A stretch of DNA of 43,535 bases, from NCBI GenBank assembly GCA_947589435.1, contig CANQBI010000012.1, positions 1 to 43,535 of the forward strand, read 5' to 3'. Made by a program: the position numbers and the translations under genes. The notes beneath the pieces were generated by a model. That model was given only the letters and a program-made list of their open reading frames with translations. It was not told the origin of the DNA and ran no database searches. Below, in pieces: positions 1 to 43,535 of this stretch; the first letter of the stretch is position 1, and every line of letters begins with the position of its first letter. This DNA comes from an uncultured Bacilli bacterium. GTDB taxonomy: Bacteria > Bacillota_I > Bacilli_A > RF39 > UBA660.

Positions 1-80
1 TAAGGCTCATTTAAAAATGTTGGTTTTCCTACATAATTATATGGACCAAATATTACATTTTTATATTGACTTTAACATTA

Positions 81-533
81 TTATTTATAAGTTTCTCTTT
101 CATCAGTCATATAAAGTAAATAATCGGTACTAGTTTGATAAAATTTGGCTAACTTTATTAATTTCTTATTAGATATTTCACTATAATTAGTTTCATAATG
201 CGAATAACCTTTTTTACTCATATTTAAAAGTTTTGCTATATCATCTTGTAATAAATCTTTATCTTCTCTTATTTCTTTTAATCTATGTAATTCCTTAGTA
301 TTAATAACACTAGAAGTTCTATATGGTTTATTTATATCACTAATACCTAAAATATAATCAATAGAAGTATTAAAAAAGATGGCAAATTTCTTTAAAGTTT
401 CAATAGAGATATTTCTAACATTTCTTTCATATTGGGAATATCCTGTTTGACTCATATTAACTATTTTAGCCATTTCTATTTGACTTAAATTTTTCTTTTT
501 TCTTAATTCTTTTAATCTATTCATAACCATCAA
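81..533 (-). CDS. Regulator with two tandem XRE-type HTH domains
   Basis: A 150-residue cytoplasmic protein made of two copies of a Cro/C1-type helix-turn-helix. The first copy spans about residues 4-60 (core LSQIEMAKIVNMSQTGYSQYE-like) and the second about 83-140 (LLQDDIAKLLNMSKKGYSHYE-like). Each ends in the same TSxDYxL helix, so the gene arose by internal duplication. XRE proteins bind short operators, usually as dimers; a covalent double domain could act as a built-in dimer. No strong ribosome binding site is visible; starts at 533 or at the internal ATG (524) are both possible. It is divergent from the truncated variable surface gene at 580, with only 46 bases between them, so control of that gene is possible but unproven. 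HTH identity is secure; the targets are unknown. Confidence 0.8.
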   Translation of the reverse strand: MMVMNRLKELRKKKNLSQIEMAKIVNMSQTGYSQYERNVRNISIETLKKFAIFFNTSIDYILGISDINKPYRTSSVINTKELHRLKEIREDKDLLQDDIAKLLNMSKKGYSHYETNYSEISNKKLIKLAKFYQTSTDYLLYMTDERETYK

Positions 534-561
534 ATAAAATTTATCACAATTATAAAATTAT

Positions 562-590
562 ATTGACTAAGTCTCATATTTGAATTATAA
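562..590 (+). promoter_or_regulatory. Candidate sigma-A promoter before the truncated variable gene
   Basis: TTGACT and TATAAT are separated by 17 bases. The predicted transcription start (about 597) lies inside the open frame beginning at 580. Either translation starts further in, or this promoter does not serve an intact gene. Confidence 0.5.
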
Positions 591-1683
591 TTTATTTAAA
601 CCAAACAAATCCCAAATATTACAAGATATTAAAAGAGTAGATATATTTGAAAATAAAGATAAAGCATTATCTATAATGATTCAACAACCGGATTATACTT
701 ATAAAGAAGACACAAGTAGAACAGCATGGCCAAGCACAACAGAATATTTATATTCAGGGTCTAAATGTACAGATAAAGATGGAGTAGATATAGGAGATAC
801 ATCATCCTATATAAGTTTTGAAGAAAAAAGTCATACAGCTACAATTACAACAAAAAAGACAATATATTGTACATTATACTTTGCCAATGGGCGTCCAGCT
901 TTAGAAGTATTAAAAGCCACAACTGATAATACATATGCCGGAGGAGGAGAACATACAACAGCAGTAGAAGGATTATATAGATTTAAAGGAACATATAGTG
1001 AAGTAAAGAATAACTATATATGTTTAGGAGCAGATGAAAATCCCGAAAAATGCAAAACGAACCCAGATAATATGTATCGAATAATCGGAGTAACCGACGG
1101 AAGTGAAGAAAGTACGCTAGGATTAAAAGCAGGAATGTTAAAGGTAATCAAGGCAACACCTTCAAATACAAGTCAAGCATGGTCCGCTTATGGTAATTAC
1201 GATTGGGATAGTACATATGCAACAGCAAGAACATATTTAAATAGTACATTCTACAATGGAAATACAATAGATTCAAGAATAAAACCATACATAGCAAATG
1301 TATATTGGTGGAAAGGAGATAACACGACAGAAAATGCAACATCAGAAACAACTACAAAAACAACAGGCCAATATCAAATAGGATTAATGTACAAAAGTGA
1401 TTATTACAATGTATGGACATACTCATCACCATATACAAATAATTGGCTTCATATCACACATGGATTAAGTAGTAGTTCAACAACATATAGTAGTACCTCC
1501 GAATGGACTATGACAAAGGATGGCCCCCGTATTGCATGGCGTGTGTTTTCGGACGGCCGTTTGGACAGTGAGAGTGTGACCGGTCCGTATGCGGTTCGCC
1601 CAGTCTTCTATCTAACATCCAATGTAGGATTAGTAGGATTAGGAAGTGAATCAAGTCCGTACACGATAACAACTATTAAATAA
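580..1683 (+). CDS. Variable C-type-lectin-like surface protein, DGR target family, 5' truncated
   Basis: This 367-residue open frame is homologous to the two other family members at 13517 and 22694. Shared blocks are ITTKKTIYCTLYF near residue 90, YRFKGTYSEVKNNYICLG, MYRIIGV, EWTM and the terminal AVRPVFYL. The others begin with a membrane anchor; this one starts at a TTG without a ribosome binding site, and an in-frame stop lies at 568-570. The anchor and the usual upstream partner gene are missing. The C-terminal stretch at about 1513-1593 is strikingly GC-rich compared with the rest of the gene and matches the variable repeat of a DGR target. I read it as a truncated, possibly silent, family member; expression from a downstream start cannot be excluded. 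The lectin-like fold is inferred from DGR targets in general. Confidence 0.6.
   Translation: MNYNLFKPNKSQILQDIKRVDIFENKDKALSIMIQQPDYTYKEDTSRTAWPSTTEYLYSGSKCTDKDGVDIGDTSSYISFEEKSHTATITTKKTIYCTLYFANGRPALEVLKATTDNTYAGGGEHTTAVEGLYRFKGTYSEVKNNYICLGADENPEKCKTNPDNMYRIIGVTDGSEESTLGLKAGMLKVIKATPSNTSQAWSAYGNYDWDSTYATARTYLNSTFYNGNTIDSRIKPYIANVYWWKGDNTTENATSETTTKTTGQYQIGLMYKSDYYNVWTYSSPYTNNWLHITHGLSSSSTTYSSTSEWTMTKDGPRIAWRVFSDGRLDSESVTGPYAVRPVFYLTSNVGLVGLGSESSPYTITTIK
1513..1593 (+). other. DGR-type variable region (copy 1)
   Basis: The region between the conserved codons for EWTM and VRPVFYL has few adenines and high GC in an otherwise adenine-rich gene. Aligned codon by codon with 14570-14662, most differences fall at codon positions 1 and 2 while T, C or G at position 3 is kept. 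That is expected when AAT/AAC/AAG codons of a template are mutated at adenines. The flank gttcgcccagtcttctatct (1594-1613) is identical in both genes and may contain the initiation-of-mutagenic-homing site. Confidence 0.65.
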
Positions 1684-1735
1684 AACTTAAAATTATATAA
1701 TTTATCGACATAATATAACTTTATTCAACAAAATA

Positions 1736-1750
1736 TGACAAATGTTGTCA
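1736..1750. promoter_or_regulatory. Palindrome TGACAA-atg-TTGTCA, candidate operator
   Basis: A perfect inverted repeat with 6-base arms and a 3-base centre, about 115 bases before the AlbA_2 gene. It could be an operator for that gene or for a nearby XRE protein. There is no further support. Confidence 0.35.
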
Positions 1751-1864
1751 AAATCTCCTATGGACTTTTTATTGACTAATAGTTTAAAATATATAGCTAT
1801 TGAAGGAAGAAGTAGTAAAAAATATACTTTTTCCTTTTTCATTTCAATAGGAGGAAATAAAATT

Positions 1865-3292
1865 ATGGATATTAAAGAATTAATTAAAAAAGGTGAAAGT
1901 ATTAATGTGGAATTTAAAACCGCAAATAGTATTTTACCTAAAAGTTTATTTGAAACAGTATGTGCTTTTTTAAATACCAATGGTGGTTATATTATTTTAG
2001 GAGTAAATGATAAAAATGAAATTATTGGTGTTGATGAATATTATGTAGATAAATTAAAGAAGGATTTTACAAGTAAATGTAATAATGAAGAAGTAATAAA
2101 TCCCACTATTTATTGTGAATTAAAAGAAATAGAAGTAAATGGCAAAATATTACTTTATACTTATATTGAAGAATCAAAAACTGTTCATAAAACTAAAAAT
2201 AAAGTATTTATTAGAAATTATGAAGGGGATTTTGATATTACCAATAATATGAATTTAATTGTGCAAATTCATAATCAAAAAAGTAAAATTTATGATGAAG
2301 ATAAAATTTATCCTTATATAGACATAGAAAATGATTTAAATCATGAACTTATTAATAAATCACGAAGACTTGCAGATGCCAATATTAACAAAAGACATCC
2401 TTGGTTAGATATGAGTGATTTAGAACTTTTAAAAAGTGCGGGTTTATATAAGAAAGACCCTATAACTAAAGAAGAAGGCATAACTCTTGCCGGTATTATG
2501 TTGTTTGGTAAAGATAGAGTAATACTTAATGCCAATCCTTATTGTAGGACGGATGCTATCTTAAGAGTAGATGATTTAGATAGATATGATGATCGAGATT
2601 TTGTCGAAACTAATCTTTTAGATATGTATGATAGATTACTTGATTTTATTAAAAAATATACTAAAGATAGATTTACTTTAAATGATAAAAATATAAGAGT
2701 AAGTGCTATGAGTATTATTGCTAGAGAAATGGTTTTAAATAGTTTAATTCATCGTTCCATACTTGATGGACATACTAGTAGAGTAATAATTTATGAAGAC
2801 AAAATGATTATGGAAAATCCTAATTCATTTAGTACGATGAGATATTTAACTATTCATAATTATTTTCCATTTCCTAAAAATCCAACTTTAGCTAAGTTTT
2901 TCAGAGAAATTGGCTATGCTGATGAACTAGGAAGTGGTATAAAAAGAATAACAGAGAATTCTCTTCTTTATTCAGGAAAACTTCCCATCATTGAAGATAA
3001 AGAAATGTTTAGAATAACTATTCCTTTAGTTAAAGATAAAATGTATAGTGATGAAGAATTAAAGAAGTTATCAAATAAAGATGAAAATAACGAACTAAAT
3101 TCTGATGAAAAAATAATATTATCAATGTTGGTAAATAATCCATTTATAACAGCAGAAGAAATGAGTGAAAAAACAAATTTTTCAAAAAGAAAAATATATA
3201 GAATCTATGATAAACTAAAAGAAAGTAATTATATAGAAAGGAACGGCTCAGATAAAAATGGTTCTTGGAAAATAATTAAGAAACAAGATTAA
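1865..3292 (+). CDS. AlbA_2 (Schlafen-type) / ATP-binding transcriptional regulator
   Basis: A 475-residue protein of the divergent AAA-4 / AlbA_2 family. Residues about 1-120 form the AlbA_2 nucleic-acid-binding domain (GESINVEFK, then ETVCAFLNTNGGYIILGV). The middle carries the family's helical and ATPase-like region (ITLAGIMLFGKD, HRSILDGHTSR, MENPNSF, ADELGSGIKRI). The last 75 residues form a winged helix (ILSMLVNNPFITAEEMS, then SKRKIYRIYDKLKE). I chose the ATG at 1865 because GGAGG stands 10 bases before it; the frame stays open upstream to 1742 without a ribosome binding site. Such proteins are common in mobile or accessory DNA as putative regulators or defence components. The specific role here is unknown. 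Confidence 0.75.
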   Translation: MDIKELIKKGESINVEFKTANSILPKSLFETVCAFLNTNGGYIILGVNDKNEIIGVDEYYVDKLKKDFTSKCNNEEVINPTIYCELKEIEVNGKILLYTYIEESKTVHKTKNKVFIRNYEGDFDITNNMNLIVQIHNQKSKIYDEDKIYPYIDIENDLNHELINKSRRLADANINKRHPWLDMSDLELLKSAGLYKKDPITKEEGITLAGIMLFGKDRVILNANPYCRTDAILRVDDLDRYDDRDFVETNLLDMYDRLLDFIKKYTKDRFTLNDKNIRVSAMSIIAREMVLNSLIHRSILDGHTSRVIIYEDKMIMENPNSFSTMRYLTIHNYFPFPKNPTLAKFFREIGYADELGSGIKRITENSLLYSGKLPIIEDKEMFRITIPLVKDKMYSDEELKKLSNKDENNELNSDEKIILSMLVNNPFITAEEMSEKTNFSKRKIYRIYDKLKESNYIERNGSDKNGSWKIIKKQD

Positions 3293-3394
3293 ATACACTA
3301 AATATTAAAAAATAAAAAATAATACTTTAAAATTGGTAATTTAAATTAAAGTGTGAATGACTCCAAAAAATGACCCTAAAAAAATTATTAATTT

Positions 3395-3526
3395 GGCAGT
3401 GTAAATGGCAGTGTATATTTTAAAGAAAAAAACATCAAAACCCCTAATATATGGACATTTTAATGACATTATAGTTTTTATAAAATCATATTTGGCAGTG
3501 TAAATGGCAGTGTATTTGGCAGTGTA
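3395..3526. repeat. Five copies of GGCAGTGTA in 12-base register
   Basis: GGCAGTGTA starts at 3395, 3407, 3494, 3506 and 3518; within each cluster the period is exactly 12. Related TGACYCCAAAAAA elements occur at about 3358, 3371 and 3541. The repeats could be iterons bound by the neighbouring AlbA_2 protein. In one frame they read GSVNGSVxGSVN, which resembles the repetitive linker many AlbA_2 proteins carry before their winged helix, so they may be debris of such a gene. The 3293-3580 gap holds nothing else I can identify. Confidence 0.5.
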
Positions 3527-3580
3527 AATTAAAATAAGATTGACCCCAAAAAATAATTTTTAAAAAAGAAGATTTTATTA

Positions 3581-5164
3581 TTAATCTTCTTCTAATAAAA
3601 CAGCATGAATAACTAATCTATTTTTACCATTGTTTGAACAAGTAGATAGAGTTAGTATTTTATCACTACTTGATACAGGAGTATTAAAATTATAAATACT
3701 TCTATCGATTATTAAATCTAAGAATTCTTGAAATTTATTTTGACTACTAAAATCCGCAATTAAATAATCATTAGTATTAGGTACTACATAAATAGAGAAT
3801 ATTTTCCATTTTAATTTATCATATAAAGTATCAAATTCAATTATTTGGTTTTCTTCATTTTTATACCAATTAGAATATTTAGTTTTATATAAAGTTCCAA
3901 ACATAACGCCACTGTAATACATATTATGACCAAATATAATAGTATTTTGACTTAAATCAACAGCATTGGCTCTGTAGTCCATAAATATCCAGCCACTGGG
4001 ATCTTTTTTCTTTTTAAAGTTTTTATCCAAATAATAATCATTATCACTTGCTTGAACAACTGGATAGTCTACGTTGGTATTATTAACCTTTAGCCAACCT
4101 ACGGTATCTTCATTAATTTCAAGTAAACTATAAACATCTTCATTAATGGTTTTTTCTTCATCTTCAGTTACTAAATTATCGGGGATAATGCTTTCATCAA
4201 TTACCACATCTTCATTTTTAGCAATATTACTGTCAATGTCTTTTTTAATTTCTTCAACTTTTTGCATGGAAGAATAGTTTGAGAAGAATACATAAAAGAC
4301 TAAAGATGAAACTAAAATAAGTGAAACATATATACAAGCTTTAATCGTATTAATATTCATTTGATTCATTAAATTATCTTGTAAATATTCTTTTGAATAA
4401 TCAATTTTAAATAATATATGATTAGTTTTACTATTTTTCTTATTAATCTTTTTTAAATATTCAATTAATTCTAAATCATTAATATTTTGTTCTAAGTGAA
4501 TTTTAATATTTTTAAGTTTTAAAGCATAAAGGATTTTTAAAATATTTTCTAAATCATTTTTATTTAAATTATGAACATAAATATTTTTTAAGTATTTATT
4601 AATCTTCATAAATGATAAGAAGTCTTCTTCATCTTCTTTAGAAAAAGGGAAGTTTAAATAAATACTTGTTTTATAATATAAAGAAGAGAAGTTTTCCATA
4701 TTATTTTCTTTCATAAAATTACTTAAGAAAAGAATTTCACTTCGACTAGATACTTCAATACCTTCTTTATCCAGCATCTCTAAAAGATAAGTTGGTAAAT
4801 TATAAATAGATACATACTTGATAGTTTTAGCCTTTATTATACTTTCCGTTATTTTATAAGTAAGAATAGATTCTTCTAAAATTTGTAAATTATAAAGATG
4901 GGGAATATTTTTAACTATTCCTAAGATAAGGGGAGCAATTTCCATTTCTTTAATGACTAAAGTATTAATATTATAAGAAATAGTTAATTCTTTTAAAAAG
5001 TTATGAACTATTTTTTCATTAGTTAAAAGATATTCATCACTAAATACTAGTTCATTTTGACTAATTACATTGGTATTAATTAAACTTTTTTGTTCTTGTT
5101 TTAATCTTTTTTTCTCTAAAACAAATAGTTTATTATTCTTTATTTGAAATAATACTTTTATCAT
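3581..5164 (-). CDS. Class B-like sortase with a large cytoplasmic N-terminal domain
   Basis: Sortases are membrane cysteine transpeptidases that link surface proteins to peptidoglycan. The C-terminal 200 residues of this 527-residue protein show class B features: WLKVNNTNVDYPVVQ, the catalytic histidine in IIFGHNM (about 411), the catalytic cysteine in TLSTC (about 507) and the arginine in NRLVIHAVL. A single membrane segment lies at about 275-297. Before it is a domain of about 270 residues without a recognisable family, predicted cytoplasmic. Typical class B sortases are about 230-270 residues with a short N-terminal anchor, so the extension is unusual. I chose the ATG at 5164 because AGGAG precedes it; the frame could start upstream at 5227. 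It is divergent from the likely substrate gene at 5297. Confidence 0.85.
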   Translation of the reverse strand: MIKVLFQIKNNKLFVLEKKRLKQEQKSLINTNVISQNELVFSDEYLLTNEKIVHNFLKELTISYNINTLVIKEMEIAPLILGIVKNIPHLYNLQILEESILTYKITESIIKAKTIKYVSIYNLPTYLLEMLDKEGIEVSSRSEILFLSNFMKENNMENFSSLYYKTSIYLNFPFSKEDEEDFLSFMKINKYLKNIYVHNLNKNDLENILKILYALKLKNIKIHLEQNINDLELIEYLKKINKKNSKTNHILFKIDYSKEYLQDNLMNQMNINTIKACIYVSLILVSSLVFYVFFSNYSSMQKVEEIKKDIDSNIAKNEDVVIDESIIPDNLVTEDEEKTINEDVYSLLEINEDTVGWLKVNNTNVDYPVVQASDNDYYLDKNFKKKKDPSGWIFMDYRANAVDLSQNTIIFGHNMYYSGVMFGTLYKTKYSNWYKNEENQIIEFDTLYDKLKWKIFSIYVVPNTNDYLIADFSSQNKFQEFLDLIIDRSIYNFNTPVSSSDKILTLSTCSNNGKNRLVIHAVLLEED

Positions 5165-5251
5165 ATTTATTATACTCCTATTAATATAATAACACAATTT
5201 GACACATTTTAATAAAAAAATTTTCAAAAAATGTAGATTTTTGTATTTTTA

Positions 5252-5260
5252 TGGTATAAT
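5252..5260 (+). promoter_or_regulatory. Extended -10 promoter for the wall-sorted protein
   Basis: TGG directly precedes TATAAT (5255-5260), an extended -10 element. The -35 region (tgtaga, 17 bases upstream) is weak. The start codon is 37 bases downstream. Confidence 0.55.
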
Positions 5261-5296
5261 AATGACATAATAAAGAGTAGGAGAGGATTAAAAAGT

Positions 5297-5833
5297 ATGA
5301 AAAAAGGTTTAAGTTTATTATTAATGACTATGATGGTATTTTTACCATTAAGAACTAAAGCCGCAGTTGCTTTAGATAATCAATGTAGTGAAGCAGATAG
5401 TAATGGAATTATTAATTGTACAGTTACTTATAATATTGTTGGAGATGCTGCCAGTGAACTTACAGTTAATTTAACTGAAGGTGGCGGTGCGCAAGTTACC
5501 GATATTTTAACAGCATCTGGTTCTGAATGGAGTGTAGCAAGTAGAAACGAAGTTGGAAATGTTTGGACTGTTAATCTAGAATCAATTGGAGTTACAGGAG
5601 AAGGAACATTATTTAGATTTAGTTATCGTCCAAGTGGAAGTGATGATTGTAAAATCACAATTGAACTTGGAGAAACTCAAATTACCGTTGCCCCTCCAAC
5701 AACACCAGATGAACCTACAGATAACAAACAAACAGGAGCAACACTTCCATATATTGCTTTAGGAACTATGGCTGTTGTAGCCGTTGGAGCTTACATTGCT
5801 GTAAAAAATAAAGCTAAAATGTATAGAATATAA
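5297..5833 (+). CDS. Secreted surface protein with NKQTG cell-wall sorting signal
   Basis: A 178-residue exported protein. Residues 1-23 form a signal peptide (MKKGLSLLLMTMMVFLPLRT, then KAA). The mature part is a beta-rich domain with a likely disulphide pair (CSEADSNGIINC) and a third cysteine in DDCKITIEL. A proline/threonine-rich spacer (TPDEPTDNKQTG) leads to a hydrophobic segment (PYIALGTMAVVAVGAYIAV) and a basic tail. This is the layout of a sortase substrate; NKQTG resembles the NPQTN/NPKTG motifs of class B sortases. The divergent sortase gene supports an enzyme-substrate pair. A strong ribosome binding site (aggagagg) precedes the ATG. Function of the globular domain is unknown; a cohesin-like or Ig-like fold is a guess. 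Confidence 0.7.
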   Translation: MKKGLSLLLMTMMVFLPLRTKAAVALDNQCSEADSNGIINCTVTYNIVGDAASELTVNLTEGGGAQVTDILTASGSEWSVASRNEVGNVWTVNLESIGVTGEGTLFRFSYRPSGSDDCKITIELGETQITVAPPTTPDEPTDNKQTGATLPYIALGTMAVVAVGAYIAVKNKAKMYRI

Positions 5834-5850
5834 TAAAGTTTTAAAGTTAA

Positions 5851-5881
5851 AATAGTCTTTCTCTAGGAAAGATTATTTTTT
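5851..5881 (+). terminator. Intrinsic terminator after the surface protein
   Basis: An 11-base stem (aatagtctttc with gaaagattatt) and a 5-base loop, followed by a T-run. Confidence 0.75.
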
Positions 5882-5883
5882 TA

Positions 5884-5892
5884 TGGTATAAT
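5884..5892 (+). promoter_or_regulatory. lysS: Extended -10 promoter of lysS
   Basis: TGG followed by TATAAT at 5887-5892, the same arrangement as at 5252-5260. It lies just behind the preceding terminator and leaves a short leader before the ATG at 5915. Confidence 0.5.
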
Positions 5893-5914
5893 CTTGGTGA
5901 AAGCGGTGAAGTTT

Positions 5915-7399
5915 ATGCGTGAGTTTACAGAACAAGAATTAGTAAGAAGAGAAAAATTAAAAAATTTAAGAGAACTAGGAATGGATCCTTTTGGTTCTAA
6001 ATTTAAAAGAACGAGTAATTCGAAATTAATTAGAGAAAATTTTGAAACTATTTCCAAAGAAGATTTAGAAGAGCAAAAGAATGAAGTAATTGTGGCAGGA
6101 CGCATTATGAGCAAAAGAAGAAGTGGTAAAGCCGGATTTATGGATATTCAAGATAAATATGGTAGTATTCAAATTTATATAAGTATTAATGATGTAGGGG
6201 AAAGTGAATACGAGTTATATAAAGCTTGTGATATAGGAGATATCATTGGTATTAATGGTTGGGTATGTAAAACAAATACTGGTGCTTTAACTATTCATGC
6301 CACTAAATATACGCATTTAGTAAAAGCCTTAAGACCCCTTCCTGAAAAATTCCATGGTTTAACGGATATTGAAGAAAGATATAGAAGACGTTATGTTGAT
6401 TTAATAATGAATGAGGATGCCAAAAATATTGCTTTTATAAGACCAAAGATTATCCGCTGTATTCAAAACTTTATGGATAATCAGGGTTTTGTAGAAGTAG
6501 AAACTCCAGTTTTAACTAGTTTATTAACCGGAGCAGCCGCAAGACCATTTAAAACGCATCATAATGCTCAAGATTTAGATATGTATTTAAGAATTGCTTT
6601 GGAACTACCTTTAAAAAGATTACTGGTTGGAGGTATGGAAGCTGTTTATGAAATAGGTAGAACATTTAGAAATGAAGGAATGGACCCAAAACATAATCCT
6701 GAATTTACAATGATGGAAGCCTACCTTGCGTATTCGGATTTAGAAGGTATGATGGATTTAACCGAAAAGATGTATCAAACTATAGCAAGAGAAGTCTTTG
6801 GTAAAATGGTTTATAATTGGTGTGGCAATGAAATAAACCTAGAAGGGCCTTGGAAAAGAGTTAGTATGACGGAGGCCATCAAAGATAAAACGGGTATTGA
6901 TTTTACCAAGGAAATGAGTTTAGATGAAGCCTTAAAATTATGTGAAGAACATGAAATAGAGGTAGAAGAACATCAAAAATCAATAGGACATATTATTAAT
7001 TTATTCTTTGAGAAATATGTGGAAGAAACTCTAATTGAACCAACTTTCCTTTATGGGCATCCAATTGAGATTTCCCCTCTTACAAAAAAAGATCCTAAAG
7101 ATTCAAGATTTACCGAACGGTTTGAATTATTCATTGGTGGTAAAGAATTTGCTAATGCTTATACCGAATTAAATGATCCTGATGACCAACTTGCTCGTTT
7201 TGAAGACCAATTAAAAGAAAAAGATTTAGGAAACGAAGAGGCTAACGATATTGATATGGACTTTATTGAAGCTTTGGAATATGGAATGCCTCCTGCTGGT
7301 GGTATTGGCTATGGTATTGACCGTTTAGTAATGTTATTTACGGAAAGCGATTCCATTAGAGATGTTATTTTATTCCCAACGATGAAACCAAGAGATTAA
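5915..7399 (+). CDS. lysS: Lysyl-tRNA synthetase, class II
   Basis: Charges tRNA-Lys with lysine using ATP. The 494-residue length is normal. The N-terminal anticodon-binding OB fold covers about residues 50-150 (VAGRIMSKRRSGKAGFMDIQ). The class II core follows: motif 1 around FMDNQGFVEVETPVL, motif 2 in YEIGRTFRNEGMDPKHNPEFT, and motif 3 in GIGYGIDRLVMLFT. I prefer the ATG at 5915, preceded by GGTGAAG, over the in-frame TTG at 5894, which lies on the predicted transcription start. The gene has its own promoter and terminator and so looks monocistronic. Confidence 0.97.
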   Translation: MREFTEQELVRREKLKNLRELGMDPFGSKFKRTSNSKLIRENFETISKEDLEEQKNEVIVAGRIMSKRRSGKAGFMDIQDKYGSIQIYISINDVGESEYELYKACDIGDIIGINGWVCKTNTGALTIHATKYTHLVKALRPLPEKFHGLTDIEERYRRRYVDLIMNEDAKNIAFIRPKIIRCIQNFMDNQGFVEVETPVLTSLLTGAAARPFKTHHNAQDLDMYLRIALELPLKRLLVGGMEAVYEIGRTFRNEGMDPKHNPEFTMMEAYLAYSDLEGMMDLTEKMYQTIAREVFGKMVYNWCGNEINLEGPWKRVSMTEAIKDKTGIDFTKEMSLDEALKLCEEHEIEVEEHQKSIGHIINLFFEKYVEETLIEPTFLYGHPIEISPLTKKDPKDSRFTERFELFIGGKEFANAYTELNDPDDQLARFEDQLKEKDLGNEEANDIDMDFIEALEYGMPPAGGIGYGIDRLVMLFTESDSIRDVILFPTMKPRD

Positions 7400-7405
7400 A
7401 ATTAC

Positions 7406-7430
7406 AAAAGCCTAAGTTTAGGCTTTTTCT
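7406..7430 (+). terminator. Intrinsic terminator after lysS
   Basis: A 10-base stem (aaaagcctaa with ttaggctttt) and a T-run. Confidence 0.85.
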
Positions 7431-7450
7431 TAAATTTAAGGAGGTAAAAT

Positions 7451-8167
7451 ATGCAAGCTATGATTTGTTTAGGAAATGGTAAATATTATTTCTCTACAGT
7501 TTATGGTTATTATAAAGATATAAATGGTCAAGATGAATATGATAAATACCTTCAAGAAATTTATAATCCTTATTGGATAGTTTGGGATGAAAAGAAAGAA
7601 CATTTAATTAAATGGTATGATGTTGACCAAAATTCTAAATATATTATTTATAAAATAATTATCATTGATTCTGACCAAACGAATTGGAATATAAATGCTG
7701 ATGGGGAAGGATGTGTTAATTTTCTTTCTAAAGAAATTATCACATCTCTATTAAATCAAGATATTAATTCTAACCCTCTTCTTTCTAAATGCTTAGAAAT
7801 TGATAAAAAATATGTTTATAAAGATAAATATGAAATAAAGAATTTAAAAGATATTGAAGATTTAAAATGGGCTACTAGAGAATTTCATGATGCGGAAATT
7901 ATTAAAGAAAAATTAAATAGTGATGGGTCTCTTTATTTAAAATTTTCTTTGCCATATGATGCCGAAATTGAAATTTGGTTTTGGGGTAATTTAGAATATA
8001 ATACTAAAATTAAAAACATAGATCCTTATTTTATGGGAGTAACAATAACTATTCAAGATGGCTTTATCTATTTCATTGATGATTTTAATATGAAACCTGA
8101 ATATTTAAAACCTGAACATTTCTATGTTAAAGCCCGAAATATGCAATATAGAATTATTCCTGTCTAA
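7451..8167 (+). CDS. Hypothetical cytoplasmic protein
   Basis: A 238-residue protein I do not recognise. It has no signal peptide or membrane segment and is rich in aromatic and acidic residues. The ribosome binding site (aaggagg) and ATG at 7451 are clear. The second half contains a possible separate domain starting at WATREFHDAEI and including WFWGNLEYN. The WxxREFHDAEI-type opening is reminiscent of small immunity-like or DUF proteins in Bacillota, but I cannot name a family. It stands alone between the lysS terminator and the promoter of the carrier gene. Confidence 0.7.
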   Translation: MQAMICLGNGKYYFSTVYGYYKDINGQDEYDKYLQEIYNPYWIVWDEKKEHLIKWYDVDQNSKYIIYKIIIIDSDQTNWNINADGEGCVNFLSKEIITSLLNQDINSNPLLSKCLEIDKKYVYKDKYEIKNLKDIEDLKWATREFHDAEIIKEKLNSDGSLYLKFSLPYDAEIEIWFWGNLEYNTKIKNIDPYFMGVTITIQDGFIYFIDDFNMKPEYLKPEHFYVKARNMQYRIIPV

Positions 8168-8212
8168 AGCCTTTTTCGTTAGAGATAAACTACCAAAAAT
8201 ATCTAGTTTTAC

Positions 8213-8241
8213 TTGTCTGTTTATTTTTCTAGTGTTATAAT
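8213..8241 (+). promoter_or_regulatory. Sigma-A promoter of the YfcC-type carrier
   Basis: TTGTCT and TATAAT are separated by 17 bases. The start codon at 8263 follows with AGGAGG in between. Confidence 0.7.
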
Positions 8242-8262
8242 TTTTATAGGAGGTAGAAAAAT

Positions 8263-9756
8263 ATGTCAATAATACAAATTATTGGTCTTGTAGTTGTCTT
8301 AATTTTAGCAGTACTTGGTGGCATTCTTATTTGGAAGAAGTCAAAAGAACATAGTTTAGTAAAATGGGTTGGCCTATTTGTTGTAGTTGCTGTTTTATTA
8401 ACTTGGATTTTTGGCTATGGTTATTATAGTACGGAATTTGTTGATGCTGGTATGGATTACCGACAAGGACTTACCGATATTCCTTACTTATTATACCAAG
8501 CTATAAGATTTTCACCTGATAAGATTATATTCTTATTAGCGCTTGGGGCATTCTATGCCGTATTAACAAGATGCAATGGCTATAAAAAATTAGTTCATGG
8601 CGTCGCTGAAAAATTAAAAGGAAAGGAAATATTAGCTGTTATCTTAACTTCACTTATATTTACCGCAATGGCATCATTATATAGTCAAAGTTTTGTATGC
8701 TTAATCTTTGTACCATTTATGATTTCGGTATTATTAGAAATGAAGTTAGATAAAATAACTGCCTTTGCCGTAACTTTTGGTTCCATTTTAATTGGTACTT
8801 TAGGAGTTACTTATGGTAATGAAGGATTATACTATTTTGATTACTATACAAGTTTATCAGTAACAACTGGTCTTTTATATCGTTTAATCATTTTAGTAGT
8901 GGCTTTTGTTCTATTTAATTTCTTTACTGTTTTACATGTTAAAAAGATAAGAAATGAAAAAGTAGATGAAGAAAAAGCTGATTTATTCTTAGTGGAAAAA
9001 CCATCTAAGAAAGCGAAGAGTTGGCCATATGCTTTATTATTTATTATTCTATTCATTTTTGTAACCTTAGGTTATATAAGATGGGAAGAAAGTTTTGGTA
9101 TTACCGTATTCAATGATTTCAATAATTGGTTAACTGGTTTAAGTATTGGATCATTCCCAGTATTTAAAGCTATTCTTGGATCATTTGGTAATGCCGCGAA
9201 TAATAATGGAGCTTTTGGTTATTGGAACTTATTCAATGTTGTTACTTTAATGTTAGTTATAACAATTCTTCTTGGCTTATTTAATAGAATTAAATTCAAT
9301 GAATTTATTACTTCATTTAAAGAAGGATTCAAGAAGATGGGAGCTCCAATTGCCTTATACCTACTTTCATATATGGTAATGTTTGCTGTATATTCTGGTG
9401 GTACAATGACAACAGTTACTAATGACATTCTAAAATTAAGTGATGGTTTCAATCCATATTTAACATCATTAAGTGCATTTATTACTAATATATTCCATGC
9501 CGACTTTGGTCTAACTGGTTATAATATTGCGGCTTATTTAGTTAGTACATATTCTGCTAATGTAGAATTAATTCATACAATCTATACAACTTTATATGGT
9601 TTTGTTGGATTATTTGTACCAACTAGTGGTATGTTATTAATTGGACTATCATATTTAAAAATTGACTATAAGGCATGGCTAAAATATATTTGGTTATTCT
9701 TAGTAGGTATACTAGTAATTTTACTCGTATTATTTACGGTAATGGCTTATATTTAA
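8263..9756 (+). CDS. YfcC-family membrane carrier
   Basis: A 497-residue polytopic inner-membrane protein with about 12 hydrophobic segments. Its pattern fits the YfcC / C4-dicarboxylate anaerobic carrier group of the ion transporter superfamily: two halves, each with a polar re-entrant loop (for example SLYSQSFVCLIFVPF and FGNAANNNGAFGYWN), separated by a charged central loop (KKIRNEKVDEEKAD, about residues 227-250). Relatives are proposed to exchange or take up amino acids or dicarboxylates. The substrate cannot be read from sequence. A good promoter and AGGAGG ribosome binding site make the start secure. Membrane carrier is certain; the family is likely; the substrate is unknown. Confidence 0.65.
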   Translation: MSIIQIIGLVVVLILAVLGGILIWKKSKEHSLVKWVGLFVVVAVLLTWIFGYGYYSTEFVDAGMDYRQGLTDIPYLLYQAIRFSPDKIIFLLALGAFYAVLTRCNGYKKLVHGVAEKLKGKEILAVILTSLIFTAMASLYSQSFVCLIFVPFMISVLLEMKLDKITAFAVTFGSILIGTLGVTYGNEGLYYFDYYTSLSVTTGLLYRLIILVVAFVLFNFFTVLHVKKIRNEKVDEEKADLFLVEKPSKKAKSWPYALLFIILFIFVTLGYIRWEESFGITVFNDFNNWLTGLSIGSFPVFKAILGSFGNAANNNGAFGYWNLFNVVTLMLVITILLGLFNRIKFNEFITSFKEGFKKMGAPIALYLLSYMVMFAVYSGGTMTTVTNDILKLSDGFNPYLTSLSAFITNIFHADFGLTGYNIAAYLVSTYSANVELIHTIYTTLYGFVGLFVPTSGMLLIGLSYLKIDYKAWLKYIWLFLVGILVILLVLFTVMAYI

Positions 9757-9764
9757 TGAAAGGT

Positions 9765-9796
9765 AAAGGAGGTTTAAAAAAACCTTCTTTTTTCTT
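9765..9796 (+). terminator. Intrinsic terminator after the carrier gene
   Basis: The stem ggaggttt/aaaccttc with an A-rich loop, followed by a T-run. It overlaps the 3' end of the convergent SEDS gene. Confidence 0.7.
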
Positions 9797-10877
9797 GGCT
9801 TAAATTTAAAATTAGACCAATAAATAAATAATTAATTAAAGTGTTGGTTCCGCCATAAGATAAAAAGGGAAGTGGTATTCCCATAATGGGAAGAAGACCT
9901 AAATTCATCCCAATATTATATACTTGATGAAATATAAGCATTCCAAGATAACTTGAGGCAAATATTTTTAAAATTATTTTATTGGTTTTACCAATTTTAT
10001 TAATAAAATAAATGTCCATTAGAAAGAAACATAAAATAATGATAATCCCTGAGATTAAACCATAATTCCCAATGGAAAAGGCAAAGATAAAATCCGTTGG
10101 AGCCTCCGGTATATAAAGTAAAATACTTTGGAGGTTAAACCGCCATAGGGAAGAGGAACCAATCGTAATTAAAGCATTTTCTAATTGATACCCGGAACCA
10201 TTCGTAAAATTAATAAGTCTATCCATTCGATAAAAAAAAGAAGGACCAATTAATTTGATTAAGGTATCTTGAAAATAGAAATACATAATAAAAATACTTC
10301 CTAAGAAAATAAGAGCAAGGGTTGTAAAAGTAATATACCACCATTTATTTAAATGAAGAAAGAGAATAGCCACAAAAAGAATAATTAAAAAATTAATAAT
10401 GGCTCCGGTATCAGGTTCTAAAAAAACTAAAATACTTGGAATAAATGTTAAAACAATTAATTTAAGTAAAATAATGACTTCATCTTTAAAAGATTTAATG
10501 TGGGTGTTTTTAATTATTTGAGAAAACAATATGGCTAAAGAAAGTTTCGATAGTTCACTCGGTTGAAAAGAAAGGCCAAAGATATTAAACCAACATTTAG
10601 CTCCATTAGTAGAGTCTCCCATAAACAAAACTAAAATAAGTAAAAAACAAGAAAAAAGATAAAGATAAAAAGAATATTTAAATACTTTTTTAAAGTTTAT
10701 TTTCGAGGAAACAAAAATAATTAAGTAACCTAAGAAAAACCATATTAATTGTTTATAAAAAGCATAATTATAGACAGAATTAATTAATTTAGCATTAACC
10801 ATATTAAAAAGGCTTATTACATTTAAAATAAGAAGAGGAATAAATAAAAGTAAATTATATTTTTTTATTGTTTTCAT
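9774..10877 (-). CDS. SEDS-family peptidoglycan polymerase (RodA/FtsW/SpoVE type)
   Basis: SEDS proteins are multi-pass membrane glycosyltransferases that polymerise lipid II, paired with class B PBPs. The 367-residue product has about ten membrane segments and the family hallmarks: FQPSELSKLSLAI near residue 105, LEPDTGAIINFLIILFV, and the C-terminal IMGIPLPFLSYGGTNTLINY. The conserved aspartate of the extracellular loop is in LEPDTG. I prefer the internal ATG at 10877; the frame is open to 10913, but that start would leave only 22 bases to the divergent gene. Whether it serves elongation (RodA), division (FtsW) or spore cortex (SpoVE) cannot be decided; short length and isolation slightly favour RodA. 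Confidence 0.85.
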   Translation of the reverse strand: MKTIKKYNLLLFIPLLILNVISLFNMVNAKLINSVYNYAFYKQLIWFFLGYLIIFVSSKINFKKVFKYSFYLYLFSCFLLILVLFMGDSTNGAKCWFNIFGLSFQPSELSKLSLAILFSQIIKNTHIKSFKDEVIILLKLIVLTFIPSILVFLEPDTGAIINFLIILFVAILFLHLNKWWYITFTTLALIFLGSIFIMYFYFQDTLIKLIGPSFFYRMDRLINFTNGSGYQLENALITIGSSSLWRFNLQSILLYIPEAPTDFIFAFSIGNYGLISGIIIILCFFLMDIYFINKIGKTNKIILKIFASSYLGMLIFHQVYNIGMNLGLLPIMGIPLPFLSYGGTNTLINYLFIGLILNLSQEKRRFF

Positions 10878-10935
10878 ATTTATAGTATGGTTCAAAATAT
10901 AGTTATTTATCATAAAATATATAAGGAGTGATAAG

Positions 10936-11226
10936 ATGAAAGATTTACCAAGAGTTTTTCCTGGAAAAGTATTAGATAATTTACAAAATACCCAAGATAT
11001 ATTTTATGGAAGTGATAGAGTAGCAAGTACTGATAAAGGAAGTATCATAAAAAAAATAAATGATATTTTTGCCTCTAAAGACCACGTTTATAAAAGTAAG
11101 GTCGAAATTAAATTAAAAAATGGTACAGGAATAGAAACTATTGTCGGAAAAACAAGTACTGATTTAATTACCATAGAGGGTAAAAAAATTAAAATAATTG
11201 ATATAGAAGATATTAAAAAAATATAA
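10936..11226 (+). CDS. Small conserved-looking hypothetical protein
   Basis: A 96-residue soluble protein with a clear ribosome binding site (aaggagtg) before the ATG. The N-terminal half is polar and may be disordered; the C-terminal half alternates hydrophobic and charged residues (VEIKLKNGTGIETIVGKTS, then IEGKKIKIIDIEDIKKI), suggesting a small beta barrel. No family is recognised. It is divergent from the SEDS gene and ends at a bidirectional terminator. Confidence 0.6.
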   Translation: MKDLPRVFPGKVLDNLQNTQDIFYGSDRVASTDKGSIIKKINDIFASKDHVYKSKVEIKLKNGTGIETIVGKTSTDLITIEGKKIKIIDIEDIKKI

Positions 11227-11227
11227 T

Positions 11228-11268
11228 AAAAAAAATATATTAGACTATTTCGTCAATATATTTTTTTA
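11228..11268. terminator. Bidirectional terminator between convergent genes
   Basis: A 12-base A/T stem (aaaaaatatatt with aatatatttttt) around a 13-base loop. It gives U-runs in both directions, serving the genes ending at 11226 and 11240. Confidence 0.65.
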
Positions 11269-11557
11269 ATTGTTTCGCATTTTTATCAAATATTATTTTT
11301 AATTGATTATCAATCTCCACAATTCCTTTAGCGCCAAGTCTTTGAATAGCATCTTTATCTGCTAGTGAGACATCTCTTAAGATTACTTTAAATCTACTCA
11401 TATTGCACTCAGCATTAATTATATTATCTTCGCCACCTAAATAACCGATTAGTTTATTTTCTTTTATCGCAAAATCTTTTCTGGTTAATTTGAAGGCCAC
11501 TGCTAAAATAATTAAGATTACTATAGCAATGATAATATATTGAATAGCAGTATTCAA
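11240..11557 (-). CDS. Membrane-anchored PTS EIIB-like domain protein
   Basis: A 105-residue protein with one N-terminal membrane segment (about 6-24) followed by a domain resembling the IIB domain of glucose-type phosphotransferase systems. It has LIGYLGGEDNI, the phosphorylatable cysteine context AECNMSRFKVILRD, and LGAKGIVEIDNQLKIIF. A IIB domain normally passes phosphate from IIA to sugar at the IIC channel. No IIA or IIC domain is nearby, so this stand-alone form may be regulatory or may work with a distant permease. The start is TTG at 11557 with GGGTGA upstream. Confidence 0.65.
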   Translation of the reverse strand: MNTAIQYIIIAIVILIILAVAFKLTRKDFAIKENKLIGYLGGEDNIINAECNMSRFKVILRDVSLADKDAIQRLGAKGIVEIDNQLKIIFDKNAKQLKKYIDEIV

Positions 11558-11614
11558 AATTAATCACCCAATATAATTATACTACAAATAGTCTAATTTT
11601 AAAAGAAGTTACTC

Positions 11615-11641
11615 ACTATTTTAAAAATTAAACATAAATTA
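11615..11641 (+). promoter_or_regulatory. Sigma-K-like promoter of the coat gene
   Basis: AC at 11615-11616, a 16-base spacer, then CATAAATTA at 11633-11641. This matches the AC-N16/17-CATANNNTA consensus known from Bacillus sigma-K and fits late mother-cell expression of a coat protein. Confidence 0.55.
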
Positions 11642-11670
11642 ATAATGAGAATACATGAAAGGGTGAAAAG

Positions 11671-12120
11671 ATGAATAACAATAATAATTCAGGAAATTCT
11701 GGTAACTGTATTAATGAAATTTTAAGCATCATTTTAGTATTACAAGAAAATGCTTGTCCAGATAATTGTTTAGATACTTGTGATAGACCAATGCTTGGTG
11801 GTGGAAGTAATTGTCTTGTATGCAACACAAGACCAGTAATGCTTTATACGTGTTGCGGAAATGGAACTCCTTGGAGTATGCCTATAAGTAAAGATGTAAC
11901 AACTAATTGTAGTGAACAACCACTTGGAGGTACTTGCTCAACAGTATTTAGAGTTGAAAAAATAGAAGGTAATTGCTGTACATTTAGAGTTCTTGCCGAA
12001 AATACTGATCCAACAAGTTTATATCCTTATACATCAACTAACTCATTCTTTACTATGGATTGTAGTTGTTTATGTAGTATTAGATGTTTATCAGATACTT
12101 ATGTAGATTGTGTATGTTAA
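11671..12120 (+). CDS. CotY/CotZ-family spore coat protein
   Basis: A 149-residue cysteine-rich protein (about 20 Cys) with the CotZ layout. It opens with an asparagine-rich stretch, followed by CINEILSIILVLQENAC, then TVFRVEKIEGNCCTFRVL, and the closing MDCSCLCSIRCLSDTYVDC. CotY/CotZ proteins form disulphide-linked crust or outer-coat layers made in the mother cell. GGGTG before the ATG is a good ribosome binding site, and the sigma-K-like element upstream fits late sporulation. With spoIVB, spoVA and sigF in the same window it supports an endospore former. Confidence 0.85.
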   Translation: MNNNNNSGNSGNCINEILSIILVLQENACPDNCLDTCDRPMLGGGSNCLVCNTRPVMLYTCCGNGTPWSMPISKDVTTNCSEQPLGGTCSTVFRVEKIEGNCCTFRVLAENTDPTSLYPYTSTNSFFTMDCSCLCSIRCLSDTYVDCVC

Positions 12121-12136
12121 TTTAATTCTTAAAATA

Positions 12137-12163
12137 AAGGCCATAAGAAATTATGGCTTTTTT
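12137..12163 (+). terminator. Intrinsic terminator after the coat gene
   Basis: The stem gccataa/ttatggc with a gaaa loop and six T. Confidence 0.85.
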
Positions 12164-12206
12164 AAAAAAATTGCGTTATAATCATAGTAAAGAGAGGAAG
12201 ATACTT

Positions 12207-12467
12207 TTGAACGCAATTGAAAAAGAGACGGATAAAAAATATTTTATTAAAAGATTAAATATTATTAAAGGACAAATAAGTGGAGTTTCTAAAATGATTG
12301 ATGAAGGAAGAAGTTATGAAGAAGTTTTAATTCAACTTGGAGCTTTAACTAATTCTCTAAGAGGACTAGGAAAAAATGTTTTAGAAAATTACATGCAAAA
12401 TAATATCGATAAGAAAAATAAAAAAGAAGTTGAAGAAATTTTAAATTTAATTAACAAATTAGTGTAG
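12207..12467 (+). CDS. CsoR/RcnR-family protein lacking the metal ligands
   Basis: An 86-residue all-helical protein of the DUF156 (CsoR/RcnR/FrmR) repressor family: RLNIIKGQISGVSKMIDEGRSYEEVLIQLGAL is the family core, and LGKNVLENYM the second helix. Copper-sensing members use a Cys-His-Cys set (RYC-, LEDH-, -HC-). Here those places read RSY, LENY and QNN, so none is kept. It therefore does not sense Cu(I) in the usual way and may respond to another signal or have lost sensing. I chose the TTG at 12207 because GAGAGGAAG precedes it; the open frame upstream overlaps the terminator of the previous gene. A TATAAT at 12176 is a likely -10 element. Confidence 0.7.
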   Translation: MNAIEKETDKKYFIKRLNIIKGQISGVSKMIDEGRSYEEVLIQLGALTNSLRGLGKNVLENYMQNNIDKKNKKEVEEILNLINKLV

Positions 12468-12489
12468 TAAAACATGGATTTATTTAAAA

Positions 12490-12517
12490 TAAGATGTTTC
12501 ATTTTGAAGCATCTTTT
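12490..12517 (+). terminator. Intrinsic terminator after the CsoR-like gene
   Basis: The stem aagatg-tttca / tgaag-catctt with a T-rich tail. Confidence 0.75.
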
Positions 12518-12539
12518 ACATTTGTAAAAAAACTTGATA

Positions 12540-12568
12540 TTGACTAACTAAAATAAATATTATATTAT
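12540..12568 (+). promoter_or_regulatory. Sigma-A promoter of surface cassette 2
   Basis: TTGACT and TATTAT are 17 bases apart. The predicted start near 12575 gives a leader of about 105 bases that contains the 17-base motif shared with cassette 3. Confidence 0.65.
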
Positions 12569-12614
12569 TTAAATGTAAAGTAAAAAAGAATATTATTTTT
12601 ATTTGTATTAAGTA

Positions 12615-12631
12615 TTCGGTATTTACAACAT
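12615..12631 (+). repeat. Leader motif shared by surface cassettes (copy 1)
   Basis: ttcggtatttacaacat here and ttcggtattagcaacat at 22004-22020 differ at two positions. Both lie in the leader of a two-gene surface cassette, 49 and 17 bases before the start codon. It may be a regulator or RNA-binding site, or a trace of cassette duplication. Confidence 0.45.
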
Positions 12632-12679
12632 TTGTATAAAATTAATATAAATCATAAATAATAAAAAAGAGGAAAGAGT

Positions 12680-13502
12680 ATGAAGAAGAATAGAAAAAAC
12701 TTAGTACTATATGTAACAATACTTACATTAGCAGTTTTAATAAGTAGCATCGGGGGGGGGTTATTGTAGCACCCTAACATCTTTAGTATTCATACCATTT
12801 AATAATTTAAAAGATAAACTTTATAATATAAAAAATAAAATAATAAATTTTAAATATAAACGAGAAATATTATATATAGGTCTCGGTCTTTTTGTTGTGT
12901 TTTTATTTAATTTAATAACAGGAACCCATGCTTTTTATAATTATAACAGTGAATGGATACCAATATTTACAGGTAAAGTAGGAAACTTTAGTGGTAAGGG
13001 AGATACTTCTCCTTTAACTGATAGAACAACAGATGTTAATTTACTTTATTATGTTCAAAACTTAACTAATCCTAAAGAATATGTTGTTTCAAGTAATAAA
13101 CCAGTATGGACTATGGGATATAAATTAGATGAAGAAAAGAGTAATTGTATTCCAACAAGTGCAAAATACTCAGATTATTCTATACAAGAAGATGGAACAG
13201 TTACATTTAGTGCCATCCTTTCAAAACCAAGTCAAGTAGTATGTCGAATATATTATAGTCTAGTTGGAGCAGATAATGATGTAGTTATATATGCCTTACA
13301 AGAAAATACAAATGGTGGAGTAACATTCGAAGATAAGAAATATGATGTTGTAAGTACAATGCCTATAAGTGGATATACATATTATAAAGCAACTTGTTCA
13401 AATAGTACTTCTGCTACTGATATAGGCTATACAACATCAACAGGATTTAAAGTAACAACCAGTGGACCAAATATATGTAATGCTTATTTTAAGAAAAGTT
13501 AA
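12680..13502 (+). CDS. Phase-variable membrane-anchored surface protein, OFF in this sequence
   Basis: Translation starts at ATG 12680 behind agaggaaag and gives an N-terminal membrane segment (LVLYVTILTLAVLISSI), then runs into nine G (12752-12760) and stops at TAG 12767. With eight G the frame continues without a stop through 12762-13502. The joined protein has a second membrane segment (ILYIGLGLFVVFLFNLI) and then the same extracellular start as the homologue at 22037: THAFYNYN and PIFTGKVGNF against THAYYNYE and PIFTGKVGDF. A poly-G tract at the exact join is the signature of slipped-strand phase variation. The partner gene follows after 14 bases with its own ribosome binding site. Function unknown; probably surface exposed. 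A sequencing error in the homopolymer is the main alternative. Confidence 0.75.
12752..12760 (+). repeat. G9 homopolymer tract (phase-variation switch)
   Basis: Nine consecutive G in a region of under 30% GC. Lengths of 8 or 11 would restore the full frame of the gene at 12680; 9 and 10 give early stops or a wrong frame. Confidence 0.75.
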
Positions 13503-13516
13503 GGAGGGAATAATAT

Positions 13517-14743
13517 ATGAGAAAGAAAATAGATATAATAATATTTTTATCAGTAGTAATAATTGGAATAATAATTAGCTACAATAACAACATAAAAAAT
13601 AATAATGAAGTAAAAGAATTAACCGAAATAAATGTTAATGAACTTAAAGATAATAAGAACTTAGCCATAATGGTTAAGGGAACTAGTGAAGAAGAATATA
13701 CTCAAATGGAAAGTAGAGATTCATGGCCAGAATATCCAAAATATATTTATATCAAAGCAGAATGTGACGATGGCAACGGTTCAAAATTAGTAGGAACCAA
13801 TGTCATAAATTATGATGAAAAAACAAATAAACTAACAATGACAACCAAAACAACATTGTATTGTACACTATACTTTGCTGAACCAGGAGATGCCTATAGT
13901 CTAATAGTAAAACAAGGAGGAGATACATTTAAACAAGCAGAGAATGATAATACAATGCATAGATTTATAGGAACATATGAAGAAGTATTAAATAACTATA
14001 TATGTTTTGGAACAACAAATCAAGGAGATTGTGTACAAAATCCAGACGAATACATGTATCGAATAATCGGAGTAGTAACAGGGGAGAATGATTTAAATTT
14101 AAAAGTGGGACAAATAAAAGTAATAAAAGCAACGTCAATAAAGGGAGATGATGGTAACGTAAAAACCATGAAATGGGCAAGCAGTTCAAATTCAAGTTAT
14201 TATAATTTCACATGGGATTATTCGGATTCAACTTCCGATAAAGGCGCAACATTAAGATACTATTTAAATAATGACTTTTATAATGATTTACAGGAACCAT
14301 GGAAAAGTAAAATAACAACACAACAATGGTATAAAGGAGACGATACAGCTGCAAATTCAGCAACAGGGATAACAAATGAAAGAACATCCATAACAAACGA
14401 CACAAGCAATCCAAATGGTTATCCAATAGGGTTAATGTATGCAAGTGATTATTACAATTCATGGACATATGTAGGAAGTAGTCCATATAGTACAGATAGT
14501 TGGTTAAATATATGCCATGGATATAAAACAGGTTCATCATCATGTAGTAATCAAGCCGAATGGACCATGACTAGGTTTGGCTACTCTTATGGCAATATAC
14601 TTGCGTGGTATGTGGGTACGAACGGCGGCTTGGGCGGTCCGGCTCTAGACAGCCCGCATACGGTTCGCCCAGTCTTCTATCTAGCATCCAATGTAAAATT
14701 AACGGGTCAAGGAAATGATATAGAGCCATTTATAATAAGTTAG
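13517..14743 (+). CDS. Variable C-type-lectin-like surface protein, DGR target, cassette 2
   Basis: A 408-residue protein with an N-terminal membrane anchor (IIIFLSVVIIGIIISY, about 6-21) and an extracellular body. It shares MTTKTTLYCTLYF, HRFIGTYEEVLNNYICFG, YMYRIIGVV and the C-terminal EWTMT...VRPVFYL with the genes at 580 and 22694. The last 60 residues include a GC-rich variable region (14570-14662) flanked by sequence identical to the gene at 580. DGR targets place such variation in the ligand-binding face of a C-type-lectin fold. AAGGAGG precedes the ATG. It is co-transcribed with the phase-variable gene upstream and so may be switched with it. The ligand is unknown. Confidence 0.75.
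   Translation: MRKKIDIIIFLSVVIIGIIISYNNNIKNNNEVKELTEINVNELKDNKNLAIMVKGTSEEEYTQMESRDSWPEYPKYIYIKAECDDGNGSKLVGTNVINYDEKTNKLTMTTKTTLYCTLYFAEPGDAYSLIVKQGGDTFKQAENDNTMHRFIGTYEEVLNNYICFGTTNQGDCVQNPDEYMYRIIGVVTGENDLNLKVGQIKVIKATSIKGDDGNVKTMKWASSSNSSYYNFTWDYSDSTSDKGATLRYYLNNDFYNDLQEPWKSKITTQQWYKGDDTAANSATGITNERTSITNDTSNPNGYPIGLMYASDYYNSWTYVGSSPYSTDSWLNICHGYKTGSSSCSNQAEWTMTRFGYSYGNILAWYVGTNGGLGGPALDSPHTVRPVFYLASNVKLTGQGNDIEPFIIS
14570..14662 (+). other. DGR-type variable region (copy 2)
   Basis: A GC-rich stretch between EWTM and VRPVFYL codons. Against 1513-1593, codon pairs such as CGT/TAT, TTT/GGT, GAC/AAC, GAG/CCG, AGT/GCT and GCG/ACG differ only at positions where a template adenine would explain both. 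Two third-position T/C differences do not fit, so the two genes may have used different templates. This copy has about four extra codons near its 5' end. Confidence 0.65.
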
Positions 14744-14747
14744 TGAA

Positions 14748-14776
14748 GAAATATAGTCAAATATATTTCTTTTTTT
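14748..14776 (+). terminator. Intrinsic terminator after cassette 2
   Basis: The stem gaaatata/tatatttc with a 6-base loop and seven T. Confidence 0.85.
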
Positions 14777-14785
14777 GAGTTCTTC

Positions 14786-14814
14786 TTGTTTTAGTTTGAA
14801 TTTTCTTCTATAAT
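14786..14814 (+). promoter_or_regulatory. xfp: Sigma-A promoter of the phosphoketolase operon
   Basis: TTGTTT and TATAAT are 17 bases apart, 18 bases before the start codon. Confidence 0.65.
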
Positions 14815-14832
14815 TATAATAGGTGATAATAA

Positions 14833-17169
14833 ATGGCCCTTGCAAAAAAAGAAGTTGAATTATTAGATAAATATTTTAGAGTTTGTAATTATATGTCCGT
14901 AGGGATGCTTTATTTAAAAGATAATCCTTTACTTAAAAGAGATTTAAAAAGAAGTGATATTAAAAATAAATTAGTTGGACATTGGGGAAGTGCTCCCGGT
15001 CAAAATTTTATTTATACGCATTTAAATAGAATTATTAACAAATATAATTTAAATATGATATATGTATCTGGTCCTGGTCATAGTGGCGAAGCTTTAATTG
15101 CCAATGCTTATATTGAAGGAACTTATACTGAAGCATATCCCAATATTACCAAAGATGAAGAAGGATTAAAAAAACTATTTAAATCATTTTCCTTTCCAGG
15201 AGGAACTTCTAGTCATGTAGCACCAGAAGTACCCGGAAGTATTAATGAAGGAGGCGAACTTGGTTATAGTCTTGCCCATTCTTTTGGAGCTGTTTTAGAT
15301 AATCCTAATTTAATTGTGGCCTGTGTTATTGGTGATGGGGAAGCGGAAACTGGTGCCCTTGCTACTTCTTGGCATGGTAATAAATTTATTAACCCTAAAA
15401 AAGATGGGATAGTTTTACCAATCTTACATTTAAATGGTTACAAGATTGCGAGTCCTACTATAATGGCGCGGATTAGTGATGAAGAGCGTAATAGTTTTTT
15501 TGCGGGCTGTGGTTGGGATGTTATCGATGTTAATGTTATGGATTGTGAAAATTATCACGAAGTAATGGCTAGTGCTTTAGATAAAGCGGTAAGTAAAATT
15601 AATAAAATAAAAGAAGATGCGAAAAAAAATAAAGATTTTAAAAGACCAAAGTATCCAATGCTTATTTTGCATAGTAAAAAAGGTTGGACATGTCCTAAAA
15701 CAGTGGAAAAGAAAACCATTGAAGGTTCTTTTAGAGCCCATCAAATTCCGATTTCTTTTCAAAATCCGGAAAAAGATTTAAGCCTACTTACATCTTGGCT
15801 TCAAAGTTATCATCCAGAAGAATTATTTGAGGAAAATGGGAAAATAAAAAAAGAAATATTAGCAATATGCCCAAAGGGTACTAAAAGAATGAGTGCAAGT
15901 TTATACGCTAATGGAGGTCTTTTATTAAAAGAAATAAAAGTCCCAGATTATACGAATTATAAAATTGATATTATAAGAGGAAATACATATTCGGAAGATA
16001 TGCGGGTTTTAGGAAGTTACTTAAGAGATGTTATTAAACTTAATCGCCATAATTTTAAAATATTTGGTCCTGATGAAGCTTTATCTAATCGTCTTAATAA
16101 TGTTTTTGCGGTTACTGACCGGAAATGGAACGCTAAAACTTTAGCAAGTGATGAATTTTTATGTGATGAGGGTAATATTTTTGATAGTTACTTATCCGAG
16201 CATTTTTGTGAAGGCCTTTTAGAAGGTTATCTTCTTACCGGAAGACATGGTATTTTTCATAGTTATGAAGCTTTTATAAGAATTATCGATTCTATGACTA
16301 GTCAACATGCTAAATGGTTAAAAGTAACGAAAGAAATACCATGGAGAGCACCGATTGCTTCTTTAAATTATATTTTAACAAGTCATACTTGGCAACAAGA
16401 CCATAATGGTTATACGCATCAAGATCCTGGTTTTATTAATCATATTATTACGAAAAAAGCCGATATTGCAAGAGTATACTTTCCAATTGATACAAATACT
16501 TTACTTTCAACTGTTGACCATATCATAAGAAGTAAAAATTATATCAATGTGGTGGTAGCTAGTAAGCATCCATCTTTACAATGGCTTTCCATGGATGAAG
16601 CCAAAAAACATTGTAAAAAGGGAATAGGTATCTTTACTTTTGCTTCCAATAAACCAAATAAACCCGATATAGTTCTAGCAAGTTGTGGAGATACGCCCAA
16701 CTTAGAAGTAATTGCCGCCGCTAAAATCTTAAAAGAATATACCCCCAAAATTAAATTTAGAGTAGTTAATGTTATTGATTTAATGCGGCTTCAAAAAAAT
16801 ACCATTCATCCGCATGGTTTAACGGATAGCGAATTTAATCAAATATTTACCAAAGATAAACACGTTATTTTTGCTTATCATGGTTATCCAAATATTATTC
16901 ATGAACTTACTTATAATAGAGAAAATAGAAATTTCCATGTTCATGGTTATTTAGAAGAAGGAACAATTACCACAGCCTTTGATATGCGGGTGCAAAATAA
17001 AATTGATCGTTATCATTTAGTCTTAGATGTTTTAAAATATGTGGAAGAAAACGAAGATGTTAGAACTACTCGTAACTTAATGTATAAAAAGTTAAGAGAG
17101 CATGAAAAATATATTCAAGAAGAAGGTATTGACTTAGAAGAAATTAAAAATTTCCATTGGGAGGACTAA
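14833..17169 (+). CDS. xfp: Xylulose-5-phosphate/fructose-6-phosphate phosphoketolase
   Basis: A thiamine-diphosphate enzyme that cleaves xylulose 5-phosphate (often also fructose 6-phosphate) with phosphate to acetyl phosphate plus glyceraldehyde 3-phosphate or erythrose 4-phosphate. The 778-residue length is near the family norm. Family blocks are GHWGSAPGQNFIYTHLNR, VSGPGHSGEA, SFPGGTSSHVAPEVPGSINE and the ThDP-binding GDGEAETGALATSWHGNKF; the C-terminal part has GRHGIFHSYEAF and HQDPGF. GGTGAT stands before the ATG. The next gene begins one base after the stop. Its presence suggests heterofermentative or bypass sugar use with ATP gain via acetyl phosphate. Confidence 0.97.
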   Translation: MALAKKEVELLDKYFRVCNYMSVGMLYLKDNPLLKRDLKRSDIKNKLVGHWGSAPGQNFIYTHLNRIINKYNLNMIYVSGPGHSGEALIANAYIEGTYTEAYPNITKDEEGLKKLFKSFSFPGGTSSHVAPEVPGSINEGGELGYSLAHSFGAVLDNPNLIVACVIGDGEAETGALATSWHGNKFINPKKDGIVLPILHLNGYKIASPTIMARISDEERNSFFAGCGWDVIDVNVMDCENYHEVMASALDKAVSKINKIKEDAKKNKDFKRPKYPMLILHSKKGWTCPKTVEKKTIEGSFRAHQIPISFQNPEKDLSLLTSWLQSYHPEELFEENGKIKKEILAICPKGTKRMSASLYANGGLLLKEIKVPDYTNYKIDIIRGNTYSEDMRVLGSYLRDVIKLNRHNFKIFGPDEALSNRLNNVFAVTDRKWNAKTLASDEFLCDEGNIFDSYLSEHFCEGLLEGYLLTGRHGIFHSYEAFIRIIDSMTSQHAKWLKVTKEIPWRAPIASLNYILTSHTWQQDHNGYTHQDPGFINHIITKKADIARVYFPIDTNTLLSTVDHIIRSKNYINVVVASKHPSLQWLSMDEAKKHCKKGIGIFTFASNKPNKPDIVLASCGDTPNLEVIAAAKILKEYTPKIKFRVVNVIDLMRLQKNTIHPHGLTDSEFNQIFTKDKHVIFAYHGYPNIIHELTYNRENRNFHVHGYLEEGTITTAFDMRVQNKIDRYHLVLDVLKYVEENEDVRTTRNLMYKKLREHEKYIQEEGIDLEEIKNFHWED

Positions 17170-17736
17170 ATGAATATATATGATTTTGATAATACAATCT
17201 TAAAAGGAGATTCTTCTTATAAATTTATTGTTTATTCTTTAGTTCGTCATCCAATTAAAGTAATTCCTTGCTTATTTAAAGGATTAAGTTTAAAAATAAA
17301 AAAAGAAAATTTAGGAAATATAAAAAGTGCTGTTTTTAGTTTTGTAAAAAGCATCCCTAATTTAGAGGAATATGTTAATAAATTTATTTTTAAGAATTTA
17401 AAACATGTTAAAGGTTTTTATTTAAATAGACAAAAAGAAAGTGATATTGTCATCTCGGCTACTTTCGATTTTATCATTGTTCCTTTTTGTCATAAGTTAG
17501 GAATTAATAATGTTATTGCCACCAAATACGATGTTAAGAAAGGTAGTATTATTGGTCTTAACTGTAAGGGAGAAGAAAAGGTTAGAAGGTTAAAAGAAGA
17601 ATTTGGGGATATTACTATAAGTGAAGCTTACTCTGATTCTTTATCTGATGAACCAATGTTGAAACTTGCTAGTAAGTCTTATTTAGTTAAAGGGGAAAAC
17701 TTAATTTTATATCAAAAAACAGATGAAACTAAATAA
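17170..17736 (+). CDS. HAD-superfamily phosphatase (PSPase-like, subclass IB)
   Basis: A 188-residue soluble phosphohydrolase. Motif I is YDFDNTI with nucleophile and acid aspartates at residues 5 and 7; motif II is the serine of VISATFDF; motif III the lysine of KGEEKVRRL; motif IV the acidic pair in YSDSLSDEPML. An inserted helical cap lies at about 15-75. The relatives act on phosphoserine or similar small phosphates; the substrate here is not evident. The start codon directly abuts the phosphoketolase stop, with GGAGG inside that gene's end, so they are translated as an operon and the phosphatase may remove a phosphorylated by-product of sugar metabolism (inference). Confidence 0.8.
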   Translation: MNIYDFDNTILKGDSSYKFIVYSLVRHPIKVIPCLFKGLSLKIKKENLGNIKSAVFSFVKSIPNLEEYVNKFIFKNLKHVKGFYLNRQKESDIVISATFDFIIVPFCHKLGINNVIATKYDVKKGSIIGLNCKGEEKVRRLKEEFGDITISEAYSDSLSDEPMLKLASKSYLVKGENLILYQKTDETK

Positions 17737-17780
17737 ATATTCTTTATAATTTAAGCATACTTATTATTAAGAGGTGTTTG

Positions 17781-18935
17781 ATGAAAAAAGGAATAATAAT
17801 ATTTAGTTTTTTCTTTTTGCTATGTTCAAAAGTCGTGGCTGAGAACATTACAGAATATAGCGAAAGTGCCATTTTAGTGGAGGCTTCAACTGGTAAAGTT
17901 TTATTTGAAAAAGATGCTGATTTAAGAAGGGCACCGGCTAGTATGACGAAAATAATGAGTATGATATTAATAATGGATGCCATAAATGATGGTAATTTAA
18001 AACTTGATGATAAAGTTATAATTTCGGAAAATGCGAGTTCGATGGGTGGGAGTCAAGTTTACTTAAATACAGGAGATTCTTATAAAGTAGAAGAACTTCT
18101 TAAAGCCATCGCCGTATCTTCGGCGAACGATGCTGTTGTCGCTATGAGTGAAAAAGTCGGAGGAACCGAAGAAAAATTTGTTTCCATGATGAATGAAAAA
18201 TGTAAGAGTTTAGGATGTATCAATACTAATTTTGTAAATCCTCATGGCCTTGATGCCGAAGGACATTATTCATGTGCGAAAGATATGTCTTTAATGGCTA
18301 CTTATTTAATCAATAATTATCCTGAAATTTTAAAATTTACGAGTATTTATGAAGATTATTTACAAAGACCAGATGGTTCATCTACTTGGCTTGTTAATAC
18401 TAATAAATTAGTGCGATTTTATCCGGATGTTGATGGTTTAAAAACGGGATTTACCGAAACTGCCGGTTATTGTTTAACGGCAACTGCCAAGAAAAATAAT
18501 ATGCGACTTATAAGTGTCGTAATGGGGGTTGATACTCCGGATAATAGAACGAGTGATACGGTTAAACTTCTAAATTATGGTTTTAATTCTTATAAGATTA
18601 AAAATATATATGAAAAAGATAAAGTAATAACAGAAGAAAGAGTAGAAAGAGGAAAAGAAGAAACAGTTAAACTTATTTTACTTGAGGATGCGACTGAACT
18701 TTTAAATGTCAATGAAAAAGAAAAAGAATATACCATTAATGTTAAAGTAGAAAAATTAGTGGCTCCGCTTAAAAAAGGAGATAAAGTAGGAACTGCTGAA
18801 ATTATGGATAATGAAGGCAACATTTTAAAAGAAGTACCTATTACGGTTAATAAAGATATAAAGAAAGCTAATCTATTCGATTACTTTAAAAGAAACTTTA
18901 ATACCTTAATCGGAGGTAAAAAGATAATTAAATAA
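17781..18935 (+). CDS. Serine-type D-Ala-D-Ala carboxypeptidase (DacF/PBP5 type)
   Basis: A low-molecular-weight penicillin-binding protein that trims the terminal D-alanine of peptidoglycan stem peptides. The 384-residue product has a signal peptide (about 1-20) and all three active-site motifs: SMTK (catalytic serine after PAS), SSAND as the SxN motif, and KTGFTETAGYC. The C-terminal beta-rich PBP5_C domain (about 285-365) and a final amphipathic segment for membrane contact follow. GAGGTG precedes the ATG at 17781; an overlapping TTG at 17778 is less likely. In a spore former it could act in vegetative wall or in cortex maturation; the sequence does not decide. Confidence 0.93.
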   Translation: MKKGIIIFSFFFLLCSKVVAENITEYSESAILVEASTGKVLFEKDADLRRAPASMTKIMSMILIMDAINDGNLKLDDKVIISENASSMGGSQVYLNTGDSYKVEELLKAIAVSSANDAVVAMSEKVGGTEEKFVSMMNEKCKSLGCINTNFVNPHGLDAEGHYSCAKDMSLMATYLINNYPEILKFTSIYEDYLQRPDGSSTWLVNTNKLVRFYPDVDGLKTGFTETAGYCLTATAKKNNMRLISVVMGVDTPDNRTSDTVKLLNYGFNSYKIKNIYEKDKVITEERVERGKEETVKLILLEDATELLNVNEKEKEYTINVKVEKLVAPLKKGDKVGTAEIMDNEGNILKEVPITVNKDIKKANLFDYFKRNFNTLIGGKKIIK

Positions 18936-18940
18936 TTAGT

Positions 18941-18976
18941 CAAGTAAGTGTTAAATAAATAACGCTTGCTTTTTTC
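18941..18976 (+). terminator. Intrinsic terminator after the carboxypeptidase gene
   Basis: A 13-base imperfect stem (caagtaagtgtta with taacgcttgcttt) and a T-run. Confidence 0.8.
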
Positions 18977-19017
18977 TTTTAAAATACTTTTGTATAATTA
19001 AAATAAGGGAGTGCCCC

Positions 19018-20445
19018 ATGAGAGAGAAAAAAGAAAACAAAAGACGAAAAAGAAGAAAAATTAGTAAGTTAATGACTTTTATCTTAGTTATTGCTCTAAC
19101 TATTTTATTTGGTTTAGTTTTATATTTAAATGTTATTCCCACTATTTGGCTAATTGGAGGGACTATTTTAGCCATTTTTATTGTGTGGGGAATATCTAGT
19201 TTAAACTTTAATCGGATGCGGATAATAAGACTTGCGGGTTATACATTAAGTTTAGCTATAATTGGAGTATCTCTAATGGGTGAAGTCTATTTATTTAATA
19301 CCGTTGGTTTTCTATTTAATTTAAATAAAGATAATTATGATTTAAAAACCTATAATGTTTTAGTTCTAAATAACAGCACTTTTAAAAGTATTAATGATTT
19401 AGATGGGGAAGTCATCGGAGTTAATGAAGTAAGTATGGATACCTCTCTAAAGGATGATTTAGAGAAAAAAATAGTACCCGAATATAAAGATTTTGATGAT
19501 ACCTTTGCTTTAGTTAATAACTTAATGGAAGAAGAAGTATCAGGTATTATTTTAGAGGATAGTGAACTATCTTTAGTTAAAGAAAATAATGAAGAAGAAT
19601 ATAATAATTTAAAAAATATTTATCAAATAGCCATTAAAGATGATATTGAAAATATTGAAGAAGCAATAAACATTAATAAAGAACCATTTAATGTTTATAT
19701 AAGCGGTATTGATACCTTTGGCAAAATTAATCAAACTTCAAGAAGTGATGTTAATATTTTAGTAACGGTTAATCCCAAAACCGAAAAAGTATTAATTACT
19801 TGGATACCTAGAGATTATTATGTTCATATTAATAATAGTTCCGAAAAAGATAAACTTACTCATGCCGGATTATATGGTATTGATACAAGTATTTATGCGA
19901 TTGAAAAATTACTTGATACCAAGATTAATTATTATTTAAGAGTTAATTTTACTTCTGTTATAAAGGCTGTCGATGTCCTTGGAGGAGTAACAGTTTATAA
20001 TGATGAAACATTTATTTCGGAAGATAAATTCAAATATCCAAAAGGAGAGATTACTTTAGATGGGGAAAGAGCCTTATCTTTTGTAAGAGAAAGACATCAT
20101 GTAACCGGAGGTGATCTTGGAAGAGGTAAAAATCAAATTAAGGTTTTAGAAGCCTTCATTAATAAAGCGAGAAGTAAAGAGATAATTGTTAAATATAATG
20201 AACTATTAAAAACTTTAGATGGTTCATTTATGACTAATGCCACGAAAAGTGAAATGTTAGGTTTTGTTAAAAAAGAAATTCAAAGTCCAAGGAATTGGCA
20301 AATTGAAAGTAATATCTTAACGGGTGAAGATGCTTATGACTATACTTATTCTTATAAAACAAGTAAGTTATATGTAATGTTACCAGATGAAGATAAAGTA
20401 AATGAAGCTATAGATAAAATAGATAATGTCTTAAATAAAGATTAA
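19018..20445 (+). CDS. LytR-CpsA-Psr family wall polymer ligase
   Basis: LCP enzymes transfer teichoic acids or capsule polymers from undecaprenyl carriers to peptidoglycan outside the cell. The 475-residue protein starts with a very basic tail (REKKENKRRKRRKIS) and three membrane segments (about 18-38, 42-60, 70-92). An accessory extracellular region (about 100-220) is followed by the LCP catalytic domain: YISGIDTFG, SRSDVNILVTVN, ITWIPRDYYVHI, KLTHAGLYG and the arginines of FVRERHHVTGGDLGRGKNQ. GGGAG precedes the ATG. No teichoic acid genes are close by. Confidence 0.93.
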   Translation: MREKKENKRRKRRKISKLMTFILVIALTILFGLVLYLNVIPTIWLIGGTILAIFIVWGISSLNFNRMRIIRLAGYTLSLAIIGVSLMGEVYLFNTVGFLFNLNKDNYDLKTYNVLVLNNSTFKSINDLDGEVIGVNEVSMDTSLKDDLEKKIVPEYKDFDDTFALVNNLMEEEVSGIILEDSELSLVKENNEEEYNNLKNIYQIAIKDDIENIEEAININKEPFNVYISGIDTFGKINQTSRSDVNILVTVNPKTEKVLITWIPRDYYVHINNSSEKDKLTHAGLYGIDTSIYAIEKLLDTKINYYLRVNFTSVIKAVDVLGGVTVYNDETFISEDKFKYPKGEITLDGERALSFVRERHHVTGGDLGRGKNQIKVLEAFINKARSKEIIVKYNELLKTLDGSFMTNATKSEMLGFVKKEIQSPRNWQIESNILTGEDAYDYTYSYKTSKLYVMLPDEDKVNEAIDKIDNVLNKD

Positions 20446-20450
20446 ATATC

Positions 20451-20479
20451 TTGATTATTAATTAATTTTATAGTATATT
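20451..20479 (+). promoter_or_regulatory. Promoter of antitoxin array 1
   Basis: TTGATT and TATATT are 17 bases apart; the start near 20486 falls just before the first pseudoknot repeat. Confidence 0.65.
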
Positions 20480-20485
20480 GATTTT

Positions 20486-20625
20486 GTAAATGTTTCTCGC
20501 TTCTAGGTGGCTAGCGAGTAATAAATAATCCTAGTCGACAATGTTTCTCGCTTCCGGGTGGCTAGCGAGTAATAAGTAATCCCGGCGGAAAATTTAAACC
20601 TTCTATCTTTGTATAGAGATTTTTA
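20486..20625 (+). ncRNA. Type III (CptI-like) antitoxin RNA, upstream array
   Basis: Two tandem repeats of about 51 nt (20490-20540, 20541-20590) and an intrinsic terminator. Each repeat forms an H-type pseudoknot. In repeat A the stem is CTCGC (20496-20500) with GCGAG (20514-20518), and loop CTAGG (20503-20507) pairs with CCTAG (20530-20534). In repeat B the same stem is at 20547-20551/20565-20569, and loop CCGGG (20554-20558) pairs with CCCGG (20581-20585). The pseudoknot pairs change together. The loop is two bases longer than in array 2, so this RNA may be a diverged or orphan antitoxin. It has its own promoter and no toxin gene of its own. Confidence 0.75.
20601..20624 (+). terminator. 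Terminator of antitoxin array 1
   Basis: A six-base stem (ttctat with atagag) and attttt, with additional A/T pairing outside. Confidence 0.65.
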
Positions 20626-20673
20626 AATGTTTACTTAAAAATAATTTGCATATACTATAAAAGGTATACTATC

Positions 20674-20702
20674 TTGATTTTTTGCCTTATTTATTGTATA
20701 CT
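20674..20702 (+). promoter_or_regulatory. Promoter of antitoxin array 2 and the toxin
   Basis: TTGATT and TATACT are 17 bases apart. An inverted TATAC/GTATA pair lies just upstream at about 20651-20668 and could be an operator. Confidence 0.65.
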
Positions 20703-20708
20703 ATAAGT

Positions 20709-20873
20709 ACATTTTAAATAAATGTGCATTATGTACATGTTAGCCGCTCTTGGATGGTGCGGGATACAAATTATTCCAATCGCGAAATGTTAATCGCTCC
20801 CGGATGGTGCGAGTAATAAATTATTCCGGAGGAAAATGTATGGAAAACTCTATTTTTGATAGAGTTTTCTTTT
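20709..20873 (+). ncRNA. Type III (CptI-like) antitoxin RNA directly upstream of the toxin
   Basis: Two repeats of 49-50 nt (20737-20786, 20787-20835) plus the first bases of a third (aatgta). Repeat C: stem CCGC (20744-20747) with GCGG (20759-20762), loop TTGGA (20750-20754) with TCCAA (20775-20779). Repeat D: stem TCGC (20794-20797) with GCGA (20809-20812), loop CCGGA (20800-20804) with TCCGG (20825-20829). In known type III systems the toxin cuts the precursor into single pseudoknots that wrap and inhibit it. The following terminator would let only part of the transcripts reach the toxin, setting the RNA-to-toxin ratio. Confidence 0.88.
20843..20873 (+). terminator. Attenuating terminator between antitoxin RNA and toxin
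   Basis: A perfect 10-base stem (gaaaactcta with tagagttttc), a 7-base loop and a T-run. Such a terminator between array and toxin is a standard feature of type III loci. Confidence 0.9.
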
Positions 20874-20908
20874 TATATGTGTTATAGTAATTAAAAGGAG
20901 GATTTGGA

Positions 20909-21391
20909 ATGAAAGTTCAAACTGGTTATTTATATCATATAAAAGATGAATTTTTTGATAAAATAAATGATAAAGGATTAATGATAAATCACGAAAAAGG
21001 TCATGCAAGACCTACATATTTTACTATAAAAGATAAAAATATATTGTGGTTTATTCCGTTAAGTAGTAAAGTTGAAAAATATAAACCAATAATAGAACAA
21101 AAGATAAAAAAATATGGTGTTTGTAAAACTATAATGATTAGCGAAATTGCTAATCAAGAGTCAGTTATTTTATTACAAAATGCTTTTCCAACATTAGAAA
21201 AATATATTGACCACGTTCATATTGTAAATGGCAAGCCAGTAAAGGTAATTAATAGTTTAAAAAATGAAATATTGGATAATTTCAAATATTTATTAGCTTT
21301 GAAAACTGAAGGAATTAACTTGTTTTTTCCGGATATTGATAAAATAAAAGAGCAAATGTTAGAAGAATTAAAACAAGGATGTAAGAAATAA
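20909..21391 (+). CDS. Type III toxin endoribonuclease, CptN family
   Basis: A 160-residue protein with the ToxN/CptN small beta-barrel RNase pattern. The sequence resembles CptN proteins of gut Bacillota as I know them: GYLYHIKDEFFDKINDKGLM, an NHEKGHARPTYF block, ILWFIPLSSKVEKYKPII, QNAFPTLEKYIDHVH and a closing INLFFPDIDKI helix. These toxins cut mRNA and their own antitoxin precursor, and are held inactive in a protein-RNA assembly. AAAGGAGG before the ATG gives strong translation. The location behind a pseudoknot array and terminator confirms the family better than the protein alone. Likely roles are plasmid or island stabilisation and abortive infection of phages. Confidence 0.88.
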   Translation: MKVQTGYLYHIKDEFFDKINDKGLMINHEKGHARPTYFTIKDKNILWFIPLSSKVEKYKPIIEQKIKKYGVCKTIMISEIANQESVILLQNAFPTLEKYIDHVHIVNGKPVKVINSLKNEILDNFKYLLALKTEGINLFFPDIDKIKEQMLEELKQGCKK

Positions 21392-21412
21392 AAACTTACA
21401 TCCTTTATTTTT
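21375..21412 (+). terminator. Terminator of the toxin gene
   Basis: A perfect 11-base stem (aaggatgtaag with cttacatcctt) over the stop codon region, then a T-rich tail. It also covers the end of the convergent XRE gene. Confidence 0.8.
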
Positions 21413-21617
21413 TCTTTACAATTATATCGACTCCTAATAAATCGGCCATTTTTACTAAATCTTTAAAATAAAAATTTGAAATGTTTTGTTCATTTGCTTT
21501 AACCCAGTTTTTAGATTTATGCATTTTATTAGCAAGTTCTTGTTGCGTAATATCTCCGCACTGTCTAATAAATTTAAAAGTTTCACCAGGTTTATAATCA
21601 TTTGCTCTAAATTCCAT
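21405..21617 (-). CDS. Small XRE-type HTH protein
   Basis: A 70-residue protein with a single Cro/C1-like domain: FKFIRQCGDITQQELANKMHKSKNWVKANE, then a short C-terminal strand (VDIIVKKK). It is a paralogue of the gene at 21638, sharing MEF(R/K)AN, FKFIRQC, the QxELAxKM recognition helix region and I(I/V)xKK. The ribosome binding site is AAGGGGGG. The WVKxNE sequence replaces the usual SQxExG turn. It lies tail-to-tail with the toxin gene and may have entered with that locus; regulation of the toxin locus is conjecture. Confidence 0.8.
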   Translation of the reverse strand: MEFRANDYKPGETFKFIRQCGDITQQELANKMHKSKNWVKANEQNISNFYFKDLVKMADLLGVDIIVKKK

Positions 21618-21637
21618 TTAACCCCCCTTATATATTT

Positions 21638-21850
21638 TTATTTCTTCCTAATTATTACTTCTATATCATATAAATCAGTCATCTTAATTAAATCTTCAAA
21701 ATAAAATCTTGTAACATTTTCTTCGTTCTTTTTAACCCAATATATTGATTTGTTCATTTTTTTAGCAAGTTCTTTTTGAGTTACTCCCGCACATTGTCTT
21801 ATAAATTTAAATACTTCATTTGGTTGATATTTGTTTGCTTTAAATTCCAT
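21638..21850 (-). CDS. Small XRE-type HTH protein, paralogue of the neighbour
   Basis: A 70-residue single-domain Cro/C1-like protein (FKFIRQCAGVTQKELAKKMNKSIYWVKKNE), clearly duplicated from or with 21405-21617, which follows 20 bases downstream. TAGGTG precedes the ATG. The two probably form one transcript. The product would be small enough to dimerise on a short operator; the target is unknown. Confidence 0.8.
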   Translation of the reverse strand: MEFKANKYQPNEVFKFIRQCAGVTQKELAKKMNKSIYWVKKNEENVTRFYFEDLIKMTDLYDIEVIIRKK

Positions 21851-21908
21851 ACATTACACCTACATTTACATTATAAATAATTTTATTTTTTATTTTATAT
21901 AAAGAGCA

Positions 21909-21938
21909 TTGACAAGGCCCTATAATTTGAGTTAAACT
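21909..21938 (+). promoter_or_regulatory. Candidate promoter of surface cassette 3
   Basis: A perfect TTGACA with a weak -10 (TAAACT, 18-base spacing). The leader would be about 95 bases and contain the shared motif at 22004-22020. Confidence 0.4.
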
Positions 21939-22003
21939 ATTTATAGCAGAGGAGCATTAATAATACCCCTTAATAATCATACAACATATTTATAATTATG
22001 TGT

Positions 22004-22020
22004 TTCGGTATTAGCAACAT
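22004..22020 (+). repeat. Leader motif shared by surface cassettes (copy 2)
   Basis: ttcggtattagcaacat, 15 of 17 bases identical to 12615-12631, placed 17 bases before the start codon of the cassette's first gene. Confidence 0.45.
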
Positions 22021-22036
22021 ACAAAGGAGATAAAAG

Positions 22037-22675
22037 GTGATAAAGAAATTAGATAGTAAAAATTTAAAAGTAATAGTTTTGTCTTTGGGAGTAATTCTCT
22101 TAATATCTTTATTATGCTTAGTTCTTAAAGATACCCATGCCTATTATAATTATGAAATGGCACCAGTACCTATATTTACTGGAAAAGTTGGAGATTTTGT
22201 TGGAGGTAAACTTGAACCAAGTCCCTATGAGGGTGATGCTGATATAAGTACTATAGTATACGCTAATGAAGGAGAAGGCTATAGAATAATAGATACTGTA
22301 CCAGTATTTGGATTTACTTTAAATGAAAAGAAGACTAAATGTAAACCAGAATCTCTTCCATTTAGTGATATAGATATAACAGATGGAACAATAACTTATG
22401 ATGTAACTGAAACTACCCCAAATCAAATATCATGTTATATAGTTTATGATTTAACTTCTGATGTAGTTGTATATGCATATAAACAAGATTCAAGTGGAAC
22501 AAAAACATATAATGATAAAACATATACTTTAGTTGGAGATATACCAACTAATTATAAGTATGTAGGATTTACTTGTACAGATAAAGGAACAGAAATAAGT
22601 TATAATGCTTCAACAGGAATAAGTTTTACGACTGATAAACCAAATATTTGTTATGTGTATTTTGATGTTCAATAA
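22037..22675 (+). CDS. Membrane-anchored surface protein, cassette partner (intact)
   Basis: A 212-residue protein starting at GTG with AAGGAG seven bases before it. One N-terminal membrane segment (VIVLSLGVILLISLLCLVL) is followed by DTHAYYNYEMAPVPIFTGKVGDF and two beta-rich extracellular domains with paired cysteines (TKCKPE/ISCYIV and GFTCTD/NICYVYF). The repeating YVGFTCTDKG...FTTDKPNICYVYF unit also resembles the CTDxxG...YCTLYF unit near the start of the partner gene, so both may share a small repeated fold. It is the intact counterpart of the phase-switched gene at 12680, but has no homopolymer tract. Function unknown. Confidence 0.75.
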   Translation: MIKKLDSKNLKVIVLSLGVILLISLLCLVLKDTHAYYNYEMAPVPIFTGKVGDFVGGKLEPSPYEGDADISTIVYANEGEGYRIIDTVPVFGFTLNEKKTKCKPESLPFSDIDITDGTITYDVTETTPNQISCYIVYDLTSDVVVYAYKQDSSGTKTYNDKTYTLVGDIPTNYKYVGFTCTDKGTEISYNASTGISFTTDKPNICYVYFDVQ

Positions 22676-22693
22676 AGAAAGGAAGTATAGATT

Positions 22694-23881
22694 ATGAAAA
22701 AGAAATTAACCATATTATTAATATTATTTTTAATAATAAGTGAAATAATAACCTTAAGTTTAATATTTAAAAAGGAAGATAATACAATATTAAAAGATAT
22801 AGAAATAACCAATAATTTTAATAATAAAAAACAAATGATATCTATTAAAGTTGAAAATGATGATGATTATGAATATCATGATTATGAAGATAAAACTAAA
22901 TGGCCCGATAAAACTAAGTATACATATGCAGGCTCATTATGTACCGACTGGGGAGGAAATACAATAGCGGATAATATAATTAAATTTAATGAGGTTACAT
23001 ATGAAGTAACAATAACAACTAAAAAAACAGCATATTGCACCTTATATTTTACTAAAGGAAAGCCTGCCAAAAAAGTGTTAGAAGATAAAGGTGGAAGTAA
23101 ATTCAACTCAGCAAATGCAGTCTTTGGTTTATATAGGTTCAAAGGAACCCAAAGTGATGTTTCAAGTCATTATTTAAATAACTTTATATGTTTTGGAACA
23201 ACAGATTTAGCAACTTGTACAGGTAATAAGCAAACATATATGTATAGAATAATAGGGATAACAGATAATTCTGCTGCAAATACAACAGTAGAATTAGAAG
23301 CGAATCAGTTAAAAATAATCAGAGCTTTTCCTTTTGGAAATGGCCACGTATGGCATACAAATAGTAGGCAAAACGTTACATGGGATAATGTCGATATTCA
23401 GATATATTTAAACGATTCTTTTATAAGTACTGATAAAGCAAAATGGATAAATGGAGATTTCTGGGAAGGAATAATAGATGAACCGTATTGGTACATAGGT
23501 GATAATTCAAAATATCAAAATGCTACATCTGAATCAGTAAAATCAACGGATATTCATAAAGTTGGATTAATATATATAAGCGATTATGTAAATGCAGGAA
23601 CCACTGATGTAACAAACTGGTTATTTATAGGTAATGGAATGTCTGGAAGTTCACTGATACAAGAATGGACTATGTCACGATATTATGGCTTAAATGAAGC
23701 TAATGAGGTTGGAGCAGTTTATTCAATTAATACTTCGGGGAAATTTAGTTGGGGATTAGATCCTGGAGCAGGTATAGGAACTAAAAATGCTGTTCGTCCA
23801 GTCTTCTATCTAAAATCCAATGTAACATTAGCGGGTGAAGGCACCGAAGCAAGTCCATTCATTATAACAAGTAAAAATTAG
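22694..23881 (+). CDS. C-type-lectin-like surface protein, cassette 3
   Basis: A 395-residue family member with an N-terminal membrane segment (LTILLILFLIISEIITLSLIF) and the shared blocks CTDWGG, ITTKKTAYCTLYF, GLYRFKGTQSDV, NNFICFGT, YMYRIIGIT, EWTMS and AVRPVFYLKSNV. AAAGGAAG precedes the ATG. Unlike the copies at 580 and 13517, the stretch between EWTMS and VRPVFYL (23678-23790) is adenine-rich and shows no GC rise, so it is either not a DGR target or has not been diversified recently. It is the second gene of its cassette and ends at a strong terminator. Confidence 0.75.
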   Translation: MKKKLTILLILFLIISEIITLSLIFKKEDNTILKDIEITNNFNNKKQMISIKVENDDDYEYHDYEDKTKWPDKTKYTYAGSLCTDWGGNTIADNIIKFNEVTYEVTITTKKTAYCTLYFTKGKPAKKVLEDKGGSKFNSANAVFGLYRFKGTQSDVSSHYLNNFICFGTTDLATCTGNKQTYMYRIIGITDNSAANTTVELEANQLKIIRAFPFGNGHVWHTNSRQNVTWDNVDIQIYLNDSFISTDKAKWINGDFWEGIIDEPYWYIGDNSKYQNATSESVKSTDIHKVGLIYISDYVNAGTTDVTNWLFIGNGMSGSSLIQEWTMSRYYGLNEANEVGAVYSINTSGKFSWGLDPGAGIGTKNAVRPVFYLKSNVTLAGEGTEASPFIITSKN

Positions 23882-23908
23882 TAAGGTAAAACTTATTAAT
23901 TTTTTTTA
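23876..23908 (+). terminator. Intrinsic terminator after cassette 3
   Basis: A 10-base stem (aattagtaag with cttattaatt) and eight T. Confidence 0.85.
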
Positions 23909-23957
23909 TAAATATTTTGTCAAACTTTGCCATATTTTACCAACTAAATAGAAGTTT

Positions 23958-23964
23958 TGTCGAA
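23958..23964 (+). promoter_or_regulatory. Spo0A box before spoIIAA
   Basis: TGTCGAA within ttttgtcgaagg matches the 0A-box consensus. A degenerate TGTCAAA lies at about 23919. A possible -10 (TATATT, 23993-23998) would place the box next to the -35 region, as in Spo0A-activated genes. Confidence 0.55.
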
Positions 23965-24016
23965 GGTGGTTTAAAAATAATTAAAAATGCTCTATATTAA
24001 AGTAGCAGGTGAATAT

Positions 24017-24379
24017 ATGTTAAAGATAGATTTAGAGTACAGGAAGTTAAAAAGAAGTAAAAAAGAAATACTTTTTATAAGACTTGTTGGTAATTTAAAT
24101 AAGAATAACATAAATAAAATTCATAACTATATTATTCCTGTCATTAAAAAACATAAAATAGAGAATGTCATTCTTAATTTAAAAAAATTAAAAAGTATGG
24201 ACCAAGTAGGAGTACAAGCTATTTTCTTAATTAAGTATGCGGTAAAAGCAAATGGTGGTAATATTTATCTTTGTAATGGATGTGAAGAATTAAGTTTTAA
24301 ATTAAAACATCTTCATTTAAAGGGCGAATCTTCGGAAGTGAGATTAATAAAAAATTTAGGTGTTAAAAATGGAATATGA
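24017..24379 (+). CDS. spoIIAA: SpoIIAA-like STAS protein, phosphorylation serine missing
   Basis: A 120-residue STAS-domain protein, first gene of the sigF operon. In Bacillus SpoIIAA frees sigma-F by binding the anti-sigma kinase SpoIIAB, which phosphorylates it on the serine of an MDSSG motif. Here the motif reads MDQVG: the phosphorylated serine is glutamine and its neighbour valine. The rest fits (LFIRLVGNL, ENVILNLKKLKSMDQVGVQAI). I chose the ATG at 24017 because AGGTGAA precedes it. The stop overlaps the sigF start by 11 bases, and no spoIIAB lies between them. The protein may have become a constitutive or different regulator. Confidence 0.75.
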   Translation: MLKIDLEYRKLKRSKKEILFIRLVGNLNKNNINKIHNYIIPVIKKHKIENVILNLKKLKSMDQVGVQAIFLIKYAVKANGGNIYLCNGCEELSFKLKHLHLKGESSEVRLIKNLGVKNGI

Positions 24380-25007
24380 AAAAGTATTAAAAAATCATGA
24401 AAAAATGATTTGGAAAATGGCTAATCATTTTTATGGAGTTGATAAAAATGATTTATATCAAGCTGGAGTAGTGGGACTTTTAAAAGCCTTAAAAAAATAT
24501 AAGCCGGAAAGTGATGCGAAATTTTCATCTTATGCGCATGATTATATCTTTGGGGAAATGTACATGCTTGCTTGTAATAGAAATTTAAAGGTTAGTAAAG
24601 ATTTATTACAACTTTATAAAAAAATTGAAACAGCAAGATATACTTTAGCTCAAAGTTTAGGAAAACTACCAAGTAATTTAGAATTATCAGAGGTCTTAGG
24701 TTTAAGTAAAGATGATATTGATATGGCTTGTATGAGTGCATCTTTAGTAATGTCTTTAGATAGTCCTAAAGAAGAAGACAGAAGTATCTATGAAAGTATT
24801 GGTAAAAGTATGGATTTAGATACCAAAATATTAGTGGATAATAGTTTTGAAGTTTTATCAAATGAAGAAAGGAATATAATAAAATCTCGTTATTATGAAG
24901 ATTTAACGCAAAGTGAAGTTGCTAAAAAACTTAATATGACGCAAGTAATGGTATCTCGTTATGAAAAAAGAAGCTTAGAAAAAATGCGAAAATATCTGAG
25001 TGTATAA
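24369..25007 (+). CDS. sigF: Sporulation sigma factor of the SigF/SigG group
   Basis: A 212-residue sigma-70 family protein directing RNA polymerase to forespore genes. Region 2 is DLYQAGVVGLLKALKKY...FSSYAHDYIFGEM; region 3 starts at KVSKDLLQLYKKIE; region 4 ends in LTQSEVAKKLNMTQVMVSRYEKRSLEKMRKYL, the SigB/F/G recognition helix pattern. I chose the ATG at 24369 with TTAGGTG before it rather than the GTG at 24360. Operon position behind spoIIAA and before spoVA matches spoIIAC (sigF), but the missing anti-sigma gene makes its control unclear. SigG is the alternative. Confidence 0.85.
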   Translation: MEYEKVLKNHEKMIWKMANHFYGVDKNDLYQAGVVGLLKALKKYKPESDAKFSSYAHDYIFGEMYMLACNRNLKVSKDLLQLYKKIETARYTLAQSLGKLPSNLELSEVLGLSKDDIDMACMSASLVMSLDSPKEEDRSIYESIGKSMDLDTKILVDNSFEVLSNEERNIIKSRYYEDLTQSEVAKKLNMTQVMVSRYEKRSLEKMRKYLSV

Positions 25008-25031
25008 TACTTGCTAAAAATTACCATAATA
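25002..25031 (+). promoter_or_regulatory. Sigma-G-like promoter of the spoVA genes
   Basis: GTATA, 18 bases, CATAATA: an exact match to the Bacillus sigma-G consensus GHATR-N18-CATXHTA. The -35 overlaps the sigF stop codon. spoVA is a sigma-G operon in Bacillus. Confidence 0.65.
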
Positions 25032-25045
25032 TAAATGGTGATTTA

Positions 25046-25483
25046 ATGAATAGAGATGAATATCAAAAATTAGTTAAGAAAATGTCTCCCAAAGAACCCA
25101 AGTTAAGAAATGCAATCGTGGCTTTTCTAACCGGGGGATTAGTGGCCTTTATTGGGGAAGTAATCATTAATATTTTAATGAATTCCTTTGGACTAGCAAG
25201 AGTTGACTCTTATGCTTGGCTTTCCTTTATTCTAATCTTATTTGCAACATTTATGACTGCAACTGGCAAATTTGATAGTTTAGTTTCTAAGGCGAAGTGT
25301 GGTTTAATTATTCCCACCACAGGTTTTGCCCACAGTATTCAAAGTGCGGCTTTAGATTACAAAAGAGATGGTTTTATTACCGGAATTGGGGCTAATCTTT
25401 TTAAACTAGCAGGTTCCGTTATTTTATACGGAATTGTAAGTGCTTTTTTCTTAGCCATATTAAAGGTGGCAATTTATGGCTAG
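25046..25483 (+). CDS. spoVAC: Stage V sporulation protein AC
   Basis: A 145-residue forespore membrane protein, part of the channel that takes dipicolinic acid into the spore and releases it in germination. It has the SpoVAC pattern: Y..LVKKMSPKEPKLRNAIVAFLTGGLVAFIGE, then TTGFAHSIQSAALDYKRDGFITGIGANLFKLAGSVILYG. About four membrane segments are present, and length is usual. GGTGAT precedes the ATG. It overlaps spoVAD by 8 bases. spoVAA and spoVAB are absent, as in many non-Bacillus spore formers. Confidence 0.93.
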   Translation: MNRDEYQKLVKKMSPKEPKLRNAIVAFLTGGLVAFIGEVIINILMNSFGLARVDSYAWLSFILILFATFMTATGKFDSLVSKAKCGLIIPTTGFAHSIQSAALDYKRDGFITGIGANLFKLAGSVILYGIVSAFFLAILKVAIYG

Positions 25484-26450
25484 TTTAAAATTTAACAATG
25501 TCTATTTAAATGATTACTTCACATTAGCGGGCCCTATGGAAAGTGATAGTAAACTTAAAAAAGTAAATCTCAAAATGGATGACTATTATTTCGGGGAAAA
25601 AACTTTTGAGAAAGCGGAAGTTAAAATGCAAAAAACTGTTATTAAAGGAATCATGGAAAAAAATAAATTAGATAATGATGATGTCTCTCTAATCATTGGC
25701 GGAGATTTATTAAATCAAATCTCAGCCACTAGTTACGCGACACAAAATATTCCCATCTCTCTTTTAGGAATATATAGTGCGTGTGCTACTTTTCCCGAAT
25801 CCTTAATAATTGCGGCGATGTTTTTGGAAAATAAAAACATCAAAAAAATAATTGATGTCACAAGTAGTCATAACTTAACCGCGGAAAGACAATTTAGGTA
25901 CCCAATAGAATATGGAGTTCCCAAACCACATACATCAACATTTACAGCCACAGCCTCGATTAGCACCCTTTTATCTAATGAGGAAAGTAAAATTAAAATA
26001 GAATCTGCTACCATTGGAAAAGTTACCGAAATGGGAATTAATGATGCCAATAACCTCGGAGCTGTTATGGCCCCGGCAGCGGCCCGAACTTTGTATGAGC
26101 ATTTAACAGATTTAAAAAGAGATGTTGATTATTATGATTTAATTTTAACTGGTGATTTAGGTTGCATTGGGGGAAGTATCTTTAAAAAATATACGGAACT
26201 TAAATATAACATAAAAATAAAAAAACATTTAGATGCGGGTTGTGAATTATACTTAGATAGTCAAGAAACCTATTCCGGAGGATCAGGACCGGCTTGCTTA
26301 CCATTAGTTTTATTTAATAAAATATTAGAAAGTAAAAAGTATAAAAAAATCTTAATTATTGGAACGGGGGCTCTCCATAGTAAAACCTTCGTTAACCAAA
26401 AAAGTCCCATCCCCGCCATTGCTCATGCTGTTAGTTTGGAGGTAATGTAA
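25476..26450 (+). CDS. spoVAD: Stage V sporulation protein AD
   Basis: A 324-residue thiolase-fold protein that binds dipicolinic acid at the inner spore membrane. Typical blocks are TFEKAEVKMQ, GGDLLNQISATSYATQNIPISLLGIYSACATFPESL, TSSHNLTAERQFRYPIEYG, NNLGAVMAPAAARTL, DLILTGDLGCIGGSIF, and GSGPACLPLVLFN near the C-terminus. Length is normal. It overlaps spoVAC and abuts spoVAE without a gap, so the three are one translational unit. Confidence 0.95.
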   Translation: MASLKFNNVYLNDYFTLAGPMESDSKLKKVNLKMDDYYFGEKTFEKAEVKMQKTVIKGIMEKNKLDNDDVSLIIGGDLLNQISATSYATQNIPISLLGIYSACATFPESLIIAAMFLENKNIKKIIDVTSSHNLTAERQFRYPIEYGVPKPHTSTFTATASISTLLSNEESKIKIESATIGKVTEMGINDANNLGAVMAPAAARTLYEHLTDLKRDVDYYDLILTGDLGCIGGSIFKKYTELKYNIKIKKHLDAGCELYLDSQETYSGGSGPACLPLVLFNKILESKKYKKILIIGTGALHSKTFVNQKSPIPAIAHAVSLEVM

Positions 26451-26801
26451 ATGATGTATTTAAAAGCCTTTATCTTCTCTGGGTTAGTTTGTCTAATTTG
26501 CCAAGTTATTTTAGATAATACCAAAGTTACACCGGGTCATATTACAAGTACTTTAACGGTCATCGGAGCCATCTTATCCTTCTTAGGAATATATGGCAAA
26601 ATCGTCGATTGTTTTGGAGCGGGTGCCACCATTTTAATTTCGAACTTTGGTCATATGCTTTATGAAGGAGCAATTACTGGTTTTGAAGAGTGTGGAGTCT
26701 TAGGAATATTCACAGGTATGCTTAGTAATCCAGGTATATCTTTAGTAAGCGTCATTGTTTTCTCATTTATATTTACTATCCTTTTTAAAGCCAAAGATTA
26801 A
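26451..26801 (+). CDS. spoVAE: Stage V sporulation protein AE
   Basis: A 116-residue membrane protein with three to four membrane segments and the SpoVAE pattern: FSGLVCLICQVILDNTKVTPGHI, GAILSFLGIYGKIVDCFGAGATILISNFGHMLYEGA, GIFTGMLSNPGISL. It partners SpoVAC and SpoVAD in the dipicolinate channel. The start codon directly follows the spoVAD stop, with GGAGGTAA inside the end of spoVAD. Confidence 0.93.
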   Translation: MMYLKAFIFSGLVCLICQVILDNTKVTPGHITSTLTVIGAILSFLGIYGKIVDCFGAGATILISNFGHMLYEGAITGFEECGVLGIFTGMLSNPGISLVSVIVFSFIFTILFKAKD

Positions 26802-26825
26802 AAAAGGGATTTATATCTCTTTTTT
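26801..26825 (+). terminator. Terminator of the sigF-spoVA operon
   Basis: A 10-base stem (aaaaagggat with atctcttttt) with loop ttat and a T-run. Confidence 0.8.
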
Positions 26826-26859
26826 AATAAGAAAGTTATGCAAAAGGTGAAATTTTATA

Positions 26860-26888
26860 TTGACATTCATTTGTTCGTGTAGTATAAT
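26860..26888 (+). promoter_or_regulatory. Consensus sigma-A promoter of an RNA gene
   Basis: TTGACA and TATAAT are 17 bases apart, a perfect consensus and the strongest-looking promoter in the window. Confidence 0.85.
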
Positions 26889-26894
26889 TAAAAT

Positions 26895-27055
26895 GTACCT
26901 ATGGAAAATTAAAAAATAAAAATAAGTACGGCAGCGACTGTCGGAAAAATGGCCTGTGGAGGAGTGAAATCCTAAGAAGCAGGAAAGATAAGCCGTGAGG
27001 CTTATCAAGTGAAACGAAATAAATTTTAATTTATTGAGTTTTACTTGTGTTCTTT
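26895..27055 (+). ncRNA. Structured small RNA of unknown class
   Basis: A transcript of about 160 nt between a consensus promoter and an intrinsic terminator, with no open frame carrying a ribosome binding site. Hairpins seen: cggcag/ctgtcg (26929-26943), cctgt/gcagg (26954-26983) enclosing agga/tcct, gataagcc/ggcttatc (26987-27006), and the terminator aagtgaaac...gttttactt (27007-27048). GC content of 26927-27006 is well above its surroundings, as usual for stable RNA in AT-rich genomes. It does not match the conserved cores of SRP RNA, RNase P, tmRNA, T-box or the common riboswitches as I know them; 6S RNA is not excluded. The next gene is a tRNA, so a riboswitch role is unlikely. Confidence 0.6.
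27007..27055 (+). terminator. Terminator of the structured RNA
   Basis: A long stem, aagtgaaac with gttttactt extended by aaataaa/tttatt, then gtgttctttt. Confidence 0.65.
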
Positions 27056-27073
27056 TGGTATAATATTTTGTGT

Positions 27074-27150
27074 GTCCCCGTAGCATAATTGGATAATGCA
27101 TTTGCCTCCTAAGCGAAAGACTAGGTGTTCGATTCACCTCGGGGACGCCA
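27074..27150 (+). tRNA. tRNA-Arg, anticodon CCT
   Basis: The acceptor stem gtccccg pairs with cggggac, followed by discriminator G and an encoded CCA. The anticodon stem tttgc/gcgaa encloses loop ctcctaa, giving anticodon CCT for AGG codons. The T arm contains gttcgattc. A TATAAT at 27059-27064 is the likely -10 element. Confidence 0.95.
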
Positions 27151-27160
27151 TTTATAATTT

Positions 27161-27187
27161 AACTTCCATTTAATGGGAGTTTTTTCT
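27161..27187 (+). terminator. Terminator of the tRNA gene
   Basis: A 10-base stem (aacttccatt with aatgggagtt) and six T. Confidence 0.85.
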
Positions 27188-27194
27188 TATTGCA

Positions 27195-27267
27195 AAATAA
27201 AAGAGATAGCCATCAAATGTAACTATCTCGAGCGGACGTAAAGTTCTTTGCTTAACAAAAATGAGAT
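27195..27267 (-). ncRNA. Candidate small RNA on the minus strand
   Basis: On the minus strand TTGACA (27303-27298) and TAATAG (27279-27274) are 18 bases apart. The transcript would run about 75 nt and end at gagatag/ctatctc (27229-27203) followed by ttttatttt. A short GAGA/TCTC hairpin lies at the 5' end. The layout resembles antisense antitoxin RNAs of type I loci, but no toxin frame is seen opposite. The rest of 27268-27484 is AT-rich and holds only this promoter and, presumably, that of the sigma gene. Confidence 0.4.
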
Positions 27268-27484
27268 TTCTCTCTATTACCATATTAAAAATAATAATGT
27301 CAATATTGATAATCAAGATAAAGAATATTAAGTACTTTTTTAAAAATTAAATTAAATTTTACACAATTTAACACATTTTACCAAAATTTTCTTGATTAAA
27401 AAAATAATCAATGTTATTATAGAGACAATTTTTAAATGATTCATTTCTTAAATTAGTGTGATATTTTAAAAAGAAGGAAGAAGT

Positions 27485-29020
27485 ATGGAGAAAGTAAATT
27501 TAAAAAAATTAAAATCTTATTCACAAGAAGAATTAACTTCTTTCTTTTTTTCATATATTGAAAAATTATATGAAGAATATAAAACGATAATTCCAAAAGA
27601 TAAATTTGTAAGTTTAATGACTGATTTTTTAAAAGAATTTGTTCCTAATATAACCGAAGAAGAATATCGTCACTTAGATGAAATATTTAATTTAAATGCT
27701 TGTAATTATTTTAATAATTATTTAAATAATAGTGATACTATTACTAAAGTTATTAAATCATTTGTAAAAAATAATGTTGATGTTTTAGGTAGCCCTTTAA
27801 ACGAATTAAATAAAATAGTTAATTATTTTAATAGCATTAAATTTTTTCCCGATGCTATTTTAGTTACCAATTTAATTAAAAATGTGCCAGAACTAAGGAG
27901 CATCTTAAATAATATTGTTAATCAAAATAGTCTTAATTTAGAGAAAAAAGGTTTAAATTATGTATTTAGATCAGAACTTTCTTCTTTTATTGGGGAAGTA
28001 TATTGTAATTTATACGATATAAATTATCGAGATTGTTTAAGTAAAGAAGAATTACTCGAAAATGTTAGTGATGATAGTATTACGACCTACTTAATTGAAA
28101 TTGGGGAAATTCCTTTGCTTACTTTAGAAGAAGAAAAAAGTCTCGGTAAAATTATTAAAGAACATGGTGAAGGTTATGATACCGCTAAGAATAGATTTAT
28201 TGAAGGAAACCTCCGTTTAGTGGTAAGTATTGCTAAAAAATATTGTAATTATGGTGTAGAATATTTAGATTTAATTGAAGAAGGAAATATTGGTTTAATG
28301 ATTGCCGTTGATCGTTTTGATGTTGATAAAGGTTATAAATTTTCTACTTATGCTACTTGGTGGATAAGACAATCCATTGGAAGAGCAGTTGCTTATAATA
28401 GTAAAAATATTAGAATTCCCGTTCATTTATATGAATTTTTCAGTAAAGTTATAAAAACCAAAAAAGAATTAACTCAAAAGTTAGGAAGATATCCTTTAGA
28501 TCAAGAAATTGCCGATTACTTAGAAGTTCCTTTATCTAGAATTGAAGACTTTAATAAATATGGCCAAGATACAATTAGTATTAATCAACCTTTTAGTAGA
28601 GAAGTTGATGATGGTGGTGAAGTTGCTGATTTCATTATTGATGAATATAACTCTCACATTGAAGATGACATTATAAAAAAAGAATTAAGAACCACAATGG
28701 AATTTGTTCTAAATAAAGTTTTAGATGCAAGAGCAAGAGAAGTCTTAAAAAGAAGATTTGGCTTTTATGGAAAGTGTGAAACTTTAGAAGAAATCGGAGA
28801 TGAATTCGGTATAACTAGAGAAAGAGTAAGACAAGTAGAAAATAAATCTTTAAAAATTTTAAAAGACAATCATGAATCAAGATGGCATTTAGGAAGTTAT
28901 GTAAGTGGCGAATTTCAAGACCAAGTAGAAGAGGAAACTCTAGATTATGAAAGACATAGAATATATGAAGATTATAAAAAAAGAACTTTAATGCGAAGAG
29001 AAGAAAGTAAACTAAATTAA
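27485..29020 (+). CDS. Sigma-70 family RNA polymerase sigma factor, RpoD-like with novel N-terminus
   Basis: A 511-residue group 1/2 sigma factor. Region 1.2 is [21 protein letters not shown] (from about 198); region 2 is [17 protein letters not shown]...[18 protein letters not shown]; region 3 is [22 protein letters not shown]; region 4.2 is [28 protein letters not shown]. The first 190 residues are AT-rich, leucine/asparagine-rich helical sequence unlike sigma region 1.1, and a charged tail of about 40 residues follows region 4. Housekeeping RpoD usually reads AxQARTIRIPVH before region 3; here [12 protein letters not shown]. With no dnaG next to it, an alternative or second RpoD-like factor is plausible. 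AGAAGGAAG precedes the ATG. Confidence 0.8.
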
Positions 29021-29051
29021 GAATTTGTGAAAGTAAACTAAATTAAGAATT
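29003..29051. repeat. 23-base direct duplication at the sigma gene stop
   Basis: gaaagtaaactaaattaaga plus att occurs at 29003-29025 and again at 29029-29051 with a 3-base gap. The second copy lies outside the gene. Confidence 0.8.
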
Positions 29052-29052
29052 C

Positions 29053-29081
29053 TTGTAAAACAATAAAATTTATGGTATTAT
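29053..29081 (+). promoter_or_regulatory. Promoter of the type I antitoxin RNA
   Basis: TTGTAA and TATTAT are 17 bases apart; predicted start near 29088. Confidence 0.6.
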
Positions 29082-29087
29082 GAATAT

Positions 29088-29199
29088 GTCAAAAGAATAT
29101 TACATAAAATAAAAAAGGGAACATTCAGTTTTGCATTATTGAATGTCTACCTAATTTGGGTTGACATTTAATCTAGTTGCTAGATTAGATGTCTTTTTT
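29088..29199 (+). ncRNA. Candidate type I antitoxin RNA, antisense to the toxin mRNA 3' end
   Basis: A predicted transcript of about 112 nt, with no ribosome binding site plus open frame. It has an internal hairpin (acattca/tgaatgt, 29121-29147) and a very strong terminator: a 14-base stem gacatttaatctag / ctagattagatgtc (29163-29193) followed by six T. It runs opposite to the last codons and the 3' UTR of the toxin at 29185-29283, like RatA or SR4 opposite TxpA or BsrG. Confidence 0.6.
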
Positions 29200-29341
29200 C
29201 ATTGTAATTATCAAAAAGATAATTAAGAATAAAATGATAGAAATGAGCCTCAAAACTCTTACAATAAAAGTCTTTATTTTCATTTTATCAAACCTCCTTT
29301 CTTTTAAGGATGGAGGTAGACATCCAACTACTGAATATTCC
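29118..29341. repeat. Imperfect inverted repeat flanking the type I module
   Basis: ggaacattcag (29118-29128) and gaatgtctacct (29141-29152) recur inverted as aggtagacatcc (29314-29325) and ctgaatattcc (29331-29341). The 5' parts of the two convergent transcripts are thus similar to each other, not complementary. It could be folding shared by both RNAs or terminal repeats of a very small element. Confidence 0.55.
29185..29283 (-). CDS. Predicted type I toxin, 32-residue membrane peptide
   Basis: A small gene with an excellent ribosome binding site (aaaggagg, 9 bases before ATG 29283). The peptide has a short basic start (MKIKTFIVRVLRL), one hydrophobic helix (ISIILFLIIFLIIT) and a charged end (MKKDI). 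Such peptides (Fst, TxpA/BsrG groups) damage or depolarise the membrane when over-made. A full sigma-A promoter stands upstream and a terminator hairpin downstream (29147-29105, T-run on the minus strand), so the mRNA would overlap the plus-strand RNA by about 95 nt. No named family is recognised; a small regulatory or membrane peptide is the alternative. Confidence 0.62.
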   Translation of the reverse strand: MKIKTFIVRVLRLISIILFLIIFLIITMKKDI

Positions 29342-29349
29342 TAACATTA

Positions 29350-29378
29350 ATTATATATCATAATTGAAACCAAAACAA
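29350..29378 (-). promoter_or_regulatory. Promoter of the type I toxin
   Basis: On the minus strand TTGTTT (29378-29373) and TATAAT (29355-29350) are 17 bases apart, giving a leader of about 60 nt. Confidence 0.7.
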
Positions 29379-29406
29379 GCGAACAAAGACAATTTTTTAA
29401 GTTTTT

Positions 29407-30195
29407 TTATTTACTTAGAAAATAAGAAATCAAAAAAGATAGAGTAGTGATTATTATACTTAAAATATTAAAATTACCAGGATAGATAAAAAGAATTGAG
29501 GATACCACAAAACCGATAATGGCACTGTAAGTATATTTATGATAATGGTTAAATAAATAATTTATTAATTTAAGTAATAAAATGGCACTTAGAATAAAAG
29601 TTATGACAAAGGGAACAAAAGATAAAATAATATTTAAACTTATATTAAAAGGATTAGATATTATTAATAAAAAATATTTATAAACTCCTAAAAGCATGAG
29701 TAAGGCAGCTCCACTTATGCCTGGAACAATTTTTCCAATAGCATAAACTATTCCGGCTAAAGACATCGTTATTATACTGGGAGTATTTGTTATTTCCACA
29801 ACATTTTTTTCTAATATAAATAAAATAATCCCTAAAGTAAAAGTTATGATAAAGAAAGTTAAGGAAATATTTTCGTTATCTTTATCTTTTATTTCCTTAA
29901 TTAATGTAGGAATACTTCCTAAAATTAAGCCAATAAAAACATAAGAAATAAAAAACAATTTATTATCTAAAAGATATAAAATAATTTTACTAAAAAATAA
30001 AACACTTAAAATAATTCCTAAAATAATCGGCATCAAATATAAAGAATTATTTTTAACATCTTTAAAAAAAGATAATATCTTATTAATAATATTTTCATAT
30101 ATTCCTAAGATAGTGGCAATAACTCCCCCAGAAACTCCCGGAATAATAAAACCTAAACCAATAATTAAACCATAAATAAAATTTTGTATTAACAT
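29407..30195 (-). CDS. DUF368 family membrane protein, putative undecaprenyl-phosphate translocase
   Basis: A 262-residue polytopic membrane protein with about eight segments. It has the two DUF368 signature repeats: FIIPGVSGGVIATILGIYE near residue 17 and GKIVPGISGAALLMLLGVYK near residue 155. Members of this family (PopT/UptA discussions) have been shown to recycle undecaprenyl phosphate across the membrane for wall synthesis. GAGAGG stands before the ATG at 30195. It is divergent from the DUF218 gene at 30259. Family assignment is strong; the transport role is taken from relatives. Confidence 0.88.
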   Translation of the reverse strand: MLIQNFIYGLIIGLGFIIPGVSGGVIATILGIYENIINKILSFFKDVKNNSLYLMPIILGIILSVLFFSKIILYLLDNKLFFISYVFIGLILGSIPTLIKEIKDKDNENISLTFFIITFTLGIILFILEKNVVEITNTPSIITMSLAGIVYAIGKIVPGISGAALLMLLGVYKYFLLIISNPFNISLNIILSFVPFVITFILSAILLLKLINYLFNHYHKYTYSAIIGFVVSSILFIYPGNFNILSIIITTLSFLISYFLSK

Positions 30196-30258
30196 GTAAA
30201 CCTCTCTTAATTAAATGTATTTAAATTTATAATATGTTATACTTAAAGAGGTGAAATT

Positions 30259-30828
30259 ATGAAAATTATTAAAGATGTTTTAATAACTTTAGGAATAATT
30301 AGTTTATTTTTATTAAGTATAAATTTTTATATAATTATTGGTTCTTCTAAAAGTATTGTCGATATCAGTAATTTAAAAAGCAATTATGAAATTGGTTTAA
30401 TCTTAGGTTGTGGAGTTAAGAAAAATGGTGAACCCAGTAAAATGCTTAAAGATAGATTAGATAAAGGAATTGAATTATATAAAAATGGCTATGTTACTTC
30501 TCTTTTAGTAAGTGGAACTCATAAAGAAGGTTATAGTGAAGTAGTAGTCATGGAAGAATATTTAAAACAAAATGGTATTCCTGAAAAAGATATTTTAAAA
30601 GATGAAGTAGGAGATTCTACTAGAGAGAGTATTAATAATTATAAAAAAACATATAAAAGAAAAAAAGTAGTTATTATTAGTCAAAAATATCATTTATATA
30701 GAGCCATATATCTAGCTAATAAAAAAGAAATGCGGAGTATTGGGGTCTATGCTGAAGAACATTATTATCATGGTCAAGTTTTTAGAGAAATAAGAGAAGT
30801 ACTTGCACGTATTAAAGATTTCTTTTAA
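30259..30828 (+). CDS. DUF218 (YdcF/SanA-like) membrane-anchored protein
   Basis: A 189-residue protein with one N-terminal membrane segment (about 8-28) and an extracellular or periplasm-side DUF218 domain. Motifs are GLILGCGVKKNGEPSKMLKDRLDKGIELYKNG, LLVSGTHKEGYSE, DSTRESINNY and VVIISQKYHLYRAIYLA. Relatives (SanA, YdcF, ElyC) act in envelope integrity or polyprenol sugar metabolism; the activity is not settled. AGAGGTG precedes the ATG, and a clean terminator follows. Confidence 0.85.
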   Translation: MKIIKDVLITLGIISLFLLSINFYIIIGSSKSIVDISNLKSNYEIGLILGCGVKKNGEPSKMLKDRLDKGIELYKNGYVTSLLVSGTHKEGYSEVVVMEEYLKQNGIPEKDILKDEVGDSTRESINNYKKTYKRKKVVIISQKYHLYRAIYLANKKEMRSIGVYAEEHYYHGQVFREIREVLARIKDFF

Positions 30829-30841
30829 GGAAGTTTTTACC

Positions 30842-30865
30842 AAAAGCCATTTATTGGCTTTTTAA
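30842..30865 (+). terminator. Intrinsic terminator after the DUF218 gene
   Basis: An 8-base stem (aaaagcca with tggctttt) and a T-run. Confidence 0.85.
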
Positions 30866-30881
30866 TTTATCTTAATTTATC

Positions 30882-30888
30882 CATAATA
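30882..30888 (+). promoter_or_regulatory. Possible sigma-G -10 element before spoIVB
   Basis: CATAATA matches the sigma-G -10 box and stands 23 bases before the start codon. The expected -35 box is not visible, so this is weak. Confidence 0.3.
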
Positions 30889-30911
30889 CTATTGATAGGA
30901 GTTAAATTATT

Positions 30912-31877
30912 ATGAAAAAATTATTAATAGTATTAAGTATATTATTTTTACCGCTTTCCGTTTATGCCTATTCCGATGAGATTTATCTCGGAGGAAATAC
31001 TTTAGGTATTGAAATAGATTGTGATGGTATCTTAATTATTGGGTTTTATGAGGTTAATGGTAAACTTAATAATGGGGATTTAAAAGTTGGTGATTATATT
31101 AAAGAGGTTAATGGGGAAGATGTTTCAACGCTTACATCTTTAACTAAAATCTTAGAAAAACATATTAGTGAAGGTAGTGTGGAAATTACCTATAAAAGAG
31201 GTAATAAAATAAATAAAACCAACTTAAACTTAGTTTTAGATAATGGTGTTTATAAAACAGGTTTATATGTTAAAGATAGTATAACCGGTATTGGAACGCT
31301 TACCTATATAGATCCAGAAACGAAAATCTATGGCGCTTTAGGTCATGAAGTAATTGAGGGTAGTAGTAAAACTTTAGTCGAAGTTAAAAGTGGGATGATT
31401 TTTAAAAATTATATAACTTCGATTGAAAAATCAACTGTCGGTAGTGCTGGAAGTAAAAATGCTAAATATTATTATGATACGGTCTATGGTAATATAGTTA
31501 AAAATACCAATCACGGTATCTTTGGAACCTATGAAAAAGGTTTAAATAATTTAAAATTAGTCCCTGTAGCTAAGCCTGAAGAAGTAAAAGTAGGAGAGGC
31601 TACTATCTATACTGTTTTAGACGGCGAAAAAGTTGAAGAATTTAAAATTAATATTGAAAGTATTAATGAAACAAGTGATACGAAAAACTTAACATTTAAA
31701 ATAACTGACGATAATTTAATTAAGAAAACAGGGGGAGTAGTCCAAGGTATGAGTGGTTCGCCAATTATGCAAAATGGTAAGATAATTGGTGTTGTTACCC
31801 ACGTAATTGTTGATAATCCTTATACTGGTTATGGTTTATTTATTACTAAAATGTTAGAAGAAGGCGAAAAAAATTGA
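30912..31877 (+). CDS. spoIVB: SpoIVB serine peptidase
   Basis: A secreted forespore peptidase that cuts SpoIVFA and so triggers pro-sigma-K processing in the mother cell. The 321-residue protein has a signal peptide (about 1-19), a PDZ domain (about 45-110, GDYIKEVNGEDVSTLTSL) and the S55 peptidase domain: GTLTYIDPETKIYGALGHEV with the catalytic histidine, and VQGMSGSPIMQNGKIIGVVTHV with the catalytic serine. It is shorter than the Bacillus enzyme (about 425 residues), mainly between signal peptide and PDZ. AGGAG precedes the ATG. Together with the sigma-K-like promoter at 11615 it suggests an intact sigma-K checkpoint. Confidence 0.93.
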   Translation: MKKLLIVLSILFLPLSVYAYSDEIYLGGNTLGIEIDCDGILIIGFYEVNGKLNNGDLKVGDYIKEVNGEDVSTLTSLTKILEKHISEGSVEITYKRGNKINKTNLNLVLDNGVYKTGLYVKDSITGIGTLTYIDPETKIYGALGHEVIEGSSKTLVEVKSGMIFKNYITSIEKSTVGSAGSKNAKYYYDTVYGNIVKNTNHGIFGTYEKGLNNLKLVPVAKPEEVKVGEATIYTVLDGEKVEEFKINIESINETSDTKNLTFKITDDNLIKKTGGVVQGMSGSPIMQNGKIIGVVTHVIVDNPYTGYGLFITKMLEEGEKN

Positions 31878-31899
31878 CTATTTTAAATAGTCTTTTTTT
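31876..31899 (+). terminator. Terminator of spoIVB, shared with the convergent gene
   Basis: The stem gactattt/aaatagtc overlapping both stop codons, with seven T on the plus strand. Confidence 0.75.
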
Positions 31900-32459
31900 A
31901 AACTTAATACTTTTTCTTTCTTAATTTCTTTTTGTGTACTTAAATCAATAATTGGTAAATTACTATCTAGATTATTTAAATCATTAACTATATTAAAAAG
32001 AATAAAAATAACTTCTTCGGGACTTTTAGCATTATATAAAACTTCTCCTAGATTATATCTTATACCCATAAAATGTTTTGGATTTACTTTAAGTAGTCTT
32101 TGAAATTCATTATCATAAACACTACCTCTTAAAGGTAAAATAGATTTTCTTATAAAATCAGGATAGTAATGTTGATATTTAGCTTTAATAGTTTTTAATT
32201 TACTACTTATAATAAAAGCCGGATTATTAATCATTAATTTATAAATATCCGCTTCACTTACGATATGTTTACTTAAACTAACATAAAAATTACCATTAAA
32301 ACCAATATTATCTTGTCTAAAATAAATGGGAGCTTTTATTCCTTCCTTAAGCATCTTCTTAAAACTTTCTTCTTTATAAATAAAGGCATGATAATAACTA
32401 TTATAAGGAATATAATATTTTTCTTCTTCTAAATAGTTAATTAAACCATTATAATCCAT
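31878..32459 (-). CDS. Hypothetical protein
   Basis: A 193-residue soluble protein without recognisable family. AGGTGAT precedes the ATG at 32459. The N-terminal half (IPYNSYYHAFIYKEESFKKMLKEGI, then GFNGNFYVSLSKHI) has the feel of small proteins in which an H-x-x-xxx-F...GI region precedes a strand, as in ADP-ribosyltransferase-like folds, but catalytic residues cannot be assigned. It is tail-to-tail with spoIVB. Confidence 0.65.
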   Translation of the reverse strand: MDYNGLINYLEEEKYYIPYNSYYHAFIYKEESFKKMLKEGIKAPIYFRQDNIGFNGNFYVSLSKHIVSEADIYKLMINNPAFIISSKLKTIKAKYQHYYPDFIRKSILPLRGSVYDNEFQRLLKVNPKHFMGIRYNLGEVLYNAKSPEEVIFILFNIVNDLNNLDSNLPIIDLSTQKEIKKEKVLSLKKDYLK

Positions 32460-32600
32460 AAAATCACCTATAGGTCATCTATTATACTATAAAATTAAAA
32501 ATTATTATATAGAAACTAAGAGTTTCTTTAATTTAAATAAATTATATTGTATTCTTTTATTAAAGAAGGAAGTTTATTTCTTGGAAAAAGAGGTGGAAAA

Positions 32601-33728
32601 ATGAACCAAGATAAAATAAGTAAGTTTATTAAAAATTTAAGAGAAGAAAGTAATATGACTCAAGAAGAATTAGCGGATAAAATTCCCATTAGTAGGCAAG
32701 CCATATCCAAATGGGAAAGAGGTATATCTATACCAGATGCGCAAACACTTATAAGATTAAGTGAAATATTTAATTTATCGATAAATGAAATATTAAGTGG
32801 GGAAAAAATCAATAAAACTAATGCAAATGAAATTAATAAGATAACTTTAAAATTATATGAGGAAAGAAATAAAGTTAAAAAATCTATGAAATTTTTAATG
32901 GTTTTTATGGCTCTTATAATTATTCTTTTTTTACTTTATTATTTTCTTGCATCTTATCGTAGTGTAAAAGTTTATACTATATCAGGTACTGGTGAAAATG
33001 TTGCAATAGCCAGTGGAATTTTTGTGGAAACCAAAGATAAATATTATTTTACTATTGGGGGATTTGACTATTTAAATGATGATTTAGATATAAAAGCCTT
33101 AAAGTTATTTTATAAAGATAATAAAGGAGAACATCGAGTAGTGTATACAACCAGGAATAGTATTTATTTTAGTGAAAATATTGGTTACAATGAATATTTA
33201 AATAAAAACAATATTAAAAATATTTTAAAAAATTTATTTTTAAACATAAAATATCAAGATAGAGAGGAAACATTTAAATTAACTCTTAATGAAGATTACA
33301 TAAATGATAAATTATTTAATACTTCAAGTGAAGAAATAGGAGATAAAAAATCTAAAACATTAGATGTCCAAGATAAAGAATTGATGGAGAAAATAAAAGC
33401 TAAATATAAATATCAAAATAATAATTATGAATATACTATAAATAATAATGATATAACTGAAAGTATCTATTTTAATGATGAGATAAAAACTATAAAATTA
33501 ATCGTGGATAATGGTCATGAAATGTTGGAAAGATGGGACTTTTACTTAGAAAAAGATAGGTTAGAATATAAATCTTTTAAAACTGATTTGTATTTCTATT
33601 ATAAAAATAACAAATATATTTTTATAGGTAACACTGGTAATAATGGGGAAGAAAAACTAGATTTACATAATAAGGCTCATGAAAAAACAGATGAATTTTA
33701 TTCTAAATTAGAACAATCTTTAAAATAA
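32601..33728 (+). CDS. XRE-type regulator with membrane segment and extracellular domain
   Basis: A 375-residue protein. Residues 1-65 form a Cro/C1-type HTH (FIKNLREESNMTQEELADKIPISRQAISKWERG), followed by a short linker and one membrane segment (about 97-117, FLMVFMALIIILFLLYYFL). The remaining 255 residues would be outside and are rich in beta-type and charged residues. The layout suggests a one-component membrane sensor-regulator. GAGGTGG before the ATG at 32601 decides the start; the open frame reaches upstream to 32547. The next gene lies 16 bases downstream and encodes another membrane-anchored outside protein, perhaps a partner. Confidence 0.8.
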   Translation: MNQDKISKFIKNLREESNMTQEELADKIPISRQAISKWERGISIPDAQTLIRLSEIFNLSINEILSGEKINKTNANEINKITLKLYEERNKVKKSMKFLMVFMALIIILFLLYYFLASYRSVKVYTISGTGENVAIASGIFVETKDKYYFTIGGFDYLNDDLDIKALKLFYKDNKGEHRVVYTTRNSIYFSENIGYNEYLNKNNIKNILKNLFLNIKYQDREETFKLTLNEDYINDKLFNTSSEEIGDKKSKTLDVQDKELMEKIKAKYKYQNNNYEYTINNNDITESIYFNDEIKTIKLIVDNGHEMLERWDFYLEKDRLEYKSFKTDLYFYYKNNKYIFIGNTGNNGEEKLDLHNKAHEKTDEFYSKLEQSLK

Positions 33729-33744
33729 ATAGGAAATTTAAAAT

Positions 33745-34164
33745 ATGAAAAAGAAAATAATTGAACTAATTATTTTGAACTTATTTATAGGAGTTATAAT
33801 ATTAGGATTTATTATTTATAATAGTTATAATAAACAAAACTTCAAAAAAGATTATAAATTATTTGCTTTAGATATTAATAACTTGCCATCTTTTGAAAAA
33901 TTTAAAATAGGGGAAAGTATTAATTTAAATATTTATATAGAAGAAATTAAAGGAGTATTATTATCTAATGCTATTATTTATTCTATAAATGATAAGGAAA
34001 TATTTATAATTGTCCCCGGGTACTCTATTAAACTGTTAAATATTTTAAAAAAATTGCAAAATTTAAAATTTTCTATAACTAAAAGTAATATAAGTAATGA
34101 TAATATTAACATTAAGATTAATCAAACATTAAAAAAAGAATTAGAAAATTATATTATAAATTAA
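33745..34164 (+). CDS. Small membrane-anchored hypothetical protein
   Basis: A 139-residue protein with one N-terminal membrane segment (IIELIILNLFIGVIILGFIIY, about 5-25) and a short outside domain of alternating strands (INLNIYIEEIKGVLLSNAIIYS). No cysteine for lipidation is present. The ribosome binding site is weak (agga). It likely shares a transcript with the membrane XRE regulator. Family unknown. Confidence 0.6.
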   Translation: MKKKIIELIILNLFIGVIILGFIIYNSYNKQNFKKDYKLFALDINNLPSFEKFKIGESINLNIYIEEIKGVLLSNAIIYSINDKEIFIIVPGYSIKLLNILKKLQNLKFSITKSNISNDNINIKINQTLKKELENYIIN

Positions 34165-34190
34165 AAAGGTCTTAAATAAAGGCCTTTTAC
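34164..34190 (+). terminator. Terminator after the regulator pair
   Basis: A 10-base stem (aaaaggtctt with aaggcctttt). It overlaps the end of the convergent ATPase gene. Confidence 0.7.
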
Positions 34191-35515
34191 AATGTTTCAA
34201 TATTATTTTTAGGAAAAGGATTACTTAAAGGTGGAATATCTTTTTTAACTTCTTCCTCTTCTTTTACTTCTTCTAAAGTATTACCTTTACCAATAACGGC
34301 ATCTTTTAATTCTTTTTCATCTTTACCAAAGTCATCATTAACATCAATTACTCTTAAGATTTCATCAATAGAGGTAATTCCTTCCATAACTTTAGTTAAA
34401 CCATCTTTAATTAAAGTATTATCACTATTTCCATAAACTAAACTTCTTAATTCTTCTTTTCTTAGGTTATTTACGATAGCATCTCTAATATCTTGATTTA
34501 TTTCTAATACTTCATGAATCGCAGTTCTTCCTTTATAACCATTGATGCATTCATTACAACCAACCGGAGTATATATTTCTTCTACATCAATACCGAGTAT
34601 TTTTTTAAATAAGTTCTTTTCATAAGGATTAGTTTTTCTAGAAGTACGACATTTAGGACATAACTTTTTAACAAGTCTTTGTGAAATTATTCCGGATAGA
34701 GCACTACCTAAAAGATATCTTTCCACATCCATATCTAAAAGTCTTTCAATGGTATTTAAAGAGTTGTTGGTGTGGATGGTAGATAGAACTAAGTGACCCG
34801 TGATGGCCGCTCGTACGGCAATCCGCGCTGTTTCATCATCTCTAATTTCGCCGACCATTATAATATCGGGGTCTTGTCTTAAAATACTTCTTAAAGTATG
34901 ACTAAATGTTAAACCAATTTCACTCATAACTTGAACTTGGTTAATGCCTTCAATTTTCATTTCCACGGGATCTTCAACCGTAATAATATTTCTTTCGGTG
35001 GTGTTTAAAACTTGCAGCATCGAGTAGACAGTAGTAGATTTACCACTACCAGTAGCACCCGTAACCATAATAAGACCATTTGGCTTTTTAATTAGTTCAT
35101 TTATTTTATCATAGTTTTCTTTAGATAAGCCAATGGATTCTAAGCCATTTAAACTCATTCTATAGTCTAGAATACGAATAACTATTTTTTCCCCATCAAC
35201 AATTGGCAGAGAAGAAACCCGTAAATCGACATTTAAATCTTCAATTAATCCTTTAATGGCGCCATCTTGGGGTAGTCTTGTTTCCGTTATATTCATTCCA
35301 GATATAATTTTAATCCGGGTTACTAAATTCTTTTTAACCGTCGCGGGAACCTTCGCATAATCAAGCAAGGCTCCATCAATTCTAATTCTTACTACAAGAT
35401 CAGTCTCGGTAGGGTCGAAGTGGATATCTGAGCCACCGCTTTTAACAGCATCTATAATCATATCATTGACTATATCTACTATCGGTTTATTGTCGTAATC
35501 AAATTCTCTAAACAA
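34187..35515 (-). CDS. PilB/GspE-type secretion ATPase
   Basis: A 442-residue hexameric ATPase that powers assembly of type IV pili, a pseudopilus or a competence pilus. N2-type domain at about 10-120, Walker A GATGSGKST at 153-161, Asp box, Walker B region RQDPDIIMVGEIRD, and the His box VLSTIHTNNS. A four-cysteine zinc motif follows (CPKC...CNEC). It lacks the usual N1 (MshEN-like) domain, making it about 100 residues shorter than PilB, and has an extra acidic C-terminal tail (KEEEEVKKD). The start is TTG at 35515 behind GGTGATG. No pilin, PilC or prepilin peptidase gene is in the window, so the system's genes are scattered or reduced. Confidence 0.9.
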   Translation of the reverse strand: MFREFDYDNKPIVDIVNDMIIDAVKSGGSDIHFDPTETDLVVRIRIDGALLDYAKVPATVKKNLVTRIKIISGMNITETRLPQDGAIKGLIEDLNVDLRVSSLPIVDGEKIVIRILDYRMSLNGLESIGLSKENYDKINELIKKPNGLIMVTGATGSGKSTTVYSMLQVLNTTERNIITVEDPVEMKIEGINQVQVMSEIGLTFSHTLRSILRQDPDIIMVGEIRDDETARIAVRAAITGHLVLSTIHTNNSLNTIERLLDMDVERYLLGSALSGIISQRLVKKLCPKCRTSRKTNPYEKNLFKKILGIDVEEIYTPVGCNECINGYKGRTAIHEVLEINQDIRDAIVNNLRKEELRSLVYGNSDNTLIKDGLTKVMEGITSIDEILRVIDVNDDFGKDEKELKDAVIGKGNTLEEVKEEEEVKKDIPPLSNPFPKNNIETL

Positions 35516-35660
35516 GACTCATCACCGCTTACCCTTTTCTATTCATAATAATTATACAAAATATTTTAGAGTTTAACAATATAAAATCCAAATAATTTTA
35601 AGCCTTTTATTTACATCAAAGAACTATTTTGTTAAAATAAAGAAAAAGGTTGTAGGTATT

Positions 35661-36773
35661 ATGAAAACACTCATTAAATTAGAAGAAAATCCCGAAGTTT
35701 TAATAGTTAGTAATGTAACTTCTTTTTTAAATCCAACCTTTGTTTATGTACCTACACTTGATTATGCAATAAAAGAGGATACCAAATTTTTTAAAGATAC
35801 TTATCTAAAAGATAATATCATTAGTATCTCTGGTTACTTAGAAGGTATTGATGAAAAACTTTATAATAATAATTTAACCAAAGTATATAAAATTCATAAT
35901 GATTATAAAGAACATAATCTAAAAAGATTAAGAAAAGTTAAAATAAAAGATTTATTAGAATTACAAAAACTTTTAGAGGATAACTTTCTATCTAATTTAA
36001 GTAATAAACTAAAGGGTAGTTTTAAAGATTTAGTCGTTACTTGTTTTGATGAAGAAATTTATGAAATGAATGAGTTTATGATTCTTTCTAATAATTATAA
36101 AGAAATATTAAAAATGTTAGATTTATTAAGAAGTCTTTTAAATTTAGAAGTAGCTTATATTGCCATTAAAAATACGAATGCCAAAAGTATTAAAAAGGTG
36201 CGGTCTATAATCGGTACTTATCCTAATTTAAAATTGGTTTTACTTCCGGATAAATATTTAATGAGCATGGATGAAAATGTATCTTCTTATTTAAATTTAA
36301 AGGTAGATGATACTTTAGTTTTAAAAACAACGGAAATAGATATGATGGAAAGTTTAATGGAGGGAAAATATCTCGACCATAAATATATTACGGTAAGTGG
36401 GGATGCTTTAAAAAAATCTTTAATCATTGATACCAAACTAGGAGTATCCTTAAAAGAAATAGAAGAAGAATTTCTAAAAATTAAGCCTTGTGAATATAAT
36501 ATTTATTATAATGGTTATTTACAAGGGGAAAAGGTAAATAGTGAGGATTTAATAATTACGAAAGATACCTCATCTATTGTTTTTAAAAAAGAGGAAGAAG
36601 AGATGCAAGAGTGTATTAACTGTGGTGCTTGTAATAAAATATGTCCGCAAAACATTAATGTTTTAAAATGTTTTAAAGATAATTTACGAAGTAAAAGATG
36701 CCTTAACTGTGGTCTATGTAATTATGTGTGTCCCGCAAACATCAATTTAAAAGAAAGAATAAAGGATGATTAA
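35661..36773 (+). CDS. RnfC-like iron-sulphur protein, divergent
   Basis: A 370-residue protein with the C-terminal half of RnfC: an SLBB-like segment (VSGDALKKSLIIDTKLGVSLKEI) and two 4Fe-4S sites of form CxxCxxCxxxCP (CINCGACNKICP and CLNCGLCNYVCP, last 60 residues). RnfC brings electrons into the Rnf complex from NADH. Here the glycine-rich GxGGAxFPT nucleotide/FMN loop of RnfC is not seen, so direct NADH use is doubtful. It overlaps the RnfD-like gene by one base (TAATG). rnfG, E, A and B are absent, so this is a reduced or repurposed electron-transfer pair. Confidence 0.65.
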   Translation: MKTLIKLEENPEVLIVSNVTSFLNPTFVYVPTLDYAIKEDTKFFKDTYLKDNIISISGYLEGIDEKLYNNNLTKVYKIHNDYKEHNLKRLRKVKIKDLLELQKLLEDNFLSNLSNKLKGSFKDLVVTCFDEEIYEMNEFMILSNNYKEILKMLDLLRSLLNLEVAYIAIKNTNAKSIKKVRSIIGTYPNLKLVLLPDKYLMSMDENVSSYLNLKVDDTLVLKTTEIDMMESLMEGKYLDHKYITVSGDALKKSLIIDTKLGVSLKEIEEEFLKIKPCEYNIYYNGYLQGEKVNSEDLIITKDTSSIVFKKEEEEMQECINCGACNKICPQNINVLKCFKDNLRSKRCLNCGLCNYVCPANINLKERIKDD

Positions 36774-37621
36774 TGAAAAAAAGTAATGTTAAAAATTTAG
36801 TTAAATTAAATATAATTCTTTTAATCCCTTTTTTAATTTATGGCTTATATAAAAATGGTTATTTAATTTATATGAAAGGTTTAATAAGTGGTTATATGTT
36901 ATTTAAACCTTTATATTTAACCCTTATAAGTCTCATTATTAAAGTGGTAGTGGATTTATTTATCTATAAAAAGGTGAAAATAGATTATAATTTGGTCTAT
37001 CTATTTTTAGTGTCCTTAATTATGCCTTATAATATTAACTTAATTGTCTATTCGATTACTTTACTTATTACTTACATTCTTACTTTATTTTTATCTAAAC
37101 ATTTTAAATTCAATAATGTTTGTTTTATGTATTTAATTTTAATATTAGTTAATTACTTATTTAATGGTCTTAGTTTTTTAAATCCGATGGAAGCTAAATA
37201 TACTTTTAGTTTTTCTAGTCTGGATATTTTAATGGGAAGAAGTGTGGGAGGTATATCTTCTACGAGTATAATTTTAAGTTTACTAGTATTTTCTTATTAT
37301 ACCTTTAATTTTTATTATAAAAAAGATATTCCTTTATTTATTAATCTAACTTATCTAATTTTAACTTTTATTTATTTTTTAATCACTAAAGATAACAATT
37401 TTATAATAAATAGTGAAGTAATATTTGGAAGTATCTTCATCTCTACTTTACCCATGTTTAGTCCCGGTAAAAGAATATTGCAAATTCTTTATGCTATTTT
37501 AATTGGTTTATTAACATTCATTCTAATATTTATTACGGGTAAAATTATCAGTATCTATTTAGCTACATTTGCAGTATCTTTACTGATAAACGTCAAAATT
37601 CGACAAAAGTCGTCAAAATAA
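36773..37621 (+). CDS. RnfD-like membrane protein, divergent
   Basis: A 282-residue protein with about nine membrane segments. The second half follows RnfD/NqrB: LMGRSVGGISSTSIILSLLVFSYY, IPLFINLTYL, SIFISTLPMFSPGKRILQILYAILIGLLTFILIFITG and a closing AVSLLINV. RnfD normally carries FMN covalently on the threonine of an SGAT motif in front of that region; I find no such motif here. Translational coupling to the RnfC-like gene supports a common function. Its last codons contain the 10-base operator repeats described separately. Confidence 0.6.
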   Translation: MKKSNVKNLVKLNIILLIPFLIYGLYKNGYLIYMKGLISGYMLFKPLYLTLISLIIKVVVDLFIYKKVKIDYNLVYLFLVSLIMPYNINLIVYSITLLITYILTLFLSKHFKFNNVCFMYLILILVNYLFNGLSFLNPMEAKYTFSFSSLDILMGRSVGGISSTSIILSLLVFSYYTFNFYYKKDIPLFINLTYLILTFIYFLITKDNNFIINSEVIFGSIFISTLPMFSPGKRILQILYAILIGLLTFILIFITGKIISIYLATFAVSLLINVKIRQKSSK

Positions 37622-37630
37622 GACAAAATA
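37591..37630. repeat. Four tandem 10-base repeats, consensus CGWCAAAAKW
   Basis: cgtcaaaatt, cgacaaaagt, cgtcaaaata and agacaaaata follow one another without gaps, so all lie on one helix face. The second, in the context TTCGACAAAA, is the reverse complement of a Spo0A box (TTTTGTCGAA). A further TTGTCAAAA is part of the downstream promoter. Confidence 0.65.
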
Positions 37631-37636
37631 ACCCCC

Positions 37637-37665
37637 TTGTCAAAATAAAAATGTTTTGCTAAGAT
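37637..37665 (+). promoter_or_regulatory. Promoter of the exported protein gene
   Basis: TTGTCA and TAAGAT are 17 bases apart, directly after the 10-base repeat array. Confidence 0.6.
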
Positions 37666-37673
37666 ACATAACC

Positions 37674-37719
37674 AAGACACAAAGGAAAAATAGGAATAAG
37701 GTTTCTTTGTGTCTTTTTT
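37674..37719 (+). terminator. Leader terminator / attenuator before the exported protein gene
   Basis: An 11-base perfect stem (aagacacaaag with cttttgtgtctt-type partner at 37705-37715) followed by six T. It starts at the predicted transcription start, so it lies in the leader of the gene at 37740 and also ends upstream rnf transcripts. Confidence 0.7.
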
Positions 37720-37739
37720 ATGGAAAGGAAAATGTTTTG

Positions 37740-39176
37740 ATGAAAAAATTATGGTTGTTTTTAGTAGTATTTTTTAGTTTTATATGCAGTAGTGGGGCTA
37801 CCAGTATCAATCATAAAGGTACCGGCTATTATTTTAAAATAGGGGGTGAAGTTAAAGAAGTAGAAAAGTATTTTGTTAAAGGAAGGGAGCACATGACTTT
37901 ATTTAAAGAAAATCCTGATGCCGCAAGTCATACTGATTATACCTATTCGAATGCTTCTTTTAAGTCCGGAAATGATTTAATTGATATTATTTATTTTGGG
38001 TATAATCTTAATAAAAATGAAGAAAATTATTATTATACCCAAATGTATCTTTGGAAAAAGTATTTTAATTTAGAGGTTACCATGTGTGATGAAGAAGGTC
38101 TTTTGTTAGCCAATGAAGAAGAAATTTATCAAAATATTGCGAATATGGTTAATAATCATAAAACCCTTGAAGATTTTTTCACAAGTCCCCTTAGGGCCGA
38201 AATTTGGACCTCAACCGATTTAAATTTTAATAATAATGTTGATATGCAAATTCCTAATATTGAATTAAATGTTAAAAAAAACAGTAATAAAGGTATAACT
38301 ATTTATAATGCTAAAGTTGGTAATTATAATTTTGAATTAAAATCAACAACCCAACCTCTTATAAGTCGTTATTATAAAGAAAGTGAATACTATTATATGT
38401 GTAATCAAGGTCCAACTCGTAAATCCGGAAATGTTTCTTATGAAATCTATGGTACTCCTTTTAAAATAGAAGAAGAAATAATAGGTATTAATGGTAAAAT
38501 GGGAGATATTAAAGATTTAAATAATACTTATGATTTATATTTAAATGATGAATACAAATATAGTATTGCTTCCCATCAAGAAGATTATCTTAAATCTCAA
38601 GAAAATTATGTTTTAAGAAATGGTTTTAATCCTTATTTAGAACCTTTAGAGGATTTAGCTTTTAATGTTGGGCGAATAGATAACTATGTTTTAAAAGTTA
38701 AAAGATATGTTAAGGGTCAAAAAATTAATTTAAATATTTTAGATAATAATACATATTATATTTATCTTAAAAGTAATGATGAGTTATATTATGTTGTTAA
38801 TAAAGATGTTAAAGAAGTATTACTTCCTTATGGAGAATATTATTTAAAAGACATTAAAGGAGATTATAATATTCCTCTTATAGCTAATTTAAAAGATGAT
38901 GTTAATTTAGAAATAAATAACCCTGTTAAAAAAGAAGTTAAAAGTAGTAGTTCTTATGAAACTTTAAAAGAAGAGGTTCAAGAAGAAGCAAAAGAAGAAA
39001 TAAAAGAAGAAGTCCAAGAAGTGATTAATAATAAAGTAAATAATGAAAATATTAATCCTCAAACTTTAGATAATATATCTATCTATTTATTAACTTTTAT
39101 TCTTAGTTTAAGTAGTATTATCGGGCATTTAATCCTATGTAAACATATGTCAAATCGCGTCAATTTAACGAAATAA
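37740..39176 (+). CDS. Exported, C-terminally anchored protein with thioester-domain-like N-terminus
   Basis: A 478-residue surface protein: signal peptide (about 1-20, LWLFLVVFFSFICSSGA), a domain resembling adhesive thioester domains (GTGYYFKIGG, IIYFGYNLN, YYYTQMYLWKKY), a beta-rich middle with a possible Cna-B-like domain (TYDLYLNDEYKY... LLPYGEYYLKDIKGDY), a lysine/glutamate-rich stalk (EEVQEEAKEEIKEEVQE) and a final membrane segment. In true thioester domains a cysteine near the N-terminus bonds with the TQ glutamine; at the expected place I see no cysteine. The ATG at 37740 is followed directly by the signal peptide, with AAAGGAAA before it. Likely a host-contact protein; function unproven. 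Confidence 0.65.
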   Translation: MKKLWLFLVVFFSFICSSGATSINHKGTGYYFKIGGEVKEVEKYFVKGREHMTLFKENPDAASHTDYTYSNASFKSGNDLIDIIYFGYNLNKNEENYYYTQMYLWKKYFNLEVTMCDEEGLLLANEEEIYQNIANMVNNHKTLEDFFTSPLRAEIWTSTDLNFNNNVDMQIPNIELNVKKNSNKGITIYNAKVGNYNFELKSTTQPLISRYYKESEYYYMCNQGPTRKSGNVSYEIYGTPFKIEEEIIGINGKMGDIKDLNNTYDLYLNDEYKYSIASHQEDYLKSQENYVLRNGFNPYLEPLEDLAFNVGRIDNYVLKVKRYVKGQKINLNILDNNTYYIYLKSNDELYYVVNKDVKEVLLPYGEYYLKDIKGDYNIPLIANLKDDVNLEINNPVKKEVKSSSSYETLKEEVQEEAKEEIKEEVQEVINNKVNNENINPQTLDNISIYLLTFILSLSSIIGHLILCKHMSNRVNLTK

Positions 39177-39199
39177 AATTAAAAGTGTGGGAAAATTCA

Positions 39200-39228
39200 T
39201 TTACTTTTAAAGTCCTATATAGTAAAAT
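39200..39228 (+). promoter_or_regulatory. mraZ: Promoter of the mraZ operon
   Basis: TTTACT and TAAAAT are 17 bases apart; predicted start near 39235, inside the MraZ boxes. Confidence 0.6.
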
Positions 39229-39229
39229 A

Positions 39230-39263
39230 GTGGTAGACAGTGGATGACTGTGGCAGAAAGTGG
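39230..39263 (+). promoter_or_regulatory. mraZ: MraZ operator: four GTGG boxes at 10-base spacing
   Basis: GTGG begins at 39230, 39240, 39250 and 39260. MraZ is known to bind such direct repeats before its own gene and repress the division operon. Here the boxes cover the transcription start and leader. Confidence 0.8.
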
Positions 39264-39272
39264 GTGATATGA

Positions 39273-39710
39273 ATGTTTATGGGCGAATATCATCACAGTA
39301 TTGATGACAAAGGAAGAATCGTTCTTCCTGGAAAATTTCGAAGTGATATTACCAAGATTGTGGTAACACGTGGTTTAGAAAACTGTTTATATTTATATAC
39401 CACCGAAGATTGGGAAAAAGTAGTAAGTAAACTAAATACCTTACCTTTTACTAAAAAAGATGCCCGTACATTTATGAGAAGCTTTTTTGCCGGTGCCTCT
39501 GTATGTGAATTCGACAAAATGGGTCGAATCAATATTACCTCCCCGTTGGTTAGCTACGCCGGTTTAACTAAAGATTGTGTTATAATCGGCGTAAATGACC
39601 GCATTGAAATATGGGATGAGGACTCTTATAACAACTATATGAAAGAAAATGCATCAAAGTTAGAAGATATTGCGGAAAACTTATTTGAGGTTTCTAATGA
39701 AACATTATAG
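39273..39710 (+). CDS. mraZ: Transcriptional regulator MraZ
   Basis: A 145-residue ring-forming DNA-binding protein at the head of the division and cell wall cluster. Two MraZ/SpoVT-AbrB-like repeats are visible: GEYHHSIDDKGRIVLPGKFR (about 4-23) and ASVCEFDKMGRINITSPLVSYAGL (about 74-97), each with the DxxGR motif. Length is normal. GGGTGATATGA precedes the ATG. The rsmH start overlaps its end by 11 bases. Confidence 0.96.
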   Translation: MFMGEYHHSIDDKGRIVLPGKFRSDITKIVVTRGLENCLYLYTTEDWEKVVSKLNTLPFTKKDARTFMRSFFAGASVCEFDKMGRINITSPLVSYAGLTKDCVIIGVNDRIEIWDEDSYNNYMKENASKLEDIAENLFEVSNETL

Positions 39711-40623
39711 TGTTATGCTTGAGGAAATAATTACTTCCTTAAACATAAGACCAAATGGTATTTATGTCGATGCTACTTTAGGGTATGCGGGAATGAGTAA
39801 AAAAATCTTAGAAAACCTAAATAAAGATGGTATGCTTATTTGTTTTGATCAAGATGAAGAAGCTATTAAGTATTCAGGCGAAGTCTTAAAAAGTATTAGT
39901 TCTAACTTTAAAACTATTGCAAGCAACTTTGTTAATTTAGATGAAGAACTAAATAAACTGGACATTAAAGAAATTGATGGCATTATCTTTGACTTAGGAT
40001 TTTCATCACCCCAAATAGATGATGAAAAAAGGGGATTCTCTTTTATGAAAGATGCTCCTTTAGATATGCGAATGAATACTAAGAGTAAAATAACAGCCAA
40101 AGATATAGTGAATAATGAATCATATGAAAAACTTACCCAAATATTTTTCCAATATGGGGAAGAAAAAATGGCGAAAGTAATTAGTAAAGGAATTATTAAT
40201 GCCAGAAGTAAGAAAGAAATAGTAACCACTCTTGAGCTTGTGGAAGTTATTAAATCAAGTGTTGGTGCTAATTACTTTTATAAAACGCATCCGGAAAGAA
40301 AAATATTTCAAGCGTTAAGAATTGTCGTAAATAATGAATTAGAAGTATTAGAAAAAGTTCTACCTAAAGCTATAGAAAGGCTTAATCGGGGAGGAAGAAT
40401 AAGTGTTATTAGTTTTCATTCCTTAGAAGATAGAATTGTCAAAAATACTTTTAAGAAATATAGTGAAGTACCGGAGGTATTTAAAGGGTTACCCGAGGTA
40501 CCCGATGAATACAAACCAATATTAAAAATTATTAATAAAAAAGTTATCACACCAAGTGATAAAGAGTTAAAAGAAAATGAACGAAGCCATAGTGCCAAGT
40601 TAAGAATTGCCGAAAGGATATGA
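39700..40623 (+). CDS. rsmH: 16S rRNA m4C1402 methyltransferase RsmH
   Basis: SAM-dependent N4-methylation of cytidine 1402 in 16S rRNA. The 307-residue protein has HYSVMLEEIITSLNI, the SAM-binding VDATLGYAGMSKKIL, DGIIFDLGFSSPQIDDEKRGFSFMKDAPLDMRM, TLELVEVI and the closing RGGRISVISFHSLEDRIVKNTF. I chose the ATG at 39700, which gives the usual KHYSVML start, instead of the upstream extension to 39670. It overlaps mraZ by 11 bases, indicating coupling. Confidence 0.96.
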   Translation, partial: KHYSVMLEEIITSLNIRPNGIYVDATLGYAGMSKKILENLNKDGMLICFDQDEEAIKYSGEVLKSISSNFKTIASNFVNLDEELNKLDIKEIDGIIFDLGFSSPQIDDEKRGFSFMKDAPLDMRMNTKSKITAKDIVNNESYEKLTQIFFQYGEEKMAKVISKGIINARSKKEIVTTLELVEVIKSSVGANYFYKTHPERKIFQALRIVVNNELEVLEKVLPKAIERLNRGGRISVISFHSLEDRIVKNTFKKYSEVPEVFKGLPEVPDEYKPILKIINKKVITPSDKELKENERSHSAKLRIAERI

Positions 40624-40627
40624 TAAA

Positions 40628-40924
40628 ATGCCAAGAAGAAAAGGAAAAAGATTAAAATTATTAAAAGGAGAAAAATTTATGTACTTTATCCTTGTCTTTT
40701 TAGTTCTTTCCATTCCCACGGCTAATGTATTTTCGAAAGCCTTACTTAGTCAAACCAACATTGAAACCGAAAAGTTAAAAAGCAAAATTGAAAAACAAGA
40801 GAGTACTAATGAAAGTTTAGAAATGCAAATTGATGAACTTGTCAGTATGGAAAACATTCAAAAGGTTGCAGCGATGTATGGTTTGTCGTATAATAGTGAT
40901 AACATAGTTAAAGTTAATAAGTAG
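40628..40924 (+). CDS. ftsL: Cell division protein FtsL
   Basis: A 98-residue bitopic membrane protein: a basic cytoplasmic start (PRRKGKRLKLLKGEK), one membrane segment (FMYFILVFLVLSIPTANVFS, about 17-36), and an outside coiled coil (TEKLKSKIEKQESTNESLEMQIDEL). FtsL with DivIC/FtsB bridges the divisome and activates FtsW-FtsI. AAAGGATAT precedes the ATG at 40628. The position between rsmH and the PBP gene is the standard one, which supports the call although FtsL sequence is poorly conserved. Confidence 0.88.
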   Translation: MPRRKGKRLKLLKGEKFMYFILVFLVLSIPTANVFSKALLSQTNIETEKLKSKIEKQESTNESLEMQIDELVSMENIQKVAAMYGLSYNSDNIVKVNK

Positions 40925-40933
40925 GAGGGTTTT

Positions 40934-43033
40934 ATGCGAAAAGTTACAGTAAGAATACCAAAATTTTTGATTTTTATTGTGGCTTTTCTTTTTATTGCTA
41001 TAATTTTAAAATTAACTTATGTTTCTTTAAGTAGTGAAGTAGATGGCATTAATTTACATAATTTAGCTAGCAGCCGAAATACTAAAACCGAAACTATTTA
41101 TGCGAAAAGAGGAACTATCTATGATAAAGAGGGAGAAGCTTTAGCAAGTGTTGTTAATTCCTATAAAATAATTGCTTATTTAGACCCGAAAAGAGAAAAA
41201 GATTATGTAGTGGATAAAGAAGCTACCGCTAAAATGCTTAATGAAACTTTAGGTATTGATTATAATGAAGCTTTAGAAAGACTTAATAAAAAAGATAAAT
41301 ACCAAGTGGAATTTGGAACTAAAGGTAACAATATTACGGAACTTTTAAAAAGCAAAATAGAATCCTATAATTTACCGGGAATTGATTTTATTCGTAGTCA
41401 AAAAAGAACTTATAGTAAAGGACAATTTGCCTCTTATATTATAGGTTATGCCAAAAAGCCTACGGGAGAAGAAGATGGGAAAATAATTGGCGAATTAGGA
41501 CTAGAATCTTATTATAATAAAGAATTAAGTGGTACTGATGGTTATTCTACTTATCAAACAGATGCCTATGGATATACCCTTCCCAGTGCCGAAGTTATTA
41601 CCGAAGATGCCGTTAATGGGGATGATATTTATTTAACACTTGATAGTGATATTCAAATGTTTGCCGAAACCTTAACTTCTAATTTAGCCCAAAATTATAC
41701 GATGGATTGGTTAATATTTACCGTTATGGATGCGAAAACCGGAGCGATTGTCGCAAGTAGTACGGTCCCTAATTTTGATCCCAATGATAGAGAAGGATTA
41801 ACTATTTATATGAATCCTTTAGTAAGTTATACTTATGAACCCGGAAGTACCATGAAAACATTTTCATTTGCTTCGGCGATAGAAGAAGGAATTTATAATG
41901 GTAGTGAGTTATATCATTCAGGTCAAATAAAGGTTGCTGATGCCATTATTAAAGATCACAACAAAGGTCAAGGTTGGGGCGATATTTCCTTTGATACCGG
42001 TTATACTTATTCATCCAATGTTGCGGCCACCATTATCGCAAGAAGATTAGGTGTTGATAAATTAACGGATTATTATAAAAAATTAGGTTTTGGTAAAAAA
42101 ACCGGAATAGAACTTTCTTCGGAAGCCGAAGGAGTTGTTAACTTCCATTATGAAACGGAACTTGCTAATGCCGGATTTGGTCAAGGTATTAGTGTAACCC
42201 CAATTCAAATGCTAGAGGCTTTATCTGCTCTTACTAATGATGGAACTACTTTAAAACCATATATAGTTGATAAAATCGTAGATGCGAGTGGAAAAACCAT
42301 ATATAAGGGTGAAAGAACGGAAGTTGAAAAAGTCTATAGTAAAGAAACTATGGATTATATGAAAGACTTAATGTATAAAGTTGTTTATGAAGGAATGAGT
42401 TCTTCTAAAGTATGGCAACCAACGAAAACCACAATGCTAGGTAAAACCGGAACTGCTCAAATAGCCTCTAAAAGTGGAGGATATTCGGATGGATATTATG
42501 ATTATGTTCGGTCTTTTGCGGGTATTTTCCCTAAAGAAGACCCTCAGTATATTGTTTATGTAGCGGCTCAAAGATTTGGGGCTTCATCCGCAAGACCAAT
42601 TGCAGAGGAGCTCACAAAAGTTGTTGATGATATTGTTTCTTATTTAGGTATTGAAAATGAAGATCCTATTCAAGATAGTAAAGTTATTACTCTAAATAAC
42701 TATATTAGTGAAGAAGTAAGTACCACTAAAGATGCTTTAGCAGGTGATGGCATTAAAGTTTATACTTTAGGTACTGGTAAATATATTATTAATCAATATC
42801 CTTTAAAAAACGAAAAAGTTCTTGAGGGTAGTAAAGTCTTCTTAGTAAGTAATAATCATGATTATGTTATGGAAGACTTGACAGGTTGGAGTTTAAATGA
42901 AGTTAAAACTTATGCAAATATTTTAGGTATTAAAGTAAACCCTAGTGGTTATGGTTATGTAACTAGTCAAAATATTCCCCCAGGAACACAAGTTACTGAT
43001 GACTTAGTTTTAGAAGTAACATTAAGTACTTAA
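40934..43033 (+). CDS. Class B penicillin-binding protein with PASTA domains (FtsI/PbpB/SpoVD type)
   Basis: A 699-residue division transpeptidase. N-terminal membrane segment (about 9-29), dimerisation domain (AKRGTIYDKEGEALA, about 53), and the transpeptidase domain with STMK (in YEPGSTMKTFSF), SSN (TYSSNVAATI) and KTGTAQ motifs. Two PASTA repeats close the protein (about 580-699; ALAGDGIKVYTLGTG and MEDLTGWSLNEVKTYANILGIKV). AGGAGG precedes the ATG. Following ftsL it is the division PBP; SpoVD has a similar layout but works with SpoVE in cortex synthesis. The usual next genes (mraY, murD, ftsW) do not follow. Confidence 0.93.
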   Translation: MRKVTVRIPKFLIFIVAFLFIAIILKLTYVSLSSEVDGINLHNLASSRNTKTETIYAKRGTIYDKEGEALASVVNSYKIIAYLDPKREKDYVVDKEATAKMLNETLGIDYNEALERLNKKDKYQVEFGTKGNNITELLKSKIESYNLPGIDFIRSQKRTYSKGQFASYIIGYAKKPTGEEDGKIIGELGLESYYNKELSGTDGYSTYQTDAYGYTLPSAEVITEDAVNGDDIYLTLDSDIQMFAETLTSNLAQNYTMDWLIFTVMDAKTGAIVASSTVPNFDPNDREGLTIYMNPLVSYTYEPGSTMKTFSFASAIEEGIYNGSELYHSGQIKVADAIIKDHNKGQGWGDISFDTGYTYSSNVAATIIARRLGVDKLTDYYKKLGFGKKTGIELSSEAEGVVNFHYETELANAGFGQGISVTPIQMLEALSALTNDGTTLKPYIVDKIVDASGKTIYKGERTEVEKVYSKETMDYMKDLMYKVVYEGMSSSKVWQPTKTTMLGKTGTAQIASKSGGYSDGYYDYVRSFAGIFPKEDPQYIVYVAAQRFGASSARPIAEELTKVVDDIVSYLGIENEDPIQDSKVITLNNYISEEVSTTKDALAGDGIKVYTLGTGKYIINQYPLKNEKVLEGSKVFLVSNNHDYVMEDLTGWSLNEVKTYANILGIKVNPSGYGYVTSQNIPPGTQVTDDLVLEVTLST

Positions 43034-43047
43034 ATTATTAAAATTAT

Positions 43048-43079
43048 AACGAGGTAATACAGAATATTGCTTCGTTTTT
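43048..43079 (+). terminator. Terminator closing the mraZ-PBP operon
   Basis: A 12-base imperfect stem (aacgaggtaata with tattgcttcgtt) and a T-run. It shows the dcw cluster ends here. The following 43080-43314 is AT-rich without a recognisable element. Confidence 0.75.
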
Positions 43080-43314
43080 GTTTGCAATAATTTACAATTA
43101 TTATTTACTTATTTATTTACACTTTCTTCTCTTAAAAAGCGTCAAATTTTACACACAAAAAAATTTTTTAAAAAAATTTGCCTTCAAAAAAAGGAAATCA
43201 GAGATTTTTTTACAATAATATAAGTGAAGGGAGGAAAAATATTGACTTAAATTTTAATATCAAAAAAAGAATAAAAAATGGTTAATTAGTTGAATAAAAT
43301 GAAGGAGGAATTAT

Positions 43315-43535
43315 ATGCTAGTAGAAGAAGTTCAAAATGAATTAGAAGAACAAAATGAAGAAAATAAATTTTATCATTTAAAATATGATCGAGTATTTAA
43401 AAAAGTAGTAGATGTTAATCCAGAAGTATTAGAGAAAGTATTAACAGATATCTTAGAAGAAGAAGTAAAAATAATTAGTTTTGTTCCTACTGAATTACCT
43501 ATTAAGAATGTCAAAAGTAAAGTAAATACATTAGA
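43315..43535 (+). CDS. Rpn-family PD-(D/E)XK nuclease/transposase-like protein (partial, runs off the window)
   Basis: The first 73 codons of a gene that continues beyond the window. AAGGAGG precedes the ATG. After an acidic start (EEVQNELEEQNEEN) it reads KYDRVFKKVVDVNPEVLEKVL, then ISFVPTELPIKNVKSKVNTL, which matches the opening of the Rpn / PDDEXK transposase-like family (a D-x-VFK start and K-N-x-x-SK-x-x-x-LD before the catalytic aspartate). Such genes are mobile, multi-copy and promote recombination. The assignment rests on a short part. Confidence 0.6.
   Translation, partial: MLVEEVQNELEEQNEENKFYHLKYDRVFKKVVDVNPEVLEKVLTDILEEEVKIISFVPTELPIKNVKSKVNTL

Follow-up and report, generated by a model that had tools for sequence, protein, structure and literature searches.

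A lectin-like variable region in an uncultured gut Bacilli bacterium as a probable target of a DGR with genome-dispersed template units

Diversity-generating retroelements (DGRs) have so far been described mainly as compact loci. In that of Bordetella phage BPP-1 (avd-TR-brt, mtd), one template lies between avd and brt, there is one target, and a stem-loop follows the initiation of mutagenic homing (IMH) element of the latter (PMC3240598, PMC12875486); this stem-loop is helpful, albeit not strictly required (PMC12875486), and, therefore, characterises the BPP-1 type, not DGRs in general. Targets far from the reverse transcriptase (RT) are known from cyanobacteria (90 genes over 52 genomes) and from Thiohalocapsa PB-PSB1 (nine loci in four classes) (PMC7517822, PMC10907252). 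Several templates per DGR are reported for Stenotrophomonas SKA14 (two template repeats and six variable regions, or VRs; PMC6642488) and for zeta crAss-like phages (PMC12386605); the portions of these two reports available to us describe no genome-wide promoter-to-terminator template units of the kind considered here. Neither targets at a distance nor a small number of templates in a single DGR are, therefore, new to the literature. One DGR finder inspects only the 5 kb before and after the RT (PMC3521204), and the authors of a large survey note that it would miss remote targets (PMC8144416). In the literature that we searched, coverage of which was incomplete, we found little on several or orphan templates, and no account of template RNA genes that stand alone and are scattered over a genome.

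The system described here resembles that of BPP-1 in its A-specific template-to-target copying, its DGR-type RT with an Avd-like partner, the distinction between the IMH of the target and an IMH*-like template end, the structured 3' spacer and the C-type-lectin target domain; it differs in having apparently separate template RNA genes, mostly far from the RT, in its many targets, and in that no conserved stem-loop was found. As in the cyanobacteria and PB-PSB1, targets lie far from the RT and are apparently diversified in trans, but here a genome of 1.44 Mb combines a single DGR-type RT with 13 templates and as many as 43 IMH sites. The Treponema denticola DGR likewise has several surface-protein targets in a host-associated bacterium, although each of its isolates is described by one template type, the several types per person deriving from metagenomes (PMC4891356). 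By every defining feature tested, except the BPP-1-type stem-loop, the present system is a DGR.

The stretch of DNA analysed, hereafter the window, is contig CANQBI010000012.1 (C12) of GCA_947589435.1, positions 1–43,535 of the forward strand; the genome is a MAG of a gut Bacilli bacterium in 62 contigs (1.44 Mb, 93% complete). An earlier note, made from the letters of the window, had flagged positions 14570–14662, which lie inside gene 2 of a two-gene cassette. The relevant features are as follows.

12680–13502, plus strand: gene 1 of the flagged cassette, membrane or secreted protein
12752–12760, plus strand: G9 homopolymer in gene 1, presumed slipped-strand phase-variation tract
13517–14743, plus strand: gene 2, the DGR target protein (408 aa), with a predicted N-terminal membrane anchor and a C-terminal C-type-lectin-like domain
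13949–14740, plus strand: C-type-lectin-like domain, from a structure model
14573–14669, plus strand: VR, from alignment to template repeats
14662–14683, plus strand: IMH, GGTTCGCCCAGTCTTCTATCTA, encoding VRPVFYL
580–1683, plus strand: target gene of cassette 1, with VR and IMH (IMH at 1593–1614)
22037–23881, plus strand: cassette 3, genes 22037–22675 and 22694–23881 (IMH at 23791–23812)

The flagged patch had been proposed to be a DGR target region, and this is upheld by the recurrence of the IMH, the template score and the adenine bias, all of which are above chance. The 22-nt element GGTTCGCCCAGTCTTCTATCTA is identical in copy 1, and the motif occurs at 33 sites in the genome with up to three mismatches, against none for a reversed control pattern. 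A looser, coding-aware pattern gives 43 sites, roughly half of which score poorly and look old or inactive. Aligned to the template set, the flagged patch scores 43, whereas 120 shuffles score 3.0 ± 3.3 with a maximum of 11. We conclude that positions 14573–14683 are a DGR VR plus IMH within the gene at 13517–14743. No conserved stem-loop was detected after the IMH, and five targets fold no better than shuffles. Elsewhere, two VR/IMH domains stand in tandem within one ORF (C3:53282/54140, C20:11806/12610 and L111 11760–13952). Additionally, a 76-nt sequence opens the window (1–76) and a reversed copy closes contig C13, forming a repeat at assembly breaks.

Profile and template-model searches of C12 found neither an RVT_1 match nor a template RNA, in agreement with the earlier observation that the window lacks both. 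Across the genome, the RVT_1 profile matched only two proteins, on contigs C13 and C17. The C13 protein (E 3.6e-18) is a DGR-type RT: it carries LPIGNMTSQ, and sequence comparison with solved structures gives as its best match 8ub7 ('Reverse transcriptase', E 3.6e-22), which we take to be the BPP-1 DGR RT. Its start is overlapped by a 128-aa ORF that serves as candidate Avd or equivalent, with matches to PF22296 (E 2.3e-6) and NF033474 (E 2.2e-8) that are both below the curated cut-offs. Both reading frames are unbroken, and two template repeats precede the RT. Since the RT, the Avd-like ORF and two templates are located on C13, the suggestion that the machinery resides elsewhere and would act in trans fits well. 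The C17 protein was rejected as the DGR enzyme, as it matches RTs of the retron III-A/Ec107 type; this gene (L033 1370–2341, minus strand; PADLOC Ec107-like E 5e-126, RT_III-A E 2e-106) has a 203-aa neighbour.

More than one template had been anticipated from third-position differences between copies, and a search with the template 3' end indeed located 13 units on eight contigs: C4, C6 (four), C7 (two), C11, C13 (two), C18, C28 and C45. A covariance model built on the 3' part recovered exactly the same 13, and none extra. Each unit has a TATAAT-like -10 hexamer ~7 nt before a conserved start, AGGTAATCTTGA, after which come the template, GCGGTTCGCC, a junction of 0–3 nt, a spacer, which is conserved, and finally an intrinsic terminator; hexamer, leader, spacer and terminator are kept in 13 of 13 units, and the predicted RNA is ~250–275 nt. 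The IMH*-like template end reads GGTTCGCC(N0-3)AGCCTTCTATAAC, as against GGTTCGCCCAGTCTTCTATCTA on the targets. The junction that follows GGTTCGCC varies among the 13 units in both length (0–3 nt) and sequence between nearly invariant flanks, and may mark the point at which the cDNA starts. In the consensus fold, the 5' leader forms a 10-bp helix with the 3' spacer, the spacer hairpin pairs the IMH*-like end, and the terminator forms a further hairpin. Standard pairs make up 99.5% of helix cells, and covariation collapses when the partners are slid. Two-sided changes affect the spacer-hairpin tip (columns 163–182), a small helix (213–225) and the two parts of the terminator stem, whereas the closing helix (1–10 with 202–211) and the base of the spacer hairpin show no two-sided variation, their support being conservation rather than covariation. 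An Rfam search with the two C13 units gave no match. Taken from promoter-like box to terminator, each unit looks like an RNA gene in its own right. The spacer RNA AGATAGAAGAC is perfectly complementary to GTCTTCTATCT of the target, their pairing being a candidate recognition step; template match shows no clear relation to intactness of the GTCTTCTATCT part (rho -0.23, p 0.15), whereas it does follow that of the copied GGTTCGCC (rho -0.69).

Two further features deserve mention. Tandem repeats at window positions 20489–20840 were considered as a hidden template and rejected, being neither VR-like nor recognised by the template model. Positions 20489–20840 and 20909–21391 hold two pairs of tandem ~50-nt RNA-like repeats and, after them, a 160-aa ORF that matches AbiQ weakly (E 4.5e-4) and has no Pfam match, an arrangement that looks like a type III toxin–antitoxin system. 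PDDEXK_2 (Rpn-like) nuclease genes adjoin 3 of the 13 template units (L034 8047–8793, minus strand; C6:4567–5271), with a similar ORF in L109, a contig of a relative; a link to the spread of templates is possible.

The relationship between templates and targets is dominated by adenine, as counted under an alignment scheme that does not favour A. Over 21 well-aligned VRs, template A is changed at 354 of 636 positions (55.7%) and the other bases at 219 of 1443 (~15%); thus, 62% of changes fall at template A, which makes up 31% of template bases. Within the templates, A occupies codon positions 1, 2 and 3 in 190, 196 and 3 of 423 cases, mostly as AAT and AAC. The flagged VR is best fitted by a C13 template, with 20 of 30 A changed against 10 of 66 other bases (p 1.8e-6), and copy 1 behaves similarly (20 of 31 against 16 of 66). 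In copy 3 (22694–23881), the IMH is kept, yet A is changed at 8 of 26 positions and other bases at 24 of 65; because adenine bias is absent despite the IMH, this is probably a relic or an inactive target. Individual VRs are best matched by different units: those of C44 and C1 by the C11 unit, C16 and C4 by a C6 unit, C8_9036 by the C45 unit, C9 by the C18 unit and C15 by a short C7 unit. The best pair, C44 with the C11 unit, has 18 of 21 mismatches at A. Over the set as a whole, therefore, templates and VRs differ mainly at adenines. The flagged VR itself has a perfect template match in none of the known units, and 20 of its 30 mismatches (67%) face A, the usual share in DGRs being 75% or more (PMC8144416); its exact template may be missing (the MAG is 93% complete), recombined or since changed.

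The full-length AlphaFold model of the gene 2 product had low confidence in the variable domain, which was therefore folded alone (pLDDT 79, pTM 0.84). This model matches many C-type lectin chains with Z 5–6 over residues 18–245, and 9qa6 (Thomasclavelia ramosa IgA peptidase, residues 37–303) with Z 14.7 over 193 residues. The VR corresponds to domain residues ~209–240, in the C-terminal part of the lectin-like fold, such that the modelled target lies in a C-type-lectin-type domain. An N-terminal hydrophobic stretch points to a membrane anchor and a surface role, and the protein would be a surface ligand binder.

ON/OFF switching of the same operon had also been suggested, and finds support in the G-tracts and in the ON and OFF lengths present among relatives. 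At G9, gene 1 of the flagged cassette is out of frame and stops after 29 codons; at G8 or G11 it would encode 273–274 aa. In the genome stretches around IMH sites, cassette genes contain eleven tracts of G9–G10, where base composition predicts ~0.2 G9 runs genome-wide. In ten of the eleven, two tract lengths give a long frame (G8 and G11 in nine tracts, G7 and G10 in the tenth); the remaining one is truncated at the end of its contig. In the C3 and C20 cassettes, the tract precedes the VR and shares one long frame with it. Between genomes and cassettes, lengths of G8 (G002), G9, G10 and G11 (G001) occur, the G8 and G11 of the relatives being in-frame. The tracts are thus coding homopolymers that switch frame and differ in natural length, as expected of slipped-strand variation, and they presumably slip in cells.

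The relatives named in GTDB are MAGs of uncultured Bacilli, recovered from 'Lapin' (rabbit) samples and from the rectum of a goat. The same system is present in G001 (~95–96% identical around the RT) and G002 (~93%); the model finds 12, 7, 6, 1 and 0 template units in G001–G005, respectively, some of them partial, and the IMH pattern occurs 23, 27, 15, 48 and 6 times. In L109, a VR gene, a template, a PDDEXK_2-like ORF and an RT share one contig, which makes a binning error unlikely. Three template pairs are 97.9–100% identical between this genome and G001, whereas C44 and its G001 counterpart are 93% identical upstream and 69% in the VR, with in-frame indels. Against G002, the flagged locus is 83% identical before the VR, 39% within it, 68% after it and 92% downstream; since the counterpart differs over the whole 3' end of the gene, gene shuffling adds variation besides that due to the DGR. 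In G001 (C32, ~3467–3474), the flagged 2.3-kb cassette (window 12472–14740) is missing as a whole, the junction falling exactly at the stop codon. At other loci, flanks 95–97% identical surround different cassette genes. Close relatives, therefore, differ in this region, stasis being one of two findings that the earlier note held would count against it, and targets change in two ways, by rewriting of the VR and by turnover of whole cassettes. A scan of 145 genomes of the family found a related DGR RT in 45, including this one, and a model-recognisable template RNA in only six others, with one or two copies each, several of these genomes having an RT nearby on the contig of the template; its filters were stricter, and these counts are lower bounds. 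Because sampled related genera usually have one template, the dispersed set looks derived in this lineage.

Several other accounts of these data must be weighed. The second finding named by the earlier note was a high GC content due to lateral transfer of the whole domain, for which the 56% GC of the flagged patch in a window of 27.5% is the obvious argument. However, the high GC is limited to the VR, the gene flanks being AT-rich, and the same GC, codons and motif are present in the templates; the VR is GC-rich because the templates are, with their AAC/AAT coding and A-to-N change. We regard this explanation as very improbable. A second possibility is that paralogous surface genes exchange sequence by ordinary gene conversion or recombination, the DGR no longer being active. 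It has more in its favour, as close relatives differ by the shuffling, loss or replacement of whole cassettes, and mismatches at bases other than A exceed those of single-template DGRs. Nevertheless, recombination would not place 62% of changes on the 31% of template bases that are A, nor confine A to codon positions 1 and 2, and the RT and Avd-like frames are intact; it is, in our judgement, quite unlikely to suffice.

A narrower doubt concerns the number of templates in use. In canonical DGRs the template adjoins the RT, a single copy is usual in the related genera sampled, and some remote units lie beside VR genes, as expected of duplicated blocks; perhaps only the two RT-adjacent templates are used, the eleven remote units being inert relics or hitchhikers of past duplications. 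Yet all 13 keep the -10 box, leader, spacer helices and covarying terminator, VRs fit individual remote templates best, down to private codons and lengths, and three units are conserved at 97.9–100% with G001. Inert remote units are accordingly an unlikely explanation, albeit the one among these rivals that we would least readily dismiss.

We, therefore, consider it very likely that the flagged VR and IMH are a target of a genome-dispersed DGR with one C13 RT, 13 free-standing templates and a G9 switch. At the level of sequence, the support comprises the components, the RNA structure, the adenine bias, static templates as opposed to variable targets, and the tract frames. The C13 RT, with its Avd-like partner, would use RNAs from the thirteen template genes, which are presumably transcribed and employed in trans, and would miscopy template A during reverse transcription; the cDNA, anchored by GCGGTTCGCC, would then replace the 3' portion of genes for surface proteins wherever an IMH site occurs in the genome, varying the lectin-like face of the flagged protein, whereas the G9 tract in the preceding gene would turn the cassette ON or OFF. 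The sequence evidence suggests that the DGR is active at present. The templates appear to supply sequence for some twenty to forty targets in surface proteins, a subset of which also has an ON/OFF switch. On a broader view, which we consider probable, this is a one-enzyme network, in which template RNA genes, each equipped with a promoter and a terminator, serve dozens of surface genes in trans, targets are multi-template mosaics, and G-tracts choose the cassette displayed.

Here the template has seemingly become a separate, multiplied RNA gene, and consequently the numbers of writable sequences and of writable sites would no longer be tied to the RT locus. With their conserved flanks, the 13 natural templates indicate which parts of the RNA the enzyme needs, and they offer a natural design for multi-template targeted mutagenesis. 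For the organism, the arrangement suggests that a gut bacterium with a small genome is under strong pressure to change its surface; if the network is as proposed, it would amount to a bacterial, layered surface repertoire.
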